Source of the DNA: Planctomycetota bacterium
GTDB taxonomy: Bacteria > Planctomycetota > UBA8742 > JACQVU01 > JANLHZ01
Assembly: GCA_024653775.1 (NCBI GenBank)
Contig: JANLHZ010000126.1
Span: 1 to 38,520, forward strand
Direction of reading: 5' to 3'
Length of the DNA: 38,520 bases
Shown: positions 1-38,520 of the stretch, piece after piece
Position numbering within the stretch: position 1 is the stretch's first letter
How the letters are laid out: each line of letters starts with the position of its first letter
Program-made: the position numbers and the translations under genes
The notes under the pieces: generated by a model
What the model was told of the DNA's origin: nothing
Databases searched by the model: none
Seen by the model: only the letters and a program-made list of their open reading frames with translations

Positions 1-1683
1 GCGTACAAACTCGATGTGGCCGGCGACATCAACTTCACGGGTTCGCTACTACAGAACGGCTCGCCTTTCTCAGCAGGCGGCTCCCTCTGGACCGACAACC
101 TCGGAGACATAAACTACTCCGGAGGCAACGTCGGTATCGGTACGAGCGAGCCAGTTGTAAATCTCCACGTCGCAAGCAGCGCTGGTAACGATACCGCCGT
201 ATTGATCGACGCGGGTGACGGGGAAATCGCAGGCAATCCTTCGCTCATGTATGGCATTGGAGGGCTCCCGGTCTGGGTATCCGGGGTCGACGGAGAAAGT
301 GGCACTTACAGTGTAAGCAGTCTCGGCGGTGACGTCGCGTTCGCGGCGAACGTTATCGGAAACGTCGGCATAGGCACGTTAACCCCCAATTCGACGCTAC
401 ACGTTTCGGGTTCGGGCAGCGACACGGTACTCACTCTCGCGTCGGACATCTCTGCTAACGCGAAAATAAGTTGGGGCGACAACAGCTCGATTTACTGGAC
501 ATCGGGTTTCAACGCCTCGGACGGATCGTTCTCGATCGACAACGTCGGTCTCTCTTCGACTCCGCTATACCTGGATATATCGAGCGGAAACGTCGGCATC
601 GGGACCACGACTCCGTCTAGCGCGCTCGACATCGCGGGAGACATCAACTTCACGGGGACGCTCTATCAGAACGGCTCCCCGTTTTCCGCAGGCGGCGGCT
701 CCCTCTGGACAGACGCAGGCTCCGTCATTTATTACGACGGCAACGTCGGGATCGGCACCGCCTCGCCGGCGTCCTCGCTAGACGTCGTAGGCGACATCAA
801 CTTCACCGGGACGCTGCTGCAGAACGGCTCGCCGTTTTCCGCAGGCGGCGGCTCCGTCTGGACCGACAACCTCGGAGATATCAGCTACTCGGGAGGCGCG
901 GTCAGCATAGGCGTCGCGGACACAACGTTCGGTCTTACTCTCGGCAACTCCACTAACTTTGGAATGCTGCACGGTTCCGTCGCTCCGTTTTCGATCTACC
1001 AGCAGGGAACCGCCTGGGTAATCGACGGCGAGCAGACCGACGCGGACAACACCACGCTCGTCATCCGAACAGGTGCGGAAGATCACATCCGCATGGGAGT
1101 CGGCGCGTTTTCCGGCGCGGGCATTGAGGATATCGCATTCGGTACAATCGAAGGTGTTCCAGCGATGGTGCTAGATAGCGGAAAACTTGGAATCGGCACC
1201 TCTACGCCCTCCGCGGCGCTCGAAGTCGCCGGCGATGCGATCGTTCTTGGTAACGTTTCGACATCAACCGGATTCATAGGCGACGGCGCGGGACTCACGA
1301 ATATCGGTTCTTCGAGTCTTGCGCCCAACGCGCTCGACGGGATGGACGGGTCGGGACTCACGAACCTCCCGTTCCAGAGAAACGTTACGACAGTCACTGC
1401 TCTGGTTACGCTGGACGGGACCCACCAGGTCGTCATTGCGGATCTTTCGGGAGGCGACTTCACGATTACGCTTCCCGATCCGACAACGTGCCAGGGCAGG
1501 TGCTACACCATCAAGAACACGAATGGCGTAGAAAGTTTCCTCACTATCGCGACTCTCGGAGGAGCGAACGTCGAGTATAGTCCGACCTACGACCTGCTCG
1601 ACGATCAGGCCGCGACGTTCATCAGTGACGGCACAAACTGGTGGAACATTTCTACATCGGGCGCCGGCGGAGCAGTACAATAA
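1..1683 (+). CDS. Repeat-built surface or tail-fibre-like protein, 3' part (5' end outside window)
   Basis: The frame is open from the first base of the window, so the gene starts upstream; an in-frame GTG at 16 is probably internal. About 560 residues are visible. They are built from two interleaved repeats: a GIGT-x-x-P motif followed by a short beta-like segment (at least five copies), and three near-identical modules carrying GDINFTG and QNGSPFSAGG followed by a W-T-D step. Such GIGT/P repeats are common in large bacterial surface proteins and phage tail-fibre-like proteins, where they probably form a trimeric beta-rich shaft. The last 120 residues are non-repetitive, with TFISDGTNWW near the end, like the C-terminal knob of such fibres. 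No transmembrane anchor or chaperone domain is seen. The function is inferred from architecture only; it could be an adhesin, an S-layer-associated protein or a prophage remnant. Confidence 0.75.
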   Translation, partial: AYKLDVAGDINFTGSLLQNGSPFSAGGSLWTDNLGDINYSGGNVGIGTSEPVVNLHVASSAGNDTAVLIDAGDGEIAGNPSLMYGIGGLPVWVSGVDGESGTYSVSSLGGDVAFAANVIGNVGIGTLTPNSTLHVSGSGSDTVLTLASDISANAKISWGDNSSIYWTSGFNASDGSFSIDNVGLSSTPLYLDISSGNVGIGTTTPSSALDIAGDINFTGTLYQNGSPFSAGGGSLWTDAGSVIYYDGNVGIGTASPASSLDVVGDINFTGTLLQNGSPFSAGGGSVWTDNLGDISYSGGAVSIGVADTTFGLTLGNSTNFGMLHGSVAPFSIYQQGTAWVIDGEQTDADNTTLVIRTGAEDHIRMGVGAFSGAGIEDIAFGTIEGVPAMVLDSGKLGIGTSTPSAALEVAGDAIVLGNVSTSTGFIGDGAGLTNIGSSSLAPNALDGMDGSGLTNLPFQRNVTTVTALVTLDGTHQVVIADLSGGDFTITLPDPTTCQGRCYTIKNTNGVESFLTIATLGGANVEYSPTYDLLDDQAATFISDGTNWWNISTSGAGGAVQ

Positions 1684-1709
1684 CGCGAAGCTTGCGGCTC
1701 CCGGGCGCT

Positions 1710-1737
1710 TTGACGAAGCCCCGGAATCTGTTATGAT
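1710..1737 (+). promoter_or_regulatory. Sigma-70-like promoter placed for a leaderless transcript
   Basis: TTGACG at 1710-1715 and TATGAT at 1732-1737 are separated by 16 bp. The expected start point, about seven bases past the -10 box, falls on or next to the A of the ATG at 1744. No Shine-Dalgarno sequence precedes that ATG, so the DUF58 mRNA may be leaderless. Confidence 0.6.
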
Positions 1738-1743
1738 CGCGGA

Positions 1744-3180
1744 ATGAATCTCCGCGGCGACGAAACGTATCTTCCGCGCTGGAGCGTCCTGATGACGCTA
1801 TCTGCGACCGCTCTCGTGCTTGCGTACCTTTACGACAGCTTCCTGCTCGTGGCGGTTTCCGCGAGTCTGCTGACGATTCAGTTCTCGTCGTTCGCGCTGA
1901 TTCATTACCAGATTTCGCGGCTCAAGATCACGCGGATGGTTTACCAGCGCGCATTCGAGGATTCCGAGGTCGAAGTCTTCGTCATCGTGGAAAACCTCGG
2001 GCTATTGCCCGCGTTCTTCATCGAATTCGAGGACAAGTTCTATCCGGGCAAGCCGCAGAATCCGTCGCTCTTTTTCGACGCGGTCAAAAGGCGCGAGTCG
2101 ATCGTCCAGAGCTACGAAGGGACCTGCTCGCGCGGCAGAGGCGCTTTCATCATCGGACCCGCGAACGTCTACATTTCCGACCCTTTCTACATTTTCCGCA
2201 TTCGTGGAGAGGTCGACATTCGAAGCGACCTGCTTGTGTATCCGAAGCCGGAGGATTTGACGAACATCGACGCGCTCCGCACCAAAGCCGCGCAGATCGT
2301 CGGCACGGAATGCGTCGATACGAGGTCAGGCCACAGCGCGAACTTTCTCGGCGTGCGCGAGTTTCGCTCGGGAGACAACCCCAGGCACATCGACTTCAGA
2401 AACAGCGCGAAGTGCGGCCAGCTCATCATCAAGGAGTTCGAGTATTCATCGTCCATGGACGTGACTATATTCATCGATTTCTTCCGCGGCGCGAGGCTCG
2501 GCTTCGGAAGGACCGCAAACCTCGAATACTCGATAAAGATCGTCGCGAGTCTGATCGCGCGGATCGCGGCAGACGGGCATCGCGCGTCGCTGATCGGCGT
2601 GAGGGAGAAAAAGCTCGTCTACTGCGAGCCGGCGAGGAGCGAAATGGCGGTGTATTCGATGCTCGAGGAACTCGCGCTTTCGAATTCCGACGGCGGTGTG
2701 CCGCTCGAAGAGATCGCGCTCGATCTTTCGGACCACGTATTCTACGGCGGGACCGTCGTGTTCGTCGTCAGCAAGCTTTTCAGTGAGAGCATAGACAAGT
2801 GGGCTGTCGCGTTCGCCACCTACAAGGCGAAAGGCGCGAACGCAATCGTCATCAGGATGCTCGAGACGGGTTTCGTCGCTCCGGTGCTGAATCCGAGAAT
2901 CAGGGCGGAGAAAGCCGCGCTGGAGGAAATCTTCGAGGGCCTTTGCCGGGACTGCGGAGTAACCTTCGTCAGATACCGCAAAAACGATTCGATCGCGGTG
3001 CTCTTCGAGGTCGAGGAACTCGAGCCGAATTTCGCCTTCTCGACCAAAAAGAAGGCTATACCGATAGAGGACGACGAGTCCGCGTTTTCATCGGACGTCC
3101 CGCGCGCGATCCCGATCGAGATCGACGACCGCAGCGAGGAGAGATCGAGACCAGCGAGGAAGCCTCTGTCGTGGGACTAA
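1744..3180 (+). CDS. DUF58 domain-containing membrane protein
   Basis: A 478-residue protein with two closely spaced hydrophobic segments at about residues 14-55, a beta-rich middle region, and the DUF58 signature GVREFRSGDNPRHID at 203-217. A vWA-like fold follows; VTIFIDFFRG and later strands match that core. DUF58 proteins are usually encoded beside MoxR-type AAA ATPases and are thought to help assemble or regulate envelope complexes. No MoxR gene is present here, so this copy is an orphan within the window. The C-terminal 60 residues are charged and look disordered, with PIEDDES and PIEIDDRS repeats. The ATG at 1744 is chosen because the promoter ends seven bases upstream and the first membrane segment begins shortly after it. 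A strong terminator follows the stop. Confidence 0.88.
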   Translation: MNLRGDETYLPRWSVLMTLSATALVLAYLYDSFLLVAVSASLLTIQFSSFALIHYQISRLKITRMVYQRAFEDSEVEVFVIVENLGLLPAFFIEFEDKFYPGKPQNPSLFFDAVKRRESIVQSYEGTCSRGRGAFIIGPANVYISDPFYIFRIRGEVDIRSDLLVYPKPEDLTNIDALRTKAAQIVGTECVDTRSGHSANFLGVREFRSGDNPRHIDFRNSAKCGQLIIKEFEYSSSMDVTIFIDFFRGARLGFGRTANLEYSIKIVASLIARIAADGHRASLIGVREKKLVYCEPARSEMAVYSMLEELALSNSDGGVPLEEIALDLSDHVFYGGTVVFVVSKLFSESIDKWAVAFATYKAKGANAIVIRMLETGFVAPVLNPRIRAEKAALEEIFEGLCRDCGVTFVRYRKNDSIAVLFEVEELEPNFAFSTKKKAIPIEDDESAFSSDVPRAIPIEIDDRSEERSRPARKPLSWD

Positions 3181-3216
3181 GAAATTATCTCAAGCAAGCG
3201 ACATCGATAATTCGGT

Positions 3217-3245
3217 GCCGTCAAACGAGACGTTTGACGGCTTTT
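3217..3245 (+). terminator. Rho-independent terminator after the DUF58 gene
   Basis: A perfect 11-bp stem (3217-3227 with 3231-3241) closes a three-base AGA loop and is followed by TTTT at 3242-3245. It lies 37 bases after the stop codon at 3180. Confidence 0.75.
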
Positions 3246-3272
3246 GCGGACGAGGACGTCCGCGGTCCCAGG
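3245..3272 (+). repeat. 28-bp dispersed hairpin repeat, copy 1
   Basis: A 28-bp sequence containing the palindrome GCGGACG-AGGA-CGTCCGC. A base-for-base identical copy occurs in inverse orientation at 30147-30174, 27 kb away. Here it directly follows the T-tract of a terminator. Confidence 0.8.
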
Positions 3273-3316
3273 TGCCCTCATTTTCGAACGCGTTTCCCGA
3301 TTTTTCGAAATCGTCT

Positions 3317-3344
3317 TTGACGACCCGTCTGTAGAAGTTAGAAT
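3317..3344 (+). promoter_or_regulatory. Promoter of rpsU and tRNA-Tyr
   Basis: TTGACG at 3317-3322 and TAGAAT at 3339-3344 are separated by 16 bp, the same spacing as the promoters at 1710 and 12240. The predicted leader to the rpsU start is about 63 bases. The tRNA lies 14 bases after the rpsU stop and may share this transcript. Confidence 0.6.
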
Positions 3345-3413
3345 TCCCTCCCTGAAATCAAGGAATGGATAGGCGGCAAGTTTCGAACGTTTTCGTAATG
3401 TCAGGAGTTAACT

Positions 3414-3620
3414 TTGGTCAAGATAGCAATTCGTAAGGGAGAGTCGTTCGAGCACTCTCTAAAGCGTTTCAAGCGCATCTGCGCGCGCGCTGGCATTTTT
3501 TCGGAAAGCAAGAGGATCGCGTATTTCGAAAAGCCCAGCGACAAAAAAAGGCGCAAGGAGAAGGCGAGACTCGCCACAATCAGAAAGTCGCAGTCCGCTG
3601 CGAACAGAGGTCTGAGCTAG
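3414..3620 (+). CDS. rpsU: 30S ribosomal protein bS21
   Basis: A 68-residue, strongly basic protein that matches bS21 along its length: an N-terminal VKIAIRKGESFEHSLKRFKR segment and a lysine/arginine-rich helical tail with KKRRKEKARLA. It is a small-subunit protein near the anti-Shine-Dalgarno end of 16S rRNA and takes part in translation initiation. The start is TTG at 3414, supported by AGGAG at 3403-3407 with six bases of spacing and by alignment of the first residues with the family. bS21 is absent from archaea and several bacterial phyla, so its presence places the DNA in bacteria. tRNA-Tyr follows at once, a compact translation-related unit. Confidence 0.95.
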   Translation: MVKIAIRKGESFEHSLKRFKRICARAGIFSESKRIAYFEKPSDKKRRKEKARLATIRKSQSAANRGLS

Positions 3621-3634
3621 CCGCGTCTTAAGTT

Positions 3635-3717
3635 CGGTCGGTGCCCGAGCGGCCAATGGGGGCGGGCTGTAAACCCGCTGGCGTACGCCTACAATGGTTC
3701 GAATCCATTCCGGCCGA
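3635..3717 (+). tRNA. tRNA-Tyr (anticodon GTA)
   Basis: A class II tRNA of 83 bases. The acceptor stem pairs CGGTCGG (3635-3641) with CCGGCCG (3710-3716), with one G-U pair. The D stem is CCC/GGG, the anticodon stem GCGGG/CCCGC holds loop CTGTAAA, a long variable arm follows, and the T arm AATGG/CCATT holds loop TTCGAAT. The discriminator is A. CCA is not encoded, as TGA follows. The first pair is C1-G72 rather than the G1-C72 usual in bacteria. Confidence 0.95.
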
Positions 3718-3750
3718 TGATTTTTTTCAGGCAGCAGACGCAAGGTCTGC

Positions 3751-3820
3751 GCCTGGGAGTGCAGACGTCCCGTCTGCGCAAGCTCCGTAGGATGCGGCCA
3801 TCTGGTCCACGCTCCCAGGC
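3751..3820 (+). repeat. REP-like element between tRNA-Tyr and the helicase gene
   Basis: Outer arms GCCTGGGAG (3751-3759) and CTCCCAGGC (3812-3820) form an inverted repeat of 70 bp. Inside the left arm, GGAGTGC is followed by the palindrome GCAGACG-TCC-CGTCTGC (3761-3777). The same GGAGTGC head precedes hairpins at 29222 and 31751. Another hairpin, GCAGAC/GTCTGC with a five-base loop, lies just before it at 3732-3750. The helicase gene ends at 3842 on the other strand, so these structures may also end transcription. Confidence 0.6.
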
Positions 3821-3841
3821 TTATCCTATGAATGGTCTCCG

Positions 3842-6112
3842 TCATTGCTCCGCAAAGATGTGAAGAATTCGCTCCCGCAGCGTCAACCCCTTAGCGGCTT
3901 CCGCTAGTGATTCCTCGAACTCCTTCCAGCGCGGAAATCCCAGGTGCCTTTCGACCGCGATAACGTGCTTGCACTGACTCCCGCGATCCGCGAAGTCCTC
4001 GCAATCGCACCGCAGTTCGAAGTTCTCCGGGCCTGCGCCCAGGGTCGCATCGACTACGTGCGAACCGTAGCCGGAACTGACGACGAAAGCTCCGTTGTCC
4101 GTGGCGACGTCGAGCCAGAGCGAGCGCCTGTACCTTCGCGCGGACTCGGGGAAGAAAATTTCGACGCGATCCGCGCCCGCGGGCTTACCCGGCATCCAGA
4201 GGTCCGACTTGATCAGCGCGTTCGCGTTTTCGATCAGTCTTCGCGCCCGTTTTTCAGAACATCCGATCGCGGATGAAAGTTCCTTCGCATCGAAGAGCGC
4301 GAGAGCCTCCGGACTATCGACCCCCGCTCCTGCGAGTTTTGCCGCGTTTTTTTCGCCCACGCCGCTTACCATCCCTATATCGCTCAAGAATTTTCCTTTT
4401 CGAACGACCATCCTCGCGGCGCCGAACACCGCGCGCAGACTTCTCAGTTTCGACGGTTCGAGTTTCGACGCCTCTGCTACTGCAAGAGCCACGTCGAACA
4501 TTCGATGCCATTCTCCCGCATAAGGCTCCTCGAAAATGAACGAGCCGTCGGGGCCGGAAGACGCGAGAGTCGCGGAAGAAAGCGCGGGAACGACGTCTCT
4601 GCCCGTCGTGTCCGGAATCCGAAGCTCGCTCGAAGGTACGTCCAGAAGTTCGCTCCGGATTGCGAACAGCATTCGCGTAATCGTGGCGAGTTCGTGCTCC
4701 TCTGGTCTGTACCAGCGGAAGTCGTCCGCCGCGAGCGCAGAGACGAGGAACGCGTCGAAAATCGCAGGCCTTTCGAGTTTCCGGAGCAGGCCGTCGATCG
4801 CGCAAAAACACGCGGGCGATATCCCGTGCCGGAGCGCCGCGCGTCCAGCCTTCGTGGGCGCGAGTCTCGCTGGATCGTTCCGTTTCCGCTCGATCATCGA
4901 TTTTCGGATCAGCTCGTCCGCGATCGTCGCGAACCCGCCCGGCGCGCCGGTCTGCCCGAAAAGCGTCGAACCGTGGAACGTCCGCGCGAGCTCCTCAGTG
5001 CGGGTCGAAAGTCCGCACGCGATCTCGACGAGAGTCTGCTCCAAGGTCGCCGATGGCGCGGAAAGCTGGCTTTCGATCGCGCCGACATGTCCGCTCAGAT
5101 ACGAATCCGCGAACGGATTTCGATTGTGAGCGAAGACGAATCCAGCGCCGCGGGAGTCAAGCCCTGGCCGGCCCGCGCGTCCGAGTTTCTGCAGAACGGA
5201 CCTTGGCGAAAGATGCGTCCAGCCGCCGGCGCGGGGAATCGCGTCGTCGAACACGACGACGTTCCGCGCGGGAAGATTCACGCCCATATCGAGCGTCGGC
5301 GTCGCAAACAGCACGCGAAACGTGCATTCGCGAAACGCGCGCTCGACTCCCTCGCGAACGTTCCTTCCAAGACCGGCGTGGTGGAACTCGCAGGAATGCC
5401 CGATCTCGCTAAATTTCAGTGCGAGAGTTTCCGCGCGCTTTCGCGAAAGCACGAACACGATCGTCTGCTCGTCCTTTCGCTCCCCAAGTATCCGGACGAG
5501 TTTGTCCAGCTTCTCGCGCGGATAAAAATACCGTTCGATTTTCACCTCCAGCGGCACGGGCCGTCTCGAATCGCGAAACGTTTTCGCGTCCAGCCAGCGT
5601 TCGAGTTTCGATGTGTCGCCCAGAGTTCCTGAAAGTCCGACGATCCTCGCGAGCGGATTTAGCCTGCGAAAGCGAGAGATCGTCCCCTCCAGCCTTGCGC
5701 CGCGGGTATCGTCTTCGAGCAGATGGATTTCGTCGAACACGACAAGCCCGAGCGACGCGATGAACAGCCAGTTTCTCCGCCAGTCGCGGAGGACGAGGTC
5801 GAACCGCTCGTTCGTGAAAAGCTGCGCGTCCTTATCGAGAGCGCGCGCCATTTTCGGCGCGCCTCGCCAAAGCGGAGCGAAACTGCGCTCTGGAAACTTC
5901 GCTTCGAGACTCGCGAGCCGTTCTTCGAGTATCGACCTGAGCGGCGAGACGTACGCCGCGCGAAGGCCGCGCACTATGGTCTTCTCCATCATCAGTTCCG
6001 CGAGCCGCGATTTCCCGCTTCCCGTCGGCATCTCTATCAGAAGGTTCTCCGAGCGATCGAGAAAGCCTTCGCGAATGAACTTCCGCTGCCCCGCGAAGTT
6101 ACTCGACTTCAC
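3842..6112 (-). CDS. Ski2-like DEAD/DEAH-box helicase with HhH and C-terminal SWIM zinc finger
   Basis: A 756-residue SF2 helicase. A Q-motif-like glutamine is at residue 9 and Walker A MPTGSGKS at 28-35. DEIH in VVFDEIHLLED lies near 126, motif III SGTLGD follows, and motif VI is QKLGRAGRPG in the second RecA lobe. Downstream come a winged-helix-like stretch, a helix-hairpin-helix (SGVGEKNAAKLAGAGV) and a SWIM zinc finger with spacing C-x-C-x9-C-x-H (CDCEDF...CKH). The core resembles Hel308/Ski2 DNA helicases; the added SWIM domain suggests nucleic-acid or protein contact. The enzyme probably unwinds branched or damaged DNA, but the substrate is not shown by the sequence. The GTG start at 6112 lies inside the 3' end of the upstream lipoprotein gene (14-base overlap), implying translational coupling. 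Confidence 0.85.
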   Translation of the reverse strand: MKSSNFAGQRKFIREGFLDRSENLLIEMPTGSGKSRLAELMMEKTIVRGLRAAYVSPLRSILEERLASLEAKFPERSFAPLWRGAPKMARALDKDAQLFTNERFDLVLRDWRRNWLFIASLGLVVFDEIHLLEDDTRGARLEGTISRFRRLNPLARIVGLSGTLGDTSKLERWLDAKTFRDSRRPVPLEVKIERYFYPREKLDKLVRILGERKDEQTIVFVLSRKRAETLALKFSEIGHSCEFHHAGLGRNVREGVERAFRECTFRVLFATPTLDMGVNLPARNVVVFDDAIPRAGGWTHLSPRSVLQKLGRAGRPGLDSRGAGFVFAHNRNPFADSYLSGHVGAIESQLSAPSATLEQTLVEIACGLSTRTEELARTFHGSTLFGQTGAPGGFATIADELIRKSMIERKRNDPARLAPTKAGRAALRHGISPACFCAIDGLLRKLERPAIFDAFLVSALAADDFRWYRPEEHELATITRMLFAIRSELLDVPSSELRIPDTTGRDVVPALSSATLASSGPDGSFIFEEPYAGEWHRMFDVALAVAEASKLEPSKLRSLRAVFGAARMVVRKGKFLSDIGMVSGVGEKNAAKLAGAGVDSPEALALFDAKELSSAIGCSEKRARRLIENANALIKSDLWMPGKPAGADRVEIFFPESARRYRRSLWLDVATDNGAFVVSSGYGSHVVDATLGAGPENFELRCDCEDFADRGSQCKHVIAVERHLGFPRWKEFEESLAEAAKGLTLRERILHIFAEQ

Positions 6113-6647
6113 GTCGTCTCGCGTTCGCGTAAACCGTTGCGAATCTCGTTTCCGCCGCGGAAGGGTCCTGTCCTTCGATGAATCCGCGGATCAGCCACTT
6201 TCCCTCTGATTCCGCGAGGACGATGAACATCTGCCCGCTGTTCGCGCCAGCAATAGTCACCCGCGAGACGCCTTCCGACGGATACTCCACGTCCTGCTTG
6301 ACCGAAAACGTCCCTGCTGGCGGCGAGATCGACGCGTCGTCCATCCGGAGCAGATTCGCGAGCGCGACCCGTGCCTCCGGAACCATCAGCTCGCCAACGC
6401 GGGTCCAGTTAGCGCCTTTGCTGTAGAGAAGGAAGTCCTCGACGGCTTTCCTGACCTGCGCGCTCCGCTCCGCCGCGGGGTCCCTCGCGGGCGCTGCGGG
6501 CCTTCCGGGCGCCGGGAACTCGAACGGCTCCGCGCCGCCGGTGCCGCCTCCGTTCGATGCGTCGTCCCCGCCGCACGCGAAAAACGTTATCGCGGCGAGC
6601 GCCGCGATAATGAATCTGTGATGAATTCTGTGTCCCCAGGTTTTCAT
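6099..6647 (-). CDS. Predicted lipoprotein of unknown function
   Basis: A 182-residue protein that begins with a basic stretch, a hydrophobic segment and a lipobox-like FFAC with the lipidation cysteine at residue 25. A glycine/asparagine-rich linker and a proline/alanine-rich stretch follow. The folded part of about 120 residues contains VRKAVEDFLLYSKGANW and a C-terminal beta-rich region (GKWLIRGFIEG), similar in feel to NTF2/SnoaL-like cystatin-type folds, but no family is recognised with certainty. The ATG at 6647 is preferred; an in-frame GTG lies four codons upstream. No clear Shine-Dalgarno sequence is seen for either. The stop overlaps the helicase start. It probably sits at the outer or inner membrane surface. 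Confidence 0.65.
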   Translation of the reverse strand: MKTWGHRIHHRFIIAALAAITFFACGGDDASNGGGTGGAEPFEFPAPGRPAAPARDPAAERSAQVRKAVEDFLLYSKGANWTRVGELMVPEARVALANLLRMDDASISPPAGTFSVKQDVEYPSEGVSRVTIAGANSGQMFIVLAESEGKWLIRGFIEGQDPSAAETRFATVYANARRREVE

Positions 6648-6674
6648 ATCTTGTCTCACTTATCTGTTTTGTTC

Positions 6675-6723
6675 GTGGCACGGGCATCTTGCCCGTGAAC
6701 CATCGGCGAGACGCCGATGCCAC
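6675..6723. repeat. Double-hairpin intergenic element
   Basis: Outer arms GTGGCA (6675-6680) and TGCCAC (6718-6723) enclose two hairpins: an 8-bp stem with TCT loop at 6679-6697 and an 8-bp stem with AGA loop at 6701-6719. The whole 79-bp gap between the glycosyltransferase and lipoprotein genes is little more than this element. Confidence 0.65.
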
Positions 6724-6725
6724 AC

Positions 6726-8228
6726 TTATCCGTTCTGTTCGTCCGAATCGAGGGATTTCTTTTCCGCGCTCAGAATTCCGGAAATCCTCGCGATGGAGTC
6801 TTCGATCCGCGCGAGTTCCTTCTCGAGATTTTCGACTTCCGTCCGCTGAGTTTCAAGCCGCGATTTGACGAGCTGGCTAGACGTAGTCAGCTCAGCGAGT
6901 TCGAGCGCGAGTTCGCGGTGGGTTTCGAGGCTGAGCGCTCTGTGTTTATCCATTTCCGTCTCGTAGATGCCGAGGAGGCTATCGAACCGTCCGAGGAGTC
7001 TGTCGAATCTGTCGTGCGATAATAACTCGATGATCGGGGACTTGTCACGCTTTCGTTTCACGGGGGCCTCGACGAATTTTATCAGCCTGTGGTACGTGAT
7101 GTCCCAGGTGAACCGCTCCCGCGCGAGTTTCGCCGCGCCTTCCGCGCGACGCTCGGTCTCTCTGTGGTTCTCGATGACTTCGACCGCCGCGGCTCGAATC
7201 TGCTCCGCGTCGTCCGGATCCACGAGCCAACCAGCGTTGTACTCCTCGATAAGCGGCGCAAGTTCCGTGTTCTTCGGATGGATCACCGGAAGTCCCGCCC
7301 AGAGGTACGTCACCGTCCGCGTCGGGAACGCAAGCTCGCGCTCCGAATTCGTGGTCATCACGTCGATCGCCGCGGTGGACGCGCACAGCTCCGTGACAAG
7401 CTCCTCGAAGTTCAGGAGGTCGCTGGCGAGAAGCCTTCCGCTACTACCGATCTTGGAAAGGAATTCGCCCCTCGAAAGCGTGGGCATCGACTTCGTGTAT
7501 CTCGATCTCGCGTCGAAACCGATGTTGGTCGAGTGGGAGCCGACGATCACGCGGAGTAAACCGTGGTTCCGTTTTTCAAGAAGATCGAGGGTTGTCTTCA
7601 GCGCGAGGTGCGGATCCTGCCAGGGCCAGAGCAGCCCGCCGTAGAAGAACGTCGGCTCCTTCGAAGGATGACGCTCCGGAAGCTGCGGATCGAATCCGAC
7701 CGGCGCGATCTCGACGGGGATGTTCCTATAGTCGACTCCCGCCATCAGAAGCCAGGGTACGTGGTACTTCTTCTGCGCCGCGCTCGACACGAGGAAGAGG
7801 TCCGCCATCGAAAGCGCCTGCACCTTCGCGATAACGTTCTGACTGAAGTTCCCGTGGCCGCGGTAGAGGTTTTCGAGGATCAGCGGGCCTGGAATGTCGA
7901 TCACCGTCGGGAGCGGCACGTCTCCGACCCACGCGGTTAAGGTCCACTGCTCGTAGATCAGGACGTCCGGAAGCAGCCGCGTTATCAGCGACTTCGCGCT
8001 GTCCGGCGTGTGCGCGCTATCCTTCACCCACGTCGGCGGATTCTGAAGCTGATCGACAACCGCCTTCGGAAGGGAGAGAATCACCTCGTGGCCCCGCGCC
8101 GCGAGAGCTTTCATCATTCCGTGTACACGCACGCCGCCGCCGCCGACGGGAATCCCGAGGCCGGGCACAGGCTCGGTGGAGAAAATCAAAACTCGTCGTC
8201 GGACTCTTCCTGGCATTACGAAGGGCAA
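6726..8228 (-). CDS. Glycosyltransferase (GT-B, family 4-like) with C-terminal coiled coil
   Basis: A 500-residue protein. The N-terminal Rossmann half starts with RRRVLIFSTEPVPGLG and has the typical glycine-rich acceptor loop GGGGVRVHGMMKALAARGHEV. The second half carries FFYGGLLWPWQDPHLAL and the donor-binding stretch ELAFPTRTVTYLWAGLPVIHP, as in GT4/GT1 enzymes. After about residue 390 it becomes a helical, charged tail of some 110 residues with heptads, probably a coiled coil for oligomerisation. It likely transfers a sugar to a cell-surface glycan or glycolipid; donor and acceptor are unknown. The TTG start at 8228 is chosen because GGGAG lies about seven bases upstream; the next in-frame ATG at 8216 has none. 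The adjoining element at 6675-6723 separates it from the lipoprotein gene. Confidence 0.82.
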   Translation of the reverse strand: MPFVMPGRVRRRVLIFSTEPVPGLGIPVGGGGVRVHGMMKALAARGHEVILSLPKAVVDQLQNPPTWVKDSAHTPDSAKSLITRLLPDVLIYEQWTLTAWVGDVPLPTVIDIPGPLILENLYRGHGNFSQNVIAKVQALSMADLFLVSSAAQKKYHVPWLLMAGVDYRNIPVEIAPVGFDPQLPERHPSKEPTFFYGGLLWPWQDPHLALKTTLDLLEKRNHGLLRVIVGSHSTNIGFDARSRYTKSMPTLSRGEFLSKIGSSGRLLASDLLNFEELVTELCASTAAIDVMTTNSERELAFPTRTVTYLWAGLPVIHPKNTELAPLIEEYNAGWLVDPDDAEQIRAAAVEVIENHRETERRAEGAAKLARERFTWDITYHRLIKFVEAPVKRKRDKSPIIELLSHDRFDRLLGRFDSLLGIYETEMDKHRALSLETHRELALELAELTTSSQLVKSRLETQRTEVENLEKELARIEDSIARISGILSAEKKSLDSDEQNG

Positions 8229-8274
8229 TGATAAACTCCCGCCGCCACGCGCTGAAGCCTGTAATCAGAAATGG

Positions 8275-8416
8275 GTAACTGTTCACGGGGTAGTTCGCAG
8301 TCTATAGCGGGAATCTGTTCGTAGTGTGCTCGTAAGAGCATATTTCCAGATAGTAGAGGATCGAAGAAACGCCTTACGGCGCCACTACGAACGCGAACTG
8401 CCATGTGAACAGTTAC
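8275..8416. mobile_element. 142-bp MITE with 24-bp terminal inverted repeats and 8-bp target duplication
   Basis: The left end starts GTAACTGTTCAC at 8275 and the right end finishes GTGAACAGTTAC at 8416. The arms match over 24 bases with three mismatches. AGAAATGG occurs directly on both sides (8267-8274 and 8417-8424), a target-site duplication of 8 bp. GTAA ends with 8-bp duplications are the IS66-family pattern. Inside are a second inverted repeat (GTTCGTAGTG 8317-8326 with CACTACGAAC 8383-8392) and two small hairpins with GTAA (8327-8340) and TTAC (8370-8381) loops. It has no coding capacity. It occupies most of the 261-bp gap between the glycosyltransferase start and the end of the acidic membrane protein gene; I see nothing else in that gap. 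Confidence 0.85.
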
Positions 8417-8489
8417 AGAAATGGATCATTGAGTCGCCGGCTTTTATCAGACCTAAAACGCATCTAAAAGTCGAACGACAGCCTGCGTC

Positions 8490-10994
8490 CTACATCAACC
8501 CTTCGCCGAGGAAGATCGTGCCGCCCGCGACACAGCCTCCCGCGATGAGGATTCCGAAGAAGTGAAGCAGCAGCGACTTCTTGCTGATCCCCCCGAACGC
8601 GCCGAGCACGCTGACCGCGCCTCCGCCAAGGAGGAGGTACGACCCGAGTTCGAGTCCCTGCGCCTGTTTCGAAAGCAGAAGCGCGAGCGGAACTATCGCG
8701 ATCCCGCCGCCGAGCACGCTAAGGAACGTCGTAAAGAACCCCGGCGATTTCCGTTTGAGGAAAAGGAACCTGCCGACGAGAATCACGCCTACCGCCAGCG
8801 GCGCGATGAACAGCATTCCGAGCAGGTCGGCGTTCAGAAGCCTCGCGTCCTTCGCGACTCCAGTGACTTTTTCGAGCGCGCCTTCCATCACTCCCCATCC
8901 GCCCGAGAAAGTCTGGACGATTACGTTCAGCCCGGAATCCACCGGAGCGTCGCTGCCCCAGGTCACCTGGCCGGTCAGGGTCTTGAAATTCGCGAACGGC
9001 ATCACGACGCCAAGGATCAGCAGCAGCCCGCCAATGAAGTGCAGGAAGGAGATGAACTTGACTCCCGCGGACTCCGCTTCCTGCGCCTGCCTCCGCTCGG
9101 CGAAGGATGAAAGCTGCTCGCTGCTTTCCTCGCTGACTTCGTCTTCGTCGAAGCTGAGGTCGGATTCCACGGACGCGTCCTCGTCCTCATCTGAAATCTC
9201 TTCGAGGGAATCTTCGTCGTCGGACTTCTCTTCGTCCTCCTCCGTGATTTCCTCGAGTTCATCGAGTTCATCGTCCTCGTCCGAAATCTCATCGAGTTCC
9301 TCGTCCGTCGCGCCGGCTTTGTCTTCTTCTTCGTCGTCTGCGCTTTTCTCTTCCTCATCCTCGTCGATTTCAGACAGTCCGGAAAGTCCGTCGTCGTCCG
9401 TGCCGGCTTCTTCGGAGTCGCCCGCTTCTTCGGAGTCGCTATGATCGAGGTCTTCTTCAAGCTCCTTCTCGATGTCCTTGACCTCGCTGTCTGTAACCTC
9501 GGATAACGAGAACTCGTCGTCGATCACATCCTCGTCCCCGGAGCCGAGACCTTCCGCGTCGGTAGCGTTCTGGTCCTTCTCTTCGTCGTCAATGAGATCG
9601 AAACCCTCCGCGTCCGTCGCGGCACCTTCCTCCTCGGCCTCATCATCCCGGCCCGCGCCTGCGTCCGTCTCGTCCACGCCTGCGTCCGTCTCGTCCGCGG
9701 ACTTCTCGTCGTCGATCAGATCGAATCCTTCTTCCTCTCCAGAGAGTTCGTCGATGCTCGCAACCTTCTCCACCGGCGGCTCGACGATGCTGTCTTCGAG
9801 CGGTTCAGATTCTCCGTCGTCGATCAGTTCGAAACTCTCCTCGTCCGCGGAATCCTTCTCCCCGGACTCCTTCAGATCGAAACCTTCCGCGTCGGTCGCG
9901 TCGTCCATTCCGGCACCGGAATGCGCGTGTTCGGGCGTGCCGTCGTCGAAAACGAACTCGTCTTCCACGACATCATCCGCGGCTTTCGACGACGCTTCAA
10001 AAGCAGGTTCGTCCCCCGGTTCGAAAGGCTCCTCGTCGGAAGGAAGCTCGTCGAAGCTGAATTCCTCCTCCACGAGTTCTTCCGTGCTCGTTTCCTCGGA
10101 CTTGTCCTTCGCCGGGGAAATCGGCGCTAGATTCGGATCGCTGAACCTTCCTCCTACGACTGCGTCCTCCTCCGCGAATTCGTCACTGGCGAACTCGTCC
10201 GACGACGGGGAGATCATACTGTCGCGAACTTCTTCGTCGCGGACAGGGTCCATTCCGTCCGCGTCGGTGTCAGCCGAAAGCGACGAGGGTTTGTCCGAGT
10301 CGACGAACTCTCCCTCCGGGGCCTCGAAACCAGGCGGCGACGCGCTTTCCGTATCTTCGTCCCACACTTCCTCGGTCGCGCTCGGTCGACCGGCGTTCGC
10401 GGGCTTCTCGTCGAGTCCCATAAGCGCAAGCTTATCCGCGATCCCGCCGCCCCCCGATGGAACGGAAGAACTCGCGGCGGATTCCGCGCGGCCCATTCTG
10501 CGCATCGGAGTCGCGTCGCCAGACTCCTTCAGAGGAATAGTGCTCCCGGCGGGCGCGTCCTCCCGTGCCATCGTTTCCGTCGACTTCACCGCGAAACGTT
10601 CGTACTCGCGCCAGATTCCTTCCGCCTGGCGCTTGTTCATCGTTCCCTCGTCGATGAGGATTTCGTCGACCGCTTTCACCGTGTGCAGGGTTTTGAAAAG
10701 CGTCGCCTGCACCGCGAGCGCGTTATCGACCTGCTCCTGATCCACGAATCCCTTGCGCACTGCGCGGCGGGCGAACTTCTTGTCCTTTTCCCTTCGATTG
10801 GCGTATTCCACCGCGCTCGCGATAGCGTCGACCTTGCGGGTGTCGAGCGCTCCCTGCTCCACGAGGACGTCGGAGAGAGGCCTTCCGCCGCCGCCGTTTT
10901 CAAGCTGTTTCATCGCCGCGTCGAGCTGGGACTGCGACACGGCTTTGTTCTTGAGCGCTATCTGGCCGAAAAGTTCGTCTTCCCGAGTTATCAT
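8490..10994 (-). CDS. Large acidic membrane protein with GspE-N-like N-terminal region
   Basis: An 834-residue protein in three parts. Residues 1-140 contain two or three helical modules (REDELFGQIALKNKAVSQ, LSDVLVEQGALD, AVDEILIDEGTMNKRQ) like the N-terminal MshEN/GspE-N domains that bind cyclic di-GMP or partners in secretion ATPases. Residues of about 190-630 are a strongly acidic, low-complexity linker with repeats of the type EGFDLIDDEE. The final 200 residues hold about five transmembrane helices, starting VKFISFLHFIGGLLLILG. No ATPase domain is present. The ATG at 10994 is chosen over an upstream TTG (11033) because GGAG sits six bases before it. It is cotranscribed with the exported TPR-like gene upstream. 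A role in signalling or scaffolding at the membrane is inference. Confidence 0.7.
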   Translation of the reverse strand: MITREDELFGQIALKNKAVSQSQLDAAMKQLENGGGGRPLSDVLVEQGALDTRKVDAIASAVEYANRREKDKKFARRAVRKGFVDQEQVDNALAVQATLFKTLHTVKAVDEILIDEGTMNKRQAEGIWREYERFAVKSTETMAREDAPAGSTIPLKESGDATPMRRMGRAESAASSSVPSGGGGIADKLALMGLDEKPANAGRPSATEEVWDEDTESASPPGFEAPEGEFVDSDKPSSLSADTDADGMDPVRDEEVRDSMISPSSDEFASDEFAEEDAVVGGRFSDPNLAPISPAKDKSEETSTEELVEEEFSFDELPSDEEPFEPGDEPAFEASSKAADDVVEDEFVFDDGTPEHAHSGAGMDDATDAEGFDLKESGEKDSADEESFELIDDGESEPLEDSIVEPPVEKVASIDELSGEEEGFDLIDDEKSADETDAGVDETDAGAGRDDEAEEEGAATDAEGFDLIDDEEKDQNATDAEGLGSGDEDVIDDEFSLSEVTDSEVKDIEKELEEDLDHSDSEEAGDSEEAGTDDDGLSGLSEIDEDEEEKSADDEEEDKAGATDEELDEISDEDDELDELEEITEEDEEKSDDEDSLEEISDEDEDASVESDLSFDEDEVSEESSEQLSSFAERRQAQEAESAGVKFISFLHFIGGLLLILGVVMPFANFKTLTGQVTWGSDAPVDSGLNVIVQTFSGGWGVMEGALEKVTGVAKDARLLNADLLGMLFIAPLAVGVILVGRFLFLKRKSPGFFTTFLSVLGGGIAIVPLALLLSKQAQGLELGSYLLLGGGAVSVLGAFGGISKKSLLLHFFGILIAGGCVAGGTIFLGEGLM

Positions 10995-11036
10995 TATCTT
11001 CTCCGTGGAACCGTAAAGGGGCGGGGATTCCAAAAT

Positions 11037-12116
11037 CTATTCGCAATCAAGTTCTCGTGCGTGGGGGGAATTCATGTTCAAAAGGTCTCGCTGAAGTCTG
11101 ACCACGTAACTGCGGTACGCCTCCGCTACCATCGGTCTCGATTCCGATTCCGCGAGTCGATTCAGGCAGACCGCCGCGCGGCAAAGCGCGTGCTCCTTCA
11201 TCTCCGGAGTAGCGCCGCGGGAATATATCACAACGTTCCGCATATACCATTTCTGCGCTTCCTGGTAGTTCCCCGCGGCGTAAGCGTCGTCGCCCAGAAG
11301 GTTCGCGGCGATCGACTTGACGGTGTCGTCGCTGAACCCGACCTCGAATGCCTGACGGAACATTTCGACGGCTTTAGCCTTGTCGTTGTCGGCTTTCAGA
11401 TAGCAGATACCGAGAAGCGCGAGTGCGCGTCCGTACGTGTCCTTAGCGCTTTCGTTGCTGCGAAGAGATTCGAGGATTCTTTCGAGCTTGGCTTTCGCCT
11501 GGGCGTAGTCCTCCTGCTGGACCGCGATCCACGCGTCCCAGAATCCGCCCGTAGCTTCGAAACCCGGAAGCGACGCAAGGGACGAGAAGCTGTTCCGCGC
11601 CCTCGAAAGCTGCCCGAGCGCGACCGCGGCTTTCCCGGACATCTCGAGCGCTTCCGCCTTGAACCATGTGTTCGCGAAAGCCTCGATGAACTGATCGCAG
11701 GAACTGATGGTCTGTTCGTGCCTTCCACGGGCTTCGTTGCTCCGGCAGATCAGATACCAGCTTTCCTGTTTGTCGACGTCGGTGGAACTGCGGGATTCGA
11801 GCGCTTCCTTCGCGCGGATTTCGACCTGGTTGAAATCGTTCGCCGCGAAGGCTTCGAACGCGGTCCGAAGCGACCTCGCGCGGCTTTCGTCCGCGCGCTC
11901 GAAGTAAGGCGGTGCGAGGTCGGAACGCTGAACTTCCATGCGAACGCTCTGCCCGCTGACTTCCCTCGTCAGAGTGATCGCCGTGAACGAAAGGCCAGTG
12001 ATCTCGCCTTCGAGCGGATCCCCGCCCTTCTTGTAGACCTTGTCTGCAAGAGCTATCTGGCTGAAAGCCGCGACGATCAGCATGGCGAAAAGCGCCTTGT
12101 GAACTGCATTCTTCAT
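11037..12116 (-). CDS. Exported TPR-like repeat protein
   Basis: A 359-residue protein with a clear signal peptide (MKNAVHKALFAMLIVAAFSQ, cleavage probably after ALA near 24). A short beta-rich region follows (GDPLEGEITGLSFTAITLTRE), like the small beta-domain that often precedes periplasmic TPR arrays. The rest is helical, with repeated alanine/aromatic patterns (FEAFAANDFNQVEIRAKEAL, ALALLGICYLKADNDKAKAV, AANLLGDDAYAAGNYQEA), consistent with tetratricopeptide repeats. It probably acts as a periplasmic scaffold; no catalytic motif is seen. AGGGA lies eight bases before the ATG. A consensus promoter lies at 12240-12267, and the acidic membrane protein gene starts 42 bases after its stop, so the two likely form one operon. 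Confidence 0.72.
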   Translation of the reverse strand: MKNAVHKALFAMLIVAAFSQIALADKVYKKGGDPLEGEITGLSFTAITLTREVSGQSVRMEVQRSDLAPPYFERADESRARSLRTAFEAFAANDFNQVEIRAKEALESRSSTDVDKQESWYLICRSNEARGRHEQTISSCDQFIEAFANTWFKAEALEMSGKAAVALGQLSRARNSFSSLASLPGFEATGGFWDAWIAVQQEDYAQAKAKLERILESLRSNESAKDTYGRALALLGICYLKADNDKAKAVEMFRQAFEVGFSDDTVKSIAANLLGDDAYAAGNYQEAQKWYMRNVVIYSRGATPEMKEHALCRAAVCLNRLAESESRPMVAEAYRSYVVRLQRDLLNMNSPHARELDCE

Positions 12117-12239
12117 TTTGATTTTCCCTGATTATCGAGCTTGCGATTCACGCCTTGACTTGTCTTCTGGCCCGATCGCAAAAGCCTGAGCCATGCGGTC
12201 ACGGGCGCTGTTCGCCGGGCGTTTATAATTCATTTCCGG

Positions 12240-12267
12240 ATTATAGGACGGGCTATTTACAAGTCAA
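12240..12267 (-). promoter_or_regulatory. Strong sigma-70-like promoter for the TPR-like/acidic membrane protein operon
   Basis: Reading the - strand, TTGACT (12267-12262) and a perfect TATAAT (12245-12240) are 16 bp apart. The leader to the ATG at 12116 is about 117 bases. The -35 element lies within one arm of a 12-bp inverted repeat (12153-12164 with 12259-12270); the second arm lies in the leader, so the pair may be an operator or a structured leader. The rest of 12117-12405 shows no other feature. Confidence 0.7.
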
Positions 12268-12405
12268 GGCAAATGAACGCCTGCTCTGCCAAAAGTATGC
12301 GCGCCAGCGAAGCTGCGATCCGTCCTCCGTTTGTAGGAACGAATTCGATGGATTTTTGTTCGGAATTATGGAAGTCTTGGCTTTTCATCCTACGCTGAGC
12401 GAACA

Positions 12406-12693
12406 ATGTCGGCGATGGATCGCGTGATCCCGGGAGAGGGCAGAAAAATGGTCAAATCGACTTTAATGGAGCAATACGAGCGAGGCGTCAGAAAAGGGGA
12501 GGCTCGCGGGGAACTCAAGGGAATCCTCAAAGGAGTCTCGCTCGCGATAGAAGCAAAGTTCGGACCTTCCGGCAGACGGCTGATAAAACTTGTCTCCGAT
12601 ATCGAGGAAGTCGAGAAAATCGAAAAGATCGGCAAGCAGATACTGAAAGCTGAAACAGTTTCACATCTGAAGGAGTTCATAGAGTCCCTTTAG
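12406..12693 (+). CDS. Probable C-terminal remnant of an Rpn-family nuclease/transposase-like protein
   Basis: A 95-residue reading frame whose centre, RGVRKGEARGELKGILKGV, is the glycine/lysine/glutamate-rich linker typical of Rpn (PD-(D/E)XK, recombination-promoting nuclease) proteins. The stretch SLAIEAKFGPSGRRLIKL and a final helical region ending HLKEFIESL match the small C-terminal domain that follows this linker. The catalytic PD-(D/E)XK domain is missing, and the DNA upstream does not encode it in any frame I could follow. It may be a decayed gene or a small stand-alone C-terminal product, as some Rpn genes are known to make. An internal ATG at 12448, preceded by GAGGG, is an equally good start. 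The stop lies in one arm of a long inverted repeat. Confidence 0.5.
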   Translation: MSAMDRVIPGEGRKMVKSTLMEQYERGVRKGEARGELKGILKGVSLAIEAKFGPSGRRLIKLVSDIEEVEKIEKIGKQILKAETVSHLKEFIESL

Positions 12694-12873
12694 GAGGCGC
12701 AAAATAATAAGTTTTACAAAATCACGCTCAGATTTATGTCAGATTCGTTTTGCGCGAGAGAGCGAAACCGGAAGCGTAGCCGTAGTTCCGGTGAGGATTT
12801 CGTGACCGAGCGCGAAGCAAAGATGGCGTGAAGATGTGATGGGAGATGTATAAGTTATTATTTTACGCCTCCT
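12692..12873. repeat. 182-bp inverted-repeat element between convergent genes
   Basis: Arms 12692-12713 and 12852-12873 are 22 bases long and match at 20 positions in inverted orientation. The centre contains a hairpin with stem ACCGGAA/TTCCGGT. The left arm starts inside the stop codon of the Rpn-like gene; the right arm holds the last codons and stop of the membrane protein gene on the - strand. It could be a bidirectional terminator or a small mobile element; no target duplication was found. Confidence 0.55.
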
Positions 12874-13393
12874 TAGCTTTGCCGGTCAACCTTTCAAAGA
12901 GTCTGTAGCCAATTTCGACTGCAATCGCTATCAGAACCATCACCGGCGTGAACCTCATAAACGACATGTCGTTCTGCACCACCCAGAACGACGTCCGTTC
13001 GTACGAAAACGGCGCGAACGGCATCATCTGTCCGACGCCTTCGAGATGGTATTCGAAATAGTCGAGGAATATGTGCGCGAACCCGCCGAGCAAAAGCACG
13101 AAGAATACGGTCTTACGCTGCCTCTCGACGAACAGAAACGACAGAAGATAACACACGACGATCCAGCCGATCGGAGTCTGCACCGGCACCGGAAAATACG
13201 GAGGAGTCTTCAGAATGTCCGCCATGAACTTCGTGATGACGTCCGGAACCACGTTTCCGAAGGCCCACAGAAAATAAGTCGTCGAAGTCACCGGCGCTGA
13301 GAGTCCGAGCGAACCGACAGGCTTCGCGAACAGCGGACGCACCAGCCTCCTGGTCGAGAGCGAAAAACAAAGATGAGCCAGCGCGTCGGGCAT
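12863..13393 (-). CDS. Small membrane protein, possible DUF457/YdjM-type metal-dependent hydrolase relative
   Basis: A 176-residue protein with about four hydrophobic segments. It starts MPDALAHLCFS, followed by TTYFLWAFGNVVPDV, a membrane segment at WIVVCYLLSFLFV, and GGFAHIFLDYFEYHLEG. An early histidine, an N/D pair in the second helix and an HxxxD-type motif are the pattern of YdjM-like (DUF457) membrane-bound metal-dependent hydrolases, but overall similarity is weak by eye. The ATG at 13393 is preceded by an A-rich stretch with GAAGAAAAA rather than a good Shine-Dalgarno sequence. The 3' end overlaps an arm of the inverted repeat at 12692-12873, so the last codons are repeat-derived. 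The neighbours give no functional hint. Confidence 0.55.
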   Translation of the reverse strand: MPDALAHLCFSLSTRRLVRPLFAKPVGSLGLSAPVTSTTYFLWAFGNVVPDVITKFMADILKTPPYFPVPVQTPIGWIVVCYLLSFLFVERQRKTVFFVLLLGGFAHIFLDYFEYHLEGVGQMMPFAPFSYERTSFWVVQNDMSFMRFTPVMVLIAIAVEIGYRLFERLTGKAKEA

Positions 13394-13460
13394 TTTTTCT
13401 TCGATCGTGTAAAATGGAACGGTGCGAGCCGGATTCTATGAGGCTGCTTAAAACCGAATT

Positions 13461-14045
13461 CTAATCGACGGATGAAGGCCGGAAAAAGCTTTCGATCTTC
13501 ACCTCGGATCCGAAAGTGCAGATAACCGCCTCGCCGACTTCGAATCGCTCGCGGTATATCTCAGCGAGGTCGCGGCCCTTCAGATGGAAGGTGTAGATCG
13601 CGATCGGATCCCGGTGGCTCACCGCCACAATCGTTTTGCCGGGGCTTTCCAAAGCGACTTCGCTCGAAAACGAATCCATCCGTTCGACGATCTCCGCGAA
13701 TGGTTCCACGTTCGGGTCGCTCCCTGGCTTTTTCGTGTGCGGAACGTCCCAAAGCGTCCCGAACTTGCTTCCCTCGTAGTGTGGAATCCCCGTTTCTATC
13801 AGTCTGTCGTCAACGACGGGCGAGATACCAATTTTCGAGGAGATTATCGCCGCGCTTTCCAGCGCCCGTTCGAGCGGCGAGCAGTATAGTCCGTCGACAT
13901 CCGCGTTTTCGCTCACGAACCCGGCGAACTCGGAAATCTGCCCCCGGCCTTTTTCGCTGAGTGGAAACCCCGGCAGCCTTCCGTAGAGGATTTCATTCGG
14001 GTTGTAGACTTCGCCGTGCCGGACGAAAATTATTTTCGTGGTCAT
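13461..14045 (-). CDS. Histidine phosphatase (phosphoglycerate mutase-like) family protein
   Basis: A 194-residue protein with the branch-1 histidine phosphatase motifs: RHGE at residues 9-12 (nucleophile His10), SPLERALES around Arg60, the acidic RLIETG at 81-86, and the second catalytic His144 in AVSHRDP. The usual length is about 200 residues, so it is complete. Members dephosphorylate small metabolites (sugar phosphates, cobalamin intermediates, phosphoglycerate) or proteins; the substrate cannot be told here. YNPNEILYGRLPGFPLSEKG resembles the broad sugar-phosphate group rather than true glycolytic mutases. The ATG at 14045 has no Shine-Dalgarno sequence; TAAACT ends six bases upstream, which could be a -10 box for a leaderless message, but no matching -35 was found. 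It is divergent from the flippase-like gene. Confidence 0.85.
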   Translation of the reverse strand: MTTKIIFVRHGEVYNPNEILYGRLPGFPLSEKGRGQISEFAGFVSENADVDGLYCSPLERALESAAIISSKIGISPVVDDRLIETGIPHYEGSKFGTLWDVPHTKKPGSDPNVEPFAEIVERMDSFSSEVALESPGKTIVAVSHRDPIAIYTFHLKGRDLAEIYRERFEVGEAVICTFGSEVKIESFFRPSSVD

Positions 14046-14155
14046 CGGGTTAGTTTAGTCTGTGAGCGCGTCCCGTGGCAGAAAATTTATTGTGAATTCG
14101 ACGGCCGGAGAACGCAGAGTTAAACTCTCTGCAGGAATCATCCTCGGAGCCAGCT

Positions 14156-15175
14156 CTGGAACCAGAGATTAAAAAGCCGAATATCGTCAGAAAGATCTTC
14201 GGGATTCTTCTTCGCGTCATAATCGTCGCGGGGGGATTCTGGATTCTCTACTATCAGGATGCGTTCACCTTCGAAGGACTCGAAAGCGCCGCGAAGCTGG
14301 TTGTAAAGCCGCTGACGTGGGCTTGCATTTTCGTTTACGTCGTGTCGCACTACTTTGGAATGGCGTTTCGCTGGCAGATTCTGCTTTCGGTCAAACCTCA
14401 CGACATTTCATTCGCCCGCTCGGTCAAACTGATGTGGATCGGCGATTTCTACAGCCAGGTGATCCCTGGCACCATCTCAGGCGACTTCGTAAAGGCTTAT
14501 CTCGCCGCGAAGAATTCGAACGATCGCGCCAGGGTCGCACTCAGCGTTCTGGTGGACCGAATCGCGGGCCTCGTCGGGCTGCTGACTCTCGCCTTCGTCA
14601 CCGTGTGCTATCTGTATTATTCGGCGGAGCATCGAGATGAACTTTTTCACATGCTGGTCATATTGCTTGGATGCATGGTCGCCTTCATCCTGGGAAGTTT
14701 GGTGTACTTTTCATCTAAAGCGCGCAGAATTCTTCGAATAGATAAAATTATCGCTAAGTTGCCGTTTTCTAGCTTTCTGAAGTCCGTCGATGCCGCGATT
14801 TTGATTTATAAAGACCACAAGGCCAGGATTTTCGTCTCTGTGGGCCTTTCTATTCTGATTCAGCTTTTTGGACTCGGGGCGTTCTACTTCGCCGCAGCGG
14901 ATATTGAAGTGAACGGCGTTACGTTCGCAGAACAAATATCTTTGTATGAATTTCTTGCAGTTTTAATTGTTATGATAATAGTTTCAGTCGGGATTCCCGT
15001 CCCCGGCGGCTGGGGTGCGGGCGACGCTCTTTTCGCCGGCGTCGCACTGAGTCTTTTTAACGTTGAAGCATGGATTTCCACACCTGCGTCTCTTTTCATC
15101 AGGGCAATAATTTTGTCCACTGCTCTTTTTGGTGCTATACTGTATCTGTTCGAAAAAGACAAGGTAAAGATATGA
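14156..15175 (+). CDS. Lysylphosphatidylglycerol synthase TM-domain/UPF0104-type flippase-like membrane protein
   Basis: An integral membrane protein with about eight hydrophobic segments. The frame carries GTISGDFVKAYLAAK and SVLVDRIAGLVGLL, the hallmark loop and helix of the LPG-synthase transmembrane family, and ends with IVSVGIPVPGGWGAGDALF. Members move or modify lipids across the inner membrane. The first membrane helix (IFGILLRVIIVAGGFWILYY) lies upstream of the first in-frame GTG/ATG at 14342, so the real start must be earlier. The frame is open back to a stop at 14093-14095 and contains no ATG, GTG or TTG before the helix. The best candidate is CTG at 14156, with GGAG at 14146-14149 and six bases of spacing; ATT at 14096 is another. 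The PilZ gene follows after 24 bases. Confidence 0.72.
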   Translation: MEPEIKKPNIVRKIFGILLRVIIVAGGFWILYYQDAFTFEGLESAAKLVVKPLTWACIFVYVVSHYFGMAFRWQILLSVKPHDISFARSVKLMWIGDFYSQVIPGTISGDFVKAYLAAKNSNDRARVALSVLVDRIAGLVGLLTLAFVTVCYLYYSAEHRDELFHMLVILLGCMVAFILGSLVYFSSKARRILRIDKIIAKLPFSSFLKSVDAAILIYKDHKARIFVSVGLSILIQLFGLGAFYFAAADIEVNGVTFAEQISLYEFLAVLIVMIIVSVGIPVPGGWGAGDALFAGVALSLFNVEAWISTPASLFIRAIILSTALFGAILYLFEKDKVKI

Positions 15176-15199
15176 AACCACAAGTATGAAGGAGTTATC

Positions 15200-15526
15200 A
15201 TGTCACTTCCTCTGACCAGGTCGCTTTTCCAGCCGCAGGAAAGAAGAGAGTACCCAAGAGAAGAAACCAACGGACAATTTTCCTTCAAAATCACAAAAGT
15301 GCGGTCGGGAACCTTTCACGGCAATCCGCAGGGAGACGCCGAGATACTCGACGTAAGCAAGGGCGGGCTTAAGTTCAACACAGAGCTTGCCGTCAGCCGG
15401 GGAATGCAGATTCTCGTGACGGAAGACGAACGCGGCTCGATCGGAAAGGGCCGGTACATCAGAATCATCCGCGTCGATCTCGACGGCAAGAACAGGGTCT
15501 GCGCCGCGGAGTACGACAACAAGTAG
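15200..15526 (+). CDS. PilZ domain protein (cyclic di-GMP-binding family)
   Basis: A 108-residue single-domain protein with both PilZ signatures: the arginine motif ERREYPR around residues 14-20 and DVSKGGLKF at 51-59, the D/N-x-S-x-x-G loop. These residues wrap around cyclic di-GMP in characterised PilZ domains, so c-di-GMP binding is likely. It starts at ATG 15200 with AAGGAG five bases upstream. It follows the flippase-like gene in the same operon, so it may link c-di-GMP to membrane or envelope glycolipid traffic; this is inferred from adjacency only. No transmembrane or output domain is attached. Confidence 0.82.
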   Translation: MSLPLTRSLFQPQERREYPREETNGQFSFKITKVRSGTFHGNPQGDAEILDVSKGGLKFNTELAVSRGMQILVTEDERGSIGKGRYIRIIRVDLDGKNRVCAAEYDNK

Positions 15527-15528
15527 GC

Positions 15529-15557
15529 TTGTAGCCTGCACGTTTGTCGTTTACAAT
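15529..15557 (+). promoter_or_regulatory. Promoter placed for a leaderless VOC transcript
   Basis: TTGTAG (15529-15534) and TACAAT (15552-15557) are 17 bp apart. The ATG begins at 15564, seven bases after the -10 box, the same geometry as at 1737/1744, and has no Shine-Dalgarno sequence. The -35 element is only half consensus. Confidence 0.45.
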
Positions 15558-15563
15558 TCGGGT

Positions 15564-15977
15564 ATGCGAGGCATACTTTCGATAACCATTCTTCACGTCA
15601 CCGATCTGAGCGCGTCGAAACAACTGTTTCTGGACGGCTTCGGGTTTCCCTGTACAGTCGACGACGATGACGATTACGTGGAGTTCAGTTGCGGCAAAAC
15701 GAGGCTCGGGCTGAAAAAAATCTCGGATGAGTTCGTGACTGGAAAACAGAAGGTCGAGCTTTACTTCCACGTTCAGGATGTCGAGGCGATTTTCGCAAAG
15801 CTCGTCGAAACGGGGGCGACCTCGATCTCCGCTCCAGCGAGAATGCCGTGGGGCGACCTCGTCGGATACGTTTCGACGGGAGACGGCCACGTCATCGCTA
15901 TCGCGTCGAGCGAGCGTATTAAAGGCTCCGGCAGCGGCGAATTCGAGAGCGTCCACCCTCAGCCGAGCGACGGCTAA
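15564..15977 (+). CDS. VOC-superfamily (glyoxalase/bleomycin-resistance-like) protein
   Basis: A 137-residue protein with the vicinal-oxygen-chelate pattern of two beta-alpha-beta-beta-beta modules: ITILHVTDLSASKQLFLDGFGF at the start and YFHVQDVEAIFAKLVETGA in the second half, then PWGDLVGYVSTGDGHVIAI. Metal ligand positions look partly kept (H14; E74 in KVELYFHV; no obvious glutamate in the last strand), so it may bind a ligand rather than act as a glyoxalase. These proteins serve in detoxification, antibiotic binding or ring cleavage; none can be selected. The ATG at 15564 has no ribosome-binding site but a suitably placed -10 box. The C-terminal 15 residues are polar and unstructured. actF, convergent, ends at 16031. 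Confidence 0.78.
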   Translation: MRGILSITILHVTDLSASKQLFLDGFGFPCTVDDDDDYVEFSCGKTRLGLKKISDEFVTGKQKVELYFHVQDVEAIFAKLVETGATSISAPARMPWGDLVGYVSTGDGHVIAIASSERIKGSGSGEFESVHPQPSDG

Positions 15978-16030
15978 CGACGTGCGAGGCGTTAGCGAGG
16001 GCGAAAGAATTACGTTGGCGCCATTCGCAT

Positions 16031-17368
16031 CTACTGATGGTGGTGCAGGCTTTCCTGCAGGTACGGATCGCCGGACGGGACGAGGTTCGCCTTGCCGAGG
16101 TAGGTGAACGTCGCGAGTACGAACATTCCGATCGCGCCGAGGAAGATTCCGATTTCGGTCCAGCCGAACACGGGTGCGCTGTAGTACGCGGGGAACACCA
16201 TCAGGTAGAGGTCCAGCCAGTGTCCGACGAGAATCACCGCGCTTGTCGCGAACATAATGTTCATGTTGCGCTTGTTCGGTCTCGGAAGCAGCGCGAAGAA
16301 CGGCAGCACCCAGTTCACCCCGACGTTCAGGAAGAACAGGAACCGATACTCGCCGTTGAATCTGACTTCGTAGTAGCCGACCTCTTCGGGCATGTTCGAG
16401 TACCAGATAAGCATGAACTGGCTGAACCAGATGTACGCCCAGAACGTGCTCATGCCGAACATCAGCTTGCCGAGGTCCTGGAAATGCTCTTCGTTGACGA
16501 ACGTCAGATAGCCGCGACGTTTCAGCAGGATCGTGATCATCGTGATCATAGCGAGACTCGAAACGAAAAGCCCCGCGAAGCAGTACACGCCGAAGATCGT
16601 AGAGAACCAGTGCGGCTCGACGCTCATTATGAAATCGACGCTCGCCGCGGAGAAGCTCAGTCCGAATAGCGGCAGGAAAATGCTCGACACCTTCAGATTG
16701 GCTTTCGTGTGGCTGACGTTCTTGTCCATATCCTGCTTGCGCGAATTCTTGACGAGAAGGTTCGCAAGCCCGATCCAGATGAGCAGGTAAAGCACCATCC
16801 GCACGTAGAAGAAATTCTTGCTTAGCCACCAGGATTTAGAATCGAGAATTTCGTCCGCGGCGCGAAGCTCGTCTGCGCTCTCTTCGCCCTCGGCTGAGCC
16901 GGTCTTCTCGTGGGCTTCCGACTTGTGCGCCGGCGCGCTGTAAACCGGAGAAACCATCAGCGGACTGCTGCCGCCTTCCGTGGCCGCACCGCCTTCTTCG
17001 TGGGCCGCCTCGGAAGGATGCCTCGGAAGGGACCAGCTATAAAGGTAGCTCATGCCGAGAACCACCACGATCGTCGTTACGATGGTGATCGGAAGCGCCT
17101 TGGTCATCGCCTCCGGAATCCTGCGGACGACGACGCTCCAGCCCGCGCCCGCGACGTACTGCAGCGCGATCCAGAACGCGCCGCCCAGCGCGAGCGTCAG
17201 AAGATAGAAGTGTGAGACGAGGACGTTCGCGAAAGCTCGCAGTTCGCCGGCTTCCTGGAAATACTGCCAGAGAAACGTGATCGCGCCTATGACTATCATT
17301 GCTATCGCGGCGTTCTTCATCCTTGGCGACGTTTTGTAGGTGACGTTTTCGACGTGTGCGTCAGACAT
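16031..17368 (-). CDS. actF: Alternative complex III, quinol-side membrane subunit ActF
   Basis: A 445-residue integral membrane protein with about ten helices, matching the ActF subunit in length and order of motifs: an early SHFYLLTLALGGAFWIALQYV helix, a charged loop of about 50 residues rich in E, H and S, then FFYVRMVLYLLIWIGLANLL, SVDFIMSVEPHWFSTIFGVY and SQFMLIWYSNMPEEVGYY. ActF and ActC are related to the NrfD family and anchor ACIII, which oxidises quinol and passes electrons through ActB, ActA and ActE. GAGGG lies six bases before the ATG. It is the last gene of the act operon; no oxidase subunit genes follow, unlike in many organisms where cytochrome oxidase genes come next. Confidence 0.9.
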   Translation of the reverse strand: MSDAHVENVTYKTSPRMKNAAIAMIVIGAITFLWQYFQEAGELRAFANVLVSHFYLLTLALGGAFWIALQYVAGAGWSVVVRRIPEAMTKALPITIVTTIVVVLGMSYLYSWSLPRHPSEAAHEEGGAATEGGSSPLMVSPVYSAPAHKSEAHEKTGSAEGEESADELRAADEILDSKSWWLSKNFFYVRMVLYLLIWIGLANLLVKNSRKQDMDKNVSHTKANLKVSSIFLPLFGLSFSAASVDFIMSVEPHWFSTIFGVYCFAGLFVSSLAMITMITILLKRRGYLTFVNEEHFQDLGKLMFGMSTFWAYIWFSQFMLIWYSNMPEEVGYYEVRFNGEYRFLFFLNVGVNWVLPFFALLPRPNKRNMNIMFATSAVILVGHWLDLYLMVFPAYYSAPVFGWTEIGIFLGAIGMFVLATFTYLGKANLVPSGDPYLQESLHHHQ

Positions 17369-17421
17369 TTATTTCCCTCTGCGAAAATCTTTCTGCAAAC
17401 CTGTCTTCTACCTTCTATGCG

Positions 17422-18075
17422 CTACTGCGCCGGTTTTTCCTCCGTGCGCAGGTAACGAATAATCTTCCATCTGTCCTCGGGAAGAATCTGCGCAGCGTAC
17501 CCCGGCATCAGTCTCGCGGGTCCGCCGCGGCTGATGATGTAGTAAAGCGTTCCGTCCGGATGCTTCGCGGTTAGAGGCGAAAGATCGAGCGCCGCGACGC
17601 CGAACTCTACCAGCGGTCCGGGCTTCCCTGAGCCAAGCTCTCCGTGGCAGACGAGGCAGTAGGTCTCGAACATCTTCTGCCCGCGCGCGAGAACCTTCCG
17701 CTCTTCCGCGCCCGGGTCGAATCCCTCCGGAACCTCCGCAAGCGCGAGCGGCCTCAGCTTCGCCGGCATCTGGATGGTCTCCCCGGCGTACCTCATCTCG
17801 TCGAAGAAGCTCGCGAGAATCGTTCCCGCGGGCGGATTCAGCACCAGCGGCGCGTGCCCCCTTGCGACTGTTCCGGGCACTTCGTTCTGAAGCGTCTGCC
17901 CGTTGGGAAGAACGTCGTACAAGGCGCCGCCGAAAGCCTCGTGGGCGACGGAATACTGCATCTCCGTAAATATTTCCCAGTTGCGCTGCTCAGTGTCCGC
18001 GTTGACAAGTAACGCGACCGCGAAAAGCAGAAGGCAGGGTCCGAGCGCAATTCCAAGTCTGATAAGCGAAATCAT
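17422..18075 (-). CDS. actE: Alternative complex III, monoheme cytochrome c subunit ActE
   Basis: A 217-residue protein with an N-terminal signal-anchor or signal peptide (LIRLGIALGPCLLLFAVALL). C14 in GPCLL could be a lipidation cysteine, as ActE is lipidated in studied complexes. A single heme c motif CLVCH is at 140-144, and a probable axial Met190 lies in RLMPGY. The domain is a class I cytochrome c. It accepts electrons inside ACIII and hands them to the soluble partner or terminal oxidase. The start codon lies 36 bases after the end of actD, and actF follows after 53 bases, so it is embedded in the operon. Confidence 0.9.
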   Translation of the reverse strand: MISLIRLGIALGPCLLLFAVALLVNADTEQRNWEIFTEMQYSVAHEAFGGALYDVLPNGQTLQNEVPGTVARGHAPLVLNPPAGTILASFFDEMRYAGETIQMPAKLRPLALAEVPEGFDPGAEERKVLARGQKMFETYCLVCHGELGSGKPGPLVEFGVAALDLSPLTAKHPDGTLYYIISRGGPARLMPGYAAQILPEDRWKIIRYLRTEEKPAQ

Positions 18076-18111
18076 TTCTAAACTCTCGATGTCGATTAAG
18101 GAGGCTAACTC

Positions 18112-18699
18112 CTAATGATGAGTCGTTTCGGTTTGATGGACGGGACCAGAACCCGGCGCTCCCTCCGCGACGGTTAGAGTGTCTTCAAGCCTTTCCTCGA
18201 TGTGCGTGGCGCCGAAATCCGCGAAAAACGGCTGAAGGTCCTTCGCGGTGATCGTGGCGGAATCCGCCTTCAGAACCAGCGCGAACTTGTCGTTCGTGAC
18301 GCTCGGCAGCAGGAAGTCCGGCTTCTTGAATGGAAACAGCTTGCTCCGCGCGAACAGCACCACGATGCTTCCAAGACCGCCGAAAAGGACCGCGCATTCG
18401 AACGTGATCGGGATGTACGCCGGCAGCGAATTCAGCGGCTTGCCGCCGATCACCGCGGGCCAGTCGACCATCGTGATGTACATCTGGCCGAAGACCGCGC
18501 CGAGAGCACCAAGCATTCCGAAAATGAAGCATACCCAGGTCATCCGCGAGAACCGAAGGCCCATTGCCTCGTCCATCCCGTGCACCGCGTACGGCGTGAA
18601 CACGTCGACGATGGTGTGCCCGCTCTCGCGGGATTTCCTCGTCGCTCCGAGGATGTCGTCCTCGTGCTCGAAATATGCAACTACGTATGTTTGACTCAT
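18112..18699 (-). CDS. actD: Alternative complex III, subunit ActD (DUF3341)
   Basis: A 195-residue protein of the ActD type. A soluble N-terminal part (YVVAYFEHEDDILGATRKSRE) ends in YAVHGMDEAMG. Two membrane helices follow (WVCFIFGMLGALGAVFGQMY and FECAVLFGGLGSIVVLFA), then a soluble tail. The pair YAVHGMDEA and DWPAVIGGKPLNSLPAYIPITFE is diagnostic of the family. ActD stabilises the membrane core of ACIII and carries no cofactor. AAGG lies about nine bases before the ATG at 18699. In other act operons it follows actC directly; here the cassette at 18749-19731 lies between, so its transcription may depend on read-through or on a promoter in the cassette. Confidence 0.88.
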   Translation of the reverse strand: MSQTYVVAYFEHEDDILGATRKSRESGHTIVDVFTPYAVHGMDEAMGLRFSRMTWVCFIFGMLGALGAVFGQMYITMVDWPAVIGGKPLNSLPAYIPITFECAVLFGGLGSIVVLFARSKLFPFKKPDFLLPSVTNDKFALVLKADSATITAKDLQPFFADFGATHIEERLEDTLTVAEGAPGSGPVHQTETTHH

Positions 18700-18836
18700 C
18701 TCACACTACCTTGTTTATGTAACTCTTCAGCACAGAGACGCGGTTTACGCAACTCTTCAGCGCGGAGCCGCAGAGAGCGCAGAGACTCGCAGAGAATTAA
18801 TTACTTTTGCTTTTTCAAAACTTGTATCATTCATCT

Positions 18837-19109
18837 TTATTGGTTTCTTACTGAATGGATATGATAACCTAATTTTTCACTCTTCAAGAATTCTTTTGCT
18901 TCATCAGTATGAAAATCTTCTGCTGGTAACAATACGTTGTTTCGATTCTCGTTTGATAGGGAAACAATGAACTTGATTGGATACTTTTTAGAATTTCTTT
19001 CAATATAATAATTGTCTATCTTTCGATCGTCTGGAATAGGTCGTCCGTTGTCAATTTGAGTCATTGTCCACTCAATGTCTTCTCTCTGGATGTTATCCGG
19101 AATTGCCAT
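18837..19109 (-). CDS. Small protein resembling the N-terminal head domain of ScoMcrA-like restriction enzymes
   Basis: A 90-residue, AT-rich gene. The product reads REDIEWTMTQIDNGRPIPDD, then YYIERNSKKYPIKFIVSLSN, LLPAEDFHTDEAKEFLKSE and a final LGYHIHSV. This order (helix, I-D-x-G-x-P, a strand carrying K-x-YP-K-x-I-S-L, an F-x-x-x-A-x-x-FL helix, an LG-strand) is that of the small domain found at the front of HNH/McrA- and McrBC-like restriction proteins. Here it stands alone with no nuclease attached. It could be a truncated defence gene, a regulator or an anti-restriction decoy; function is unknown. Its composition differs clearly from the act genes around it, which suggests transfer. 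It lies in the inverted-repeat cassette, 176 bases downstream of the GxxExxY gene. Confidence 0.55.
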   Translation of the reverse strand: MAIPDNIQREDIEWTMTQIDNGRPIPDDRKIDNYYIERNSKKYPIKFIVSLSNENRNNVLLPAEDFHTDEAKEFLKSEKLGYHIHSVRNQ

Positions 19110-19124
19110 ACTTATTAACCCTTT

Positions 19125-19174
19125 TCTTCTCTGCGTTCCTCTGCGTTCTCCGCGCCTCTGCGCTGAAGAATTGC
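19125..19174 (+). repeat. Internal copy of the 50-bp cassette repeat
   Basis: It is similar to the right end repeat, and both are followed by the same GCTAAT. It lies between the two cassette genes and supports stepwise growth of the cassette by repeated insertion. Confidence 0.6.
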
Positions 19175-19221
19175 GCTAATCACTGTTTGCCATTTTCCTA
19201 AATTTCATATACGTCTCCGCG

Positions 19222-19299
19222 CTGAAGAATTGCGCAAGTGATACTTTTAAGGATTATTCCCTGAAAAATTGCGCAAGTAGTACTTTCAAAGATTATTCA
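19222..19299 (-). repeat. Two 39-bp tandem units overlapping the GxxExxY stop
   Basis: Units 19222-19260 and 19261-19299 share most positions. Each carries a shortened end of the cassette repeat (CTGAAGAATTGCGC or CTGAAAAATTGCGC) joined to a copy of the last codons of the GxxExxY gene. The gene's 3' end has thus been duplicated together with the repeat. Confidence 0.6.
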
Positions 19300-19672
19300 C
19301 TCTTCTGACAATTCCATCCTTAAGCCATTCAACGTTGAAATTGATTAACAGTCCTACTTTCCAGTTTCCAATTTTCAGATATGTACTAATTTGCGACTTG
19401 TGTACCTTTTCAATTTTGTCAACTGACTTGCACTCTATTACCACTACCTTTTCAACAAGAATATCTACCCTATAGCTATCATCTAATTGCAATCCCTTGT
19501 AAACGATTGGCAGCTTCACTTGACGTTCAAATTCGATTCCTCGCAACTCCAGTTCATGACATAAGCAATGTTCATACGCAGATTCAAGCAGACCGGGGCC
19601 TAAAATTTTATGAACTTCAATCGCTGCTCCAATTATTCTCTCCGTTAAATTATTTAATTCCGCCTGTTCCAT
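19286..19672 (-). CDS. GxxExxY family protein (PD-(D/E)XK-like fold)
   Basis: A 128-residue protein with the family signature GPGLLESAYE around residues 26-35, then LCHELELRGIEFERQVKLPIVYKG, YRVDILVEKVVVIECKS and the final SQISTYLKIGNWKVGLLINFN. The D-I-L...V-I-E-C-K stretch is the PD-(D/E)XK nuclease core (Asp, Glu and Lys all present), so the fold may be catalytically able. Members are common in environmental bacteria, often next to short intergenic repeats; no role has been settled. The ATG at 19672 has AGGG just upstream; the preceding TTG is less likely. It is AT-rich and lies within the repeat-bounded cassette, with one repeat end 10 bases before its start codon. Confidence 0.85.
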   Translation of the reverse strand: MEQAELNNLTERIIGAAIEVHKILGPGLLESAYEHCLCHELELRGIEFERQVKLPIVYKGLQLDDSYRVDILVEKVVVIECKSVDKIEKVHKSQISTYLKIGNWKVGLLINFNVEWLKDGIVRRVNNL

Positions 19673-19732
19673 CAATCCCTAAATTCTCTGCGAGTCTCCG
19701 CGTTCTCTGCGTCTCTGCGCTGAAGAATTGCG

Positions 19733-21103
19733 CTAATGCTCCTTATTTCTCGTATTGGCGTACGATACCACGCTCTTCACCTCGCCGATCGAGATCATCG
19801 GCAGCACCCGGCAGAAGATCAAAAACAGCGTGAAGAACAGTCCGAACACGCCGATCAGGGTCATCACCTCGATCTTGGTCGGAACGTACCCCGTCCAGTT
19901 CGACGGCAGGTAGTCCCTATGGAGACTCGTCACGATGATGACGAAGCGCTCGAACCACATGCCGATATTGATGAAGATCGAAATAATGAAAACCCACTTG
20001 ACGTTGGTCCTTAGCTTCTTGAACCAGAAAAGCTGCGGAGTGATCACGTTGCAACTTACCATTATCCAGTAAGCCCACGCGAACGGGCCGAATGCGCGGT
20101 TAAGGAACGTGAACCGTTCGTAGATGCTTCCCGAGTACCACGCGATGAAAAACTCCGTGCCGTAAGCGAGGCCGACCATGGACCCCGTGAGCAGCGCGAT
20201 CTTGCACATTCTTTCGATGTGCGTCGTCGTTATGTACTCGTGAAGGTTCAGCACTTTCCTTGCGATGATCATAAGCGTCAGAACCATCCCGAATCCGCTG
20301 AACACCGCGCCCGCGACGAAGTACGGCGGGAAGATCGTCGTGTGCCAGCCCGGGATGACGCTCGTCGCGAAGTCCATACTGACGATGCTGTGCACCGATA
20401 GCACCAGCGGCGTCGCTAGACCCGCAAGGAGCATGTAAACCGTCTCGTAGCGAGACCAGATTCGGTTCGATCCGTTCCAGCCGAGGCTGAGGACGCCGAA
20501 AATGAACTTCTTGATCTTGCTGGTGGATTTGTCGCGGATCGTCGCGAGATCGGGTATCAGCCCGACGTACCAGAATCCGGCGGAGACGAGGAAGTACGTG
20601 GAGATCGCGAACACGTCCCACAGCAGCGGCGACCTCGGATTCGGCCAGAGCGAGCCGCGGGTATTCGGATACGGACCGACCCAGAACGCGAGCCACGGAC
20701 GGCCCATGTGGATCAGCGGGAAGAGTCCCGCGCACATTACCGCGAAGAGCGTCATCGCTTCCGCGCTGCGGTTGATCGACGTCCGCCACTTCTGCCGGAA
20801 AAGGAAAAGAATCGCGCTGATGAGCGTCCCGGCGTGGCCGATTCCGATCCAGAAGACGAAGTTCGTTATGTCGAAAGCCCAGCCGACGGAAGTGTTCAGC
20901 CCCCAGGTTCCGATGCCGACGAGCACCTGGTAGGTGATCGCGCCGATTCCCATCATAAGCGCGCTGAACGCGACGAGGAACGCCAGCCACCAGCTTTTGC
21001 TTGGAAGCCTGTTCATCGGCCGGCAGATTTCATCGGTGATCTGCCCGAGACTTTTGTTTCCTTCGACTAGTTTGACTCTCAGCGGAGAATAATGCGCACT
21101 CAT
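19733..21103 (-). CDS. actC: Alternative complex III, NrfD-like membrane subunit ActC
   Basis: A 456-residue protein with about ten membrane helices in the NrfD/polysulfide-reductase pattern: [54 protein letters not shown], then [16 protein letters not shown]. It holds a quinol site in ACIII and may take part in proton movement. The ATG at 21103 begins one base after the actB stop (21105), with GGGG seven bases upstream, which indicates translational coupling; an in-frame TTG at 21121 is rejected. The stop codon lies next to the right end of the repeat cassette (last repeat base 19731), so the insertion spared the coding sequence. Confidence 0.92.
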
Positions 21104-21104
21104 T

Positions 21105-24100
21105 TCAAGCCCCCTCTCCACCGTTCGCGGTTTTGCTGTCGTGCCTGACCTTCGTCAGATAGCCCACGGAAGGGAGCACGCCGATTTCCTCGAGCACTTT
21201 GTACCTCCTCGGATCGTCCATCAGTTTCGAAACTCGACCGTTTTTGTCGTTCATATCGCCGAAGACGATTGCGCTCGTCGGGCAGCTCTGCTGGCACGCG
21301 GTCTGGATTTCGCCGTCGCGGACCTTGCGTCCTTCGCGGCTCGAAATGCTCTTCGCGTCCTGAATCCTCTGCACGCAGAAGGTACACTTTTCCATCACGC
21401 CGCGGGTGCGGACGCCTATGTCCGGATTCAGGACGAGATTTTCTATCGGATCCTCGCGCGGATACGTGAACCAGTTGAACCTCCGCGCCTTGTACGGGCA
21501 GTTGTTCGCGCAGTACCTCGTTCCGACGCAGCGGTTGTAGGCCTGATCGTTAAGACCCTCGTCGCTGTGGCTCGTCGCCATCACCGGGCAGACCGTTTCG
21601 CAGGGGGCGTTGTCGCACTGCTGGCACATCATCGGCTGATGGACCGTTCCCGGATTATCGGCGTCATCGGAGAAGTAGCGGTCGATCTTGAGCCACTGCA
21701 TCGAGCGGTGAGTCCGGATTTCCTCCTCGCCGACGACGGGGATATTGTTTTCCGACTGACACGAAATGATGCAGGCGCTACAGCCGGTACAGACGCTCAG
21801 GTCGATCGCAAGTCCCCAGTGGTATCCTTTCGAATAGTCGTGCCCGGACCAAAGGGTTCCGAGTTCGTGTTCGTGCTCGTTCCCTGCTTTCGGGTTCTTT
21901 TCGTATTCGCTGAACGTCGTTTCGAGAACGATCGGTCGGTGCTCGATTGAAGCGTGCTCCTGGGTCTGCGCGGGCTTTACGTGCGCGCCGGTCTTTTCGA
22001 CCTTCACCGGAATTCCCTTGAGCCGGGTTCCGTTCGATTCGGCCTGGGACTTGCCGAAGACGAAGACGTTCGCGCCGACCGTCTCGCGCTCGTTTTCCTC
22101 CGGGAACCTTCCAACGAGACCGCGCGCGTACTTCCCCGCGTTCTTCCTTCCGTAGCCGATGGCGATCGCGATGGATTTTTCGTGCTGACCCGGCATTGCA
22201 AGCGCGGGGACTTCGATGCTCGCGTCGCCTTCCGTCGCGCTTACCTTCACGATGTCTCCGTCGCGGATTCCCGCCGCGTCCGCGTACTTCTTCGAAAGCA
22301 GCGCGTAGTTGCCCCATGTGGTCTTCGTGACTGGGTCGGAGCCTTCCTGCAGCCAGGGGTTGTTCGCTTCCTTTCCGTCGCGCATCATCACGCTCGAATA
22401 CGCGGTAAGTTCCAGCGTTCCTTCCGGAAGCGACGATTCCCTGCGTGTTCCCACGCTTGACGAGCGCAGAGACGCGACATTCGTCTGTGTTTTGACGGCA
22501 TCCGTTTGGAAGAACCCGTCGTGGACGATCTGATCGAACAGCCGCGTGAACTCCGGCCTAAGCTGAATCGTTCCTTCGAGAGTCTTCAGTTCGCCTTGCA
22601 GGTAATCGTAATGAGACCTCGCGTCGCCAAGCAGCGCGAGGGCGATCTCGGTGAAGCTCCTTGTATCGAAAAGAGGATGTAGCGCCGGCTGCGACATCGA
22701 AGTCAGCCCTGGAACGGGCTGCGTCATCCCCCAGCTTTCGAGGAAATGGCTGAGGGGAAGAGCAATCCCGCAGGCCGCGGCGGTTTCGCTGTTTGCGGTG
22801 GAGATCGACACCGACGTCCCGGCGTTTTTGATCGCTTCCGCGAGTTCTTTTCCCCGTGGATGAGCGTACACCGGATTCGTATCGCTAAAGATGACAACAT
22901 CCACCGAACCAGCCGCGAGATCGGTTATCAGCGCTGGAATCGCCGCGTCGTCCGACCTGAAACGTTGGTCCGGCTCGGTGATGACGACTGTTTTCTCATA
23001 GTTTTCGAGGTGGTGGTTCAGGACGTTGACAAGTCTCTGGACCTCTACATCGTCGCTTCCGCTGATTACGAGCGACTTGCCGCGGTGCTTCATCAGGTCG
23101 CTGACGATGTTATCGAGAACATTCTGATCCACAGGAGAATTCACCGCGCTCGCGGGAATGACTGTCCCAAGTTCTCGCTGAACCATTTCGATCAGCAGGC
23201 TGAGCAGGTTGGCGAAATCGCCATGAAGGAGTTTTACCCGAAGGTCCGCGTTCGAGCCGGTCATGGACATTGCCGGTTCGACCTGCACATGCCGGCAGCG
23301 CTCCGGACTGTCGTACCGTTCCGCGGTGCGCGAGACGTGGAGCCTGCGCCTCTCCGCGTATCCGGCGCTGAATTCAACCGGGGAAATCCATGTGCCGAGG
23401 AAATCCGCGTCGAAGCTCAGAATGTAGTTCGCGCGGTCGAATTTGTACTGCGGAATATCGAAGACGTCGTGAGTCAGTTTGTGCGCATTGCGGATCGCAT
23501 CGTAAGATACGGCGTCCCACTCGAGCACTTTGCCCGCCGCGAAACCTTCGACGAGCTTTTGCGCGAGATCCCTCGGCTTCGAGGCGAAGCTGCTGCTGAC
23601 GATTCTGACGCTTCCCCGTCCGTTCTTCGAGGCGCTCAGCGCGGCTCTGATCTTCGATACCGCTTCGTCCCAGCCGACTTCCTTGTCTCCGTCGCGGGGC
23701 TTTTTCAAACGCTCCGAATCGTAGAGACTTCTGGTCTGCGCCTGCCCGACTGAGCAGAGGCCGCCCTTCGAGATCGGGTGATCCGGATTGCCTTCCATCT
23801 TTATCGGGCGTCCGTCGCGGTTTTTCACTATCACGCCGCAGGAGGCGTTACACCCGCCGCAGGTGGTGGCGTAATAGTACGCAAGTCCCGCTACTACCGT
23901 CTCTGACGCGCGCGCAAGCGGCTTGGCATGTTGCTCCGGACCGCGGGCGCAGCCGTAGAGCGTCGCCGCCGCGGCGACCGCTGCGGTAGTCTTGAGGAAA
24001 TCTCTGCGGTCGGTCTTGAACTCGGCGGATTCACCCGAATCCCCCGGTTTCAGGTCGAAACTTTCCACTCGCTCCGAATACGACGGAACCTGCTCGTGCA

Positions 24101-24161
24101 AGGAGTCGAGGTAATCTTTCGATCTTTCAAGCTCTCCGAAACTTTTCCAGTATTTTTTCAT
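21105..24161 (-). CDS. actB: Alternative complex III, iron-sulfur/molybdopterin-like subunit ActB
   Basis: A 1018-residue periplasmic subunit. A TAT motif RRDFLK is at 52-57, unusually far from the N-terminus as in other ActB, and C71 in TLYGC may be lipidated. The first two thirds are a molybdopterin-oxidoreductase-like domain ([43 protein letters not shown]). The last third (about 791-965) is a four-cluster ferredoxin domain: [41 protein letters not shown] and CQQSCP. The latter conducts electrons from quinol towards the hemes. Cys101, 104, 108 and 136 at the start of the first domain form C-x2-C-x3-C-x27-C, an extra cluster site usually described as lost in ActB. No Shine-Dalgarno sequence precedes the ATG; a heptamer array fills that place. 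Confidence 0.92.
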
Positions 24162-24165
24162 GTCG

Positions 24166-24207
24166 AATTATTAACTGTTAATTATTAATTACTAATTGTT
24201 AATTACT
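24166..24207. repeat. Heptamer array between actA and actB (AATTNNT x 6)
   Basis: Six consecutive 7-base units of the form AATTNNT (one degenerate) fill the gap between actA and actB. The array lies immediately before the actB ATG, where a ribosome-binding site would be expected. Confidence 0.75.
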
Positions 24208-24209
24208 TG

Positions 24210-24767
24210 TCAGCGGTGACATCCCGAGCAGTTTTCCGGCGCGTGGACCTCGCCGTATTCCTCGGGCTGGTTCTTGTTGACGTCTCTGTGACAGTTGATG
24301 CACCATCCCATCGAAAGGTCCGATTCCTGCTGGACCTTGGTCATTATCGCGACGTTTCCGTGGCAGGTTTCGCATGCGACGTTCTTTCCGACGTGGCTCG
24401 CGTGACTGAAATACACAAAATCCGGCAAGTTATGAATTTTCACCCACTCCATCGGCTTTCCGCTTGTGTAGCTCTCCTGGAGCTTTGCGATAAGCGGGCT
24501 TGCCGTCAGGACCATCTTTTCGTGGCAGTTCATGCAGACGCTCGTCGGCGGGATTCCCGCGTGTCTCGAACGCTCCGCGCCGAAGTGGCAGTAGAGGCAC
24601 TGCATCTCGTGCTTTCCCGCGTGGAGCTGGTGCGAGTACGGAATCGGCTGTTCGGGCGAGTAGCCCGTGTGCTCGCCGACGAGGCGGAAGTCAGCCGATG
24701 CGACCACGGCGAACAGTCCGAGAAGAATTCCGACCGCGCCGACAACGATAGCCACCTGGTTGTTCAT
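24210..24767 (-). CDS. actA: Alternative complex III, pentaheme cytochrome c subunit ActA
   Basis: A 185-residue protein with an N-terminal membrane anchor (VAIVVGAVGILLGLFAVVA) and five CxxCH motifs: CLYCH 57-61, CMNCH 78-82, CETCH 132-136, CINCH 156-160 and CSGCH 180-184. The last ends one residue before the C-terminus. Five hemes and this spacing match the ActA pentaheme subunit, which forms the heme wire above ActB. It is the first gene of the act operon. The ATG at 24767 has only AAGG two bases away, which is poor. Upstream, a TATAAT at 24859-24864 and a 13-base palindrome are candidate control elements. Confidence 0.92.
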   Translation of the reverse strand: MNNQVAIVVGAVGILLGLFAVVASADFRLVGEHTGYSPEQPIPYSHQLHAGKHEMQCLYCHFGAERSRHAGIPPTSVCMNCHEKMVLTASPLIAKLQESYTSGKPMEWVKIHNLPDFVYFSHASHVGKNVACETCHGNVAIMTKVQQESDLSMGWCINCHRDVNKNQPEEYGEVHAPENCSGCHR

Positions 24768-24835
24768 GCCTTGTAATCTCTACTATCGTCAGGTGTCCGC
24801 GCTCGAATTTGGGCCTGGATGCTCGCCTGACTTAT

Positions 24836-24864
24836 TTTTGTGACAAAACCTTGGTGATATTATA
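24836..24864 (-). promoter_or_regulatory. Candidate act operon -10 box and operator-like palindrome
   Basis: On the - strand TATAAT lies at 24864-24859 with no recognisable -35 at 16-18 bp, which suggests an activated promoter. About four bases past the expected start, 24848-24836 is the perfect palindrome TTTTGT-C-ACAAAA, a possible repressor or CRP/FNR-superfamily site. The leader to actA would be about 85 bases. Confidence 0.4.
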
Positions 24865-24935
24865 AAACCGAAGGAGAGAATAATTTAGTTAATGAATAAT
24901 GCTTGGCGTTCTCAAGAAAAAATTAAAAAACAGTG

Positions 24936-24980
24936 GTCGATAGTCAGTAATCGGTAGTCAGAGAATTTTCTGACTACCGA
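24936..24980. terminator. Heptamer array and 12-bp stem-loop after the narK genes
   Basis: Four 7-base units (GTCGATA, GTCAGTA, ATCGGTA, GTCAGAG; 24936-24963) run into a perfect hairpin: stem 24951-24962 with 24969-24980, six-base loop. It lies 20 bases past the narK stop at 25000 and an A/T-rich tract follows on the - strand, so it may end the nar transcript and separate it from act. The rest of 24768-24999 shows no gene. Confidence 0.5.
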
Positions 24981-24999
24981 CTACAGGTCATTACGAAGT

Positions 25000-26724
25000 T
25001 CAGCAAGGAATCTCCGCGCCCTTCCTGGCATAGTACCACCAGTTGACCGCGAGACAAGAAGCGTAGTACACCGCGAACCCGTAGAGCGCGTACTCGGGCC
25101 GTCCGGCCTTGATCTGGCTTCCGACGATCATCGGGATTATGAATGCGCCGTACGCGGCGACCGCGCTGGTCCAGCCGAGAACCGGTCCCGCCTGCTCTTT
25201 GGAGAAGATAATCGGGATCATCCGGAACGTGGAGCCGTTTCCTATGCCGGTAGTTGCGAAGAGAACGATGAACGTAATAAGGAACGGATAGAAAAACTCT
25301 TCCGGAGTCTGCGAGTGCCTTGCCTGATCGACGAAGTACCCCGCGAGTATCGTCGCGCCGACCATTATCCATGTGTCCCACTGTGTGACCTTTGCGCCGC
25401 CGAGTTTGTCGGAAAGCCAGCCCCCGACCGGGCGGATCAGCGCGCCGACTCCCGCGCCGAGGAAGATAAAGGACGCCGTCACGGGCGCGTTCGGGTTCTT
25501 GATCGGCTCTGGAAGCAGGTTGCCGTCAGCGCCCACATAGATGAATCCGAAGACGTTGTCGATCAGCGCGGGGAACGCGTTCGAATAGCCGATGAACGAT
25601 CCGAAAGTCATCACGTAGAGCCAGGTCATGGTCCAGTTGTGCTTGTTCCTGAAGATCGCGAACTGTTTGACCAGCGGCTCCCTGATGGCGGTCGGCGTTC
25701 CAAAGCGCATCATTCCGAGAGTGATCAGAATGACGATGGCCATAAGGACGAACGTCCACGTAATCTGGTCCAGCGGGAAATCATTCCCGGATTCAGGCGG
25801 TTTCTCCGGATCGATGAAGTAGTCGGTCGTCTTGGACCAGTAAAGCAGGTAGGCGCCGATGCCCGCGCCGGCGAATCCGATAATTTCGAGCCAGAAATAC
25901 TTGAGCCATCCGAAAACGGTCTTGCCACGGTAGTGCATCGGAAGGTTGCACATGAAAATCCACGCGAGAATCGCGAGCGTGGACATTACGGGCACCCAGA
26001 TGAACGCGGCGTTCTGGACGAACACGGGCGAGGCGCCTTCCTTTGCGACGTATCCGTCTCCGGCGAAGTCGCCGAACGCGCCGAAGGTTACGATCCACGG
26101 AATGAGAAACTGCATCACGCTGACGCCGAGGTTCCCGATGCCCGCGTTAAGCCCGAGCGCGAGTCCCTGCATTCTCTTCGGGAAGAAGAAGCTGATGTTC
26201 GACATGCTCGATGCGAACGCGCCGCCTCCGACTCCTGCGAGCACAGCGAGTATCACGAACACGTAGAACGAAGTCGTCGGATCCTTCAGAGCCATGCCCG
26301 CGGCGAAGGCGGGAAGGATCATCATGACGGTCGTGAGGAACTTGACGTTGCGACCGCCGCAGATGGCGATCATGAACGAGTTAGGGATTCGGAGCGTCGC
26401 GCCCGCGAGTCCAGCGATTGCGGGAAGTAGCATTATCAGCGATTCGTAGCCGCCCTTGTCGAGGAGTTCGCCGCCTATCCGGAAGTTGAAAAGCACTCCC
26501 GGATGATCGAGCGCCTCGCCCACCTTTCCGTCCCTGAGCGCGGCAATGCTGTCGAAGTGTAGCTTCGAGATCATCTTCGCGACCATTCCCCAGATAATCC
26601 ATGTAGCGAAGCCGCATAGCAGGTTCGGGATGGAGACCCAGAGGTTTCGCGTCGCGACGGTCTTTCCCTCCGTTTCCCAGAACTGCTGGTCTTCGACATC
26701 CCATCTTTCAGGTGTTTTTGCCAT
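25000..26724 (-). CDS. narK: NarK-type nitrate/nitrite transporter (MFS), second copy
   Basis: A 574-residue major-facilitator protein with twelve or more hydrophobic segments. Nitrate/nitrite-porter features are GLALGLNAGIGNLGVS (the G-x-G-N-x-G signature helix) and TTGIGNGSTFRMIP in the second half. It is longer than usual because of an inserted loop before and within the region WFWLEIIGFAGAGIGAYLLY and a hydrophilic segment with DPEKPPESGNDF. It exchanges nitrite for nitrate, or imports nitrate, at the inner membrane; the direction cannot be read from sequence. The ATG at 26724 is chosen for AAGGA six bases upstream; an upstream TTG at 26754 is less likely. The other narK ends 63 bases before it. 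The two copies are clearly different in sequence, so this is not a recent duplication. Confidence 0.9.
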   Translation of the reverse strand: MAKTPERWDVEDQQFWETEGKTVATRNLWVSIPNLLCGFATWIIWGMVAKMISKLHFDSIAALRDGKVGEALDHPGVLFNFRIGGELLDKGGYESLIMLLPAIAGLAGATLRIPNSFMIAICGGRNVKFLTTVMMILPAFAAGMALKDPTTSFYVFVILAVLAGVGGGAFASSMSNISFFFPKRMQGLALGLNAGIGNLGVSVMQFLIPWIVTFGAFGDFAGDGYVAKEGASPVFVQNAAFIWVPVMSTLAILAWIFMCNLPMHYRGKTVFGWLKYFWLEIIGFAGAGIGAYLLYWSKTTDYFIDPEKPPESGNDFPLDQITWTFVLMAIVILITLGMMRFGTPTAIREPLVKQFAIFRNKHNWTMTWLYVMTFGSFIGYSNAFPALIDNVFGFIYVGADGNLLPEPIKNPNAPVTASFIFLGAGVGALIRPVGGWLSDKLGGAKVTQWDTWIMVGATILAGYFVDQARHSQTPEEFFYPFLITFIVLFATTGIGNGSTFRMIPIIFSKEQAGPVLGWTSAVAAYGAFIIPMIVGSQIKAGRPEYALYGFAVYYASCLAVNWWYYARKGAEIPC

Positions 26725-26787
26725 TATAAATCCTTCGAACAAGTTTCCGTGCAAACAATCCCTCGCCCGGAAGAGAGGGAACCTTCG

Positions 26788-28392
26788 TCACACCGCGGCA
26801 AGCTCCTCTTTCTCCACCTTGGCGGCCTCCTCGATCACGTCGTCGTGATGGGTCTCCGCGAAGGAACCCTTCGGCTCGTCGAGGAAGAGGCACGCGACCG
26901 TGCATACCAGCGCGCAGATTCCGATGAACAGGAAGAATTCGCTCGGCTCCACGAAGCTGAACACCGTCAGAAAGGTGACCGCGCCGACGTTTCCGTACGC
27001 GCCCGCCATTCCCGCGACCTGTCCGGTGATGCGCTTTTTGACGAGCGGCACCATTGCAAAGGTCGCGCCTTCGCCCGCCTGGACGAAGAACGAGCACAGC
27101 ATAACGATCGCCACCGCTAATATCAGCGGAAGCGGCGTCACGTCCGCGGCAGCCGCGGATCCATCCACTGGGAACCCGGCGAGAGCGCGTCCGTCGAGCA
27201 GCGCCATTAGCAGGTATCCAACGGCGAGTCCCCCCGTCAGCACGGTGAGCGTTTTCTTGCGCGACCCGAGTCGATCGGAAAGGAACCCGCCCATCGGCCT
27301 TGCGAAGAGGTTCATGAACGCGAAGGAACCCGCGAGCCAGCCCCCCCACTGCGGATCGAGCGCCCAGGTTGTCACGAAGAACACCGGGAGCATCGATACT
27401 ACGGCAAGCTCGCTTCCGAAGTTGCAGAAGTATGAGAAGTCCAGGACCGCAACCTGACGGAAGTGGAACTTCTCCTTCTCCGGCACTCCCTCGCGAAGGC
27501 GCTGCACGTTCACCTCCCAGATTTTGTAGACCTGCAAGGCGAATAGCCCGAACAGCAAGCCGTAGACGATGTGCGCGACCTGCGTCGGGAGGAAGTACTC
27601 CGGATTCCCCGCCGCGTCAAGCCCGGTTTCGAAGGTCTGGAGCTTGAAGGTCATCAGGACGAGCGCGCCGAACATCGGGATCTGCATTAAAATAAGACCG
27701 ACGTACGACGACCAGCTTGTGACTTCCATCGCGCCGAGCTTCTTGGGACGCTGGTAGGTTTTCCCTTCCGGAGTGTCCTTGACGGTGTAGAAGTAGATGA
27801 AGCCGTAGACGAAGAGCAGGATTCCGGTGAACGCGATCGAGTAGCGCCAGCCGTCGTCGCCTCCAAAGGCGTACAGCGCGATCGTGGGCAGGGTCCACGC
27901 AGCCGCGGCGCTTCCGAAGTTGCCGAAGCCCCCGTAGATTCCTTCCGCCTCGCCCACGTCCTTCGGGGGGAACCATTCCGAGGTCATTCTGATTCCGATG
28001 ACGAATCCCGCGCCGACGACGGAAAGAAGCAGACGCGAAATGACGAGCTGCGTCGTCGTTTCAGAGAACGCGAACACGAGACACGGAATCGCCATGGTCA
28101 GCATCAGCGCGGTATAGCAGATTCGCGGCCCGAACTTGTCGAGCACCATTCCTATGATGATGCGCGCGGGCACCGTGAGCGCCACGTTGCAGATCATCAG
28201 AATCTTGAATTCCGCCTTCGTGATCGCCTCCGACGCGATCATGATAGGCGCGACCGCCGCCATGTTGAACCACGCGACGAACGTAAGGAAGAACGCGAAC
28301 CACGTCAGATGAAGAATCTTGTACGGGCCGCTGAACGACAAAAATCGTAGCGGATTGAACTCCTTCTTGCTTACTACTTCACCATTCGACAT
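26788..28392 (-). CDS. narK: NarK-type nitrate/nitrite transporter (MFS), first copy
   Basis: A 534-residue MFS protein with about twelve helices. The first nitrate signature is GIYGGFGNFGSAAAAW and the second is GQVAGMAGAYGNVGAV; both glycine-rich motifs with the Asn are kept. RMTSEWFPPKD holds the conserved Arg in the substrate path, and FARPMGGFLSDRLGSRKK is the mid-protein MFS loop. It lies directly after narI (84 bases), with GGAGG six bases before the ATG at 28392. Paired, sequence-distinct NarK proteins are typical of denitrifiers, one favouring proton-driven nitrate uptake and the other nitrate/nitrite exchange; which is which is not decided here. The C-terminal 25 residues are acidic and hydrophilic. 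Confidence 0.92.
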   Translation of the reverse strand: MSNGEVVSKKEFNPLRFLSFSGPYKILHLTWFAFFLTFVAWFNMAAVAPIMIASEAITKAEFKILMICNVALTVPARIIIGMVLDKFGPRICYTALMLTMAIPCLVFAFSETTTQLVISRLLLSVVGAGFVIGIRMTSEWFPPKDVGEAEGIYGGFGNFGSAAAAWTLPTIALYAFGGDDGWRYSIAFTGILLFVYGFIYFYTVKDTPEGKTYQRPKKLGAMEVTSWSSYVGLILMQIPMFGALVLMTFKLQTFETGLDAAGNPEYFLPTQVAHIVYGLLFGLFALQVYKIWEVNVQRLREGVPEKEKFHFRQVAVLDFSYFCNFGSELAVVSMLPVFFVTTWALDPQWGGWLAGSFAFMNLFARPMGGFLSDRLGSRKKTLTVLTGGLAVGYLLMALLDGRALAGFPVDGSAAAADVTPLPLILAVAIVMLCSFFVQAGEGATFAMVPLVKKRITGQVAGMAGAYGNVGAVTFLTVFSFVEPSEFFLFIGICALVCTVACLFLDEPKGSFAETHHDDVIEEAAKVEKEELAAV

Positions 28393-28476
28393 TTAGCACC
28401 TCCGTTTCGCGGAATCTCTCCGCGAGAAAATCAGGAAACCGAAATCTCGTGACAAAAGTTTCTTTTCGGCCTGCGC

Positions 28477-29178
28477 CTAGTAGTCGCGCTGGCGGATCGT
28501 GTGTCTGTCCCAGTTCCAGATAACGACCTGCGGCTTGCGCCAGAGGTACGGATTCGGGATGACGAGAATGTGTACGAGCCTCGTAAACGGGAACAGCGCG
28601 ATCAGGGCGAACGCTCCCCAGATGTGGAACTTCACCGCCCACGGCATCACCATCACTGCCGCCGTGTCGGGGCTGAAGGTCGCGATGGACCAGAGATACG
28701 GAACGAGGCTCGCTGAGTACCAGCTCGAACCCCAGTTATGGAAGATCGCGGTGTAGAGTCCGGTTCCGATCTGCGCCGCAAGCATCGCGAGCACGATCCA
28801 GTCCATAGGCGACGTAACCTTCGCGACCTTGGAGTTCGTCAGTCTGCGGTACATCAGGATTATGATCCCGGTTAGCGCGCAGAGTCCGCCTATGAACGCG
28901 CTTGTCTCGAGGATGTAGAGCCGAAGCGGGACGCTATTCCACCAGAGTATCGACCTCGGCACCAGGAAGCCGACTATGTGCCCCGCGAGGACGAACAGTA
29001 TCCCGTAGTGAAACGGAACCGATCCCCAGAACTGCTGACGGTTTTCGAGGAACTGGCTCGAAAGCGACGAGTACGAGAACGTCCGCGCACGATAGCGGTA
29101 GATCGTCCCGAGAAAGAAAGTCATCAGCGCCACGTAAGGCAGCACCGCGAAAAAGAGTTTCATCATTGTGTCGAGCAT
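28477..29178 (-). CDS. narI: Respiratory nitrate reductase gamma subunit (cytochrome b)
   Basis: A 233-residue membrane protein with five helices, matching NarI in length (225 in E. coli) and in its four heme ligands: His57 and His67 (PFHYGILFVLAGH), His185 (VKFHIWGAF) and His203 (RLVHILVIP). It binds two b hemes, takes electrons from quinol at the periplasmic side and feeds NarH. The ATG at 29178 follows GAGG by six bases and gives the expected N-terminus; the open frame upstream of it is repeat DNA. Between narJ and narI lies a 133-bp gap containing a GGAGTGC hairpin element. The C-terminal WNWDRHTIRQRDY is slightly longer than usual. Confidence 0.95.
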   Translation of the reverse strand: MLDTMMKLFFAVLPYVALMTFFLGTIYRYRARTFSYSSLSSQFLENRQQFWGSVPFHYGILFVLAGHIVGFLVPRSILWWNSVPLRLYILETSAFIGGLCALTGIIILMYRRLTNSKVAKVTSPMDWIVLAMLAAQIGTGLYTAIFHNWGSSWYSASLVPYLWSIATFSPDTAAVMVMPWAVKFHIWGAFALIALFPFTRLVHILVIPNPYLWRKPQVVIWNWDRHTIRQRDY

Positions 29179-29216
29179 TTCACACCTCGGTGTAGTCGTT
29201 CGTTGCTGGTAGTCAA

Positions 29217-29272
29217 ATTTTGGAGTGCAAAGCGCAACCTTTGCGAAAAATCCCGCATCACTCGCGCGATGC
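29217..29272 (+). repeat. Short GGAGTGC hairpin element between narI and narJ
   Basis: TTTTGGAGTGC is followed by hairpin GCAAAG/CTTTGC (29227-29244) and by GCATCAC-TCGC-GCGATGC (29255-29272, one mismatch). It shares its head and tetraloop hairpins with the larger element at 31747-31861. A three-unit heptamer array (AATTCGT) follows at 29293-29313 and touches the narJ stop codon. Confidence 0.6.
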
Positions 29273-29311
29273 ATTTCAAAGTTGTTCTCCTCAATTCGTA
29301 ATTCGTAATTG

Positions 29312-30136
29312 TCAGAAGTCCTCATCGTCTTCGTGCAGGAACTTCCTCTCGTCCTTCTTTGCGACCCGGTCCTTCACGAAATCTGTTACGGAACCGCAGG
29401 TCGAGAACGTCGCGCACGACCCGCACTTCTCGGGCGAAGGAATATCCTCGATGCTCCCTCTCTCTTCGGGTGGGGGTGAATTCGATTCATCCGCCTGATT
29501 CGAAAATTCACTCACTTCTCCCTGCTCCCTATTCCCTGTTCCCTCATGAGATATTTGCGAAGCAAATATCTCACGTATCGCGACCATCACGCCGTGGTAA
29601 GGATTCTCGGGTTTCATTCCTTCGATCATGGTTTTCATCGACGGGACGATGCACTCCGTAATCAGCGCTATCGCTTCCTCGTGGGATATGAAATCGATCA
29701 GACGGAGGACGTTCGCAAGGTGGTCCGGAAGCTCGCCGTTTTCAGGGATTTCGTGTTCGCGCATCTTCGCGCGGAGACGAACGAGCAGCGCCCCCCGGCT
29801 GTAGCTTTCGCCGAAGATGTGCCAGCCGACTTCGAGGGTGCAGCTCGCCTTGATATCGAAGGTGTGCGTGTATAGTTCCTCGCGCTGCTCGCTACCCAGG
29901 AAGTTGATGTCGTCCACGAACTTCTTGATAAGCGGCGCGAGGTCCGGGAAGTCCCGCTGAAGAATCAGCGCGACGAGTTCCGCGCTGTCGAGCAGATCGG
30001 GCTTCAGGTCGTAGTCCGGACGGTCCGATCCCTCGCGGATGCCGTCGTCCATAAGGTCGCGCTCTCCCGGATACGAGAGAAGCTGCGCGAGCAGATTGCC
30101 GCTTAAGTCGGTGGTCGATGCTTCTATAGTCGTCAT
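29312..30136 (-). CDS. narJ: Nitrate reductase assembly chaperone NarJ, with repeat-derived C-terminal tail
   Basis: A 274-residue NarJ/TorD-family chaperone. The helical core contains LLAQLLSYPGERDLMDD, LPGxxx-like FPDLAPLIKKFVDDI, YTHTFDIKASCTLEVGWHIFGESYSRG and LPDHLANVLRLIDFIS. It binds apo-NarG and is needed for molybdenum cofactor and cluster insertion. The ATG at 30136 follows GGAGGG by six bases. After about residue 185 the protein departs from the family: an in-frame perfect 12-bp stem hairpin encodes part of REIFASQIS, a heptamer array encodes GNREQGE, and a glutamate/proline/serine-rich linker follows. The tail ends with CGSCATFSTCGS, four closely placed cysteines that could bind a metal, and a charged end. 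Confidence 0.9.
   Translation of the reverse strand: MTTIEASTTDLSGNLLAQLLSYPGERDLMDDGIREGSDRPDYDLKPDLLDSAELVALILQRDFPDLAPLIKKFVDDINFLGSEQREELYTHTFDIKASCTLEVGWHIFGESYSRGALLVRLRAKMREHEIPENGELPDHLANVLRLIDFISHEEAIALITECIVPSMKTMIEGMKPENPYHGVMVAIREIFASQISHEGTGNREQGEVSEFSNQADESNSPPPEERGSIEDIPSPEKCGSCATFSTCGSVTDFVKDRVAKKDERKFLHEDDEDF
29516..29573. repeat. Heptamer array and 12-bp hairpin inside narJ
   Basis: Four units of TNYTCCC (29516-29543) lie next to a perfect palindrome, TGAGATATTTGC-GAA-GCAAATATCTCA split as 29547-29558 and 29562-29573. The narJ reading frame passes through both without a stop. Confidence 0.75.
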
Positions 30137-30146
30137 TTGTTTCCCT

Positions 30147-30174
30147 CCTGGGACCGCGGACGTCCTCGTCCGCA
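30147..30174 (-). repeat. 28-bp dispersed hairpin repeat, copy 2
   Basis: An exact inverse copy of 3245-3272. It lies in the narH-narJ gap, with the narJ Shine-Dalgarno sequence overlapping its last bases. Confidence 0.8.
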
Positions 30175-30216
30175 CAACTCTCAACTCTTAACTCTTAACT
30201 CTTAACTCTTAACTCA
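30175..30216. repeat. Heptamer array at the narH stop (YAACTCT x 6)
   Basis: Six 7-base units (CAACTCT x2, TAACTCT x3, TAACTCA) directly follow the 28-bp repeat. The last unit contains the narH stop codon (30214-30216). Confidence 0.8.
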
Positions 30217-31710
30217 TAGCCCTCGTCTCGGCGCGAACTTGAACCCGAAGCCCGCGCTCGCCTTGTGTTCCTGCACCACGCCGACGCTTTCGATCGCCTC
30301 CTCTCGGTGCGCGGGCGGGATGCTGAAGCGCTCGTCGAATGTCGCGAGGGACGTGAGTCTGTAGATCTCGGTAGCCTCCCTCTCGGTGGTGTCCGCTTCC
30401 TTCAGCATCTTGTCGACGGTGCCGCGCTCGATGTCTCCTACGGTCTTGTGACGCTGGAGCATTCTTACCGCGAGCATCTTCTTGAGCGAGTAGCGGATCA
30501 GCCCCTCGTTTCCGCCCGAGAGAAGGTTCGCGAGGTACGAAATCGGCATCCGGAACTTTTCAACCGACTCGAAAAGCTCATCGGTGGAATTCGAAACCTT
30601 CCCGGTATCGAGACTCGCGAGCACCGGGCTTAGCGGCGGCACGTACCACAGCATCGGAAGCGTCCGGAACTCCGGATGCGGCGGCAGCGCCAGCTTCCAC
30701 GTCTTGATGAACTTGTACGAAGGCGAGTTCTGCGCAGCCTCGATGACGCTGTCGTGTACGCCGTTTCTCTGCGCGGCTTCGATGACCTCCGGATCGCGCG
30801 GATCGAGGATCAGCGAGCGCATTCCCTCCGCGAGCTGGTTGTCATCCAGGTTCGCGACCTCGACGATGCGATCCGCGTCATAGAGAGTCATCCCGATGTA
30901 GCGGATTCTTCCAACGCAGCTATGCATACAGGCGGGCGCTTGCCCCGACTCGATTCGCGGGAAGCACAGGATGCACTTCTCGCTCTTTCCGGTCGACCAG
31001 TTGTAGTACGTCTTCTTGTACGGGCATGCGCTGATGCAGCTTCGCCACGCGCGGCAGCGTTCCTGATTGAGAAGCACGATGCCGTCCTCGCCGCGTTTAT
31101 AGAGCGCCCCGGACGGGCACGACGCGACGCACGCGGGGTTCAGGCAGTGATTGCAGATCCTCGGGAAATAGAAGAACGCGAGGCGTTCCACCGCGAACAT
31201 CTGCTTCCTGATATCGTCGGACACCGCGCTCAGGTTCGGATCGTTCTCCGCGTAGATTGGCGAACCGCTCAGGTCGTCGTCCCAGTTCGGTCCGGATTTG
31301 ATGTGCTCGATGATCTCGCCCGTTATCAGCGACTTCGGCATCGCGGTGACCTGCGAGCTTTGCTCCGGAGCGTTGAAGAGGTCTTCGTATTTGTACGTCC
31401 ACGGCTCGTAGTAGTCGTCGAGCGTCGGAAGGTTCGGATTGTGGAAAATGTTGAACGGGATCGACTTCTTGCTAGTCGATTTCAGCCGGAGCTTTCCGTT
31501 CTTTGTTCGCTCCCAGCCGCCGTTATATTTGCTCTGGTCCTCCCACTTCGTCGGATAGCCTGTGCCGGGCTTGGTCTCGACGTTGTTCCACCACATGTAT
31601 TCGGTGCCTTCGCGATCCGTCCAGATGTTCTTGCAGGCAATGCTGCACGTGTGGCACCCGATGCACTTGTCGAGGTGGAAGACCGTTGTTACTTGTGCGC
31701 GTACGTCCAT
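30214..31710 (-). CDS. narH: Respiratory nitrate reductase beta subunit (iron-sulfur)
   Basis: A 498-residue four-cluster protein. The first cluster motif has Cys16, 19, 22 and 26 (DKCIGCHTCSIACK), the same numbering as E. coli NarH. The others are CNHCLNPACVASCPSGA, CRAWRSCISACPYK and CILCFPRIESGQAPACMHSC. The Trp in CRAW replaces a cysteine and marks the [3Fe-4S] cluster, as in other NarH. It carries electrons from NarI hemes to NarG. GGAG lies six bases before the ATG at 31710. The length (512 in E. coli) and the conserved WWNNVETKPGTGYP region support a complete, functional subunit. The stop lies inside a heptamer array. Confidence 0.96.
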   Translation of the reverse strand: MDVRAQVTTVFHLDKCIGCHTCSIACKNIWTDREGTEYMWWNNVETKPGTGYPTKWEDQSKYNGGWERTKNGKLRLKSTSKKSIPFNIFHNPNLPTLDDYYEPWTYKYEDLFNAPEQSSQVTAMPKSLITGEIIEHIKSGPNWDDDLSGSPIYAENDPNLSAVSDDIRKQMFAVERLAFFYFPRICNHCLNPACVASCPSGALYKRGEDGIVLLNQERCRAWRSCISACPYKKTYYNWSTGKSEKCILCFPRIESGQAPACMHSCVGRIRYIGMTLYDADRIVEVANLDDNQLAEGMRSLILDPRDPEVIEAAQRNGVHDSVIEAAQNSPSYKFIKTWKLALPPHPEFRTLPMLWYVPPLSPVLASLDTGKVSNSTDELFESVEKFRMPISYLANLLSGGNEGLIRYSLKKMLAVRMLQRHKTVGDIERGTVDKMLKEADTTEREATEIYRLTSLATFDERFSIPPAHREEAIESVGVVQEHKASAGFGFKFAPRRGL

Positions 31711-31722
31711 TTTTATCTCCGA

Positions 31723-31743
31723 GTAGTCAGTTGTCGGTAGTCA
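31723..31743. repeat. Heptamer array upstream of narH (GTAGTCA type)
   Basis: Three 7-base units, GTAGTCA, GTTGTCG and GTAGTCA, directly precede the REPIN-like element. Related heptamers occur at 24936-24963. Confidence 0.6.
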
Positions 31744-31746
31744 GAG

Positions 31747-31861
31747 TTTTGGAGTGCTGAGCGCAAGCTCAACTGTGGAATGCATCGCGCAAGCGATGCG
31801 ACAACCAGAAGACGCTTGCGCGTCTCTGTTCAAAGCAACGCTCGCGCGTTGCACTCCAAAA
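31747..31861. repeat. REPIN-like element with four tetraloop hairpins between narG and narH
   Basis: Perfect 11-bp ends TTTTGGAGTGC (31747-31757) and GCACTCCAAAA (31851-31861) enclose four hairpins: TGAGC-GCAA-GCTCA, GCATCGC-GCAA-GCGATGC, AGACGC-TTGC-GCGTCT and GCAACGC-TCGC-GCGTTGC. Two GGAG-headed hairpins face each other, the arrangement of REPINs. The 178-bp gap between narG and narH holds this, a heptamer array and the narH ribosome-binding site, and no gene. Confidence 0.75.
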
Positions 31862-31888
31862 AATCTGTGTACATCTGTGGTTATGTCC

Positions 31889-34800
31889 TTAGTAAACAAG
31901 TTTCTCCAGCTTCCTCACCAGGATGTGCGTATCCCTGTTGACCCCCGTCGGCCCCCAGTAGTTGAAGTAGAACGTGAACTGACCGTAGCCGCCCATCATC
32001 AGGACGGGCTTCAGACGGACGCGGGTCAGGCTGTTGTGCGCGCCCGCGCGGGTGTACCCGCGAAGCGGCGACTTCGGAACGCCAAGCGTCCTTTCCGGGC
32101 TGTGATAGATTATGCATACGCCGCGGGGGATTCTCGCGCTGACGACGCAGCGCACCACCACCACGCCGTTATCGTTGTGGACCTCGACGAAATCGTTATC
32201 GATGATGTCCAGTTCCTTCGCGTCGTGGTCGTTCATCCAGAACGGCTCGCAGCCGCGGCTGAGCGTCATCATTCTCAGCGTGTCGCCGTAGGTCGAGTGT
32301 ATGTGCCACTTCCCGTGCGGCGTCAGGTAGTTGAGCATCTTGGTCTTGCCGTCGGCTTTCGAGACGCTGAGGTCGCCATAATTCTTCGGCAGCGGCGAAG
32401 GTTTGTACGTCGGAACCTGCTCGCCGTTATCGATGTATCCCTCGTGATCGAGGTAGTAGTGCTGACGACCCGTGAGGGTGCGCCACGGTAGCATTTTTTC
32501 GACGTTCATCGTGAAAGGAGAGTACGCGCGGCCGCCGTTCGTTATCGCGCTCCACACGGGACTCGTGAGCAGTCTCCGCGGCTGGCTCTGGAGGTCTTTG
32601 TATCCAAAGCGCACGGACCGCGAATCCGCGCCGAGGTCGGTCATCACGAGGCCGGTCTTCTTCTCCTGATCCTCGAATGCGCGATACGCGAGTTCGCCGT
32701 TGCATTCGCTCGAGAAGTAGAGCACCGCCTCGCAGGCGTCCACTGCGCTTTCGAGCGACGGATATTTCTTTCCCTCGAACTCGTGCACGGGTTTGTGCTC
32801 GATCCACTCGTCATAGAAGTCCGCGATCTGATAATCGACGCCGTGAGCGTGGAGACCGCCCGCCCGCACCTTCGGGCCGAAGCTGCAATAGCGATCGTAG
32901 AGCTGCTCGAAGTTGTGCGTGATGACGCGCATGTTCGGCATCGTCTTACCAGGGATCGGATCGCACTCGCCGAGGGCCCAGTCCTTCACCTCGGGCTGCG
33001 AAACCTCCGCGGGCGTATCGTGCAGCAGCGGCGCGCTCCATATCTCGCGGACTTCGCCCGGCAGATGCTTCTTCGCCATCTCTCCGGTGTGCTTGCAGAT
33101 GCCCTTGAAGATGTCCCAGTCGCTCTTCGACTCCCAGCAAGGCGGCACAGCTTCCGACAGCGGATGGATGAAGCTGTGCATATCCGTCGAGTTGAGGTCG
33201 GCTTTCTCGTACCATGTCGCGGTCGGAAGGACGATGTCGCTGTAGAGCGCGCTCGTGTCCATCCTGAAGTTGATGTCCACGACGAGATCCATCTTGCCCG
33301 TGACCGCCTCGCGGAACACCGTCTCCTTCACGTGACCCTTTGCCACTTCGGGAGCGATCGCGTTGTCGGTGGTCCCGAGGTAGTGTCGGAAGAAGAATTC
33401 CTGACCCTTCGCGCTCGCTTGCAGAGCGTTCCCGCGCCAGATGTACCATACCCGTGGCCACGCCTCCTGCGCGTCCGGATCCTCGACGGTATAGCGGATC
33501 TTCTTGTCTTTAAGCTGCTGGACGACCCACTTGACGATTTCATCGTCGGTCTTGCACCCCGCGGCTTCGGCTTCCTTGACGAGTTCGATCGAGTTCTTGT
33601 CGTACTGCGGGAACCACGGGAGCCATCCCATCCGGACGGCTTTGGTCTGAACGTCCATCGTGTGCCCGGAGTTCAGGTCCGTGTGCTTTTTCGGACCCGC
33701 TGCGTACTCGGTGAACTCGCGCTCGTAACGCCACTGGTCGCTGTGGACGTAGTGCCAGCTCGGGGCGTTCTGGAGCCGCGGCGCGCCGATCCAGTCCTGC
33801 GCGAATGCGATCGCCCCCCACGGCGCGGCGGGGGCAAGCTTCTCCTGACCCACGTAGTGCGCCATTCCGCCGCCGTTTTTGCCGATGCAGCCGCAGAACA
33901 TCATCGAGTGGATCGCGCTTCTGTAGATGAGGTTGTTGTGATACCAGTGGTTGATTCCCGCGCCGATTATGACGGTGCACTTGCCTCCGGTGTGCTCCGC
34001 GGTGGACGCCCACTCCCGCGCGAACTTGATAACGTCCTTTCGATCGATCCCCGTCCACTTTTCCTGCCACGCAGGGGTAAACGGCGCGTCGGCGTCGTCG
34101 TAGTTGCGCGGATACTCGCCATCGAGTCCGCGGTTCGCGCCGTACTGCGCCATCAGGACGTCGTAGATGGTCGCGACGGTTTTCTCGCCCTGAAGCGTCT
34201 TGATCCGCTTCACCGGAACGCCGCGTTTGTACTGCGTTTCGCGGGTGTAATCGTCGAACGCGACCTGCACGACGACGCTACAATTGTCGAGAAACGACAG
34301 CGCGGGCGTGTACTCGGAATTGTCGAGACCGTCCTTGCACTCGAGATTCCACTGACCTTTTTCGCTCTGCCAGCGGAAGCCCGCGGTGCCCTTCGGCATC
34401 TTGACGTCGCCGGTCTCATCGTCCCACACGAGGAACTTCCACTCGCCCTTTTCGACGTTCTTGTACCTTTCGATCGTATTCGCGCGAAGGAGCCTTCCGG
34501 GACCGTCCTCGCTCACCTCCACGAGGAACGGACAGTCCGTAAATCTGCGCTGGTAGTCCATGAACATCGGGACGGTGCGCTTGACGTGGAACTCGCTCAG
34601 GATAACGTGGTTCACCGCCATCCAGAACGCGCCGTCCTGACCCGCGTTCAGCGCGATCCATTCGTCCGCGTACTTCGCAACCTGGTTGAAGTCGGGAGCG
34701 AGCACGACCATCTTCGTCCCGTTGTGCCTCGCCTCCGCCGCGAAATGGCAGTCCGGAGTGCGCGTCATATTGAGGTTCGATCCCATCACCGCGAGCATCT

Positions 34801-35515
34801 TCGCGTTGAACCAGTCGGCGCTTTCGTTCACGTCCGTCTGCTCGCCCCAGATCTCAGGCGACGCGGGCGGAAGATCGCAGTACCAATCGTAGAAGCTGAG
34901 GTTCACGCCGCCGAAGAGTTGAAGGAATCTCGAGCCCGCCGCGTAGCTGAGCATGCTCATCGCGGGGATGGGAGAGAAGCCCGTCACGCGGTCCGGACCC
35001 CACTTTTTCGCGGTGTAGATATTCGCCGCGGCCATTATCTCGTTGACCGTCTTCCACGTCGAGCGACGGAATCCGCCCTTGCCGCGGGCGCGCTGATACC
35101 TCGCGCGACTCTCCGGGTCCGCCATCAGCGCCGCCCAGGCATCGACCGGGTCCGCGTGCTGCTTGCGATATTTCTTCCAGTTATCGAGGAGCGCGCCGCG
35201 GATATAGGGGTACTTCACGCGGATCGGACTATAGAGATACCAGGAAAACGAAATCCCGCGCTGACATCCCCGCGGCTCGTAAGGCGGGAGACTCGGATCG
35301 AGCTTCGGATAATCAAGCCCCTGAAGCTCCCAGGTGACGATTCCGTCCTTGACGTGGATCTCCCAGGTGCAGCTTCCGGTGCAGTTGACGCCGTGGGTGC
35401 TGCGGACCTTCTTGTCGTACTGCCAGCGGTTACGATAGAACTCCTCCCAGCTCCGTGTCTCCGGCTCGACGAGGTCCTGAATCCAGGTTGCCGCGGTTAC
35501 TTTTTCGTTACTCAT
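31889..35515 (-). CDS. narG: Respiratory nitrate reductase alpha subunit (molybdenum)
   Basis: A 1208-residue catalytic subunit matching NarG from end to end. The N-terminal FS0 cluster site is His41, Cys45, Cys49 and Cys84 ([20 protein letters not shown]). The molybdenum ligand is Asp214 in [14 protein letters not shown]. Conserved blocks include [47 protein letters not shown] and [18 protein letters not shown]. The reaction is nitrate + 2e- + 2H+ to nitrite, at the cytoplasmic face. No TAT signal is present, so it is the inward-facing bacterial type. GGAG lies six bases before the ATG at 35515. It is slightly shorter than E. coli NarG (1247) mainly through loop differences and a shorter C-terminus. 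The reverse reaction (nitrite oxidation) is not excluded but narJ, narI and two narK favour nitrate reduction. Confidence 0.97.
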
Positions 35516-35529
35516 ATTTATCTCCGCCC

Positions 35530-35564
35530 AATTCGTAATTCGTAATTCGTAATTCGTAATTATT
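35530..35564. repeat. Heptamer array between the cytochrome c gene and narG (AATTCGT x 4 + AATTATT)
   Basis: Five 7-base units fill the 47-bp gap and reach the stop codon of the cytochrome gene (35563-35565). The narG ribosome-binding site lies just outside it. Confidence 0.8.
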
Positions 35565-36405
35565 AACCGCCGACCATCTCGCTCCGGACGCTCACGAAGC
35601 GCTTTCTCCAGATAAAATCGAAGGCGAAGAGAACTACCACAAGCCCCACGAGGCCTCCGATGATGAAAACCTCGACGCCAGGTCCCCGTTCGAGCGCGCC
35701 CTGATTTTTCCTGAGCGCCGTGTCGGAGAGGAAAGCGGTCAGCGCCATCGCTTCGTCGTCCGCGATCTGCGCGTCATTAACGAATATTCCGTTCATCACC
35801 GGAAACGCGGCTCCCTTGATCGACGCAAAAAGCGCGTCCGCGGTGATCATTCTGTCAGCGACGAGGGTCAGGTTCGCCTTCGGAACCTGACCCGTGGCAT
35901 CCGCGAGCCTTCCTCCACCTAGCCCGCCTAGCCCATCCACGTTGTGACAGCTTATGCACGCCGGACCGCCGCCGGATAGCGACTCCTCGCCTGTGAACAG
36001 ACGCCTGCCCCTGTCTACCGTCGCCGCGTCGTTCTGAATATTCACCGGCGCCGCCGCACGAACTCCGCCGTTAACGTAGTCGATGATCGCGGCTAACTCC
36101 GCGTCGGTCATCGGAACCTGGATCATGTTGTTCGCCGGCCATTCGGCGTCGAGGGCTTGCGCGTCCCCGTCCGACGACTTCATGCCGTTCGGGTCTTTTA
36201 TAAACCGCTCGACCCAGCCGCGATCGCGTCTCGTCAGAATGTTGCTGAGGTCAGGCGCGAGCGTCCCTCCCGTGTGACAGCCTACGCAGCCCTTGGAACT
36301 GTAAAGCGCTTCGCCGTCTTCGGCGCGTACGAAAGGAGTGCTGAGCGCCACGAATCCGGCAATCAACAGAGAATGAAGCGCACATTTTATGATTATTTGT
36401 CTCAT
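35563..36405 (-). CDS. Membrane-anchored diheme cytochrome c at the head of the nar operon (NarC-like)
   Basis: A 280-residue protein with a signal peptide ([19 protein letters not shown], cleavage near VRA-ED), two heme c motifs CVGCH (40-44) and CISCH (150-154), and one C-terminal transmembrane helix ([21 protein letters not shown]) with a short basic tail. Both domains are class I-like; candidate axial methionines are in NMIQVPMTD and [10 protein letters not shown]. In Thermus a diheme cytochrome c, NarC, heads the nar operon and is needed to assemble and feed the reductase; position, heme count and anchor agree, though homology by eye is limited. The ATG at 36405 is chosen for the signal peptide; the frame is open further upstream to 36483 but that region is probably leader. 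No clear Shine-Dalgarno sequence is present. Confidence 0.85.
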
Positions 36406-36416
36406 TGTACTGACCG

Positions 36417-36442
36417 ATGTTAGTCTTGAGTGAAAAATCACA
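36417..36442 (-). promoter_or_regulatory. Candidate nar operon control site (CRP/FNR-like)
   Basis: 36442-36429 reads TGTGA-TTTT-TCACT on the - strand, two CRP-type half-sites at the four-base spacing used by FNR-type regulators. A possible -10 box TAACAT lies at 36422-36417, close to the start codon, so the site would sit near -25 and could repress. The assignment is weak. Confidence 0.3.
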
Positions 36443-36544
36443 GGTAAACCCATCCAGAGTTCCATAAGAAAACGCCGTTCCAAAAATCTTTGGCGGAATC
36501 GAATTTCGCTTAAATCGCCGCTATGATTCGGTTTAGCCAGCAGA

Positions 36545-36573
36545 TTGGCAAAAGTTACAATTCGATCTATTCA
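36545..36573 (+). promoter_or_regulatory. Possible promoter for a short transcript with a 22-codon ORF
   Basis: TTGGCA (36545-36550) and TATTCA (36568-36573) are 17 bp apart. They point to a short ORF at 36649 that has a perfect ribosome-binding site. Confidence 0.35.
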
Positions 36574-36648
36574 TGCCGAGGTAGCATACATACGGATGCT
36601 GCTTGGAATCTGATTTGTCATAATCGCCTTTACACCAAGGAGTTATCT

Positions 36649-36717
36649 GTGCCTACTTCGGTATGCGTCCTATATGACGTGCCTGAAGACTACAGTATGC
36701 CGTTTCAATACACCTAA
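36649..36717 (+). CDS. Possible 22-residue small protein or leader peptide
   Basis: A GTG at 36649 is preceded by AAGGAG with six bases of spacing, one of the best ribosome-binding sites in the window, and by a plausible promoter. The frame gives about 22 residues (PTSVCVLYDVPEDYSMPFQY and a final T) ending in TAA at 36717. It is too short to test by composition and resembles no family I know. It lies between the divergent nar operon and the response regulator-cyclase gene. It could be a leader peptide, a small protein or the end of a lost gene. The rest of 36718-36913 shows no gene. Confidence 0.3.
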   Translation: MPTSVCVLYDVPEDYSMPFQYT

Positions 36718-36854
36718 CGGAAATTTCGGGCGATAATGTAGAGATTATTCTGTTGTTATTTAATTAAAATAGCATATTATACGGAAACTCCAGATCGATC
36801 AACTCCGGACAGCCACAAAACCGGGTAATACTAAGGTTTACGTCTCTTCGGAGC

Positions 36855-36867
36855 TGAAATTGGGGTA
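36855..36867 (+). promoter_or_regulatory. Possible -10 region of the cyclase gene
   Basis: A perfect TATAAT occurs in GGGGTATAATC about 45 bases before the ATG at 36914. No -35 element is seen at 16-18 bp (TCTCTT is present), so an activator or another sigma factor may be involved. Confidence 0.35.
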
Positions 36868-36913
36868 TAATCTATGCATTCCTTAAACCAATTTTCGAAA
36901 GAGTTGATGCTTT

Positions 36914-38002
36914 ATGTCGAAGCCGAAGATTCTTGTTGTTGATGACGTCACTTCGATTCGAGAACTGCTGAGGCGGGTTCTCGAAACATTCGGGTACGAT
37001 GTCGTTACCGCATCTTCCGGTGACGAGGCGGTTCTGCTTCTGTCGCCGGGGTTCGACATCGTTCTGACAGACATTTCGATGCCGGGCGTAGCATCGGGAA
37101 TCGACGTACTGAAGAAAGCGAGGGCGGTCGGAAACATCGACGTCATAATGATGACGGGATTTCCGGAACTCGACGTAACCATCGGCGCGCTGCGGGAAGG
37201 AGCGTACGACTTTCTGATCAAGCCGATTTCCCTGGACGCGATTCAGGCCGCGGTTACGAGGTGTATGCACAAGCGGGAACTTTCCGCCGAACTGATCCGC
37301 GAGAAGGCTCTCCGCTCGGAGCTCGAGTTCGCGTATTCCGAACTTCAGAAAGCCGAGAGATTGAAACGAACCTTCGGACAGTTCGTCACTCCCGAGGTGA
37401 TGAACGAAATTCTGAAAGAGGGAGAGGATTTCATGCATCGCGGCAGGCAGTGCGTCGTCACGATGCTTTTTTCGGACGTCCGGGGGTTCACGAATTTCGC
37501 CAGAAAGCACGACCCCGTAAAAGTTGTCGAGGATCTGAATCAGCTCCACGAGATAGTTATCGGGTGCGTCGGAAATCAGCACGGCACGCTGAACAAGTTC
37601 ATGGGGGACGGCTTGCTTGCGCTGTTCGGAGCTCCCAGGCCAATGGAGGACCACGCCTCCGCGGCGGTCCGGGCGGCGGTGGAGGCGCAGCAGCGGATCG
37701 ACGAGTACGCGCAAAAACGGAAAGAGGCCGGCGAGGAAGTCCTGCAGGTTGGAATCGGAATCAGCACGGGGGAGGTCGTCGCGGGCTGCATCGGGACGAC
37801 GAGCAGAACGGAATACAGCGTCATCGGACACGCGGTGAACCTCGCGTCGAGGCTCGAGGGAGCCGCCAGGCCCGGGCAGATTCTTATCAGCGGAGACACG
37901 TCCGAACTTATAAACGGCTCCTTCAATCTGCGGAGGATGAGGAACACCAGACTTCGCGGAATCGGATCGCTGTCGAACATCAGGGAAGTCGTGTGGAAGT
38001 AA
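36914..38002 (+). CDS. Response regulator with class III adenylate/guanylate cyclase output domain
   Basis: A 362-residue two-domain protein. The receiver domain has Asp10/Asp11, the phosphorylation site Asp53 (LTDISMPG), Thr81 and Lys103. A helical linker of about 45 residues (113-158) leads to QFVTPEVMNEIL and a class III cyclase domain. Metal ligands are Asp188 (FSDVRGF) and Asp232 (GDG); the base-selecting pair is Lys228 and Ser302 (YSVIG); transition-state residues are Asn309 and Arg313 (VNLASRLE). All catalytic residues are present, and Lys/Ser is the class IIIb pattern usually making cAMP. Phosphorylation probably controls dimerisation and cyclase activity. No histidine kinase gene adjoins it. 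It is divergent from the nar operon, whose upstream region carries a TGTGA-type half-site pair, so a cAMP-nitrate link is possible but unproven. Confidence 0.92.
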   Translation: MSKPKILVVDDVTSIRELLRRVLETFGYDVVTASSGDEAVLLLSPGFDIVLTDISMPGVASGIDVLKKARAVGNIDVIMMTGFPELDVTIGALREGAYDFLIKPISLDAIQAAVTRCMHKRELSAELIREKALRSELEFAYSELQKAERLKRTFGQFVTPEVMNEILKEGEDFMHRGRQCVVTMLFSDVRGFTNFARKHDPVKVVEDLNQLHEIVIGCVGNQHGTLNKFMGDGLLALFGAPRPMEDHASAAVRAAVEAQQRIDEYAQKRKEAGEEVLQVGIGISTGEVVAGCIGTTSRTEYSVIGHAVNLASRLEGAARPGQILISGDTSELINGSFNLRRMRNTRLRGIGSLSNIREVVWK

Positions 38003-38012
38003 GCAGATTGCC

Positions 38013-38040
38013 GATTTTTGATTTCGGATTTCAGATTTCA
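38013..38040. repeat. Heptamer array after the cyclase gene (GATTTCA type)
   Basis: Four 7-base units (GATTTTT, GATTTCG, GATTTCA, GATTTCA) begin ten bases after the cyclase stop codon. Confidence 0.65.
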
Positions 38041-38088
38041 GAGTGAACGTTCGGTGAACATACCCAGAATAACATAATCGGCGTCCTC

Positions 38089-38138
38089 GCAGTTCTTCAG
38101 CGCCGAGACGCGGAGACCGCGGAGTTACGCGGAGAATT
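38089..38138 (-). repeat. Solo copy of the 50-bp cassette repeat
   Basis: It is similar over 50 bases to 18749-18798 (same orientation on the + strand), with the same start (GCAG/ACT CTTCAGCGC) and the same end (GGAGAATT/AGAGAATT). No GxxExxY gene accompanies it in the window. Confidence 0.6.
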
Positions 38139-38369
38139 TTCAGCCGTACTCCAGCGGCGCACTGCGTACGACCGAATTACGTGGGAGCGTCGGCGTCCCG
38201 CCTACAGCAAAAAAATAATGCGCAGACGAAACGTCTCATCATACTACACATTTTTCCACCGCCGCCCACACTCTTTGGAACTCGGCCAAAGTTCCCGCTA
38301 TTTTCTTCCGCCTCCTCGATTACCACCAGAGCATCCCAACAGTAAATACTGCTTTATAGCATTATTTCT

Positions 38370-38420
38370 TTCACAATTTATTTTATAGTTTATTTTATAA
38401 ACTATAAAATAAATTGTGAA
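38370..38420. repeat. Perfect 23-bp AT-rich stem-loop
   Basis: Arms 38370-38392 and 38398-38420 are perfectly complementary with a five-base loop. The arms begin TTCACAATTT and are almost all A/T. The right arm runs into the second copy of the 15-bp direct repeat. No flanking gene explains it as a terminator within the window. From 38431 to the window end I see nothing. Confidence 0.7.
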
Positions 38421-38520
38421 CGTTCGGTGATACACGTCGAATCGGAACGCCCAGGCACTTTCGCGCCGTCCGAGAAGTAATTCAGCGCAAAAAAGTGACT
38501 TCCGAAGAATTAGGTAAGCG

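Follow-up and report, generated by a model that had tools for sequence, protein, structure and literature searches.

Several described kinds of bacterial elements come close to the repeat considered here. Elements of the IS66 TnpC-only type (e.g. ISUnCu16) carry terminal GTAAC(C/T/G)GTTCA(C/G), imperfect inverted repeats and an 8-bp target-site duplication (TSD); MITEs are short and non-coding, have terminal inverted repeats (TIRs) and a TSD, and occur in numerous, mostly intergenic copies. GTAG-headed REPs and RAYTs have a published description (PMC3733652); REPINs and GTAG-tagged REPs (PMC3116915, PMC3733652) present two facing GTAG-headed palindromes.

A 142-bp element found in the window, i.e. 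the whole 38,520-nt stretch of Planctomycetota DNA analyzed here, shares all the features just listed, but differs from each kind. Unlike the IS66 elements, it has no transposase gene, its length is 142 bp as compared with ∼1.5–2.6 kb, and its interior is unrelated to tnpC. Unlike other MITEs, it belongs to a family whose parent element was not found in the same genome and whose interior is made up of a different repeat family, not of what is left of a parent IS. Free copies of its core are arranged in the same way as the core itself; however, unlike a REPIN, the core is enclosed by IS66 ends and 8-bp duplicated targets, and no REP-flanked RAYT was found. Finally, IS66 deletion derivatives in a Thermoflexus MAG (G394; loci L269, L353 and L362) are similar in having GTAACCGTTCACGGGG ends and sub-kilobase length; they encode a TnpC fragment, whereas the window family encodes none. 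We characterize the window element as a new nested variant, a MITE with IS66 ends and REPIN cargo. In a full-text literature search, with subscription papers mostly and ISfinder outside its scope, we found no description of IS66-derived MITEs or of these sequences as transposon ends.

The element and its family in the genome

The element occupies the gap between two minus-strand ORFs (Table 1) and, judging by the ORFs of the window, codes for no gene. The predicted anatomy was borne out: the boundaries are placed exactly, the imperfect 24-bp ends are 88% complementary, and the 8-bp direct duplication is exact. An inner inverted pair (8317–8336 and 8373–8392) is 80% complementary; the facing GTAG-headed hairpins read CGTAGTGTGCTCGTAAGAGCA from 8320 on the plus strand and CGTAGTGGCGCCGTAAGGCGT from 8389 on the minus strand, and the core from GTAG to CTAC takes up 68 bp (8321–8388). 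The folding energy of the element strand is −68.2 kcal/mol (z = −7.7 relative to dinucleotide shuffles). Within the window, the pair of end sequences was found only this once.

Table 1. Features of the 142-bp element and of its surroundings (window coordinates)
Feature	Position	Strand	Remark
Neighbouring gene, glycosyltransferase-like (PF00534)	6726–8228	−	Element lies just upstream, before the next gene
Left target-site duplication, 8 bp, AGAAATGG	8267–8274	.	TSD length in the family: 8 bp
Whole non-autonomous element (MITE), 142 bp	8275–8416	+	Aligned copies begin and end at these bases
Left terminal inverted repeat; outer 16 bp, GTAACTGTTCACGGGG, match termini of IS66 elements	8275–8298	+	
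Shell-specific subterminal segment with AGTCTATAGCGGGA	8299–8316	+	22/22 occurrences in the sampled genome are in or near shells
REP-like unit b: GTTC and GTAG head, hairpin TGCTC-GTAA-GAGCA	8317–8343	+	
Central spacer of the core	8344–8365	+	Two sequence versions in the family; missing from compact free REPINs
REP-like unit a, inverted: GTTC and GTAG head, GTAA-loop hairpin, GCGCC/GGCGT stem	8366–8392	−	
Right terminal inverted repeat	8393–8416	−	21/24 with the left one
Right target-site duplication, 8 bp, AGAAATGG	8417–8424	.	
Neighbouring 847-aa ORF, acidic, hydrophobic C-terminal part	8490–11033	−	No Pfam match

The host assembly (5.42 Mb, 331 contigs, 96% complete) is fragmented, and contigs often begin inside these elements; several start ∼76–100 bp inside a copy. 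Our copy statistics cover ∼1.5 Mb, about 28% of the genome, plus loci centred on hits. The 40 candidates scored in the genome were nearly all full-length, with 87–96% identity to the window copy, while the 12-mer end GTAACTGTTCAC (at most one mismatch) occurred 265 times in the genome as compared with 7 times for the reversed control. The genome has roughly a hundred copies of the 142-bp element. Lengths of the 67 end-to-end elements peaked at 141–142 bp; 30 of them had exact 8-bp duplications and 42 had duplications matching in at least 7 of 8 positions, with 0.9 expected from shuffled flanks. Exact duplications of other lengths abutting the element were few among the 67: at most one for each length from 4 to 7 bp, and three of 9 bp. 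As ∼40 full-length or nearly full-length copies exist in the genome and the exact 8-bp duplication dominates, the window element is a real multi-copy unit rather than a chance arrangement. With its short non-coding sequence, TIRs, constant-length TSD and many dispersed copies it is a MITE, as originally predicted.

The A+T share of the targets was 66%. A search with the whole element in 40 relatives gave no match beyond its own genome; the nearest of these relatives belongs to another family of the same order.

Two copies, L007 (contig C44) and L033 (contig C23), are flanked on one side by the same 18 bp and on the other by different sequences, and L007 has no matching duplication; either the copies have recombined, it would seem, or a contig is chimeric. 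The 11-bp repeat that flanks yet another copy, L022 (G000:C310:41114-41255), is inverted rather than direct (left ...GCGCGCTGAAGG, right CCTTCAGCGCGT...).

IS66-type ends in other genomes

The predicted assignment of the ends to IS66 holds by end homology, since the same termini and exact 8-bp duplications are seen in full IS66 elements. Complete elements elsewhere have GTAAC(C/T/G)GTTCA(C/G) at their ends and are flanked by exact 8-bp duplications. Plasmid-borne elements with ends matching those of the window element are ISUnCu16 of Aeromonas (ends GTAACGGTTCACCC/GTAACCGTTCACCGGG, TSD gtcttgaa, 8/8) and the IS66 elements of Nostoc (end GTAACCGTTCACAGG, duplication 8/8) and Kovacikia (end GTAACTGTTCAG, duplication 8/8). 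For ISKpn15 (L216) and the IS66 of Nostoc commune (L219) we saw no clean end pairs with a TSD.

We scanned the end GTAACYGTTCACGGGGT across genomes of 85,000 species. Among the matches listed was a 2577-bp IS66 element from Desulfobacterales (L301) with ends GTAACCGTTCACGGGG/GTAACCGTTCACGGCT, the former being the exact 16-bp end, a TSD aataattg (8/8) and an intact 494-aa TnpC (PF03050 at 1.8e-37). Its genome holds 46 GTAACCGTTCACGG ends; the counts in all three genomes with such an end beside IS66 sequence were 46, 38 and 19, as compared with 0 in controls, and several TnpC loci were present in these genomes. Next to tnpC, the Desulfobacterales element has another gene, which encodes a DruA domain (L301:2366-3256, minus strand; PF14236, E 1.1e-31) and lies inside the same ends and duplication.

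In the Thermoflexus MAG, elements of ∼430–545 bp between such ends retain a TnpC fragment. These are internal-deletion derivatives of IS66; therefore, internal deletion of IS66 to sub-kilobase size is seen directly in this genome. A disrupted IS66 bounded by GTAACCGTTCACACCCC was present in the phylum of the window (L196), and a relative of the same order had an IS66 C-terminal relic adjoining GTAACCGTTCACCCCC (L197). In other genomes from this class, the IS66 elements (L207–L215) did not show the exact GTAACCGTTCAC end, and viral contigs with the end gave two single-end matches, with neither IS66 nor a paired end.

The same ends enclose other sequences as well. In the window's own genome, a 221-bp element (L116, exact TSD AACTTTTA) holds another palindrome and a 154-bp element (L155, exact TSD GGCGGATA) holds the CCCTCTCCCTC palindrome. 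Among the matches listed from other genomes, unrelated interiors between these ends came from genomes labelled, among others, Desulfobacterales, Bacteroidia, Acidobacteria, Parachlamydiaceae and Planctomycetota; 17 of 33 elements from other genomes had a duplication of at least 7/8 (0.5 with shuffling). Some of the other-genome elements contain TCATTGCGAGG or TCATTCTGAGC repeats, which we take to be widespread dispersed repeats. One could speculate that IS66-type ends are a general bacterial vehicle, the same ∼16-bp ends repeatedly enclosing unrelated dispersed palindromic repeats: GTAG REPINs, CCCTCTCCCTC and GGACGTCC-type palindromes here, TCATTGCGAGG/TCATTCTGAGC elsewhere. Some abundant repeat families would then owe copies to IS66 transposases, and the window element would combine two independent mobilization systems. 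This idea is a tentative one, and we would sooner doubt it than accept it.

In 7 of the 33 other-genome elements (L353, L362 and L196 among them) the exact 8-bp duplication was seen only with one extra base, located between the left duplication and GTAAC. The palindrome GCGGACG..GACGTCCGC, a common dispersed repeat as yet unassigned, had 53 matches over both strands of the ∼1.5 Mb sampled from the window's genome, 50 of them outside IS66-type shells.

The REPIN-like core

The hairpin pair of the core consists of GTTCGTAGTG-TGCTC-GTAA-GAGCA and an inverted GTTCGTAGTG-GCGCC-GTAA-GGCGT. Hairpin-forming occurrences of GTAGT in the genome amounted to 178 of 1570 (11%), as compared with ∼3–4% for permuted pentamers. 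The core, as the prediction had it, is REPIN-like, since its GTAG hairpin pair is also found without IS66 ends, in compact free units of 45–47 bp from GTAG to CTAC that keep the order of unit b followed by inverted unit a (e.g. GTAGTGTGCCCGTGAGGGCATATAAACGCCTGACGGCGCCACTAC). In the sampled ∼1.5 Mb, 13 listed GTAG pairs had no shell ends nearby: 10 compact ones (45–47 bp; one at a contig start), two shell-like cores and one in a tandem cluster. The exact motif of unit a was found 144 times genome-wide, shells included; among 198 genomes sampled from the phylum, one other contains it. The two defining traits of REPINs, a pair of inverted GTAG-headed imperfect palindromes and dispersed copies independent of other elements, were thus both observed.

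The shell stems (TGCTC, GCGCC) differ from most of the free stems (mostly TGCCC, ACGCC); REP subtypes GTGGCGCC and GTGTGCTC were seen inside shells, and GTGACGCC and GTGTGCCC in most free units. By this difference of stems, the two populations are related but distinct, and neither is necessarily a direct descendant of the other. In two shells of 118–120 bp (L051 and L053) the core is a compact one, joined at the same points (L053: 120 bp, TSD 7/8), which is consistent with a single capture.

At L151, ∼16530–16780 (G000:C301), GTAG-headed hairpins are repeated in tandem every ∼58 bp.

Origin and mobility of the family

We consider it very probable that the element is a MITE with IS66-type ends, moved in trans by a TnpC-only IS66 transposase and carrying a REPIN as a captured passenger. 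A DDE transposase of this kind would have recognized in trans the ∼16-bp ends GTAAC(T/C)GTTCACGGGG, and insertion, mostly between genes, would have produced the 8-bp target duplications. Judging by the common junctions, a REPIN may have been captured once between IS66 ends and then amplified as a passenger by the IS66 system, with the IS66 TnpC presumably since lost from the genome or not assembled. A high-copy repeat family, previously unassigned, is tied in this way to a specific transposase family: by the sequence of its ends, by the length of its TSD and by complete IS66 elements whose 16-bp end is the same. The element is also a concrete example of a non-autonomous unit with a repeat of a different kind inside it, and offers a testable route by which bacterial palindromic repeats may spread without an enzyme of their own.

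The original prediction went further: the insertion was to be recent, and the genome was to hold a source of transposase. That the MITE was active until recently, and that a functional IS66 transposase still resides in the genome, seems unlikely to us. Many TSDs are indeed intact; also, at 96% completeness and with the assembly breaking inside elements, a multi-copy IS66 could have been lost in binning. However, profile searches for TnpC (PF03050) and TnpB (PF05717), as well as a six-element TnpC profile at E ≤ 0.1, gave no match in the assembly, fragmented as it is at these repeats; not even fragments of an IS66 protein were found, in contrast with the Thermoflexus MAG, where they are plentiful. 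No long element with these ends (260–8000 bp, TSD at least 7/8) turned up in the ∼1.33 Mb of this genome that was inspected for one. Furthermore, the copies are ∼8% away from the consensus (median identity 92%; also 92% for the window copy) and ∼5% from the nearest neighbour (median), the best pair being 98% identical, and TSD integrity did not follow divergence in the sampled copies. With such distances the expansion of the family is not fresh, therefore a recent insertion is not supported.

As the assembly is fragmented, with contigs often starting inside elements, the absence of IS66 is an absence from the assembly and not necessarily from the organism. With tnpC absent from both the element and the assembly, the element is not an autonomous IS66. 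The prediction was to fall if there were neither other copies nor an IS66 transposase with matching ends; other copies are plainly numerous, and IS66 transposases with matching ends exist in other genomes only, three of which do have, for their own elements, a matching IS66 in the same genome. Thus, of the original interpretation, the MITE with many copies, the IS66-type ends and the REPIN-like core stand, and the recent insertion with a resident transposase does not.

It is improbable that selection maintains the hairpin for a role as RNA or in regulation (as a terminator or mRNA stabilizer), its spread being secondary. The strong fold would agree with such a role, as would the location of copies, 28 of 35 copies in longer stretches being mainly outside genes (by a crude ORF set) as compared with 10% of random intervals. 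But an intergenic bias is also expected from selection against gene disruption, compensatory change was seen in 0 of 35 pairs (covariation in 27 copies), and the gaps used were convergent (8), divergent (8) or tandem (10) with no clear preference.

Eight-base-pair duplications are also made by other DDE families (IS256, ISL3, ISAs1), so TSD length by itself does not single out IS66; yet a mover from such a family is highly improbable, as the terminal 12–16 bp match IS66 specifically, and one complete IS66 element has both the exact 16-bp end and an exact TSD.

To the idea that a RAYT (Y1) transposase moved all 142 bp as one REPIN, with incidental GTAAC ends, we give hardly any credence: GTAG hairpins and free REPINs are present and three Y1 proteins are RAYT-like (below the NCBIfam cut-off), but Y1/HUH transposases are not known to produce 8-bp TSDs, the shell is missing from free REPINs, the same ends with other interiors (L116 and L155) have exact TSDs, and no GTAG hairpins were found within ∼1.5 kb flanks of the three RAYT-like genes. 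The TSDs contradict movement by RAYT for the shell; the core alone may have moved in this way.

A partial Y1 transposase domain was also seen, in frame and mid-way, in a 783-aa PurH-like frame (MGS and AICARFT/IMPCHase domains) at L205:388-2736 (minus strand; G000:C288).
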